A stretch of DNA of 39,522 nt, taken from Myxococcales bacterium (GTDB taxonomy: Bacteria > Myxococcota_A > Polyangia > Polyangiales > Polyangiaceae). This document shows positions 1 to 39,522 of the stretch, in pieces (the stretch's first letter is position 1; each line of letters opens with the position of its first letter). The stretch covers positions 1 to 39,522 of the forward strand of contig JAAFHV010000060.1 in assembly GCA_013297655.1 (NCBI GenBank), in the 5' to 3' direction. The position numbers and the translations under genes were made by a program. Below the pieces are notes generated by a model, which saw nothing but the letters and a program-made list of their open reading frames with translations, made no database searches and had not been told where the DNA came from.

Positions 1-140
1 AGGGCGGCCCAGGCGGCCTTGTTCGTGTCGGCGAAGGCGAGGATCTCGCCACTGGCAACGAGAAGGTCGAGCCGTCCGAGCTTTTCCGGAGCGTAGACGT
101 CTGCGTTGCGAACGACGAGGAGGGGAGGTGTGAGCGTCAC
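1..140 (-). CDS. isoaspartyl dipeptidase-like amidohydrolase (N-terminus only)
   Basis: Only the first 46 or so codons are in the window; the gene runs off the left edge. The reading starts at a GTG (138-140) and gives LLVVRNADVYAPEKLGRLDL followed by LLVASGEILAFAD. This is the usual opening beta-strand region of zinc amidohydrolases, and the NADVYAPE..G..D.LVA pattern is most like beta-aspartyl dipeptidase IadA, which releases aspartate from isoaspartyl dipeptides in the cytoplasm. The metal-binding HxH and later motifs lie outside the window, so another amidohydrolase (hydantoinase or imidazolonepropionase type) cannot be excluded. It lies 137 bases downstream of the NCS1 transporter on the same strand and could be co-transcribed with it. 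Confidence 0.55.
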   Translation of the reverse strand, partial: MTLTPPLLVVRNADVYAPEKLGRLDLLVASGEILAFADTNKAAWAA

Positions 141-277
141 GTGATGGCGTCCTTGCGTGTCGCAGGCGGGATAAACATGGCGGTCGACCGCGGGCTCGGA
201 GGGCGAGGCATCGGCTGCCGGCGGTTTTGGCGGGCGGGTCGTGGGACCCCCGGATGGGCCGCGGTCGTGAAGGCTCG

Positions 278-1864
278 CTACGTCGTGTCCGCCGGGGCAG
301 TCACGTTCTTCGGCACCACCCGTCCGCGCTCGCCCCACATCATCGCGGTGTACACACCACCGGCGACGAGCGCGCCGACGAACCAGGCGTAGTCGAAGAG
401 ACCGGAGAGGGCAGGGATGACCTTGCCAATCCACGAGAGCACGCAGCCGGCGATCGTGGCGACGACCGCAGCCACGTTCACGCCGGCAGGTCCGTTTCCG
501 TACGTGCCTTCGCGCCGGTAAAGATCGGCGACGACGAGGTGCTTGCGGCGGATGATCCAATAGTCGGCGATGAGCACGCCGCCAATCGAGCCGAGGCCAC
601 CCGAGTAACCGAGGAGCCACTTGTAGATGTAGCCGTTCGGATCTTCTTGCAGCTTCCACGGGATCATCAAAATGCCGACGATGCCGGTGATGAGGCCGCC
701 CGTCTTGAACGAGATGTGCTTGGGCGCGAGGTTCGCAAAATCGTTCGCGGGGGAGACCACGTTGGCGGCGATGTTCACGCCGAGCGTCGCGACGACGACG
801 GTGAACATGCTGACCGCGACGATGATCCGCGACTCGAACTTGCCGACGAGATCGACCGGATCCCAAATCGCCTCGCCGTAGATCACCGCCGACGCGCTCG
901 TGATGACGACGCCCATCGCGGCGAAGAGGGTCATCGTGGTGGGGAGGGCCACCACTTGGCCGATGGCCTGCTCGCGCTGCGATCTCCCGTACCGCGTGAA
1001 GTCCGGCATGTTCAGAGAGAGGGTGGACCAGAAGCCGATCATGGCCGTCACGCTCGGCACGAAGATGGCCCAAAACGAGCCGAACGTCGGGAAATTCCCG
1101 GGCGCGCTCATGACCTCGCCGAGCCCCTTCGCGCGCCACACCGCCCACCCCACGAGCGCCGCCGTCATCACGAGGACGAACGGCGCGGCGAGGTTCTCCA
1201 CCTTTCGGAGCAGCTCCATCCCTCGGTAAACGATGAGGATGTTGAGGCCCCAAAAGAGCATGAACGCGAGGAACTCGGTCGCGGAGTGCCCCGAGACGAG
1301 CCAGCGAAAAGGCGAGCAGGGCTCACCCGCTTTGCACGCGGCGGGCGCCGAGCCGAGGAGCGTGGCCCACCCGGGCCAGAGGCAACGGAAGAACGTGTGG
1401 AGCGCTTTTCCGCCGATCCACGCGTTGATCCCGAACCAGCCGCAGGCGACGAGCGCGCGCATGACCGCGGGCACGTTCGCGCCGTTCACGCCGTAGGCCG
1501 CGCGCGCAAAGACGGGGAAGGGGATGCCGTATTTCGTGCCGGGGTGCGAGTTCAGCAAGATGGGCACGAGCACGATCACGTTGCCGACGAGGATCGTGAC
1601 GAGGGCCTGTTTCCAGTTCATCCCCGCTTTGATGAGGCCCGCCGCGAGCATGTACGTGGGGATGCAGTGGGCCATCGAGATCCACAGCGCGGCGTACGTG
1701 TACGTGCTCCACGTGCGCTTCGCGATCGGGGTCGGCGCGAGATCTTCGCTGTAGAGCGGGCTCCTATGAAGGGACTCGGCGACTGCGTCGGTCAGATCGA
1801 CACGACCGTCCGGACGCTCGACCTGCTCGACCGTACCCGCGCTCGCATTTTCGCTTTTCCCCAT
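278..1864 (-). CDS. NCS1-family nucleobase/hydantoin:cation symporter
   Basis: Inner-membrane transporter of 528 residues, the usual NCS1 length, with about 12 hydrophobic segments. The N-terminus is a charged cytoplasmic tail ending in SPLYSEDLAPTPIAKRTWS, followed by the family-typical first helices (WISMAHCIPTYMLAAGLI). Other NCS1 marks are the R-A-A-Y-G-V-N-G-A-N-V-P-A segment near residue 140, the GWFGINAWIGG helix and NMPDFTRYGRSQREQAIGQ near residue 295. Family members import allantoin, hydantoins, uracil, cytosine or purines with Na+ or H+; the substrate cannot be read from sequence alone. The downstream amidohydrolase fragment would fit uptake and hydrolysis of a cyclic amide or a peptide, but that is inference. 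The start is the ATG at 1862-1864. Confidence 0.9.
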   Translation of the reverse strand: MGKSENASAGTVEQVERPDGRVDLTDAVAESLHRSPLYSEDLAPTPIAKRTWSTYTYAALWISMAHCIPTYMLAAGLIKAGMNWKQALVTILVGNVIVLVPILLNSHPGTKYGIPFPVFARAAYGVNGANVPAVMRALVACGWFGINAWIGGKALHTFFRCLWPGWATLLGSAPAACKAGEPCSPFRWLVSGHSATEFLAFMLFWGLNILIVYRGMELLRKVENLAAPFVLVMTAALVGWAVWRAKGLGEVMSAPGNFPTFGSFWAIFVPSVTAMIGFWSTLSLNMPDFTRYGRSQREQAIGQVVALPTTMTLFAAMGVVITSASAVIYGEAIWDPVDLVGKFESRIIVAVSMFTVVVATLGVNIAANVVSPANDFANLAPKHISFKTGGLITGIVGILMIPWKLQEDPNGYIYKWLLGYSGGLGSIGGVLIADYWIIRRKHLVVADLYRREGTYGNGPAGVNVAAVVATIAGCVLSWIGKVIPALSGLFDYAWFVGALVAGGVYTAMMWGERGRVVPKNVTAPADTT

Positions 1865-1960
1865 AGAACCAAGCGCTTTACCACGTCTTTTGGCGCTCGG
1901 CGGCGGCTCATTCGGCCCCCTCCGACCTCCACCGAGGGACGCGCTGTGGGCGACGGGAGC

Positions 1961-2602
1961 TCAGTCTTTCGGGAGCTCGGTCGCGCGCCACAAGTACCAG
2001 GCGGCGAGGGAGCGGTAGGGCGCGAGCGGAGCGCCGAGGACCACGAGCTCCTTCGGTGTGGGGCGCTTCGCGAGGCCGAAGGTGCGGCGCGCGCCCTCTT
2101 GCACCCCGAGATCGTCGATCGGCCACACGTCCGGGCGCCCGAGGCGAAACATGAGGATCATCTCGACCGACCACTTGCCGATCCCGCGGACGCGGGTGAG
2201 CCGCGTCACGAGCTCTTCGTCGGAGAGGCGCGCCGAGGCTCGCAACGTGGGCAGCTCGCCGCTCGCGCATCGCGCCGCGAGATCACGGAGCGCGAGCACC
2301 TTCGCCCCCGAGAGACCGGCTTCGCGAAGATGATCGTCTTCCAACGCATCGAGCGCGGCAGGGGAAAAGTCCTGCGCTTTGGTCGCGAGCAGCTTCGCCT
2401 CGACCCGCCCGAAGATGGTCGCCGCCGCTTTGCCCGAGAGCTGCTGCGAGCAGATCGCGCGCGCGAGGGCGAAGAAGAGCGACGGAGCGGGGAGCCGCTT
2501 CAACGTGGGCGGACCGACCCGCCCGATGAGCACACGGAAGGGCTTCGACACCTCCGCGAGGTACGCGCTCGCGGCGAGAGGATCGTAACGGAGGCGGCTC
2601 AT
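1961..2602 (-). CDS. DNA-3-methyladenine glycosylase II (AlkA/MAG-like, HhH-GPD)
   Basis: Base-excision repair enzyme of 213 residues that would remove alkylated purines from DNA. The N-terminal helices (LFFALARAICSQQLSGKAA, about residues 42-60) match the family pattern where Q-Q-L precedes the domain. The helix-hairpin-helix LTRVRGIGKWSVEMIL lies at about 135-150, and the catalytic aspartate region WPIDDLGV at 160-167. The protein lacks the N-terminal TBP-like domain of E. coli AlkA and so resembles the compact yeast MAG or Bacillus type. No four-Cys iron-sulfur loop is present at the C-terminus, which argues against EndoIII/MutY. It starts 19 bases after the SprT-like/DUF2786 gene on the same strand, so the two probably form an operon. 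Confidence 0.88.
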   Translation of the reverse strand: MSRLRYDPLAASAYLAEVSKPFRVLIGRVGPPTLKRLPAPSLFFALARAICSQQLSGKAAATIFGRVEAKLLATKAQDFSPAALDALEDDHLREAGLSGAKVLALRDLAARCASGELPTLRASARLSDEELVTRLTRVRGIGKWSVEMILMFRLGRPDVWPIDDLGVQEGARRTFGLAKRPTPKELVVLGAPLAPYRSLAAWYLWRATELPKD

Positions 2603-2621
2603 CGGGCTCGTGCTACCTCGC

Positions 2622-3689
2622 TTAGCGTTTCGCGGGGAGGAGGCGCGGGCCGTCGCTCGCGCCGCCGTCTTTGATTCCGCGTCGAATCTCGATCGAGCGG
2701 CCCGCCTCGCGGCCGTCGGCGTAGGCGCGGGTGCGGCGCTCGCCGGAGCTTCGCACGTGGCGCACGTAGGGGTGGCGGCGCCGGTAGTACGCGTGAAGGT
2801 CCGCGTCTTTCACCCAGACGAGCCCTTCCTCCTCTTGCACGACCTGCTCGCGGCCGAGCTTCTCGTACATCCCGTGCATGACCCCGGCGAGGTAGCGTCG
2901 GCGGTCGGCGTCGCCGGGGAGGCCCTTTTTTTCCTTGTGCGCGGACCAGAGGCGCTCCGCGGTGTGGAGGAGATACGAGTGGATGTACTCTGCAATCTCG
3001 AGGTTCTCTCGCGAGCCGCACACCTCGAGCACGCTCCCGCGTTTTCCCTCGAGCGGGCGATACACCGGCACCCAAATGCACTCGACGAAGAAGTGCTTCG
3101 CGAGGATCAGCGAGAGCACCCGCTCGGCCTCGTTCACGCGACCGGTGGGTTTGCCGAGGTGACGGAACGCGTGCCCCCGCGACGCGCGCGCGGACGAGAG
3201 ATCGACGTTGTGACGAAGGAGGAGCCGCTGCGCCGCGAGCATCGCCGCTTCGGCCTCGTGCACGTTGGGGCTCTCCGCGAGGGCCAAGAGGCGCGCGATC
3301 TTCTCGCCGATGCGGTCCTCGTCTTGCGCGACGGTCTCCGGTTTTCCGGCGGCGCGACCGTCGATCCCGAGCTTGTCGCAGAGGGCGCGGAACACCGGGC
3401 CGTGCGACTCTTCGGTCACGTCGGGGCGGCGCTCGCTCATGTATTGGTGCGCCATCTCGTGCTTGAGGACCTCGATGACGACGCCCCACGGCTCGCCGAG
3501 CACGAACGGGCGCGCGATCTCGATCGTGCGCGCATCGGGCACCCAGCGACCGAGGCGGGTCGTGCTCTCCACGAGCGCCATCCGTGGGGTGGTCAGCGTC
3601 TCGCGGAAGAGCGTGCCGTTGAGTACGCGGTGGTTCTCGACGAGCTCTCGCAAGAGGGCGGCTTCCAGATCGGCGGTGAGCTGGCTCAT
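2622..3689 (-). CDS. SprT-like zinc protease-type domain plus DUF2786 protein
   Basis: 355 residues starting at the ATG 3687-3689 (MSQLTADLE). The open frame extends further upstream, but that part is the shadow of the oppositely oriented oxidoreductase gene. The N-terminal half has a zincin motif HEMAH at residues 77-81 and a likely third ligand His96 in ESHGPVFRALCDKLG, as in SprT/Spartan proteins. The middle (about 130-164, KIARLLALAESPNVHEAEAA) is a DUF2786 signature, followed by a basic C-terminal half containing YYRRRHPYVRHVRSSGERR. SprT-like domains degrade proteins crosslinked to DNA in eukaryotes; the bacterial SprT-DUF2786 fusions are not well characterised. It sits directly upstream of an AlkA-like glycosylase, which fits a DNA-repair role. 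Confidence 0.85.
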   Translation of the reverse strand: MSQLTADLEAALLRELVENHRVLNGTLFRETLTTPRMALVESTTRLGRWVPDARTIEIARPFVLGEPWGVVIEVLKHEMAHQYMSERRPDVTEESHGPVFRALCDKLGIDGRAAGKPETVAQDEDRIGEKIARLLALAESPNVHEAEAAMLAAQRLLLRHNVDLSSARASRGHAFRHLGKPTGRVNEAERVLSLILAKHFFVECIWVPVYRPLEGKRGSVLEVCGSRENLEIAEYIHSYLLHTAERLWSAHKEKKGLPGDADRRRYLAGVMHGMYEKLGREQVVQEEEGLVWVKDADLHAYYRRRHPYVRHVRSSGERRTRAYADGREAGRSIEIRRGIKDGGASDGPRLLPAKR

Positions 3690-3830
3690 GGGCTCCTTCG
3701 ATGCGGCGTGACGGGGACGAAGGCTGGCGAGCGCGGGCGGCGCCGGCTGCGCGGCCTCGTCGCCGCCTCGGCTCCTTCCATCGACGCGATTCCATAGCGT
3801 CTTTCGTCCGCAGGGACCATACTCGCGGCC

Positions 3831-5078
3831 ATGATCTCGTATCCCGAGCGTGTCGACGTGGTCGTGATTGGCGCAGGTCCCGCCGGCAGCATCGCCGCGG
3901 CCAAGCTCGCCCGCGCCGGCCGCAGCGTTCTCGTGGTGGAGCGCCTGTCGTTCCCGCGCCACGTCATCGGCGAATCGCTCCTCCCGCGCTGCCTCGATCT
4001 TTTGCGCGACGCCGACATGCTCTCCGCCGTCGAAGCGCGCAACTACGAGCCCAAGCACGGCGCGACGTTCTACAGGAACGGGAAAACGCAGCGTTTTGCG
4101 TTCAAGGACAACCTCCCCGGCGATTTCCCGTTCGCGTTCCAGGTACCGCGCGACGACTTCGATCAGACGTTGGCCACCGCCGCGCACGGCCACGGCGCCG
4201 ACGTACGATTTGGGGTCAGCGTCCGCGACGTGACGATCGACGACAAGGGCAGGGCGCCCCGCGCCAAGGTCACCCTCTACGACGAGAACTTCCAGCGCGA
4301 GGTCGTGGTCGAGTGCGCGTTCGTGGTCGACGCGAGCGGCCCGGGGCGTGTGCTCGCGAAGCTGTTTCACCTCGAGGAGCCCTCCGACATCCTCGCCCGC
4401 AGCGCGCGCTACACCCACGTGGTCGGCGACGCGCGACCGAAGGACGAGGCCGTCGGCGACATCTGGGTGACCCTCCACGAGAACGGCGCGTGGCTTTGGA
4501 TCATTCCGTTCTCGAACGGGCGAACGTCGGTCGGCGTCGTCGCGGAGGAGAGCGTGTTCGACGCCCACGACGGCACCGAAGCCGAGAAATTCTGGGCGAT
4601 CGTGCGCGGGGAGCCCGCCGCGGCGGCGCGCCTGGGGAACGCGAGGCAGGCGATGCCGACCCAAGTGCTGCGTGGCTGGACCACCCGCACCAAGCGCCTC
4701 TCGGGTCGCGGGTACGCGATCGTCGGCAACGCGGGGGATTTCCTCGATCCCGTCTTTTCGAGTGGCGTCATGTTCGCGCTCGAGTCCGGCACCCTCGCCG
4801 CCAACCTGGTGAACCGCCAGCTCTCGGGGGAGACGGTCGACTGGGATACTGACTACGAGGGCATCTTGAAGCAGGCGGTGCACGTGTTCCGCACGTTCGT
4901 GAAGGCCTGGTACACCGGCGAGCTCCCCGACCTCTTCTTCTTCGACAAGAAGCCCATGTCGGCGATCCGGCACATCACCTCGGTGCTCGGCGGGAACGTG
5001 CGCAATACACTGAACCCCTTCGTCTCCAACGACGCCCGCAAAGAGCTCGACCGCATGCTGAACGCGATCCGGAAGTAA
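3831..5078 (+). CDS. flavin-dependent halogenase-like FAD oxidoreductase
   Basis: 415 residues with an N-terminal Rossmann FAD motif (VIGAGPAGSIAAAKLARAG, 12-30) and ERLSFPRHVIGESLLP at 37-52, typical of the flavin halogenase/geranylgeranyl-reductase group. Both published halogenase signatures are present: WxWxIP as WLWIIP (221-226) and FxxPxxSxG as FLDPVFSSG (304-312). Lys75 in EPKHGATF is at the position of the catalytic lysine that handles HOCl in variant B halogenases. Such enzymes use FADH2, O2 and halide to halogenate aromatic or carrier-bound substrates. No flavin reductase, carrier protein or other biosynthetic gene is nearby, so the substrate is unknown and a non-halogenating monooxygenase is possible. 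It is divergent from the SprT-like gene across 141 bases. The ATG start directly precedes the FAD motif. Confidence 0.85.
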   Translation: MISYPERVDVVVIGAGPAGSIAAAKLARAGRSVLVVERLSFPRHVIGESLLPRCLDLLRDADMLSAVEARNYEPKHGATFYRNGKTQRFAFKDNLPGDFPFAFQVPRDDFDQTLATAAHGHGADVRFGVSVRDVTIDDKGRAPRAKVTLYDENFQREVVVECAFVVDASGPGRVLAKLFHLEEPSDILARSARYTHVVGDARPKDEAVGDIWVTLHENGAWLWIIPFSNGRTSVGVVAEESVFDAHDGTEAEKFWAIVRGEPAAAARLGNARQAMPTQVLRGWTTRTKRLSGRGYAIVGNAGDFLDPVFSSGVMFALESGTLAANLVNRQLSGETVDWDTDYEGILKQAVHVFRTFVKAWYTGELPDLFFFDKKPMSAIRHITSVLGGNVRNTLNPFVSNDARKELDRMLNAIRK

Positions 5079-5210
5079 CGAAGGCGGGCTCGCCATGCTC
5101 GCGTCGTCGCCTTTGTCGCCCTCGCGCCAGACGCCGTCCGAGGATTTTGAGGCGCCGGCGCTGATCGTCTTGCGCCAGACCCGCCCGATTGGGTAGTCTG
5201 GCTTTGCTCT

Positions 5211-5283
5211 GCGGGATTAACTCAGTTGGTAGAGTGTCAGCTTCCCAAGCTGAATGTCGCCGGTTCGAACCCGGTATCCCGCT
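5211..5283 (+). tRNA. tRNA-Gly (anticodon CCC)
   Basis: A full 73-base cloverleaf without encoded CCA can be folded by eye. The acceptor GCGGGAT pairs perfectly with ATCCCGC, followed by discriminator T. The D arm is ACTC/GAGT. The anticodon arm TCAGC-TTCCCAA-GCTGA gives anticodon CCC. The variable loop is 5 bases, and the T arm GCCGG-TTCGAAC-CCGGT contains the invariant TTCGA core. It decodes GGG glycine codons. It stands alone downstream of the halogenase-like gene; the 3' end is partly duplicated immediately downstream. Confidence 0.95.
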
Positions 5284-5381
5284 CGAAATACCCGAGGCGC
5301 GTGGTGATCGCGTCCTAAATGTCGCCGGTTCGAACCCGGTATCCCGCTCGAAATACCCGAGGTCGCGTGGTGATCGCGTCC
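5253..5381 (+). repeat. tandem duplication of the tRNA-Gly 3' part and trailer
   Basis: Two copies of a 63-64 base unit lie head to tail, 5253-5315 and 5318-5381, separated by TA. Each begins in the tRNA variable loop (AATGTCGCCGG), runs through the T arm and acceptor 3' strand, and ends with the trailer CGTGGTGATCGCGTCC. The copies differ by one extra T in the second (GAGGTCGCG against GAGGCGCG). The second copy lacks the 5' half of a tRNA, so it is not a gene. Duplicated tRNA 3' ends are what site-specific integration leaves as att sites, but with only 2 bases between the copies a local duplication is equally possible. Confidence 0.92.
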
Positions 5382-5383
5382 GC

Positions 5384-6118
5384 CGCGTCATGCGCCGTCA
5401 GCACGCGTGAGACGCTGTCCGTGTAGAAGCGCGCCTCGCTCATGGTGCACGCAGGGAGGCAGAGCGAGCTCTGCGCCTGCGCGCAAGGGTGCGGGTCGCG
5501 TGGCTCTTGGGCGAGAGGGCGGCCGGCACGACGATCGGCACGGAAGAAAAAAGGTCCGGGTGACTGGCACCCGGACCCCTGAGGTTCGTTCCCTTGCGTC
5601 AGCCCCCTACGGTGCCACTCTTGTGGCGCCGGTTGGAGGTCGATCGCTCATGACGGACGTGGACCCTCGGTAAAGGTCCTATCGCTACGACGTACGCCCC
5701 GACGTAAGGGACTTCGTTGCACTCTGCATGATCAGGGTACCTCCTCCGGGCGTGCCGGCACCTGGATTCGCGCGCGAGGACCCTGCGAGAATGAGGCGGT
5801 CTTGCGACCCACCACACACGTCGAAGATCTCGGGACGCGCGGCCATGGCGTTTCAGATGGGTGAAGGACGAGTCCTTCGGGTTTTGAAGTGTTCGCCGCA
5901 GCTCATGACCTTACGGACACGACTGCGCTGGACCATTCCAGGAGAAGGCTCTCGGCGAGCACCGCACTCCTCGAACGTAGCATCCGAAACGAGCTTGGGA
6001 AGACGGGGAGCCGCGGAAATCTCGGATGAGGCACGCGCCTCGAGAGCGTCGAGAGCCACGCGCCCGGAGCGTCGCGAGGCCCGTTCGATCGCTGCTGGCG
6101 CGGTCGTGCTGCTCGCGG
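5384..6118. other. gene-poor intergenic stretch
   Basis: About 735 bases between the tRNA-tail repeat and the lipoprotein gene. No open frame here shows the codon bias or a recognisable motif of a real protein. Composition is less GC-rich than the neighbours: some 60-base lines near 5880 count to about 53 percent GC, against 65-80 percent in coding lines. The only clear element is the minus-strand terminator hairpin near 5560. A small RNA or the remains of an excised element could be present, but nothing shows this directly. Confidence 0.6.
5547..5577 (-). terminator. Rho-independent terminator on the minus strand
   Basis: Perfect 10-bp inverted repeat GGTCCGGGTG (5553-5562) and CACCCGGACC (5568-5577) with a 5-base loop. 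Read on the minus strand, the stem is followed at once by six T residues (A-run 5547-5552 on plus). On the plus strand no T-run follows. The nearest minus-strand gene upstream ends at 6119, over 540 bases away, so what it terminates is unclear. Confidence 0.75.
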
Positions 6119-6688
6119 TTACTCTGCGCGCTCGGTCCGCGTCCCCACGCTGCCTACCGTGCCGGAGCTCGGCGACTTCGGGCTCGCCGCGACCTCGTAG
6201 GTCATCGTGCAGGGAAGAGTGGCGTAGTCACCACCTTGGCTCGCGAGCTCGGTCACGCAGTCGCCGGACACCACGTCGAAGCGGTACACCACCGCGCCCG
6301 CGAAGCTGCGAAGGGGCTCCCCCACGAGCTTCGCCGACAGCGTGTCCACCCGCTCCATCGTGCACCCGGGAGAGCCCGTGACCTCGTCGGCGGCGACCAC
6401 CTTCGAGACCGCGCGCGCGACGAAACGGACCTGCGCGTCCTTGTCGATCGCGCCCGAGATCGGCTGCGCCCCCTGCACCCAGTAGAGCGTGTCGCCCTCG
6501 CGCGAGAGGCGCACGTCGTAGCGAAACGCGGTGTCTGCTTTGCCGCACGTGGTCGAGACGAGCTTGCCCTCGACCGCGAAGGTGCCGAGCTTCTCGCCGG
6601 GCTCGCGGAGATCACGATCCCCGGTGCAGGCGGCCACTTCCAGCGCCACGAGCGCCACGAGCGCGATCTTGCCGACGAGACGGGCCAT
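6119..6688 (-). CDS. hypothetical lipoprotein
   Basis: 189 residues. The N-terminus is a lipoprotein signal: basic MARLVGK, a hydrophobic stretch, and lipobox VAAC with Cys21 as the lipidated residue, followed by TGDRD. The mature part is mostly polar with four further cysteines (in TTCGK, GSPGC, SGDC and TLPC), which may form disulfides in the periplasm. The predicted strands suggest a small beta-rich domain, and the tail is Ser/Thr-rich. I do not recognise the family. It is divergent from the membrane protein gene at 6736, with 47 bases between them. Confidence 0.7.
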   Translation of the reverse strand: MARLVGKIALVALVALEVAACTGDRDLREPGEKLGTFAVEGKLVSTTCGKADTAFRYDVRLSREGDTLYWVQGAQPISGAIDKDAQVRFVARAVSKVVAADEVTGSPGCTMERVDTLSAKLVGEPLRSFAGAVVYRFDVVSGDCVTELASQGGDYATLPCTMTYEVAASPKSPSSGTVGSVGTRTERAE

Positions 6689-6735
6689 GCCTTTCGGCTA
6701 TCCAATTCGGCCGAGGTCGGGCAACTTTCCGGACC

Positions 6736-7461
6736 GTGTCGCTCCGCGGACCGTACCGCTCGTGGCTCGTCGCGCGGGTCGTCTTTGCGAATATCGCATT
6801 GATCTCGTTGGTGTTCCTGGTGTCTGCCGCCACGGACGAGGGGAACCTCACGCTCGCGGTGCGGGTAGGGCGCGTGCTCCCGCTCGTGCCGATCGCGTCC
6901 GCGATCGCCGTGAAGGCGGTGCTCACTGGCGTGAAGAGCCGCGGAGAAATCACGGCCCTCGGCGCGCTCGGCGCGAGCCCTCGTGAGATCGCGCTCGGGT
7001 GTGCCTTCGCCGCGCTCGTCGCGCCCGTGCTCGCCGCGCTCGCGATCGTGACGGCGCGGGTCGACGTGGACGGCTTTTACCCCGCGCCCCCCGCCGCTCC
7101 CGTGGTCGCCCCGGCGGCGGGTGGCGGGTTCGTCTCCGGCGATCTCGGGATCACGATCGACGACGCGGGCGAGCCCCACGTGCTCACGTCGCCCGCGCCG
7201 ACGAGCCCGCCCTCTGCCCTCCCGCTCCACGCCCGCGCCGGGGCGGCGCTGACCACACTCGTCGCGAGCTTGGCCCTCGCGCTCGCGTTCGCGCGCGAGA
7301 AATCGCGGCTCGTCCTGCACGTGCCGGCCGTCGCGGCGCTCGTGCTCGCGCTCGTCGCCTTCCAGCTCGCGGCCGCGAAGCTGCTCCCCGCGTTCGCCGC
7401 AGCAGTGCCGATGTTGGGGCTTCTGGCGATCGAGGTCCGCGCGTATCTTCGCGAGGCATGA
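6736..7461 (+). CDS. multi-pass membrane protein, weakly LptF/LptG-like
   Basis: 241 residues starting at GTG 6736. Hydrophobic segments lie near residues 10-30, 40-60, 88-108, 170-185 and 195-235. Between the second and third is SRGEITALGALGASPREIALGC, which resembles the E-[LI]-x-A-L-x-A-x-G-[VIA]-S segment of LptF/LptG permeases that form the lipopolysaccharide export transporter. The large periplasmic jellyroll domain of LptF/G is absent; a short Pro/Ala-rich loop of about 60 residues stands in its place, and the length is well below the usual 350-400. It overlaps the start of the isoaspartyl peptidase gene by 4 bases (ATGA), implying coupled translation. The assignment to LptF/G is tentative. 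Confidence 0.55.
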   Translation: MSLRGPYRSWLVARVVFANIALISLVFLVSAATDEGNLTLAVRVGRVLPLVPIASAIAVKAVLTGVKSRGEITALGALGASPREIALGCAFAALVAPVLAALAIVTARVDVDGFYPAPPAAPVVAPAAGGGFVSGDLGITIDDAGEPHVLTSPAPTSPPSALPLHARAGAALTTLVASLALALAFAREKSRLVLHVPAVAALVLALVAFQLAAAKLLPAFAAAVPMLGLLAIEVRAYLREA

Positions 7462-8363
7462 GGTCCATCGTCTCCCGCGTTTTCCCGGTCCAGCGCCACG
7501 TCGTGCTCGTTCACGGAGGGGCAGGGCTCGTCCCCGAGGCCTCGCGCGAGGCGCACGCACGCGGTTGCCTCGCCGCCGCGCGCGCCGGAAATCTCGTGCT
7601 CACGCGCGGCGGGAGCGCCCTCGACGCGGCGTGCGAAGCGGTGCGTGTGCTCGAGGACGATCCCTCGTTCAACGCCGGCCACGGAGCCTGCCTCGACGAG
7701 ACCGGACACCTCGCCCTCGACGCGGCGGTGATGGACGGCGCGAGCCTCGCCGCCGGCGCGGTCGCCTGCCTCCCCGCGTTCGCGAACCCCGTGCAAATTG
7801 CACGTAAGCTCCTCGACGTCGGCGGCCCGGTGCTGCTCGCGGGAGAAGGCGCGGAGCTCTTCGCGAAGACACACGGCTTCGTTCGCGCCGACGAAGCCGC
7901 GATGATCACGACGGTTGCGCGCGAGCGTCTCGCCGAGGCCAAGGCGACCGGAGAGAGCGCGGGGTTCGCCGGCGGAACGGTGGGCGCCGTCGCGCGCGAC
8001 ACGAGCGGGCACGTCGCCGCCGCGACGAGCACGGGGGGCAAGACGAACAAGGCCAAGGGCCGCATCGGGGACAGCCCGCTCGTCGGCGCCGGCACGTACG
8101 CGGACGACGACGAGGGCGCCGCCTCCGGTACCGGCGACGGCGAAGCGTTCATCCGTCTCATGCTCGCGCGCCACGCGACGCTCGGCCTCGCGCGCGGCGA
8201 AGACGAGGCCGCGAAGCTCACGATCGCGCACCTCGGGGACCGACTCCGCGCGCTCGGGGGCGTCATCCTCGTCTCCAAAGAGGGCCGCGCGAGCTTCGCC
8301 CGCAACACCGTCACGATGGGCTACGCGGTCGTGGGAGACAGCCTAGAAGAGTCCGGGATCTAA
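7458..8363 (+). CDS. isoaspartyl peptidase/L-asparaginase, plant type (Ntn hydrolase)
   Basis: 301 residues, normal for the EcAIII/IaaA family. The enzyme hydrolyses beta-aspartyl dipeptides and asparagine after self-cleavage into two subunits. The opening VVLVHGGAG (15-23), the segment FNAGHGACLDETGHLALDAA (71-90) and the cleavage site GGTVGAVARD are all present. Thr174 is the predicted nucleophile and new N-terminus of the beta subunit. ATSTGG (189-194), GRIGDSPLVGAGTYAD (201-216) and SGTGDGE (223-229) form the rest of the active site. The start ATG (7458-7460) overlaps the stop of the upstream membrane protein. A second isoaspartyl-type peptidase appears at the left edge of the window. Confidence 0.93.
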   Translation: MRSIVSRVFPVQRHVVLVHGGAGLVPEASREAHARGCLAAARAGNLVLTRGGSALDAACEAVRVLEDDPSFNAGHGACLDETGHLALDAAVMDGASLAAGAVACLPAFANPVQIARKLLDVGGPVLLAGEGAELFAKTHGFVRADEAAMITTVARERLAEAKATGESAGFAGGTVGAVARDTSGHVAAATSTGGKTNKAKGRIGDSPLVGAGTYADDDEGAASGTGDGEAFIRLMLARHATLGLARGEDEAAKLTIAHLGDRLRALGGVILVSKEGRASFARNTVTMGYAVVGDSLEESGI

Positions 8364-8488
8364 CCCCGCGAGGGCCGGTCCGGCTCGGCACGCGCGCACG
8401 AACCTGCGAAAATCTCGCCCAAATTCCACAAAACGAAGCGGGCGCGCTACCCGAGGGTGCGCACCCGACGTTCACTCACGAGACCGGC

Positions 8489-8647
8489 TCAGGCTTCGGC
8501 TTTGGCCGGCGCGTCCGAGACCTTGCGGTCGATCGCGTCCTGGAGGCCGCAACGGACGCGGGCGGCGCGCTTGATGCGCTTCTTCTTGAGGGGGGTGGCG
8601 AGCCACTCGTGACGCTTGCGGACACCCCAGATTGCGCGATTTGCCAT
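8489..8647 (-). CDS. small basic protein of 52 residues
   Basis: A short frame from ATG (8645-8647) to TGA (8489-8491) encodes MANRAIWGVRKRHEWL, a very basic centre TPLKKKRIKRAARVR, and a tail ending in SDAPAKAEA. Length, MAN- start, Lys/Arg density and Ala-rich acidic tail resemble small ribosomal or nucleic-acid-binding proteins, but I cannot match it to a named family. The upstream region reads ACGAGAAAAGTC before the ATG, a weak ribosome binding site. It lies between the convergent asparaginase gene and the guaA-lipoprotein pair. Codon choice (G/C third positions) is like that of neighbouring real genes. Confidence 0.6.
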   Translation of the reverse strand: MANRAIWGVRKRHEWLATPLKKKRIKRAARVRCGLQDAIDRKVSDAPAKAEA

Positions 8648-8745
8648 GACTTTTCTCGTACTCCCAATGCGACGCGAACGAAAGAACTGTCCGCTAAAGC
8701 TCGCGGCACCGTAGCCGCGTCGTGTTTCAAGTCAAGAAGGAACGA

Positions 8746-9045
8746 TCAATCCGGTACTTGCACCATCGTCACGTCCACCAGCACGGGGGCCGACTCGGCC
8801 TCGATGCGGCGGTCGAACGGGAGGTACCCCGGGGCGATGACGGTGACGTGATGCACCCCGCGCGGGAGCGCGACGCCACGGCTGCGCACGACCGCGAGGC
8901 TACCGACCGGAATGTCGTCCACCGTGACGCTCCCTGCCTCGGGGCCGCCGCGGAGGCGCAGGCTGACGGTGGCGCTCGTGGCGGCGGGGGCACATGCGAG
9001 CACGCTCGAGCCGAACGCGAGCGCGACGAAACCGAGGAGACGCAT
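8746..9045 (-). CDS. small PEGA-like lipoprotein
   Basis: 99 residues from ATG 9043-9045. It has a lipoprotein signal with lipobox VLAC (Cys18) followed by APAATSA. The mature domain contains GSVTVDDIPVGSLAVV, VALPRGVHHVTVIAPGYLPF and VLVDVTMV. This is the pattern of a PEGA domain, an extracytoplasmic beta-rich repeat where a short sequence introduces the G-x-H-x-V-x-V strand and a G-Y/F-x-P-F turn. A second start two codons upstream (GTG at 9051) is possible. It begins 11 bases after the guaA stop on the same strand, so it is likely co-transcribed with guaA although the functions are unrelated. The role is unknown, probably structural in the envelope. Confidence 0.75.
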   Translation of the reverse strand: MRLLGFVALAFGSSVLACAPAATSATVSLRLRGGPEAGSVTVDDIPVGSLAVVRSRGVALPRGVHHVTVIAPGYLPFDRRIEAESAPVLVDVTMVQVPD

Positions 9046-9056
9046 GCGCACGAACC

Positions 9057-10604
9057 TTACTCCCACTCGATCGTCGCGGGGGGCTTCGACGACACGTCGT
9101 AGACGACCCGGTTGATCCCGCGCACCTCGTTGATGATGCGCGACGACAGGGTACGAAGGAGCGAATACGGGAGCTCCGCCCATTCCGCCGTCATCCCGTC
9201 CGTCGAGGTCACCGCGCGGATGGCGCACGTCTCTTCGTAGCTGCGGAAGTCGCCCATGACGCCGACCGATCGCACCGGCAGCAGCACGCAGAAGCTCTGC
9301 CAGATGACGCGCTCGAGGCCGGCCTTGCGGACCTCTTCGGTGACAATCGCATCGGCGGCGCGCAAGGTCTCGAGGCGCTCCTTGGTGACCTCCCCGAGCA
9401 CACGGATCGCGAGTCCGGGGCCAGGGAACGGCTGACGCTCGACGAGCTCCGGATCGAGCCCGAGCTCACGACCGGCCGCGCGGACCTCGTCCTTGAAGAG
9501 CTCGCGGAGCGGCTCGACGAGCTTGAGCTTCATGCGCTCCGGGAGGCCGCCCACGTTGTGGTGGCTCTTGATGACCGCGCTCGGCCCCTTGTGCGACACG
9601 CTCTCGATCACGTCGGGGTAGAGCGTGCCCTGCACCAAAAACTGTGCATCTTGCACCTTCTTGGCTTCTTCCTCGAACACCTCGACGAACACACGGCCGA
9701 TGATTTTTCGCTTTTGCTCGGGGTCGGTGATGCCGACGAGGGCCGACAAAAAGCGCTCGCTCGCGTCGACGGCGAAGAGCTTCAGCTTCGGTACGAGGCG
9801 GGCGAAGGTGCTCACCACCGTGTCGCGCTCGCCGCGGCGGAGGAGCCCGTTGTCGACCAGGATGCAGGTGAGACGATCGCCCATCGCGTGCTCGCAGATG
9901 ACCGCCGCGACCGACGAGTCGACGCCCCCGGAGAGCCCGCAGATCGCGTGCCCGTCGCCGACCTGCTCCTTGACCCGCGCGATGGCGGCGGCGGTGAACG
10001 ACGAGGTGCTCCACGTGCGCGGCAGCTTGGCGACGTCGAAGAGGAACGCCGAGAGCAAGTCGGTGCCGCGCTTCGTGTGCACCACCTCGGGGTGAAATTG
10101 CACGCCGTAGAGACGCCTTTCCGCGTTTCCAACGGCGGCGAAGGGGCTGTGCGGGCTCGTGCCGTAGGTCTCGAAGCCCTCCGGGAGCGCGACGATGCGG
10201 TCGCCGTGCGACATCCAGACCGCGAGCCCTTCGCCCTTCTCGAAAGGCTCGAGCGGACCTTGGTTCTTCGTGACCTCCACCACCGCGGCCCCGTACTCAC
10301 GGGCGTCCGATTTTTCGACGCGGCCACCGAGCACGTGCGCCATCCACTGGAGCCCGTAACAAATCCCGAGGACCGGAACCCCGAGATCGAACAGCTTGGT
10401 CGACACCTTGGGCGCATCTTCCTCGTACACGCTGCTCGGCCCGCCGGAGAGCACGATCGCGCCCGGCTGACGCGCCACGATCTCGTCCTCCGCGAGGGTG
10501 CACGGCTCGATCGTGCAGGGCGATCCGAGCTCTCGGACGCGACGCGCGATGAGCTGGGTGTACTGGGATCCGAAGTCGAGGACCAACACGCCGCCTTTGC
10601 TCAT
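9057..10604 (-). CDS. guaA: GMP synthase (glutamine-hydrolysing)
   Basis: 515 residues, full length. It converts XMP to GMP using ATP and glutamine, the last step of guanine nucleotide synthesis in the cytoplasm. The class I glutamine amidotransferase domain starts [21 protein letters not shown]. Its triad is Cys82 in VLGICYGLQ, with His171 and Glu173 in VQFHPEVVH. The ATP pyrophosphatase P-loop SGGVDSS lies at 225-231. The C-terminal dimerisation domain ends in the typical [10 protein letters not shown]. No oddities. It appears to lead a two-gene unit with the PEGA-like lipoprotein. The 237 bases upstream, shared with the divergent dut gene, hold no feature I can define. Confidence 0.98.
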
Positions 10605-10841
10605 GCGCGCGGCCTATCACGCCGAACCGCAGGCGCGAAGACCGGCCGCCCGTGTTTCCGGACCGTCACACGTTGTCTCCCACGATTGCCCGGAATTTAG
10701 GCCAATTTTGTCGCGTGTGGCGTTCGTGTGACATGCCCTCGCGATGCAGGTGACGCGTTCGCATGATCTCGCCCTCGCCCTCCATGTGGGCGACACGGGA
10801 AGGCCTCGTCGGGTCCTTCGGGTCGTGAAAGAGTGGCGGCG
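10605..10841. other. divergent intergenic region between guaA and dut
   Basis: 237 bases that must hold the promoters of guaA and dut. GGAATTTAGGCCAATTTTGT at about 10691-10710 is the only AT-rich patch and may carry the guaA promoter on the minus strand, but no convincing -35/-10 pair can be named. No small open frame or riboswitch-like structure is recognised. Confidence 0.5.
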
Positions 10842-11279
10842 ATGCGAGTCGAAATTCAGCGCCGTGGCACGATCGAGGTACCGCTCCCCGCGTACCAAAC
10901 CGAGGGCGCCGCCGGGATGGACCTTCACGCTGCGATCGCGGAGCCGGTCGAGCTTCGTCCCCTCGAGCGACGCTCGATCGCGACCGGCTTGTCGTTCGCG
11001 GTCCCGCCCGGGTTCGAGGCGCAAGTGCGTCCGCGCTCGGGGCTCGCCCGCGATCACGGCGTCACCGTGCTCAACGCGCCGGGCACGATCGACGCGGACT
11101 ACCGCGGCGAGGTGAGCGTGGTGCTCGTGAACCTGGGGTCCGAGCCGTTCGTCGTCGCGCCGCTCTCTCGCATCGCGCAGGTGGTCTTCGCTGCCGTCGC
11201 GCGCGCCGAATGGGTCCTCGTCGAGGAGCTCGGATCGACCGCGCGCGGGGAGGGGGGCTATGGCTCGACCGGCCGCTGA
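10842..11279 (+). CDS. dut: deoxyuridine 5'-triphosphate nucleotidohydrolase (dUTPase)
   Basis: 145 residues from the ATG at 10842, a normal length for the trimeric dUTPase. All five family motifs are visible: [10 protein letters not shown] (21-30), PRSGLA (64-69), [13 protein letters not shown] (79-91), SRIAQVVF (109-116) and the C-terminal loop [15 protein letters not shown] (131-145). The enzyme hydrolyses dUTP to dUMP and pyrophosphate, keeping uracil out of DNA and feeding dTMP synthesis. A GTG nine bases upstream (10833) is an alternative start. AAAGAG at 10828-10833 is eight bases before the ATG and favours it. It is divergent from guaA. Confidence 0.97.
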
Positions 11280-11435
11280 CGCTGCGCTTCCCGTGCGTCG
11301 GAAGCCGCAAAAAATGGCGCGCTCGAACGCGTCGGCGCGGGCGCTCGGGTCGCGGATCATCGTTCGCGGGCGCTCGAAAGCGAGTAAGCTCGGAGGCGGC
11401 AAGGTGATTTCCCGGACGGGGCGAGGGAGCGTGCG

Positions 11436-12827
11436 ATGACGGAGCCTGCGAGCGGCGAGACCGTGGAGAAAGAGCCGGAAGCGGCCCTCCCGAAGCCCAA
11501 CCACGAACACGAGCCGACCAGCGCCGCCACCTCCGCGGAGCCGGCCGCCACGACGAACGGCGACCCTCACCCGCGGGCCAACGCAGCGCCCGCGCCTGCG
11601 CCCGTAGACGAACCCGCTCCCCCCGATCCGGAAGACATCGAGGACAGCCCGCTCAGCCAGCGCCTCGGCAACGCCCCGACCGAGGCCAAGGTGGAGCTCG
11701 CGCCCGAAGCCGCCCGCACCCAGCTCGCGAAAAAACGCATCGGCGCAACCCTCAAGGGCTACCGCCTCACGAAGCTCCTCGGCGTCGGCACCGCGACCGC
11801 CACGTTCGAGGCCGTCAAGGGCGCGGGCGACGCGGGAGAGCGCGTCGTGGCGCGCATGCTGCTCGGCGACGTCGCGAAGAGCGAGCGCGCGAAGAGCCAT
11901 TTTTTGCGCGCGGGATACGCGGCGAGCCGGTTCTCGCACCCGCGCACCGTGCCGGTGAGCGCCGACGGGGTCGACGAAGAGGGCGCCACGTTCACCCTCC
12001 GCCCGTACCACGAGGCAGAGCCGGTCTCGCGCTTCGTCAAGACGAACGAACCCGACGAGCAACGTGTCTTGAAGGTGGCCGAGCAGCTCCTCGACATCCT
12101 CGAGATCGCGCACGCCCACGGCATCGTCCACGGCGCGATCACGCCCGAGAACGTGCTCCTCACGAGCCGCGGCTCGGCGCGGTTGGTCGACTTCTCCGTG
12201 CCGCCCGGCCTCGGCTCTCGCCGCGACGACGAGAGCCCGCTCCCTGCGCTCCGCCTCGGCCCATTCACCCCGCCGGAGCGATGCAAGAAGCCCGAAGAGT
12301 CGTCCGCCACCGAGCAGAGTGACATCTGGTCGGTCGGTGCGGTCATGTATTTTGCGCTCGCAGGCGTACCTCCTCGCGGCGGGGCGGCGAGCCTCGACGA
12401 GCTCGCGAGCGCGACCGCCAAGCCCATCCGCGACGTACGCAAAGAGGTGAGCGAGCCCATCGCGAGCGTCATCGATCACGCGCTCTCGGCCGACCCTTCG
12501 CTCCGCTACGACAGCGCCTACGCCATGCTCGGCGACGTGCGCCGCGTGCTCGCGGGGAGAAAGCCGAAGCTCGCGCAGTCCACAGGTCCCGTCCCGTCCG
12601 GCGTGCTCGCGGACAGCAGCGGCGGTCCTCCGTCGACGTTCCGGCCCCCTCCGTTTCGCACGTCGACGACCGGCCCGTCGTCGCAACGAGGCAAAGGTCC
12701 GTCGCAGTGGCGCGGCAACCTCACGCTCGTCGTCCTCATCGCCGCGCTCCTCGCCGCCGCGACCTACGTGATGCTGCGCGAAAAATCGGAAGAGGTCCCC
12801 GGCACGCCCGCGCCGTCTTCTTCCTGA
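11436..12827 (+). CDS. membrane-anchored Ser/Thr pseudokinase
   Basis: 463 residues. About 100 N-terminal residues are disordered and Pro/Ala/Glu-rich. A protein-kinase fold follows at about 108-375, then a Pro/Ser linker, and one transmembrane helix at 428-446 (LTLVVLIAALLAAATYV) near the C-terminus. Catalytic residues are lost: the VAIK lysine is Arg140 (VVARMLL), the HRD-K loop reads HGAITPEN (232-239) with no catalytic Asp, and DFG is DFS (252-254). The structural parts remain, e.g. SDIWSVGAVMY (295-305). It should therefore be inactive in phosphotransfer and act as a scaffold or signal-sensing pseudokinase. A ribosome site GAGGGAG precedes the ATG by 7 bases. It is converged upon by the protease gene; no partner is adjacent on its strand. 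Confidence 0.85.
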   Translation: MTEPASGETVEKEPEAALPKPNHEHEPTSAATSAEPAATTNGDPHPRANAAPAPAPVDEPAPPDPEDIEDSPLSQRLGNAPTEAKVELAPEAARTQLAKKRIGATLKGYRLTKLLGVGTATATFEAVKGAGDAGERVVARMLLGDVAKSERAKSHFLRAGYAASRFSHPRTVPVSADGVDEEGATFTLRPYHEAEPVSRFVKTNEPDEQRVLKVAEQLLDILEIAHAHGIVHGAITPENVLLTSRGSARLVDFSVPPGLGSRRDDESPLPALRLGPFTPPERCKKPEESSATEQSDIWSVGAVMYFALAGVPPRGGAASLDELASATAKPIRDVRKEVSEPIASVIDHALSADPSLRYDSAYAMLGDVRRVLAGRKPKLAQSTGPVPSGVLADSSGGPPSTFRPPPFRTSTTGPSSQRGKGPSQWRGNLTLVVLIAALLAAATYVMLREKSEEVPGTPAPSSS

Positions 12828-12877
12828 GCGATTCCGCACTCTTCCACGGCCCCCAGGTCCGCTGATCGCCCGCCGCA

Positions 12878-12895
12878 CGACGGCCATGGCCGTCG
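12878..12895. repeat. 18-bp perfect palindrome between convergent genes
   Basis: CGACGGCCATGGCCGTCG reads the same on both strands. It lies in the 81-base gap between the ends of the pseudokinase and protease genes, 14 bases after the protease stop in that gene's direction. There is no T-run on either side, so it is not a classical terminator. It may still form a hairpin at the end of both transcripts or be a protein-binding site. Confidence 0.6.
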
Positions 12896-12908
12896 CGCGC
12901 GTAGAGGC

Positions 12909-14333
12909 TCAGAACGGGAGGCCCACCATGATCCGGTGGGTCGAGAGCGGCACGTCGAGGACGTCGATTTGGTACGCGTACGAGGCCTCGAGTGGCAGGA
13001 TCACGAACGGGAACCGAACCCGCACTTGCGGCCCGAGGAGCACGCCGCCGCCCTTGTAGCTCTGGCTCCGCGAGGTGAGCCTCGGGGTGCACGCTCCCGC
13101 GACGCATCCCGCCGGATCGAGCGCGAGCAAGGGCTCCGTCTCGGAGCCGCGGTCGAGGTAAAAGAGAGGCCCCGCGGCGATGGTGATCGCCATCGTGTAC
13201 TTCGAGTACTCGAAGAACGTCGCGCGGTACCCCATCGCGAGCTCGAGGAACCCGCGCGCGCGGAAGAACGACGTGAGCTCCGAGACGCCGGAGGGCTTCG
13301 CCGCGAACGCGAGGCCGAGGTTCGAGACGAACGCGAAGTGCCCGCTCACGAGCGAGCCGCCCGCGTAGACACCGTAGTAATTGGCCGCTTTTTCTTGGTG
13401 CGTGACGAACCCGAACGACGGATCGTCGGCGTGAGGGAGGCCCGAGAAGACCGACTCGCGTCGACGGCCCGCCATGTACACCGCGTGGAGGATCGGGACC
13501 GCGAAGCCGATGCGGTCGGCGAGGACCTGCGAGGCCACGCCGATGACCCTGCCGTCGCACGCGAGGAGGGGGCCGCCGGAGTTGCCGGGCGCGATGAGGG
13601 CGTCGGTCTGGATATGGCCGGGGTTCACCGCGCTCACCACGCCCTGCGATACGCTGAACTTGAGCACCCCCTCGTAGCCGCGTTCGGCGAGGGTGCCGTA
13701 GGGGTGACCGATCACGGTGACGGGCCACCCCGCGAGCACGTGCTGGCGGGGGAGGAGCGGCTCTTCCGTCTGCTCGTGGGGCAGCTCGAGGAGCGCCAGG
13801 TCGTTGGCCGCGTCGATCGCGACGACCTCTCCTGGCATCGAGCTGCCGTCGGCGAGGATCACCTTCGCGTAGCGGCTGGTCTCCACCACGTGGAGCGCCG
13901 TGAGCACGTGCTTCTTGGAGTGGAACACGAAGCCGGCGCCGAGGCCGCCCTCGGGCCGCTCGACGACGACCACTTTCTTACGCGTTTCTCTATAGATACG
14001 CGCGGCAAACCCCGCCTCGCAGCGCGGCCCTTCAGATGGCGGGGCGACCGCGACTGCCGCCGTGTCGCTCTTTTCCGGAGGAGCAGGCGGCGCCCCCGCG
14101 TCGTCTGAGGCGGCGACCGCGACGGAGGGCGCGGGGAGCGGAGGGGCGACCGCAGAAGCGCTCGCGCTGGCCTTCGGCAGCGTCGGAGGAGGCAGCGGAG
14201 GCAGCGGCTCGGCCCACGCAGCGCCGCCGAGCGCGGTCCCCACGATCGCGAGCGCGCTCACCGCGAGCCGGACCTGCGCGACCCTTGGAAGCCCTTGCCG
14301 GACCACCCTGCGTCGCGCAGAGATCGCGTTCAT
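12909..14333 (-). CDS. secreted trypsin-like serine protease fused to a probable outer-membrane barrel
   Basis: 474 residues. The N-terminal signal peptide ends at about AAWA-EP (residue 41), followed by a Pro/Ala-rich linker to about 100. A trypsin-fold (S1C, HtrA-like) domain spans about 110-290, with the triad His148 (LTALHVV), Asp178 (DAANDLALLEL) and Ser252 (APGNSGGPLL). No PDZ domain follows. The remaining 170 residues have repeated alternating hydrophobic strands rich in Gly, Tyr and Phe (YYGVYAGGSLVSGHFAFVS, ELAMGYRATFFEY, VLLGPQVRVRF) and end in a terminal Phe (MVGLPF), as outer-membrane barrel proteins do. It overlaps the bamD stop by 4 bases. The predicted role is a surface- or periplasm-displayed protease; the barrel assignment is inference from pattern. 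Confidence 0.85.
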   Translation of the reverse strand: MNAISARRRVVRQGLPRVAQVRLAVSALAIVGTALGGAAWAEPLPPLPPPTLPKASASASAVAPPLPAPSVAVAASDDAGAPPAPPEKSDTAAVAVAPPSEGPRCEAGFAARIYRETRKKVVVVERPEGGLGAGFVFHSKKHVLTALHVVETSRYAKVILADGSSMPGEVVAIDAANDLALLELPHEQTEEPLLPRQHVLAGWPVTVIGHPYGTLAERGYEGVLKFSVSQGVVSAVNPGHIQTDALIAPGNSGGPLLACDGRVIGVASQVLADRIGFAVPILHAVYMAGRRRESVFSGLPHADDPSFGFVTHQEKAANYYGVYAGGSLVSGHFAFVSNLGLAFAAKPSGVSELTSFFRARGFLELAMGYRATFFEYSKYTMAITIAAGPLFYLDRGSETEPLLALDPAGCVAGACTPRLTSRSQSYKGGGVLLGPQVRVRFPFVILPLEASYAYQIDVLDVPLSTHRIMVGLPF

Positions 14334-15448
14334 TCGCGGGCGGCCCCGGACACGCTGCCGGACGTCGCACCGCCAAGGAACGCGAGGTAGTTCTTGGCCT
14401 GCACGACGAGCGGGCTGTCCGGGTAATCGCGCACGATGGCGTCGAAGGCCTCCCGCGCGTCGTCCGACTTTTTCATCTTGAGGTAGGTCTCGCCGAGGAG
14501 GAGGAGCGCCTCCGGCTCGAGGCCCGATCCCACGTGGCCGGGCGTGCGACGGAGCTTGGTCTTGACCGGATCGCCCGCGGCGCGCTGACGCGGGGGGCCG
14601 TCGAAGTTGCCGCCGCGGGACGTGCCGCCGCGCGCCTCGACCTCGCGCTCGCCACGGTCGCCTCGACCACGATCGCCGCGGCCGCTCGGGCGGCGCTCGC
14701 GAAGGCCGGTCTCGGGATCACGGTCGCGCTCGAGATCTTGGGCGACCTCGGACTCTTCGCCCTCGGCGCCGCCGAAGTTGCGGAGCGCGTACAAGATGCG
14801 CCCGGCGGCGGCCTCGAAGTTGCCGCGATTGAGATAAAACCGCGCGACGTAGAGCTCGTGACGGACGAGCCGCGCGGTGACGTCCGTGAGCAGCTCGCGG
14901 ACCTTCTCGGACTCTTTGGCGTCGGGGTAGTCGGCGACGAAGCCCTTGACCTCGCGGTACGCGTCCATCACCACGCCCTGATCGCGTTCGTCGGCGGAGG
15001 GGAGCAGCAGCGACTCGCTGATCTGCTTGTATTCCGCCTCCGCGATACGCGAGCGGGCGTACACGACCTCGGCCTGATCGCCGCGGTGATCGTGCACGAA
15101 CTGGCGATACTCGCGCACCGCTTCGGCGAACTTGTCTTGCTCGAAGTCGATGTCGGCGAGGCGGAGCTCGGCCAGCTTCGCGTAGCGCGAGTAGGAGTAC
15201 TTGCGACGCACCTCGCGGAGGAGGGCTTGCGCGTCGAGCCAGTTTTTGTCGTCGAACTCGACCATCGCCGCGTCGTACGAGCGCTTCGCGTCGGCCGAGT
15301 AGCTGAGCGGGTTCTTGGCCTCTTGCACCTCGCAGCCGACGAGGGCGCACGAGGCGAACGAGACCAACGCCGAGCCGAGCGCGAAGTGAGCCGCGCACGT
15401 GAGGCCGCGTGCGGACCTAGCCGATGGGTGCGCCCAGGTACGAGCCAT
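14330..15448 (-). CDS. bamD: outer membrane assembly lipoprotein BamD with a charged insertion
   Basis: 372 residues; typical BamD is about 245. A lipobox ALVGC gives lipidated Cys39 after a rather long N-terminus. TPR-like helices follow: YDAAMVEFDDKNWLDAQALL, ELRLADIDFEQDKFAEAV, a central VMDAYREVKGFVADYPDAKE, and ELYVARFYLNRGNFEAAAGR, the last being strongly BamD-like. BamD is the periplasmic lipoprotein of the BAM complex that folds outer-membrane barrels. Residues about 227-310 form an Arg/Asp/Glu/Gly-rich, probably disordered insertion (with GRGDRGRGDRGER) before the last TPR (LLLLGETYLKMKKSDDAREA). It is in an operon with a kinase and a small protein upstream, and the protease-barrel downstream (ATGA overlap). 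Confidence 0.88.
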   Translation of the reverse strand: MARTWAHPSARSARGLTCAAHFALGSALVSFASCALVGCEVQEAKNPLSYSADAKRSYDAAMVEFDDKNWLDAQALLREVRRKYSYSRYAKLAELRLADIDFEQDKFAEAVREYRQFVHDHRGDQAEVVYARSRIAEAEYKQISESLLLPSADERDQGVVMDAYREVKGFVADYPDAKESEKVRELLTDVTARLVRHELYVARFYLNRGNFEAAAGRILYALRNFGGAEGEESEVAQDLERDRDPETGLRERRPSGRGDRGRGDRGEREVEARGGTSRGGNFDGPPRQRAAGDPVKTKLRRTPGHVGSGLEPEALLLLGETYLKMKKSDDAREAFDAIVRDYPDSPLVVQAKNYLAFLGGATSGSVSGAARE

Positions 15449-15462
15449 AGGCCTCCACTACA

Positions 15463-15762
15463 CTACTTTTCCCCGCGCCACCGCACGATCTTGCGTGCGA
15501 GCGGGCTCGCGTCGCGGGTGGACTCCTTCACGACCTGGCGAACGAGGAGCCGAATCTTGTCGCCGAGGGCCGCGCTCTCGGGGCCCTCCGGGGCCTCGAG
15601 ACGCACGTGCACGACGAGGCTCGCGTCGACCTCGACGACCACCGCGTGGCTCGCGGTCGGGAGCTCGATTCGGCCGGTGTACGTGCACGGCACGGCGTCG
15701 TTCTCGCGTGGGCGCTCGAGCACCAGACGAAAGCCGGACTCCGGGAGGCCTCCTGTGATCAT
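15463..15762 (-). CDS. hypothetical small protein (99 residues)
   Basis: A short protein without signal peptide or membrane segment. It is beta-rich, with VPCTYTGRIELPTASHAVVVEV and ASLVVHVRLEAPEG, ending in a basic helix (IRLLVRQVVKES...LARKIVRWRGEK). No known family is recognised. AAAGAG lies six bases before ATG 15760-15762, which favours it over the adjacent GTG at 15765. It sits between the zinc-finger kinase (42 bases upstream) and bamD (14 bases downstream) on the same strand, so it belongs to that operon. Its cytoplasmic location and position suggest a role linked to the kinase, but there is no direct sign of this. Confidence 0.7.
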   Translation of the reverse strand: MITGGLPESGFRLVLERPRENDAVPCTYTGRIELPTASHAVVVEVDASLVVHVRLEAPEGPESAALGDKIRLLVRQVVKESTRDASPLARKIVRWRGEK

Positions 15763-15807
15763 CACGCGCTCTTTACCAAAGCCGCGCCGGTTCGCACCAC
15801 GCTCCCG

Positions 15808-16845
15808 TCACGCGTAGGCCTCGAGCACCCGCGCGGCCTCCGCGAGCGTCGGCCGGTCGCCCGGCGCATGACGAAGGAGTGCGTCGACCAAGTCGACCAC
15901 CTCTCCGGGTAGCCCGAGGTTTCGCTCGCGGAGAGGGAGCACCGTCTCCTGCGTGAGCCGCTTGAAGATCTGGCCGAAGCTCTTGCCCTCGACCGGCCGC
16001 ACCCCCGCGAGGCACTCGTACGCGACGACCCCGAGCGCCCACGCGTCGGACGGCGTGCCGACCTCGGTCTCGCCCACGATTTGCTCCGGCGACATGTAGT
16101 GGGGCGTCCCGAGCACGACCCCCGTGTCCGTGAGGCGCGTGGAGACGCCGAGCCCCGCCCCGAGCGCCTTCGCGAGACCGAAGTCAAGCAGCTTTACTTC
16201 TTGAGCGTCGAGCGGATCGCGTGGATTGCCGACGAGGAAGACGTTCTGGGGCTTCACGTCGCGATGCACGACGCCGGTCTCGTGCGCGAAGGCGAGGGCG
16301 TGCGCGAGCGAGGCGAGCACGTGCGCGGCGCCTGCCAGCGGGAAAATCGGCTCCCTGAAGAGGCGCCGATCGAGGCTCTCACCCTCGAGGAGCGGCGAGA
16401 CGAGGCCGACGCGTCCTTCGTGCTCCACGACCTCGAGGACCGGCACGATGCCCAGGTGAACGAGGGCGCCGGCGACCTTGGCCTCCCTCCGAAAGCGCGC
16501 CGCGTGCGGGCCCTCGAGGTCCTTCAGCACCTTGAGCGCGCACGTGGCGCGCGAGACCGGATCGAACGCGGCGTGCACCACCCCGACGCCTCCTTCGCCG
16601 ACCGTACGCGTGATGACGAAGCGGCCGAACCGCTCCCCGTCGGCGGCCCCGGGCGGCGCCTCGCTGCCCTCGGAGAGCGGAAACGTCGGGAAAAAAGCCT
16701 CGTCGGTCGACAGCGCGACCACGAGCTCGCGGCAAGCCTCGCACGCCTCGATGTGGCGCACGGCGGCCGCCCGCGCTTCCGGGGCGAGGCGCTGCTCGGT
16801 CCGGTCGAGGAGGTCGACCACGGTGGTCTCGTCGAGGCAATGCAT
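15808..16845 (-). CDS. Ser/Thr protein kinase with N-terminal zinc-binding anti-sigma-type domain
   Basis: 345 residues starting at ATG 16843-16845. The longer open frame upstream is the shadow of the sigma factor gene. The first 45 residues form a zf-HC2 motif, His31-x3-Cys35-x2-Cys38 (RHIEACEACRELV), as in anti-sigma factors. A complete Hanks kinase follows: GEGGVG (83-88), Lys105 (ALKVL), HRDVKPQN (194-201), DFG (221-223) and GTPHYMSPEQ (246-255). The protein ends just after the kinase fold, with no transmembrane helix, so it is a soluble regulator. It is divergent from a sigma-70 family gene, a layout known for ECF sigma factors controlled by zinc-finger kinases. It heads the operon leading to bamD. 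Confidence 0.93.
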   Translation of the reverse strand: MHCLDETTVVDLLDRTEQRLAPEARAAAVRHIEACEACRELVVALSTDEAFFPTFPLSEGSEAPPGAADGERFGRFVITRTVGEGGVGVVHAAFDPVSRATCALKVLKDLEGPHAARFRREAKVAGALVHLGIVPVLEVVEHEGRVGLVSPLLEGESLDRRLFREPIFPLAGAAHVLASLAHALAFAHETGVVHRDVKPQNVFLVGNPRDPLDAQEVKLLDFGLAKALGAGLGVSTRLTDTGVVLGTPHYMSPEQIVGETEVGTPSDAWALGVVAYECLAGVRPVEGKSFGQIFKRLTQETVLPLRERNLGLPGEVVDLVDALLRHAPGDRPTLAEAARVLEAYA

Positions 16846-16899
16846 CGGCTTTCGCCCATGGTAATCTCGAGCGCGAAGAAGGTGAACGAATCCAAGCTC

Positions 16900-17706
16900 A
16901 TGCCGATCGTGCGCGCCGCCCGCGCGTCCCACCCGTCGCTGGTGGTGGACGAAGCGGCGTTCCTCGGGGCGCTCGAGCAAAAGCTCGCCGATCGCGAAGA
17001 GCTCCCGAGCGAGGCATGCGCCGCCGACTTGCTGCTCGCGTACGCGTGCGGGCAGGGGAGCGCCACCGCGACCGCCACGTTCGAAAAGACCTACGGCGCC
17101 CTCGTGCGGAGCGCGCTCTCGCGGTTTCGGCTCGGCGCCGATCGTGAGGACGAGGTCGCCCAGCTCGTCCGCGAGCGGCTCTTCGTGGCGCGCAACGGCG
17201 CGCCGCCGAAGATTGTAGAGTACACGGGAAAGGGACCCCTCTCGGCGTGGCTCCGCGCGGTGGTCGCTCGCGTCGCGCTCGATGTGCTGCGCCGCGCGCG
17301 AGCGCCAGGGGATCCTGGGCGTAAAGATGCAGACGAGGAGCTCCGCGACGCGGCCGGTGGTCTCGGCGATCCCGAGCTCGAGGCCCTCCTCTCGCGCTAC
17401 CGCGAGCCGTTCAAGGAAGCGTTCCAAGCGACCCTCGAGGCGCTCCCCGAGCGCGAGCGCGCGCTGCTGAGGTTCGCGATCGTCGACGGCATGAACGTCG
17501 ATGCCCTCGGCGCGCTGCACGGCGTCCATCGCGCGACCGCGGCGCGATGGGTGGCGCACGCTCGGGAGGCGCTCGCGATGGGCACCCGCGAGAAGCTCTC
17601 GGCGCGGTTTCGACTCACGCGGACGGAGCTCGACAGCATCACGCGCCTCTGTCGCAGCCAGGTCGACGTCTCCCTCGTGCGGCTCCTCGAGCCCCACAAG
17701 GCGTAG
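16900..17706 (+). CDS. sigma-70 family RNA polymerase sigma factor
   Basis: 268 residues from ATG 16900. An in-frame ATG at 16858 would add 14 residues but leave only 12 bases to the divergent kinase start, so 16900 is preferred. Region 2 lies at about 65-135 (FEKTYGALVRSALSRFRLG, DEVAQLVRERLFV, YTGKGPLSAWLRAVVARVALDVLRR) and region 4 at about 180-240 (FQATLEALPERERALLRF, ALGALHGVHRATAARWVAHA), where the last stretch is the helix-turn-helix that reads the -35 element. Region 3 is missing, which places it among ECF-like factors. The partner is the divergent zf-HC2 kinase, which likely senses and controls it. No second partner gene follows. Confidence 0.88.
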   Translation: MPIVRAARASHPSLVVDEAAFLGALEQKLADREELPSEACAADLLLAYACGQGSATATATFEKTYGALVRSALSRFRLGADREDEVAQLVRERLFVARNGAPPKIVEYTGKGPLSAWLRAVVARVALDVLRRARAPGDPGRKDADEELRDAAGGLGDPELEALLSRYREPFKEAFQATLEALPERERALLRFAIVDGMNVDALGALHGVHRATAARWVAHAREALAMGTREKLSARFRLTRTELDSITRLCRSQVDVSLVRLLEPHKA

Positions 17707-17859
17707 CAGCCGGCGTTCGGTCCGGTCCTCGGCACGGCGCGTTTCGCGAGCGGGCGCGTTCGTTTTGCTCAATCGTGATTCTTTTTTGCGACGACGCGAA
17801 CCAGGCCCCGTCTCCGAGGCGCGCGGTCGTCGCGCATCGAACCCAGGAGCCACGGAATC

Positions 17860-18147
17860 ATGAACTCGTTCGCCCGCATCGCCTCGCTCGTCTCGGTCAT
17901 CGCCCTCGGCCTCGTTGCCGCGCCGCTCCTCACGGCGTGCTCCTCCGACGGCAGCAGCAGCGGTACGTCCGGCGATGGTACGTCGTCGAGCTCGAGCCAA
18001 AGCTGCACCAAGGAGTTCAAGTGCGAAAACGGCGCCTGCAAGTGCTCGGCTGGCCCCAACGACGGCAACAGTTGCTGCAACCCCGACGACGACTCGTGCA
18101 AGAGCTCGTCGAGCAACTGCGACACCTACTGCAAGGTCTGCAAGTAG
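17860..18147 (+). CDS. small cysteine-rich lipoprotein
   Basis: 95 residues. A clean lipoprotein signal ends in lipobox LTAC (Cys27), followed by a Ser/Gly/Thr linker of about 20 residues. The last 47 residues hold ten cysteines in the order C-x5-C-x4-C-x-C-x9-CC-x6-C-x7-C-x3-C-x2-C, suggesting a disulfide-stabilised mini-domain on the envelope surface. CAGGAG is 10 bases before the ATG and is a good ribosome site. The family is unknown; similar Ser-rich Cys-rich lipoproteins are common in large myxobacterial genomes. It converges with the formylglycine-enzyme-like lipoprotein gene, with 10 bases between the stops. Confidence 0.8.
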   Translation: MNSFARIASLVSVIALGLVAAPLLTACSSDGSSSGTSGDGTSSSSSQSCTKEFKCENGACKCSAGPNDGNSCCNPDDDSCKSSSSNCDTYCKVCK

Positions 18148-18157
18148 AGCCCGTCGC

Positions 18158-19537
18158 TCACTTGCCCGGACGCATGCAGCGAAAGCCGACCTCGGCCGCG
18201 ACGGCGCGCTTTTCGTTCACGATTCGACCGCGCCTCGCGCGCTTCATGAGCCCGGCGGGACCGGAAAAATAGCCTCCCCGCATCGATCGCGCGCCTGGGA
18301 GGCTAGGGCTCTCGGCGTCGCAAAAGGGATCGCGAAAAATGCCGCTGCCCCAGCAGGGCTCGTCTTGTTGGTTCCAGCGGTCGCGCGCCCACTCCGAGAG
18401 GTTCCCTCCGAGATCGACGAGCTCGCCGCCGCGCGCGGCGATCCGGTCGCGCTTCGTGGTGCCGCCGACCCCGGGCCGCACCTCTTCTCCGCGCCGACAA
18501 TCGGGTTGGCTGTTCGCGCTCCGCGAGAACGACGCGTCCTCGCAGGTGGGCGGATCGTCGCCCCACGGGAACGTGCTCCCGCGGTTGCCTCCCGCCGCGA
18601 GCTCGAGCTCCGTCTCGGTCGGCAAATCACGACCGAGCTTGCGGCAGGCGGCGCGCGCCTCCGTCCACGAGATGCAGTTCACGGGGAGGTTTTGCTCACC
18701 GCTCCCGTCGCGCGCATAGGTGCATCCTACAATCTTGCCCGTGACTCGGTCCGAAGGATCGTCGAGGTACGTGATCCCGATCGCGCGAAGCTCGCCGACG
18801 GTGAGCTCGTGCTTGTCCAAAAAGAAGGGAGCCACGATCGCGAGGCGCTCGGCCTCGCCGTCGAAATCGGTCTTCGCGCCGCGATCGAGGGTCGGATCGC
18901 CCATCCAGAACCCGGCCCCCTCTACACACGCCTCGTTCGGCCCTGGCTCGCCGACGCACGGGCGTGGCTCGTGCTCGTGGAAGCTCCCTGCGAAGCCCGC
19001 GCGGGGGCGGCCGAGGGTCGCGACGATCGGCGCGGCGAGGTCCCCCTGCGGCGCCGCGAGCTTGGCGACCGGCAAGGTCACGACCACGTCGACGAGGCCC
19101 TCGTTCGGGATCTCGGGGAGGGCGATCGTGGCTTCGATCGTGGACGCCGGTCGCGCCGCTAGCCCCTTCGACCGGAAGAGCCGCACCCGGAGCCGGAGCG
19201 CGCCCCGTAGCGAGGTCGCCCCCATCGGGAGCACGCCGATCGAGAGGGTTCCGTTCTTGGCGCCCTCGCGGGTTGGCTGAAGCTCCCGCGCGCAGCCGCG
19301 GCATGGCTCCGTTTCGCCAGGTAGGAACAGCTCGAACGACAGGCGATCGAACAGCGGAGGAACGAGCGCCACGGTGCCCGGCTCCTCCGGTAGCGGCGCG
19401 TCGGTGTCGACGTACACCACGAGCTGCCCGCGGGGCGGCAGCTCACGATCGCCACACGACGCGACTCCGAGCGCGAGCGACGCGAGCAGCCCGAGCCCTA
19501 TCGAAGCTCTCAACGCTGAGCGAAGCGCCGCCATCAT
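18158..19537 (-). CDS. lipoprotein with formylglycine-enzyme-like (SUMF1) domain, copy B
   Basis: 459 residues. The start is the ATG at 19535-19537, which overlaps the upstream stop by ATGA. Lipobox VASC gives Cys28. The N-terminal domain (about 30-180) begins GDRELPPRGQLVVYVDTDAP, nearly the same as its upstream neighbour. A SUMF1/FGE-sulfatase fold covers about 203-459: FWMGD, DKHELTVGEL, LPVNCISWTEARAACRKLGRDLPTETELELAAGG, PWGDDPP, LVDLGGNLSEWARDRW, RSMRGGYFSG and GFRCMRP. The redox-active cysteine pair that true formylglycine-generating enzymes carry near the C-terminus (CxxxxC in the CNPSYC region) is absent here, so it is probably a binding rather than catalytic domain. Last gene of the kinase-PEGA-lipoprotein operon. 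Confidence 0.87.
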   Translation of the reverse strand: MMAALRSALRASIGLGLLASLALGVASCGDRELPPRGQLVVYVDTDAPLPEEPGTVALVPPLFDRLSFELFLPGETEPCRGCARELQPTREGAKNGTLSIGVLPMGATSLRGALRLRVRLFRSKGLAARPASTIEATIALPEIPNEGLVDVVVTLPVAKLAAPQGDLAAPIVATLGRPRAGFAGSFHEHEPRPCVGEPGPNEACVEGAGFWMGDPTLDRGAKTDFDGEAERLAIVAPFFLDKHELTVGELRAIGITYLDDPSDRVTGKIVGCTYARDGSGEQNLPVNCISWTEARAACRKLGRDLPTETELELAAGGNRGSTFPWGDDPPTCEDASFSRSANSQPDCRRGEEVRPGVGGTTKRDRIAARGGELVDLGGNLSEWARDRWNQQDEPCWGSGIFRDPFCDAESPSLPGARSMRGGYFSGPAGLMKRARRGRIVNEKRAVAAEVGFRCMRPGK

Positions 19538-21075
19538 GGTGCAGGATACACGCATCTGATCCCGAGCCCGGAGAAGATGGCGTCGACGTCGGTGACTTGG
19601 CGGGTCGTGCTGCGAAGGTAGAGCACCGGCGCGATCCAGGAGGCGCCGCGGCTGACCTTCTTCGCGACGACACCGGCGGTCGGGGCGACGACGACCCGTG
19701 GATCGATGCGCGTGACGGTGGTCCACGCCTCCGAGCCGTAGGGGGCGTAGTCGTCCGCGGTCCATTCGCCGAGGCCCCCCGCGAGGCCCACGACGCCGAG
19801 CGGCGACGTGTCGGATTCCTGAAGAGGTGCGCCATCTTCCGCGAACACGGGGACGGGGCCCTTTTCACGACCACGCGCGCACACGCCGGGCGATCCGGCG
19901 AGGGCGACCCGTCCGTAGACGACCTCGTCGCAGCTCGGCTCGGTGTCACCGGCGGGGTACCTCGTCTTGCGCGGCCCGCCGGCCGACGCGGCCTTCTCCC
20001 ACTCCGCCTCGGTGGGGAGGCGACCACCCTCGAACGCGCAGAAGCCGGACGCGAGGGCGAAGCCGACGCAGCTCACGGCATACCCTTCGCGCTTTTGCGC
20101 CGAGCGCGACCACGGACAGGCCTCTTCGACCGTGGTCGCCATCGGGCCCTCGGTGCCCTCCGGCTCGCCGCGAAATCCGCGCGCCCGCGCGTCGCGCATG
20201 CGGGCGACGGTGACCTCGTGGCGATCGACCACGAAGCGAGATACCGCCACGATCCGCTCCGGCGACGGGGGCTCCTCCGGCGAAAAATCGACGAGCCGAG
20301 AGCCGAGCACGAACGCGCCGCCGGGCACGCACACGCGGTCCTTCGTCGTGAGCTCGTTCGTGCACGGAGCGGCGTGAAATGTCCCTGCCCGTGACGTCGT
20401 CGGGGTCTCGAGGACCGCGTCCACCGCGCCGCCGTCGGCAGGGCCGCGGACGCCATTTTTACACGTGGTCGCGGAGACCACATCGGGGGTCGTCGGCTCG
20501 TCGCCGAGGCGCGCCATCTCGCCCGCGCACGCCCCCGCGAGCACGACGGTGTGGCGTGCGCGTTCGGCGTGCACGAGGTGGAGCGCGACGAGGCGATCGA
20601 CCGCGAGGTTGGGCAGCGGCTCGAGCGGGGGGGTCAGATCGCGTCCGTCGCGCACGAGCCGCGGCCCTGCGGTCGGCGTCGCGCTCGCCGCTCCCGGGCG
20701 GTGCACGGTGGCGAAATCTTGGAAGCGCTCGCCGCGGTAGGAGCGGGTGGCTCCTTCCGGGAACACACGGAGGCGGACCATCACGTCGTGATCGCGTCCG
20801 TCGTCTTTGCCGACCACGCTGAAGCTCACCGGCCAGTCGCGCGCGTCGGGTCGCGCGAGCTCGCGGCTCTCGATCCAGACGCCGCTCTCGTAGACGTCGA
20901 CCCGCAATCGACCTGCGATCTGCGGTACCGGGAGGTCGGTGTCGACCACGACGAGGGCTTCCCCGAGGGGTGGAAGCTCGCGCCCGCAGCCCGCCACCGC
21001 GAGGCCGGCGAACAGGGGAACGAGCGCCGCGCGCGGCGAAACAGGACGCGACGATCTCGTTCCGCGAGGGCTCAT
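19534..21075 (-). CDS. lipoprotein with formylglycine-enzyme-like (SUMF1) domain, copy A
   Basis: 513 residues. The start ATG 21073-21075 overlaps the stop of the PEGA gene. Lipobox VAGC gives Cys30, followed by GRELPPLGEALVVVDTDLPVP, which parallels copy B downstream. A middle beta-rich region (50-240) comes before a SUMF1-type fold at about 249-513: CVPGGAFVLGS, VDRHEVTVARMRDA, YAVSCVGFALASGFCAFEGGRLPTEAEWEKAA, RYPAGDTEP, GVVGLAGGLGEWTADDY, SRGASWIAP and GIRCVYP. As in copy B, no C-terminal cysteine pair is visible, so formylglycine formation is unlikely. The two proteins are tandem paralogues. Both are expected to be anchored to the envelope and may act as substrates, receptors or outputs for the operon's kinase. 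Confidence 0.87.
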   Translation of the reverse strand: MSPRGTRSSRPVSPRAALVPLFAGLAVAGCGRELPPLGEALVVVDTDLPVPQIAGRLRVDVYESGVWIESRELARPDARDWPVSFSVVGKDDGRDHDVMVRLRVFPEGATRSYRGERFQDFATVHRPGAASATPTAGPRLVRDGRDLTPPLEPLPNLAVDRLVALHLVHAERARHTVVLAGACAGEMARLGDEPTTPDVVSATTCKNGVRGPADGGAVDAVLETPTTSRAGTFHAAPCTNELTTKDRVCVPGGAFVLGSRLVDFSPEEPPSPERIVAVSRFVVDRHEVTVARMRDARARGFRGEPEGTEGPMATTVEEACPWSRSAQKREGYAVSCVGFALASGFCAFEGGRLPTEAEWEKAASAGGPRKTRYPAGDTEPSCDEVVYGRVALAGSPGVCARGREKGPVPVFAEDGAPLQESDTSPLGVVGLAGGLGEWTADDYAPYGSEAWTTVTRIDPRVVVAPTAGVVAKKVSRGASWIAPVLYLRSTTRQVTDVDAIFSGLGIRCVYPAP

Positions 21076-22073
21076 GGAACCGCGAGCACCCATCCGAGGC
21101 CGCCGCCGTTGGGCGGAGGAGCCTCCGGCGCAGGTCGCGCGACGAAGTACGTGACGAGCGCCGCGCCCGCCACCACGCCCGCGACGCCTCCCCAGAACCA
21201 CCATCGACCGAGGAGCGAGGGCGACTCTCGCTGGAGCTTGGCGTCGATGTTCGACTCTTCGCCCGCGCGGAGCTGGAGGTCCACGTCGTAGGGGAGGAAC
21301 CCCTGCCGCCGGACGCGCACGTGATGAAGCCCGGGGCCGCGCTCGACCGCCACCGGGGCCTCGCCCACGTCGAGCCCGTCGAGGGTCACCACGCCGCTCG
21401 CCGGCGCGCTCGTGACCGCGATGCGCCCCGGCAGTCGGTCGAGCGAGAGCGCGAGCTTCGCCTTCGTGCGCGGCGCCCACGACGCCCGATGCACGATGTC
21501 GCTAAATCCATGTTTCGAAAGCAGAATAACGTGAAGGCCCGGGTCCGCCCGGAGCACGATCTTGGCTTCCGTGCCCGCGCCGAGCGCGACCGCTTTGCCT
21601 TGCGGGGCGAGGCCGGCGACACGAACGTCCGGGCGACCTTCGGCGGGGACGAGCGGGCGACCATCGACGAGCACGAGGGCGTCGCCCGGCGAGATCGTGA
21701 GCTCCACCTCCGCGATGGTGGCGCGCGTCTCGGCGAGGAACGTCTCCGCGTCGCGCCGCACGGGCTCCGGTAGCACGTGGGGTGTCTTGCGTTCGTCGTC
21801 GAGCGCCGCCGCGAAGGCCTGCTCCGCGCGGGTCGCGTGGCCGAGGGCGCGCTCGCACACCCCCACGTTGAACGTCGTGACCGGGTGCGCGCGTTTCGCG
21901 AGGGAGCGCTCGTAGGCCTCGAGCGCCTCCGCCCAACGCGACTCTTTCACCCGCTCGCTCCCGACCACGAACGCCGCGCGCGCCTCTTCGTCGTCGTCCG
22001 CGCGCGCCTCGCGTGGCGCGGCGACCGCTGCCGACATCATGACGAGAAGGAGAAAGAGGGCTTGTCCGCGCAT
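21072..22073 (-). CDS. TPR/PEGA-domain membrane protein
   Basis: 333 residues. The signal peptide ends at about ARA-DD (residue 26). A TPR-like pair lies at about 30-95 (AAFVVGSERVKESRWAEALE, VGVCERALGHATRAEQAF), followed by two PEGA-type segments (VELTISPGDALVLVDGRPLV...GLHVILLSKHGF and GRIAVTSAPASGVVTLDGLDVG...GLHHVRVRRQGFLPYDVDL). A transmembrane helix WWFWGGVAGVVAGAALVTYFVA precedes a short Pro/Gly tail. This is the layout of the large myxobacterial PEGA/TPR family that accompanies Ser/Thr kinases. It is 4 bases after the kinase stop and overlaps the next gene by ATGA. Likely role: extracytoplasmic scaffold or ligand sensor for the kinase. Confidence 0.87.
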   Translation of the reverse strand: MRGQALFLLLVMMSAAVAAPREARADDDEEARAAFVVGSERVKESRWAEALEAYERSLAKRAHPVTTFNVGVCERALGHATRAEQAFAAALDDERKTPHVLPEPVRRDAETFLAETRATIAEVELTISPGDALVLVDGRPLVPAEGRPDVRVAGLAPQGKAVALGAGTEAKIVLRADPGLHVILLSKHGFSDIVHRASWAPRTKAKLALSLDRLPGRIAVTSAPASGVVTLDGLDVGEAPVAVERGPGLHHVRVRRQGFLPYDVDLQLRAGEESNIDAKLQRESPSLLGRWWFWGGVAGVVAGAALVTYFVARPAPEAPPPNGGGLGWVLAVP

Positions 22074-22077
22074 GGTC

Positions 22078-23472
22078 TCAGAAGGGAGGGTTCACCACGA
22101 CGCCACCCGCGCCGCGTGTGCTCGCGCTCGCGCCCATCGCCGGGCCAATCGTAGGCGCCGACGCGACAGGCGAGCCATTCGGCTTGGGTGCAGAATGCAT
22201 CGATCCATCCGGCCGCGGCGCGGTCTTCGCCCCCGCGACGCCCGAAGCCGACGGGGTGACCCTCGGCGATGGCGTGACCGGCGACGCCGACGCCGACTGC
22301 GACGCCGACGGAACGGACGCCAGCGACGGATCGTGCGCCGCGACGACCGCGGGCGGAGGTGGCGCTGCGGCGCGCGGAACGAACACGACAAAAGCGGCGA
22401 CGGCGACGACGGCACCGGCGAGGCCGAGGCCAGCGAGGAGGGGCGCGCGCGATCGCCTCGCGCGAGATGCGCGTGATGCGGGCGGCGCGAGGTCGTGCCC
22501 GCTCGTACGCTCCGCGGGATCGATCGCGACGGCGGCCAACGTGCGCCCGGCGCCAGCGACGATGGAAGCGGCGGGCTCCGCGTGCGTACGGGCCGCTGCA
22601 GCGGCGAGGAAATTTCCGAGATCTCCGCGTTTGTCGCGATCGCTCACGAGGAGCGCGTCGATCGCGCGGCAGACCGCGGGGGGCGCGTCGGTGTGGCCCT
22701 CGAGCGACGGACGCGAGCCTTGCGCGATCGCCTTCAGGACCTGGCCCAAGTTGTCACCTCGGACGGGGCGCGTGCCGGCGAGCATCTCGTACGCGAGCAC
22801 CCCGAAGGACCACGCGTCCGAGCGGGCGTCGATGTCGCTCTCGCCGAAGCCCTGCTCGGGCGACATGTAGACCGGTGTCCCGAGCATCGCGCCGGTGGTC
22901 GTGAGCGGCGTATCGAGATCGTCGAGCACCTCGGCGGTGAGCTTCGCGATCCCGAAATCGAGCACCTTGAGCGGCACCTCGGCGGAGGGCTTCGCGAGCA
23001 AGAAGACGTTGTCGGGCTTGAGATCACGGTGCACGACGCCCTTCTCGTGGGCGGCGCACATCGCTTCCGCGAGCGCGACGAGCAACGGGCGCGCTTCTGC
23101 GTAGGGCAGCTTCGGCGCGCGATCCATCCGGACGCGCAAGGTCTCGCCGACGAGGCGCTCCATGACGAGCACCGCTTCGCCCGCGTGCTCGAGCACGTCG
23201 TCGATCGGGAGCACGCGCGGGTCGCCGACCGCCACCGAGGCGCGCGCTTCGCGGAGCGCACGCTCACGAACCCGCTCGTCCTTCGCGCGGCCGCGGCCCG
23301 TTCGCACGCGCGGCCGCAGGAGCTTGAGCGCCACCTTCCGCTTCGTGACCAGGTGCTCCGCCGCCCAAACGACCCCCATGCCGCCCTCGCCCAAGAGCGA
23401 GACGAGGCGGTACTTTTCGGCGATCACGGTGCCTTCGCAGAGACCATCGTCCAAGCGGATGGGGGATACCAC
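22078..23472 (-). CDS. membrane Ser/Thr protein kinase
   Basis: 464 residues if GTG 23470-23472 is the start. The open frame runs on to a GTG at 23577, but that codon lies inside the CIRCE operator of groES. The kinase core is complete: GEGGMGVVWAAE glycine loop, VALKLL lysine, HRDLKPDN about 120 residues later, VLDFGIAKL, and GTPVYMSPEQ in the activation segment. A linker with RRSRAP leads to one transmembrane helix (LLAGLGLAGAVVAVAAFVVFV) and a long Pro/Ser/Ala extracellular tail ending VVVNPPF with no folded sensor. It heads an operon with the PEGA protein and two SUMF1-like lipoproteins, which may supply the missing sensor parts. It is divergent from groESL. Confidence 0.92.
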   Translation of the reverse strand: MVSPIRLDDGLCEGTVIAEKYRLVSLLGEGGMGVVWAAEHLVTKRKVALKLLRPRVRTGRGRAKDERVRERALREARASVAVGDPRVLPIDDVLEHAGEAVLVMERLVGETLRVRMDRAPKLPYAEARPLLVALAEAMCAAHEKGVVHRDLKPDNVFLLAKPSAEVPLKVLDFGIAKLTAEVLDDLDTPLTTTGAMLGTPVYMSPEQGFGESDIDARSDAWSFGVLAYEMLAGTRPVRGDNLGQVLKAIAQGSRPSLEGHTDAPPAVCRAIDALLVSDRDKRGDLGNFLAAAAARTHAEPAASIVAGAGRTLAAVAIDPAERTSGHDLAPPASRASRARRSRAPLLAGLGLAGAVVAVAAFVVFVPRAAAPPPPAVVAAHDPSLASVPSASQSASASPVTPSPRVTPSASGVAGAKTAPRPDGSMHSAPKPNGSPVASAPTIGPAMGASASTRGAGGVVVNPPF

Positions 23473-23534
23473 GGGGGCACGAACGCGCGAGGACCTCGAA
23501 AGGCCTCCGGATTGAACTTTTCGAGCGGTCGGCC

Positions 23535-23562
23535 TTGACGTCGACGGCGTCTGTTTTACCTT
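23535..23562 (+). promoter_or_regulatory. predicted sigma-70 type promoter of groESL
   Basis: TTGACG at 23535-23540 and TACCTT at 23557-23562 are separated by 16 bases. The -35 matches consensus in 5 of 6 positions, the -10 is weak (3 of 6). The predicted start of transcription would fall at about 23569-23571, at the edge of the CIRCE element, the usual arrangement for HrcA control. Confidence 0.55.
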
Positions 23563-23570
23563 GGCCGCCG

Positions 23571-23597
23571 CTAGCACTCCCCGAGGGTGAGTGCTAA
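23571..23597 (+). promoter_or_regulatory. CIRCE operator (HrcA-binding site) of groESL
   Basis: CTAGCACTC (23571-23579), nine bases, then GAGTGCTAA (23589-23597). It matches the consensus TTAGCACTC-N9-GAGTGCTAA except for the first base of the left arm. CIRCE is bound by the heat-shock repressor HrcA, so groES-groEL should be induced on heat or unfolded-protein stress. The element lies 91 bases before the groES start and about 100 bases upstream of the divergent kinase start, so HrcA could affect both. Confidence 0.95.
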
Positions 23598-23688
23598 CAC
23601 CGCTCGCGACGCCCCGGCGCTGCGTGCCCGGCCCTCGCGTCGTCCTCGTGACGACCCGCTCAACCTCCCGAAATTACAGGATATACTC

Positions 23689-25678
<1,990 letters not shown>

Positions 25679-25711
25679 CACGTCGAGGTTTCGCACCCCG
25701 AAACCCCTGGG

Positions 25712-25751
25712 AGAGCCTCGGCGCCAAAACGCGTCGGGGCTCTTTCTCTTT
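25712..25751 (+). terminator. Rho-independent terminator of groESL
   Basis: AGAGCCTCGGCGC (25712-25724) pairs with GCGTCGGGGCTCT (25731-25743) over 13 positions, two of them G-T wobbles, with loop CAAAAC. TTCTCTTT follows. It starts 33 bases after the groEL stop. Confidence 0.85.
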
Positions 25752-25835
25752 GTGCGCCCAGGGTCACGCGACCGGTATCGCGTCTTACTTGCCCCGGAAT
25801 CCGTAGCTCCGCAGCGACAGATGATCGCGCGCAGA

Positions 25836-26282
25836 TCAGCGGCGCTTCTTCGCGCGGCGAGTCTCTTTCGTGGAGGCGGTCGTGCCGCCGGAGCGTCGGA
25901 GGAGGTAGCGCTCGTGACGGGCGCGGAGCTCGTCGCTCGGGGGTCGCCATCGTTCCATGCGCTTCGCCACGAGCGCGTGCACGACCTCGGCGAGGCGGCC
26001 GTCGAACGTGGCGCGGCTGTCGTGACGGACGCCCTTCTCGGAGTTGCACCGCGCGCACGCGAGGCCGAGGTTCTCGAGGGCGTCCGTGCCGCCGTGAGCC
26101 CTCGGAAGGATGTGCTCGATCGTCGCGCGGCTCAGCGCCGTGCCGTCGAGATCGATCACGAGCCGCCCGCCGCAGTGGAGGCACTTGCCGATGAACGCCT
26201 CGCCCTCGCCGTACCGCGCGCGGACGAACGTGGTGTCCGTCGCGACGATCGCCAGGATCGTCTCTCGTGTTCGCGCGCTCAC
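25836..26282 (-). CDS. HNH endonuclease family protein
   Basis: 148 residues from GTG 26280-26282; the frame stays open upstream to an ATG at 26426, but that extra part looks unlike protein. The core is CLHCGGRLVIDLDG, then ATIEHILPRAHGGTDALENL, then CARCNSEKG. The two CxxC pairs bind structural zinc, and the EH...HGG...N residues form the beta-beta-alpha metal active site. The C-terminus is helical and very basic (KETRRAKKRR), suited to DNA binding. Stand-alone HNH proteins of this length are widespread; roles range from homing or phage-type nucleases to repair. No terminase, intein or restriction partner is nearby. It converges with groEL. Confidence 0.82.
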   Translation of the reverse strand: MSARTRETILAIVATDTTFVRARYGEGEAFIGKCLHCGGRLVIDLDGTALSRATIEHILPRAHGGTDALENLGLACARCNSEKGVRHDSRATFDGRLAEVVHALVAKRMERWRPPSDELRARHERYLLRRSGGTTASTKETRRAKKRR

Positions 26283-26457
26283 GATCCGAGAGAATACACG
26301 CGCGCATCGGCGCGCCACCGTGACGGCACGACGCCGCACGACCGGCGCCGAGGAGCGTCCTTTTTTGACTCGGAGGAATGACGAGCGGTAACGTTGCGTC
26401 CCGTATGCGAAAAGGCGGCACTCCACTCGCTCCGAGCCTCGCCAAAAGGCGTCGTTC

Positions 26458-27224
26458 GTGAAGCTCTTCGTGGCCGGTTGTCACGGCGGCGAGACCCCGA
26501 AGCACCGCACGAGCGCGTTCGTGCTCGACGGCAAGCTCGCGATCGACGCGGGCGCCCTCACGAGCGGCCTCGATTTGCGTGCACAATGCAAGCTCGAGGC
26601 GGTGCTCGTCAGCCACGCGCACCTCGATCACGTGCGCGACCTCGCCACCATCGCCGACAACCGCACGCAGATGGGCATGCCGCCGCTCTTGGTCGTGGGC
26701 ACCAAGATGACGCTCTCGGTCCTGCAGAAGCACTTCTTCAACGACCTCGTCTGGCCCGATTTCACGCGCATTCCTACCGCCGCCGCGCCCGCGATCCGCT
26801 ACTTCCCGCTCGTCCCGGAGCGCACGACGGACCTGTGTGCTACTCGGTGCGCGCCGTGCTCGTGAGCCACACCATCGAGACGTGCGCGTTCATCGTGGAG
26901 CGGAAGGGAAAGTCGCTCATTTATAGCGGCGACACCGGCCCGACCGACCGCCTCTGGCAGCTCGCCGCCGAGCTGCCCAAGATCGACGCGCTCCTCATGG
27001 AAGTGAGCTTCCCGGACGAGCAACAGCGCCTCGCGACCATCAGCGGGCACCACACCCCGCGCACGCTGGGCGAAGAGCTCACCAAGCTCGCGTCCCCGAA
27101 GGACGTCCCCACGCTGCTTTACCATATCAAGCCGGTGTTCCAGGCCAAGGTCGAGCGGGAGTGTGCGCGCATCAAGGGCGTGAACCTCACCGTGCTCGAC
27201 CTCGGCGACGAATATCTCCTGTGA
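26458..27224 (+). pseudogene. class II cAMP phosphodiesterase-like metallo-beta-lactamase protein, frameshifted
   Basis: The first part (from GTG 26458) reads MKLFVAGCHGGETPKHRTSA and carries the zinc motif HxHxDH as SHAHLDHVRDL (53-58). It then stops early at 26865 after a nonsense tail ATRCAPCS. The continuation is in the frame one base earlier, from about 26838: CYSVRAVLVSHTIETCAF, IYSGDTGPTDRLW, LMEVSFPDEQQ, SGHHTPRTL and YHIKPVF, to the stop at 27222-27224. Joined, the two give a full-length, normally conserved protein of about 255 residues like class II 3',5'-cyclic nucleotide phosphodiesterases. One base appears lost near 26836-26840. It is either a sequencing error or a recent inactivation; the conserved remainder shows little decay. 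Confidence 0.85.
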
Positions 27225-27307
27225 CGTCGGGTCGCCGTCGCGCGGCGTGCCCGCCTCCGTGAAGTCACCAAAAGGCTTGCGGACGGGTGGGGGGTCGACA
27301 ATAACGC

Positions 27308-29668
27308 GTGGCCCCGATGGTAAGCCCCGAAGCCCTTCCGCCCGGCCTTGAAAACGATCCCGAGGGGGCTCGTATCGTCTCGGAAGAATTGCGCCTTTTG
27401 GCGACCGTGAAGGCCACCCTCGCCGACGCGGCGAAGAACGCCGAGAAGGCCGTCGTCACCGAGGACGACTCGCTCCTGCTCGATCTCCGTGAGCAAATCG
27501 CGGCCGCGAAGCCCGAGGACCTGCCCGCCCTCCTCGAGCAGATGCACAACCTCGGCGCCCTCCGTGCGCAACGAGGAAAGAGCGCGACCGGCTTCCTCGA
27601 CAAACAAAGCCCCTACTTCGGGCACCTCCGCCTCGAAGAGTCGTACGAAGGCGAAAAGAAGCCGCGGCGCCGCGACGTGCTCGTCGGCGCGCGCTCGTAT
27701 TTGGACCCTCGCGCAGGCCTCCGGATCGTCGATTGGCGCAACGCCCCGGTGAGCCGCATCTTCTACCGCTACGGCGAGCAGGAAGATTACGAGGAGACGC
27801 TCGGCGACAGGCTCGTCGAGGGCAAGGTTCTCGCGCGTCGCAGCGTGGCCATCACCGATGGCGAGCTCAAGCGCGTCGCGTCGCCGCAGGGCACGTTTCT
27901 GCTCGGCAAAGAAGGCACATGGAAGCGGCTCGATCCGCGGTCGTCGCGTCTCGTCACCGAGAAGCGCTGGGAAGGCGGAAAGAGCCGCCTCGGCGTGGGT
28001 CACGACGGCGAGCTCCGGAAAGACAAAGAGCTCCCCGAGATCGCGGCCCTCCTCGACAAGGATCAGTTCAACCTCATCACCGCGCCGAGCGCGGGGCTCG
28101 TCGCGATCCAGGGCGGCGCCGGCAGCGGCAAGACCACCGTCGGTCTCCACCGCGTCGCGTTCCTCGCGGAGACCGATCCGGCGCGCTTCCGTCCCGAGCG
28201 CATGCTCGTCATCGTGCCGAACGAAGCGCTCATCCACTACACCGCGCGCGTCTTGCCATCGCTCGGCGTGGTCGGCGTCCCGATCGCCACGTTCCCGAAG
28301 TGGTCGTCGCGGGTGGTGCTCGATCTCTACCCGAAGCTCCCCACCCGCATCGCGGAGGACACCCTCCCGGTCGTGTCGCGCGCGAAGACGAGCGGCTGCA
28401 TGCTCCGCGCGCTCGACGAGCTCCTCAAGCGCCTCGAAGAGCGGATGACCCGCATGGTCGAGGACACGATGGCCAAGTGGCCCGAGGGCAAGACCGTGGT
28501 CCGCGCCTTCGCCGCATGCAAAGGCGCGCCCGATGTGCGCGTGAGCCAGCTCGCAGCCTGGCTCGCGAACAAACGTCCGATATCCAAGGAGATTCCGGCG
28601 GCGAGCACCCTCCCAGACGTGACCCGCGGCGCCGTCGAGAAGCTCGGCCACGACCTCCGCAAAGAGAGCCGCACGGTGCTCGCGACCTGGGACGAGCTCA
28701 CGACGAACCGCGAGCTCCTCGCCCGCGCGTTCGCGAACGAGCCCGGCTTCGGTCCTGGCCAGCTCGACCAGGTGCACGCGTATGGCGTGCGCAAAGCGCG
28801 CGTGCGCCAAGAGGGCGAGCGCGACGGCGAGATGCCCACGATCGATCTCGAGGATCACGCGCTGCTGCTTCGCATCCACCAGGTGCTCCGCGGCCCGCTC
28901 GCCGACGGCGAGGGTCGCCCGCTCAAGGTGGCGCACCTCTTCGTCGACGAGGTCCAAGACGCGAGCGCGGTCGAGCTCGCGGTGCTCATCGATCTCGCGG
29001 GCGGCCCCGAGGGCTCGATCACGCTCTCCGGCGACACCGCGCAGCGCATGCTCGACGACGGCGACGAGCGCGGCGAGGTCGACTTCACGAAGATGCTCAC
29101 CGACCTCGGCGTGGAGAGCCGTTCGCTCTCGCCGCTGCGGGTAAGCTACCGTTCTACCGCAGAAATCACGACGTTCGCGCGTCACGTGCTCGGGCCGCAC
29201 GCGCACGAGGCGGAGCCGATCGCGACCCGCAGCGGGCCGCCGGTGGAGCTCTTCACGTTTGCGTCGCCGGGCGAAGCGGTGCTCTTTTTGGCCGAGGCGC
29301 TCAAGGACCTCTCCCGCGACGAGCCCACCGCCAACGTGGCTGTCGTCGCGCGGTTCCCGCAGCAAGCGCAGGTCTTCTACGAAGGCCTCGTCCGCGCCGA
29401 GGTGCCGAACGTGCGCCGTGTCGCGAAACAAGACTTCCAATGGGAAGCGGGCTTCGAGGTCACCGACGTACGGCAAACGAAGGGCCTCGAGTTCGACGAG
29501 GTCATCCTCCTCGAGACCACCGCCGCGAGCTACCCGGAGAGCTCGCAAGCGAGGCACGCGCTCTACGTCGGCGCCACCCGCGCCGCGCACCAGCTCTGGT
29601 GCATCTCGAGCGAAAAGCCCTCTCCGCTCGTGGAGAAGGCCCTCGCCGCGATGGAAGAGGCCCCGTGA
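27308..29668 (+). CDS. HelD-like superfamily 1 helicase/RNA polymerase-recycling ATPase
   Basis: 786 residues, start GTG 27308 or ATG 27317. The N-terminal 120 residues are helical and charged, as in the arm that HelD inserts into the RNA polymerase secondary channel. RRRDVLVGARSYLD...IVDWRNAPVSRIFY follows, a family feature. Walker A is GGAGSGKTT (269-277), preceded by a Q-like DKDQFNLI. Walker B is LFVDEVQDAS, with LSPLRVSYRST (motif IV), VTDVRQTKGLEFDEVIL (motif V) and ALYVGATRAAHQL (motif VI). HelD uses ATP to free stalled RNA polymerase from nucleic acid; the UvrD-like core also allows a DNA helicase role. It is 83 bases after the frameshifted phosphodiesterase on the same strand. Confidence 0.88.
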   Translation: MAPMVSPEALPPGLENDPEGARIVSEELRLLATVKATLADAAKNAEKAVVTEDDSLLLDLREQIAAAKPEDLPALLEQMHNLGALRAQRGKSATGFLDKQSPYFGHLRLEESYEGEKKPRRRDVLVGARSYLDPRAGLRIVDWRNAPVSRIFYRYGEQEDYEETLGDRLVEGKVLARRSVAITDGELKRVASPQGTFLLGKEGTWKRLDPRSSRLVTEKRWEGGKSRLGVGHDGELRKDKELPEIAALLDKDQFNLITAPSAGLVAIQGGAGSGKTTVGLHRVAFLAETDPARFRPERMLVIVPNEALIHYTARVLPSLGVVGVPIATFPKWSSRVVLDLYPKLPTRIAEDTLPVVSRAKTSGCMLRALDELLKRLEERMTRMVEDTMAKWPEGKTVVRAFAACKGAPDVRVSQLAAWLANKRPISKEIPAASTLPDVTRGAVEKLGHDLRKESRTVLATWDELTTNRELLARAFANEPGFGPGQLDQVHAYGVRKARVRQEGERDGEMPTIDLEDHALLLRIHQVLRGPLADGEGRPLKVAHLFVDEVQDASAVELAVLIDLAGGPEGSITLSGDTAQRMLDDGDERGEVDFTKMLTDLGVESRSLSPLRVSYRSTAEITTFARHVLGPHAHEAEPIATRSGPPVELFTFASPGEAVLFLAEALKDLSRDEPTANVAVVARFPQQAQVFYEGLVRAEVPNVRRVAKQDFQWEAGFEVTDVRQTKGLEFDEVILLETTAASYPESSQARHALYVGATRAAHQLWCISSEKPSPLVEKALAAMEEAP

Positions 29669-29979
29669 CTCAAAGGTGCAAAGTGCACCTATCGAGACCG
29701 AACGCGTCGTAGCAAGCCGCCAGTCGGGGCCGGCGAGGGAAGGGGCGGCCATCCCTCTCTCTCCTGGCGTGGCTCGCGGCCCCGGGAGCCGAGGGATTCG
29801 CCTCGGCGGTCCCGTAGTTCAATCATGTGCATGATGCACGCGCATCGGGGCTCCGCCGATCGCTCGAACCTTGGGGCCGAGGGCACGCGTTGTAGTTGGT
29901 CTCTTCCTGTCCCGTGTCGCTCCCCGCGGACACGTGCATTGTACAAGCGTCCACGCGCGGTCTTTGCGACGCGGCGGGG
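29669..29979. other. intergenic region between convergent genes
   Basis: 311 bases between the ends of the helicase and the second Pro-rich-motif lipoprotein. It contains a short hairpin AGGTGCA-AAG-TGCACCT just after the helicase stop, without a T-run, and a near-palindrome GTGCATGATGCAC at about 29826-29838. A 73-base tRNA-like acceptor pairing near 29807-29879 does not extend to a cloverleaf. No coding frame is convincing. Confidence 0.5.
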
Positions 29980-30504
29980 TCACTGGTCGTGGAGATCGAC
30001 CGTAATCCGGCTCTTTCCTGCGTCCATCGTGCTCGCCTGCGGCGGCCCGTTGGCGAGCGGAGGGATGCCCCCGTCGTCGGCTGCCTGCGGCCCGGATGGC
30101 GGCGTTGCCCATGACAGCCGCGCGCCAAGCTGACCTGCGGAAGCACATTGCACGGGCATGGTCAGGTTCACGTTCGTCGCGCCCGCGGCGGGTCGTACAC
30201 GCACGCGGAGCAGATCGCCGACGACCTCCTCGGCGACGACCTTCCCGTCCCACGACTGCGCGGCTTGTCCGACACGCGGCTTGCTCGACGCGCTCTTCGA
30301 GAAGTCGACCTCGAGCAGCACGTCGGTCCCGAGGAACGTCGCGCGGGCCGTCACTTGCCCGAAGGTGCCGGGGCACTGCGCCGGCGGCGGCATGGGATCG
30401 ACCACGCCGTAGCCCGGCTCGTGTCGCTTCGAGCACCCAGCGGCGAGCGCCGCGACGGCGAGGAGCTTCTGCATGTGGGCGCGAGTCTTGTCGCGGGGGC
30501 TCAT
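29980..30504 (-). CDS. lipoprotein with conserved VVDPMPPPAQC motif, copy 2
   Basis: 174 residues. The N-terminus MSPRDKTRAHMQKLLAVAAL leads to a good lipobox LAAGC (Cys24), followed by SKRHEPGYG. The motif VVDPMPPPAQC comes directly after and is identical to that of the upstream neighbour. A beta-rich domain follows (VTARATFLGTDVLLEVDF, VVGDLLRVRVRPAAG, ATNVNLTMPVQC), with a second conserved Cys that could pair with the motif Cys. The Pro/Gly-rich tail ends SRITVDLHDQ. It begins 4 bases after the stop of copy 1. The family is unknown; with copy 1 and the radical SAM gene it forms a three-gene operon. An internal ATG at 30474 is an alternative start. Confidence 0.72.
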   Translation of the reverse strand: MSPRDKTRAHMQKLLAVAALAAGCSKRHEPGYGVVDPMPPPAQCPGTFGQVTARATFLGTDVLLEVDFSKSASSKPRVGQAAQSWDGKVVAEEVVGDLLRVRVRPAAGATNVNLTMPVQCASAGQLGARLSWATPPSGPQAADDGGIPPLANGPPQASTMDAGKSRITVDLHDQ

Positions 30505-30508
30505 GGCT

Positions 30509-31180
30509 TCAGTAGTTGTCGACGGTGGTGGAGATCTTGCGGCCCTTCGCTTTGTCGATCGTGAGCTTCACCGCGAGGGTGGCCCAGCCCGGGCACGAGG
30601 CCGGCACGGAGAGCACGACCATCGTCGCGTTCGGATCGACCGTGACTTGCGCGTGCACCTTGCCGTCGCGAAAATCGGACGTCGCGAGCTTGCCGCCGAC
30701 CACGCTGAGCGGGTGTTCCTTCGGGTTTCGCAGCTTCACTTGCGGCGACGCGCTCCCCACGACGATGTCGACGAGCTCGCCTTCTTTGACCCACTTCGTC
30801 GCCGCGTTCACCGTCCCCAAGTTGCACTGCGCCGGCGGCGGCATCGGATCGACCACCGCGTAGGTGGGCGGAGGGAGCGGCTGCGGTGGCTTCACGGACG
30901 GCGTCGCGGTCGTGACAGGATCGGGCGGCGTCGTCGTCGCTTGCGTCGCGGTCGGCGGCGCGGTCGTCGCGGTGTTCGGAGGCGGAGGCAAATCGGGCGG
31001 GGGCGAGATCGGCTCTGGTTTGCTGCACCCATCGGCGCCCGCGCCGAGCATGGCGGTCGCGGCGACGAGGCGGCGCATGTGGAGCATCGTTCGCTCGCGG
31101 GGGCTCGTCGAACGGGTCGAGGGGGTAGGGGCGGGGAGCACCTCGGGGAGGAGCTTCAGCTTGCGTTTCCGATCGCTCAT
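30509..31180 (-). CDS. Pro-rich lipoprotein with conserved VVDPMPPPAQC motif, copy 1
   Basis: 223 residues. The start ATG overlaps the radical SAM stop (ATGA) and has AAGGAG seven bases before it. Residues 1-31 are a charged, Pro-rich leader, unusual ahead of a signal. TSPRERTMLHMRRL (25-38) matches the first residues of copy 2. A short hydrophobic stretch then ends in GADGC (Cys52), a poor lipobox because of the Asp. A long Pro/Thr linker leads to YAVVDPMPPPAQC (107-119) and a beta-rich domain with a second Cys (SVPASC), closing with KISTTVDNY. The unusual N-terminal leader could be cytoplasmic and seen by the radical SAM enzyme, but this is speculation. Confidence 0.75.
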   Translation of the reverse strand: MSDRKRKLKLLPEVLPAPTPSTRSTSPRERTMLHMRRLVAATAMLGAGADGCSKPEPISPPPDLPPPPNTATTAPPTATQATTTPPDPVTTATPSVKPPQPLPPPTYAVVDPMPPPAQCNLGTVNAATKWVKEGELVDIVVGSASPQVKLRNPKEHPLSVVGGKLATSDFRDGKVHAQVTVDPNATMVVLSVPASCPGWATLAVKLTIDKAKGRKISTTVDNY

Positions 31181-32838
31181 TCTGCGGCTCCTTCGATGTG
31201 AGAGAGCGCATGCGGCGCGAGATCCTTCGCGCGTTGCAGCGGTGTCATCACCCGGTCGACGCCGAGGTCGGTCAGCGGCGTGCCCCCGACGGACGTCATG
31301 ATGTCGCGCGCGAGGGCTCGTGCCTCTTCGCCGATGGCGACCTCGACCGCCCGCATCCGCGCCGCGATCTCGGGAACGAGCGCGCGCTCTTCCTCGAAGC
31401 TGCCGTTGCGCTTCACGAGGTCCACGATCTCGGACAGGCCATCGGCGCCCGAGAGCGTGAGCCTTCGCGAGAGCTCTTTTCCGTGCGCGAGCCACTCCGC
31501 GCGAAACTCCCGCGGGTGGAAATGGCGCACCACCTCGACGTCGAAGCGGGTGCCCATGATCCGGTTCGCGAGCGCGCCGTCGCCGAAGTTGCGCTCGTGG
31601 AACGCCTCCATCGACAGCGTAAAGATGCGCTCCACGTCGGCCGAACCGAGCGAATAATCCCACTGCATGTAGTCGCCACGGCACCGCTTCTCGGCCTGCA
31701 TTCGCGCGAGCAAAGGCGTGCCGGCATACAGCTCCACACGGCCGAAATTCGATGGAAATTCGGGCGCATAGCGCAAAAACGCGATGTTCGTCTCCAGGCT
31801 CTCGACGGTCGTGTCCGGGTCGAAGACGAGCATATTGAAGCAGGTATAGAGGTCGAGCTCGCGCATGAGATCGATCGCGGTGTGGTTCTGTCGCGACTTC
31901 GACCAGCGGCGAAGCGTGCGGAGCCCTTGGTCGGCGTCGGTCTCGATCCCGATGTAGACGCGGATGCAGTGGAGGCGCTCCTTCAGGATCGTGAACACCT
32001 CGCGGTCGACGTCGGTGGGCCGCGCTTTCACGACGGTGGCGTAGCGGCCGATGCCGCGTGCCTCGAGCGCGTCCGCGAGCGCGGAGAAGCGCTCCTTGTT
32101 GTGGCGGTGCCCAGGCACGAAAAAGTTGTCGTCGTGGAATACGAAGATGTCGACGTTGCGGTCGCGCTTCATGGCGACCATCTCGTCGGCCACGTCGTCG
32201 ACCTCGCGGAGGCGGTACCGTTTGCCGGGCAAGCTCTGCTCGTGCCACGCGGCGATGCAGCAGAACGAGCAGTTCGCATAACAACCGCGGCTCGAGACGA
32301 GCGGCGCGATCCCGTGTCCGAAGCACGTCGCGGGCTCGCCACGGCGGTCCGGACGCGGCAAGGTCGCGAGGTTCGGGAGCTCGGGGTGCGGCGTGAGCAA
32401 GATCTGGTCGCCACGACGGAGCGCGAGGCCCGGGATCTCGTCGAGCGGCGCGCCGGAGACCACGCCCGCGACGAGCGCGCGCATGGTGTCCTCGGCTTCC
32501 TGGCGGCACACCGAGTCGACCTCCGGAAAGTCGGCCAAGATCGCCGGCGCCTCGAACGTCGCGAAGTGACCGCCGAGGGTGATGTGGCCGGTGAAGCCGC
32601 GCTCGCGGAGCGCCATCGCGACGGACAGAAAGTCCCGCGCGCGCCATTGAAACGCGAGCGAGATACCGACCACGGCCGGGGCCGCGGCGAGCACCTGGTC
32701 GACGACCTCGGCGAAGTCGGCCTCGGAGTTGAACGCGACGAGGTCGGTCGTGTGACCGTCCGCCGCGAGCGACGAGGCGATGTACCGGAGGCTCAGGTTC
32801 TCTTCGAATTCGGGACCGACGAGCGCGACGTGCGGCAT
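31177..32838 (-). CDS. B12-binding-type radical SAM protein
   Basis: 553 residues. The N-terminal about 150 residues form a Rossmann-like cobalamin-binding domain (VALVGPEFEENLSLRYIASS, VVGISLAFQWRARDF, GHITLGGHFATF). The DxHxxG His ligand motif is not present. The radical SAM cluster motif CYANCSFC is at 186-193, after PLVSSRG, followed by the barrel (DIFVFHDDNFFVPG, RVYIGIETDADQGLRTL, NMLVFDPDTTVESL). A helical C-terminal domain of about 180 residues completes it. Such enzymes methylate or rearrange unactivated carbons, with very varied substrates. It is first in an operon whose next gene overlaps by 4 bases and encodes a lipoprotein. An AT-rich promoter lies about 120-150 bases upstream. 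Confidence 0.9.
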   Translation of the reverse strand: MPHVALVGPEFEENLSLRYIASSLAADGHTTDLVAFNSEADFAEVVDQVLAAAPAVVGISLAFQWRARDFLSVAMALRERGFTGHITLGGHFATFEAPAILADFPEVDSVCRQEAEDTMRALVAGVVSGAPLDEIPGLALRRGDQILLTPHPELPNLATLPRPDRRGEPATCFGHGIAPLVSSRGCYANCSFCCIAAWHEQSLPGKRYRLREVDDVADEMVAMKRDRNVDIFVFHDDNFFVPGHRHNKERFSALADALEARGIGRYATVVKARPTDVDREVFTILKERLHCIRVYIGIETDADQGLRTLRRWSKSRQNHTAIDLMRELDLYTCFNMLVFDPDTTVESLETNIAFLRYAPEFPSNFGRVELYAGTPLLARMQAEKRCRGDYMQWDYSLGSADVERIFTLSMEAFHERNFGDGALANRIMGTRFDVEVVRHFHPREFRAEWLAHGKELSRRLTLSGADGLSEIVDLVKRNGSFEEERALVPEIAARMRAVEVAIGEEARALARDIMTSVGGTPLTDLGVDRVMTPLQRAKDLAPHALSHIEGAAE

Positions 32839-33189
32839 GGGGATCGAGACTATGGGTGACCGGGACGATGGCCAAACGGAGCGACGAGCCCGACCAGAGC
32901 TTCAGAAACGCGCCGAAACCGACCGGACGGGGACCCTCGAATTTCCCCAGGTTTCCTCCCTATAAAATTCGCATAAGATGCATTATGTAAACTCGAGCGA
33001 CGGGGTTGGGCCAGGGGAGGCTTTGGCGTCCCGGCGAGCAACGCCAGCGCGCCCGCACGACCGCGCGCGACCGCACGACAACGCCAGGCGCGCAGACGCC
33101 GAGTTGTCGGCCGCCGTCGAAATGGCGTTCCGGAAACGAGCGCCCTCTCGAGCGCGTCGTTCGTTAGGTGGCGGTCCGAACGTCGTCCG
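32839..33189. other. intergenic region with AT-rich island and decayed repeats
   Basis: 351 bases between the radical SAM start and the end of the next gene. The 60-base line 32941-33000 counts to only about 40 percent GC, striking against the rest of the window, and holds the predicted promoter for the radical SAM operon. The part from about 33123 onward repeats the 3' end of the neighbouring gene. No coding frame is convincing. Confidence 0.6.
32962..32991 (-). promoter_or_regulatory. predicted sigma-70 type promoter of the radical SAM operon
   Basis: On the minus strand TTTACA (32986-32991) and TTTTAT (32962-32967) are separated by 18 bases within the AT-rich island. The -35 matches 5 of 6 and the -10 4 of 6 consensus bases. 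Transcription would start near 32955, giving a leader of about 115 bases before the radical SAM start codon. Confidence 0.45.
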
Positions 33190-33232
33190 TTAGGTGGCGT
33201 TCCGAAACGCGATGAGCGCCCTCTGGAGCGCG
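33123..33232. repeat. degenerate duplication of the 3' end of the adjacent gene
   Basis: TGGCGTTCCGGAAACG at 33123 onward, with AGCGCCCTCT and GAGCGCG, repeats at 33195-33232 in the last codons of the gene that ends at 33190. A second overlapping repeat, TTAGGTGGCG-G/T-TCCGAA, occurs at about 33163 and 33189. The two relationships together indicate two rounds of imprecise tandem duplication of a unit of about 26-72 bases. Confidence 0.75.
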
Positions 33233-33567
33233 CGCACGATGCGGTCGCGCTTCGAGCCCTTCAGGATGCGCGCTGGGAACCGCTCGTGCCAGCGCTGGTA
33301 GTGTCCCTTTTCGAGCTGGCACACCGGGAGCTTCGACGACCCTTGGAAGTCCCTGACGAGGGACGACGATGGCTGAATGCGACGCTCGAAGAACGCCACG
33401 CACGCCTCGATTTGCTCGATCGACGCGAGCTCGAAGGTGAAGCGACACACCTCCACGAAGTACGCGTAGGCCTCGCCCGTCTCGGCCTCACGTGGCCGTG
33501 GACCGCCCGCAAAGTGATGGTCGACGTGGCGCTTCGGATCGAGTGGCTCGCGCCAGTGCTTCGACAT
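33190..33567 (-). CDS. hypothetical protein (125 residues)
   Basis: A soluble, His- and Arg-rich small protein: MSKHWREPLDPKRHVDHHFA, GEAYAYFVEVCRFTFELASI, ACVAFFERRIQPSSSL, KGHYQRWHERFPARILKGSK and RIVRALQRALIAFRNAT. It is largely helical, with no signal peptide, membrane helix or known motif that I recognise. Its 3' end is partly duplicated downstream. It starts 81 bases after the BamB-like gene's stop on the same strand, so the two may share a transcript. The composition (several aromatic-basic helices) suits a nucleic-acid-binding or phage-derived protein, but nothing specific supports this. Confidence 0.65.
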   Translation of the reverse strand: MSKHWREPLDPKRHVDHHFAGGPRPREAETGEAYAYFVEVCRFTFELASIEQIEACVAFFERRIQPSSSLVRDFQGSSKLPVCQLEKGHYQRWHERFPARILKGSKRDRIVRALQRALIAFRNAT

Positions 33568-33648
33568 GGCTCCTCGCCTCGCTACCGGTAGCTCCCCGGC
33601 GAGCGAGTGCGCCGAGCTTGGCTTGGAGCTTACCCGCTCGCCGGCCCC

Positions 33649-34959
33649 TCAGCGAGCGAGCGCGCGGAGCTCGGCTTGGATGGGTTCGAGCGGCGGCGCG
33701 ACGTGGAGGCCGAGCAAGCGACCCGAGTTCGAGAAGAGGAACGCCCGCGTGCCGTAGGCCGCGGGCGTGTGCGCGAACCCGCCGCCCATGTCGAGGCCGT
33801 CGATGACCTTGCCGTTGATCGGCGACACGAGGAAGGCGCCGTAGCGCGTGGTGCCGACGAGGAGCGCGCCCGCGACGTAGGCCGGCGCGGTGATGCCGCC
33901 CTCGGGTACACGGTTGCGCCAGAGCGGACGCCCGAGCGCCTGCGGATCGAGACCCCACAGGCCGCTCGACGCGCTCGACGCGACGAGGACCTTTCGCTCC
34001 GGCACGAGCGGCGCGTTGGGATCGTTCTCCACCTTCGAGCGGTGCGCGGGCTCGCGAACGAGGAGCAAGTCGGTGACGCCGACCGCCTTGTCGTTCGTCC
34101 ACACGCGGGCGCCGGTTTGGGCGTCGAGAGCGACCACGCCACCGGCGTAGCTCGCCACGTAGACCACGCGACCGGACGGACCATCGTCGACGACAGGCGT
34201 CGTGTCGACGTCCAAATAGCGAACAGTTTCGCCACCTTGCTCAGCGTCGGCGGCCAAATCGACGGGGGCCCATTTTTCGGAGCCGTCGCGGCCGTCGTAG
34301 GCCATCACGTGGCCGTCGCTGAACGCGGCATAGACGAGACCTCGGTCGAACGTGGGGCCGGCGTATCCCGCGACCTCCATGCCGAGCGCAGACTGCCGGT
34401 GCGCTGCCCACTTGGGTTTTCCGGTGCGCCGGTCGACCGCGTAGAGGTTGTCGGCGGCGTTCGCGAAGAAGAGCATCTCGCCATCACGGGCGGGCCGCTT
34501 GGCGACCTCGGCCCCGGTGTCGTAGCGCCAGATGAGGTGGCCGTCGGACGCGGCGACACAGTAGAGCGCACCATCGTGGGACCCGAAGTAGACGGTGTCC
34601 ATCTCCGGATCATAGAGCGGCTCGGACTGCACGGCGGAAGGCGTCTCGAAGCGCCAAATGGTGCTCCCGTCGCCCGCGCGGAGGGCGTAGAGCCCGTGGT
34701 CCACGGAGCCGATGAACACGCGCCTTCGCGCGACGTCGATCTCGGGGCGCCCGCGCTCCCACGGCTCGCCGACCTTCCGTGAGTCGGCGGTGATCGTGCG
34801 ATCGTACTCGACCGTCATCGCGCCGATCGGACGATGGAACCAAAGCGGAACCTCGGGGTTCACGCGATCGTTCACGGTCTCCGGCGAGACGGTCGCGCAC
34901 GCCGAGAGCGCGGTGGCGCCAGCGAGCGCGACGAGCCGCAGAAGCGAAGAGGACCTCAC
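33649..34959 (-). CDS. BamB-like PQQ/beta-propeller lipoprotein
   Basis: 436 residues. A lipoprotein signal ends in lipobox LSAC (Cys21). The rest is a series of propeller blades with the PQQ-type pattern (RRVFIGSVDHGLYALRAGDGSTIWRF, DTVYFGSHDGALYCVAASDGHLIWRY, LFFANAADNLYAVDRRTGKPKW, VVYVASYAGGVVALDAQTGARVW), seven or eight in number. BamB is the propeller subunit of the outer-membrane BAM complex. The gene overlaps by 4 bases with the YfgM-like TPR gene upstream, the same order as yfgM-bamB in E. coli, which strengthens the call. Other PQQ-propeller proteins are possible since the family is broad. Last gene of a tight minus operon. Confidence 0.85.
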   Translation of the reverse strand: MRSSSLLRLVALAGATALSACATVSPETVNDRVNPEVPLWFHRPIGAMTVEYDRTITADSRKVGEPWERGRPEIDVARRRVFIGSVDHGLYALRAGDGSTIWRFETPSAVQSEPLYDPEMDTVYFGSHDGALYCVAASDGHLIWRYDTGAEVAKRPARDGEMLFFANAADNLYAVDRRTGKPKWAAHRQSALGMEVAGYAGPTFDRGLVYAAFSDGHVMAYDGRDGSEKWAPVDLAADAEQGGETVRYLDVDTTPVVDDGPSGRVVYVASYAGGVVALDAQTGARVWTNDKAVGVTDLLLVREPAHRSKVENDPNAPLVPERKVLVASSASSGLWGLDPQALGRPLWRNRVPEGGITAPAYVAGALLVGTTRYGAFLVSPINGKVIDGLDMGGGFAHTPAAYGTRAFLFSNSGRLLGLHVAPPLEPIQAELRALAR

Positions 34960-36260
34960 TCGTCGTCTTCCTCTCCCCCGCCCCCGGGCATTCCCGGAAG
35001 GCCCCCGCCCCCGCCGCCTTGTCCGCCTCGGAGCTTCTGCATCATCTGCTGGAGCTGCGCGTCGTTGTACTTGGGCTTCGGCGGCACGGCCTTCGGATCG
35101 ATCATGCGTAGACGATCGGAGGCCATTTCTTCGAGGTACGCGAAGGGGTGGCTCTCGCCGGGCTTGGAGAGCCGCTCGCGAAGCTGGACGAGCATCTCTT
35201 TGGCCTTCGCGGTGTCGCCCTTGGCCTGGAGCACGCGCGACTGGTGGTACATGCCGAGCTCTTTGAAGCCCTTGGCGTCGATGACGGTCTCGAGGGACTT
35301 GAACTCGGCCATCGCGGCGTCGAGGTGCTTGTCCTTTTGGGCGGGATCGAGGCGGGCCTTGAGCTCGTGGGCGAACCCGAGCCCTTCCGTCGCGCGACCG
35401 CGCACCTCGAGGTCCGCGACCGCGAGCGGCGAGGCCTTCGCGTCGGTGTAGGCCGCGATGGCCCCATCTGCGTCGCGCTTGTCGAGCAGCACCGAAGCCT
35501 CACCAAGGCGGGCAAGGAACGCCGCGCCGGTGCCGGCGTACTTCGACTGGACGCCCTTGTATTTTTCGAGCGCTTTATCCTGCTTTTCGGCCGCGGTCTT
35601 GAACATCGGGCGCGGATCTTTGATCCGGCTCTCGTCGTCGTCCGGGGGCGGCTCGCCGATGAGGCCGCGGTCGGCCGCGATCGCGTACGAGAGGTCGACC
35701 GAGGCGTCGGCCTCGTGCTTCTGCTGGTAAAACAGGAAGCCACCGACGCCGAGCAGCCCCGCGGCGATGAGGCCTCCGCCGATCTGAACCGCCTTCTGGT
35801 TCTGTTGAAGCCAGCCGCCGACTTGGTTCGTGCGCGTGAGCAGCGGATCGGCGTCCGCGGCGCTCGCCACGTCTTGTTTTCGCTTCTCGCGGACCTCGGC
35901 CAGCTTCTTGGAGGCCGCCTTCGCGAGGGCAGCCTTGCCCTGGCCTTTTTTCTTGAGCTTCGACTGCCGCTCGCGGAGCTTCAGCTCTTCTTTCGCGATT
36001 TCGGGGTCGTCGCTGAGGTCGAGATCTTCCTCGACGAGCTTCTTTTTCGCGGGCGCGGCGGATTTTGGCGCCGCCTCGGCCGGCTCGTTGGCGTCGTCCG
36101 CGTCGCCCTTATCGGCGTCGTCCGCGTCGGCGTCGTCCGCCTCCGCCTCGTTCGCGCGCGCTTCGTCGGAAGCGGACTTGGCTGCCGTCTTTTCGGACTC
36201 GGCAGCGTCGTCGGTGGCTTCGACGGGCTTTTTCTCGCTCTTGTCGGCGTCGTCGGTCAT
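34956..36260 (-). CDS. YfgM-like membrane-anchored TPR protein with acidic N-terminus
   Basis: 434 residues. The first 70 are very acidic and Ala-rich (EAEADDADADDADKGDADDA), then a basic stretch (KLRERQSKLKKKGQGKAALA). One transmembrane helix lies at about 158-178 (QIGGGLIAAGLLGVGGFLFY), with the remaining part periplasmic and helical (TPR-like: YKGVQSKYAGTGAAFLARLG, HLDAAMAEFKSLETV, VLQAKGDTAKAKEMLVQLRE). It ends in a Gly-rich, acidic tail (GGGGGLPGMPGGGGEEDDE). YfgM in E. coli is an inner-membrane protein linked to SecYEG and periplasmic chaperones. The N-terminal cytoplasmic domain is far longer than in E. coli. It overlaps the BamB-like gene by 4 bases and starts 12 bases after the sulfatase-fold gene's stop. 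Confidence 0.8.
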   Translation of the reverse strand: MTDDADKSEKKPVEATDDAAESEKTAAKSASDEARANEAEADDADADDADKGDADDANEPAEAAPKSAAPAKKKLVEEDLDLSDDPEIAKEELKLRERQSKLKKKGQGKAALAKAASKKLAEVREKRKQDVASAADADPLLTRTNQVGGWLQQNQKAVQIGGGLIAAGLLGVGGFLFYQQKHEADASVDLSYAIAADRGLIGEPPPDDDESRIKDPRPMFKTAAEKQDKALEKYKGVQSKYAGTGAAFLARLGEASVLLDKRDADGAIAAYTDAKASPLAVADLEVRGRATEGLGFAHELKARLDPAQKDKHLDAAMAEFKSLETVIDAKGFKELGMYHQSRVLQAKGDTAKAKEMLVQLRERLSKPGESHPFAYLEEMASDRLRMIDPKAVPPKPKYNDAQLQQMMQKLRGGQGGGGGGLPGMPGGGGEEDDE

Positions 36261-36272
36261 GGCGCGCGGACC

Positions 36273-39200
36273 TTACTCGGCCTTGGCGTCGTCGGAAAGT
36301 CCCGCGTCGCCGAGGCTCGCGTCGGTCCCGGGCACCGTGGGCGGGTCGTCGGTCTCGGAGACGCCGCCATCCCACGCCTCCTTCGGCGGCAGCGGGAGCT
36401 CCTCCGCGAGAGGCACCACGAGCACCGCGCGCACCCCCGCCGGATGGGTGACGACGAGCTCCTTCATGCCGGGCTTCGTGTCACCCGTGCCCTCGGCGAC
36501 CGCGAGCGACGCTTCGGCGGTGGTGCGCGCGACGAGCGAGATGCCCGCGACGGACACGGTCGCAACGCCGGGCCCGGCGCCCTCGACGAGGACACGAAAC
36601 GATCCCGCCGGCACGAGGACCGAGCCGGTCAGCGAGTTGACCGTGCCGCCGTCGGCGCCCGCGACGAGGCCTCCCTTTTTTGGAACAAGGAGGCCCGCCG
36701 CCCGCGCGACCGGCACCGCGTTCTCGAGCGGTTCAGGTACCCCCGCGAACCTGATAAGTGATCGAAACATTTCGTCTTTTGCACCGCACGCGACGAGGGC
36801 GCTGGCCAGCTTCACGCGGGTCGGCCGGTAGCGCTCGACCACGAACGCGCGAAGGAGCGGCTCACGCGCGGAGGGATCCGCGATCGCCGCGAGGGCGTCC
36901 GCGACGTAGGGACGAAGGCGAAGATCGCCGAGCTTGCCCACGAGGGTCGGGACCGCGCTCTTGGCCTTGTGCTGCGCGAGCAGCGCCACGATCTCCCGCG
37001 CGCGGTCGAGCTCGAGGGCGGCGGGAGGGCGTGTCTCGTCGAGCCATCCGGCGAGGAGCGCGACGCCCCGCGGATCGCCCGCGTCGGCGAACGCGAGCGC
37101 GGCGCGGCGTCTCCACGCGAGATCCGGATCGGCGAAGAGCTTCTCCGCGACGGCCTTGGCGCCCGGCGCGGCGTCGCTCGCGCGCACCAACGTCAGCGCG
37201 AGGAACCGGCGCGTCGTGTCGTCTTCCTCGCGGGCGAGGGCGCGTCGCGCCGCGTTCGCGGTGACCTCGCCGCGGTCGAGCCAGAACGCGACCTCCGCCG
37301 CCTCGCGACGCACGACCAGACTGGCGTCGTCGAAGAGCGCCGCGACGTCCTCCGCGGCGTCGGCTTCCCCTTGTTTTCCACGGCGGAGCGCGTCCGGGAG
37401 CTTTTGACCACCTTCGTATCGGCCGTGGTCGCGCTCGGTCTCGGCGAGCTTCTTCCGCAGCGCTTTGGTCCTCTCGCTCGTGGGGCCGACGTCGCGCGTC
37501 TGGAGGGGATCGTGCGCCAGATCGTAGAGCGCGCAGGCCGCGATTTTTCGAGCGCACACGAGCCGCTCTCCGCCCTCGGCGACGAGGGTGAAGTCGTCCG
37601 TCTCCGCGAACGCGAAGCCCGCTTTTTGCGCCGGGGTGGTCTCGCCCTCTTTGAGAACGGGGCCGAGATCGCGCCCGCGCACCCGGGCCGGTCGCGGGAT
37701 GCCGAGGGCCGACAGCGCGGTCGGCAAGATGTCGATCGTCTCGACCGGGGCGTCGAGGGTCTGCGTTTTGACGCCCTTGCCCACCACCACGAGGGGGACC
37801 CGCACCTGCTCCTCGTAGACCGTCGTGCCGTGGTAACGACCGCCGTGCTCGCCGAACTCTTCGCCGTGGTCCGCCGTGACGACGAACGTCGCGCGCGGTC
37901 GGCTCCCCTCCACGAGGCGCACGATCTCACCCACCGTCTGGTCGGCCTCGGCGACCTCGCTGTCGTACGCGTCGACGTCGGTCCCGCGCGCGCGATCGCC
38001 GAACACGTGGGCGTCGTGGACGACGTACGGCTCGTGCGGCTCGAAGAGGTGCACCCACAGGAACAGCGGTTTGTCCTTTGGTGCAGTTTGCATGTATTTC
38101 GTGATTTGCGCGATCCGAAGCGCCCGATCGGTGAACTCGACCTTGCGGTACTCGAAGTCGAGACCTGAGTCTCGGAAGCGAACGAAGCGACTCTCGTCGA
38201 TGAAGAACACGGCCGGCGGATAAAACGCGGCGGTGCGGTAACCGTAGCGGCGGAGATGGCTCGCCATCGTCTCCGAGCCCTCGCCGACCCCGAGCGAAAG
38301 GAGCGGCTTCATGTACTTCCCGGTGAGCATCGAGGTCACCGAGTACGAGGTGTGTGGCGTCGGGCAATACGCGTGCGCGAAGCGGGTTCCGCGCGCGGCG
38401 AGAGCGTCGATCTCGGGGGTCGTCTTGCGAGCGTAGCCGTACGACGAGACATGATCGGCGCGGAGCGCGTCGACCGTGACGAGCACGAGATCGTTACCGG
38501 TCCAATCGAGCGCGCGCGGCACCTCGGAGGCCGCGACCGCGGTGGTCGCTTGCGTCGGCTCGTCGGTGTCTTCCGGGGGAGCTACCCACGCCGCGATTCG
38601 CACCGCGCGACCGAGCAGCGGCGCGCGATCGAGGAGCACGATCCGCAGGTTGTCCGATCGCGCGGCCCCTCGCGCTTCCGTCTTCACGAACGCGCCGAGC
38701 CCCGCCGCGGCGAGCAACGTCGCCGCCCCGACCTTGTCGAAGACACGAGGTAGAGAAGGCGCGGTGAGCGCGACGCTGGCGAGGAAGAGCACGAAACACG
38801 CGAGGTGAAACCCGGGGTAAAGTCTCGGAAGTACGAATGAATCTGCGATCCAAAACGCGGCTGCGAGGCCGAGGCCGATCGTGGCGCGGGTGCCCACCGA
38901 GCGCGCGAGCAGCCTCGGGAGCAGCACGTGCGCCACGCCGGCCGCCAGCGCACCCGTGACGACGACGAACGGGACACGAACGACGAGGCTCTGCAGGTGA
39001 CGGCCGGTCGAGACCGAGAGCGCGACCGCCGCGCCGAAGAGGAACGCGACGACGACGTGCGGCCCGATCGTTCGTGAAGCGCGACCCGCGAGCGCGTAGC
39101 GCGTGGCCTCGACGTAGAGCCCGACCGCCACCGCCGCCGGAGCGAGGACCGTGAGCAAGAGCGGGCTCAAGAACCGACGCGCGAGGGCCATTTCCCAGTA

Positions 39201-39341
39201 GCCCGCGAAGAGCGCGCGGTAGCCGAGGCCGACGACCACGTTCTCGAACGCGATCGCGAGCGCCCACACGAAGACGACCCGCCCGGCGACGAACGCCGCG
39301 CGACGCGCAGAGAACCCGCGCCTCGACGCCGTGCCGCTCAT
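36273..39341 (-). CDS. membrane sulfatase-fold protein with C-terminal HEAT-like repeats
   Basis: 1022 residues. The N-terminus has six or seven transmembrane helices (about 15-220). A sulfatase/alkaline-phosphatase-superfamily domain follows at 283-600: LVLVTVDALRADHVSSYGY (metal Asp291), HLFEPHEPY (431-439), TADHGEEFGEHGG (489-501, metal Asp491-His492) and HGTTVYEEQVRVPLV. The usual formylglycine Cys position, eight residues before LTG, is Thr331 (TSYSVTSMLTG), so a Thr nucleophile as in phosphoglycerol or phosphoethanolamine transferases is likely. HEAT-like helical repeats span about 655-860 and an Ig-like beta domain closes the protein. It would act on a glycolipid or cell-wall polymer outside the inner membrane. 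ATGA overlap with the partial upstream gene. Confidence 0.88.
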   Translation of the reverse strand: MSGTASRRGFSARRAAFVAGRVVFVWALAIAFENVVVGLGYRALFAGYWEMALARRFLSPLLLTVLAPAAVAVGLYVEATRYALAGRASRTIGPHVVVAFLFGAAVALSVSTGRHLQSLVVRVPFVVVTGALAAGVAHVLLPRLLARSVGTRATIGLGLAAAFWIADSFVLPRLYPGFHLACFVLFLASVALTAPSLPRVFDKVGAATLLAAAGLGAFVKTEARGAARSDNLRIVLLDRAPLLGRAVRIAAWVAPPEDTDEPTQATTAVAASEVPRALDWTGNDLVLVTVDALRADHVSSYGYARKTTPEIDALAARGTRFAHAYCPTPHTSYSVTSMLTGKYMKPLLSLGVGEGSETMASHLRRYGYRTAAFYPPAVFFIDESRFVRFRDSGLDFEYRKVEFTDRALRIAQITKYMQTAPKDKPLFLWVHLFEPHEPYVVHDAHVFGDRARGTDVDAYDSEVAEADQTVGEIVRLVEGSRPRATFVVTADHGEEFGEHGGRYHGTTVYEEQVRVPLVVVGKGVKTQTLDAPVETIDILPTALSALGIPRPARVRGRDLGPVLKEGETTPAQKAGFAFAETDDFTLVAEGGERLVCARKIAACALYDLAHDPLQTRDVGPTSERTKALRKKLAETERDHGRYEGGQKLPDALRRGKQGEADAAEDVAALFDDASLVVRREAAEVAFWLDRGEVTANAARRALAREEDDTTRRFLALTLVRASDAAPGAKAVAEKLFADPDLAWRRRAALAFADAGDPRGVALLAGWLDETRPPAALELDRAREIVALLAQHKAKSAVPTLVGKLGDLRLRPYVADALAAIADPSAREPLLRAFVVERYRPTRVKLASALVACGAKDEMFRSLIRFAGVPEPLENAVPVARAAGLLVPKKGGLVAGADGGTVNSLTGSVLVPAGSFRVLVEGAGPGVATVSVAGISLVARTTAEASLAVAEGTGDTKPGMKELVVTHPAGVRAVLVVPLAEELPLPPKEAWDGGVSETDDPPTVPGTDASLGDAGLSDDAKAE

Positions 39342-39522
39342 CCCGCCGCCTCGAAGCGGAGCCCGCGCTTCACCCGCGCGACGACGTGACGAAAGCCGCG
39401 CGCGTCGTCTCCCTCGAGGTGCGGATCCTCCGCGAGCAGGCGTGCGAGGGCGTGGTCGAGGGTGGCGGGATCGATGGGGTCGTGGACGTGCTCGGCGTGG
39501 CCCGATTGCGCGGTACCGAGGC
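39338..39522 (-). CDS. unidentified protein, C-terminal end only
   Basis: The last 60 codons of a gene whose start lies beyond the right edge. The visible part includes SGHAEHVHDPIDPATLDHAL, ARLLAEDPHLEGDDARGFRH and VVARVKRGLRFEAAG, ending in a TGA that overlaps the sulfatase-fold start by ATGA. It looks soluble, with no membrane segment in this part. I do not recognise it. The overlap indicates that it belongs to the same operon as the sulfatase-fold, YfgM-like and BamB-like genes. Confidence 0.6.
   Translation of the reverse strand, partial: LGTAQSGHAEHVHDPIDPATLDHALARLLAEDPHLEGDDARGFRHVVARVKRGLRFEAAG

Follow-up and report, generated by a model that had tools for sequence, protein, structure and literature searches.

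The window, a stretch of 39,522 nucleotides from a Myxococcales bacterium (contig JAAFHV010000060.1), carries the gene of a predicted cobalamin-binding radical SAM enzyme and, directly behind it, the genes of two exported motif proteins, copy 1 and copy 2 (Table 1). The start of copy 1 overlaps the stop of the enzyme gene as ATGA, and copy 2 starts 4 bases past the stop of copy 1. The AAGGAG site of copy 1 lies 7 bases 5' of its ATG. Both copies contain VVDPMPPPAQC in exactly the same form, a second Cys at an aligned place (VPASC and MPVQC) and an N-terminal SPR[ED][RK]T..HM segment. This arrangement had been described in the first-pass annotation and is borne out by the sequence, the translations and the alignment. 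The charged leader of copy 1, which the annotation had considered odd for a lipoprotein, is real and is kept in relatives; since it is conserved, the start of copy 1 is taken to be genuine.

Table 1. Features of the enzyme and motif protein locus in the window
Feature	Position	Strand	Basis
Cobalamin-binding (predicted) radical SAM enzyme, 553 aa	31177..32838	-	Pfam matches; alignment with relatives
Copy 1, exported motif protein (predicted lipoprotein), 223 aa	30509..31180	-	Translation; start kept in relatives
Copy 2, exported motif protein (predicted lipoprotein), 174 aa	29980..30504	-	Translation; AlphaFold2 model
Radical SAM cluster motif C186-x3-C190-x2-C193	32260..32283	-	Cys invariant in 16 aligned relatives
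VVDPMPPPAQC of copy 1, proposed modification site	30824..30856	-	Pattern search and alignment
VVDPMPPPAQC of copy 2, proposed modification site	30373..30405	-	Pattern search and alignment
Copy 1 leader LKLLPEVLPAP ... SPRERTMLHM, proposed docking element	31076..31180	-	Both blocks kept in relatives
Copy 2 leader block SPRDKTRAHM, proposed docking element	30472..30501	-	Sequence comparison
AAGGAG ribosome-binding site of copy 1, within the 3' end of the radical SAM gene	31188..31193	-	Sequence

Other genes of the window include a UvrD-like helicase convergent to the pair (27308-29668, plus strand), which resembles the RNA polymerase recycling protein HelD at a score under the HelD cut-off, a protein that combines a sulfatase domain with HEAT repeats and whose N-terminus is membrane-like (36273-39341, minus strand), and a protein with a formylglycine-generating-enzyme-like domain (18158-19765, minus strand).

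The enzyme displays a B12-binding domain (PF02310, 9.2e-17) followed by a Radical_SAM domain (PF04055, 1.5e-11), both exceeding the Pfam gathering score, and the cysteines of its CxxxCxxC cluster motif are invariant among the aligned relatives. Its best profile match by sequence is OxsB (2.3e-23). The AlphaFold2 model of a relative with a C-terminal tail, L073, is confident over residues 1-519 and disordered beyond residue 540, and among solved folds it is closest to OxsB (Z 26.6, rmsd 4.5, 474 aligned), followed by MgmA (Z 25.3), AprD4 (24.7), CysS (24.6) and TsrM (24.0). By domains and modelled fold, the enzyme belongs to the class 1 cobalamin-binding radical SAM proteins and is OxsB-like, with cobalamin binding and SAM cleavage as predicted properties. 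It has no signal and is presumably cytoplasmic. The position under the cobalt, occupied by Asn186 in OxsB (PMC13331322), aligns with Ala in the window enzyme and with Thr in relatives whose tails carry DPxPxP, and this residue does not settle the reaction. None of the NCBIfam models scanned reaches its cut-off: the enzyme scores 98.4 bits with BchE (TIGR02026; cut-off 481.35), 74.6 with ApyD (NF050148; 750), 53.7 with MgmA (TIGR04014; 360), 46.0 with the RiPP maturation radical SAM C-methyltransferase model TIGR03975 (281.85) and 27.4 with the CUAEP/CCAEP-tail model (NF040546; 500).

Relatives of the enzyme were collected from 145 genomes belonging to the order, from 290 belonging to the class and from the GTDB contig collection. 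Stand-alone enzymes, 48-70% identical, together with the divergent L083 at 41%, were inspected one by one. All 21 stand-alone loci with enough flanking DNA encode an adjacent exported motif protein, usually starting at the enzyme stop or within a few bases of it; L054, where the contig ends 184 bases past the enzyme, was left outside this count. Enzymes of about 30% identity have neither a motif neighbour nor a motif tail (0 of 49 loci). The paired loci come from metagenome-assembled genomes of Myxococcota, Planctomycetota (L059) and Acidobacteriota (L062). The arrangement of the partners varies. One genome (G101, locus L039) has a motif protein on each side of the enzyme gene, L055 has an upstream partner bearing two motifs, and in G103 a single enzyme gene is followed by four consecutive motif proteins (L043, G103:C467, 1888-4330), two of them ending directly after the motif without a C-terminal domain. 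The 22 related loci contain 215 coding-like ORFs; [VC]D[PM]xPxP is encoded by 13 of these, each a neighbour of the enzyme gene, with two located upstream, the more distant at about 1.1 kb. No gene family other than the enzyme, the partners and generic protein kinases was found in three or more of the 22 loci. The unit is thus the enzyme with its motif protein. Up to four enzymes of the family, stand-alone and tailed forms mixed, occur in one genome (L044/L061, L052, L053/L083 (G138); also G157 and G173).

The 27 partners contain 30 motifs of the form [VC]-D-[PM]-x-P-x-P. The D and the second P are present in all 30; the residue following D is P in 28 and M in 2, and is itself followed by a hydrophobic residue, V or C precedes D in 28, and the second P is usually succeeded by P-P. 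The invariant columns of the partner alignment (A4) are M1, an Arg of the leader, and V, D, P and P of the motif. Within the partner, nothing is as constant as the motif together with the leader, and the remainder of the protein diverges. The DNA encoding the two motif copies of the window is identical at 32 of 33 nucleotides in genes that are otherwise divergent, which might reflect gene conversion or a shared codon bias; the wider comparison of motifs is independent of this identity.

The 9.9 Mb home genome has two sites with DNA encoding V-D-P-[NTN]-P-P-P, and both lie in these lipoprotein genes. Because the coding pattern is confined to these two places, and all ORF matches are neighbours of the enzyme, an origin of the motif by chance or low complexity is excluded. 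Across the 145 genomes the number of VDPxPPP matches is close to that of a reversed-pattern control, and the other matches are in the wrong frame or belong to unrelated signal-less proteins wherever the loci were read (about 15 were left unread). A single genuine partner outside the counted loci was encountered among the loci read in the 145 genomes, in G016 at a contig end. Motif proteins far from the enzyme, which the first-pass annotation had proposed to look for, were sought in the same genomes and none was found among the loci read. Matches to P-D-P-L-P-P-P in 14 genomes fall by coordinates inside enzyme tails in 13 of 19 cases. Matches to CEMAP beyond the tail of L141 are out of frame and were discarded.

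Ahead of their signal-like segment, 26 of the 27 separate partners display a loosely defined block R-x-R-x(3)-H-[LM]-x-x-L; this pattern was drawn up by eye from these very partners, which makes the proportion descriptive, and the informative part is the contrast with the tailed enzymes, where R-x-R-x(3)-H-[LM] is found in 1 of 19, against a background of 4 in 95 windows. The sole partner devoid of the block belongs to L083, whose enzyme falls outside the main stand-alone clade. A second block, LxLMPEVLPxP, is seen in the partners of the clade nearest to the window, with a tendency to be lost from second copies. The block R-x-R-x(3)-H-[LM] is distributed as a docking signal would be if it were required in trans alone, and the partners combine a leader with a core motif (27 of 27) beside the enzyme in the manner of RiPP substrates.

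The rest of the partner is variable. Behind the motif, copy 2 is predicted by AlphaFold2 to have a beta-sandwich-like domain, L134 has a PEGA domain, and the partners of L044 and L060 and two of the L043 copies have no domain at all. Apart from the one swapped PEGA domain of L134, no Pfam or NCBIfam family matches were obtained for the partners. A Foldseek search with the lipoprotein fold gave nothing significant (best E 0.15), and the best VIA-align score of the fold, Z 7.3 with the DsbD N-terminal domain, is typical of generic beta sandwiches. By eye, the lipobox LAVAALAAGC of copy 2 fits, GAGADGC of copy 1 is weak, and the lipobox Cys is absent from the partners of L134 and L062 and from the first L043 copy. 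Since some partners have no lipobox Cys, the trait common to them appears to be export rather than lipidation. Tat export was considered and rejected: RR is present in some leaders, yet it is not conserved.

In 19 relatives, 38-44% identical, the enzyme itself extends into a hydrophobic segment, which often ends in Cys, and then into a proline-rich tail with the motif. The tail motif reads PPPDPLPPP in one clade and [TSC]EM[AV]PxP in another, the latter type being clearest in the repeated (H)MCEMAPPPY-like units of L141; the tail of L078 has a looser form, EMVAxPP. Altogether 66 motif instances were counted in 18 of the 19 tailed enzymes, with 1 to 7 in each. The two versions are bridged by the partner motifs VVDMLPPP and VVDMLPSP (second L040 copy and third L043 copy), and we therefore read them as a single motif, [DE][PM]xPxP. 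By eye, the EMxP tails of L070, L071, L074, L140 and L141 have stretches that resemble periplasmic domains of TonB C-terminal or AgmX type between the repeats. The long tail of a 1016-residue relative (L084, 6001-9051) contains CDPMAIPP and CDDILPLP, which may be degenerate or distant forms of the motif. In the enzyme tree the stand-alone enzymes form one clade (19 rows, 100/100), with L083 outside it, the DPxPxP-tailed enzymes another (95/84), and the EMxP-tailed enzymes a third group. The stand-alone and the two tailed kinds are thus separate groups within one superclade, and its outgroup, the 49 loci mentioned above, is without the motif.

These observations bear on the suggestion of the first-pass annotation that the enzyme modifies an exported lipoprotein, for instance within its PMPPP stretch. 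On genomic grounds, action of the enzyme on the proline-rich stretch is strongly supported by the conserved pairing, the constancy of the motif, its repeats in cis and a leader block confined almost entirely to trans partners. The narrower wording is to be amended, as the conserved set is wider, [VC][DE][PM]xPxP, and lipidation is not universal; the chemistry is putative. We consider it probable that the enzyme is a RiPP-like maturase, modifying the DPxPxP motif of exported proteins before their secretion, either in trans or in cis, and the genomic comparison likewise makes the motif its likely substrate. The cytoplasmic, cobalamin-dependent enzyme would bind the newly made partner via the N-terminal leader, docking on R-x-R-x(3)-H-[LM] and in some partners also on LxLMPEVLPxP, and would then modify at least one residue of [VC]-[DE]-[PM]-x-P-x-P. 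General export and lipoprotein processing would follow, and the modified partner, usually a lipoprotein, would display the motif on the cell envelope. Since the substrate would finally reside in another compartment than the enzyme, modification would have to precede export, which is a weak point of the model. In the tailed enzymes the C-terminal tail would be modified by the molecule that bears it or by another one, with no need of the leader block. As to the reaction, analogy with cobalamin radical SAM methylases, MgmA among them, leads to a guess of C-methylation, for which the invariant acidic residue and the second Pro of DPxP would be the prime sites. Against the maturase model, proline-rich stretches can also be linkers or docking sites, no motif is recognisable in the relatives L077, L082 and L145, and the tail of L073 is modelled as disordered, not docked.

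As in the other option of the first-pass annotation, a lipid or cofactor product, the enzyme might instead make or alter a lipid or small molecule, with the lipoprotein or tail anchoring, carrying or delivering the product and the motif serving as its binding site. HpnR, HpnJ and BchE make or alter lipids or small molecules, and these enzymes of lipids and porphyrins are among the sub-threshold NCBIfam matches; the partners and tails are membrane-linked, and OxsB, the closest fold, has a small-molecule substrate. Yet no lipid-biosynthesis gene recurs beside the pair in the 22 loci, the motif would lie across the membrane from the enzyme, and neither repeated tail motifs nor a leader restricted to trans would be expected of a carrier, so that we regard this explanation as unlikely. 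A small probability is also all we assign to the motif being a non-covalent docking or structural element, which would tether the enzyme to an envelope partner or the membrane and itself undergo no modification. Proline-rich segments are commonly linkers and ligands, and the hydrophobic segment ahead of the tails could anchor the enzyme. However, a motif expected outside the cytoplasm would be unable to hold a cytoplasmic enzyme, and a linker would not need residues as tightly fixed as the D/E and the P at position 4, between which the choice of hydrophobic residue is free.

It is highly improbable that unrelated genes share this operon by coincidence, the two lipoproteins having the motif in common because of a recent duplication. 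The near identity of the motif DNA in the window makes gene conversion possible, but pairing at every countable stand-alone locus over several phyla and the fusion of the motif in cis refute coincidence as the explanation.

Modification of the motif by a RiPP-like maturase remains the preferred reading, and several known systems invite comparison with it. Class 1 cobalamin radical SAM enzymes, reviewed in PMC13331322, include OxsB, TsrM, TokK and CysS, which share the N-terminal B12-binding Rossmann domain, the radical SAM core and the C-terminal helical part; their substrates are small molecules, whereas a peptide motif in a neighbouring protein or a tail is proposed here. MgmA, the methyl-coenzyme M reductase glutamine C-methyltransferase, is a B12 radical SAM enzyme that methylates a protein (PMC11796369). 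It is alike in fold (Z 25.3) and in having a protein substrate, as proposed for the present enzyme, and differs in that this is one archaeal cytoplasmic protein, without leader, tail repeats or export. The enzymes of TIGR03975 and ApyD are B12 radical SAM enzymes encoded beside a short substrate with a leader and a conserved core; their substrates are released peptides, as opposed to exported proteins or the enzyme's own tail. Because the modification is putative and the TIGR03975 and ApyD cut-offs are missed, the present system resembles a RiPP-type maturase with its substrate and is not classed as a member of a RiPP family.

A radical SAM gene adjoins a lipoprotein gene also in the Bacteroidetes pair TIGR04133/TIGR04134, the enzyme of which is not known to have a B12 domain. 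The neighbourhood is alike and the models are unmatched here, both being absent from the NCBIfam matches of the enzyme and the lipoproteins up to E 0.1. The CUAEP/CCAEP-tail radical SAM (seleno)protein (NF040546) is likewise of B12 type with a short conserved tail motif, the tail itself being different, and is not known to have an exported partner. The literature search returned no paper on such pairs of enzyme and motif protein, and the literature searched held no precedent of a sulfatase maturase acting before export.

On balance, the evidence leans slightly toward a widespread and unrecognised system of post-translational modification on the [VC][DE][PM]xPxP motif of exported proteins, guided by a leader in trans or acting on repeats of the enzyme tail, and decorating the envelope in Myxococcota, Planctomycetota, Verrucomicrobiota and relatives. 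The comparison yields a simple and testable substrate rule, [VC][DE][PM]xPxP. If the motif is modified, a radical SAM enzyme would be altering bacterial surface proteins in a way so far unrecognised, with a substrate that alternates between an enzyme-fused form and a separate, leader-guided protein. The tailed forms would then constitute a natural series of self-substrates for B12 radical chemistry on proline-rich peptides, and the system would offer a handle on the envelope biology of Myxococcota and Planctomycetota.
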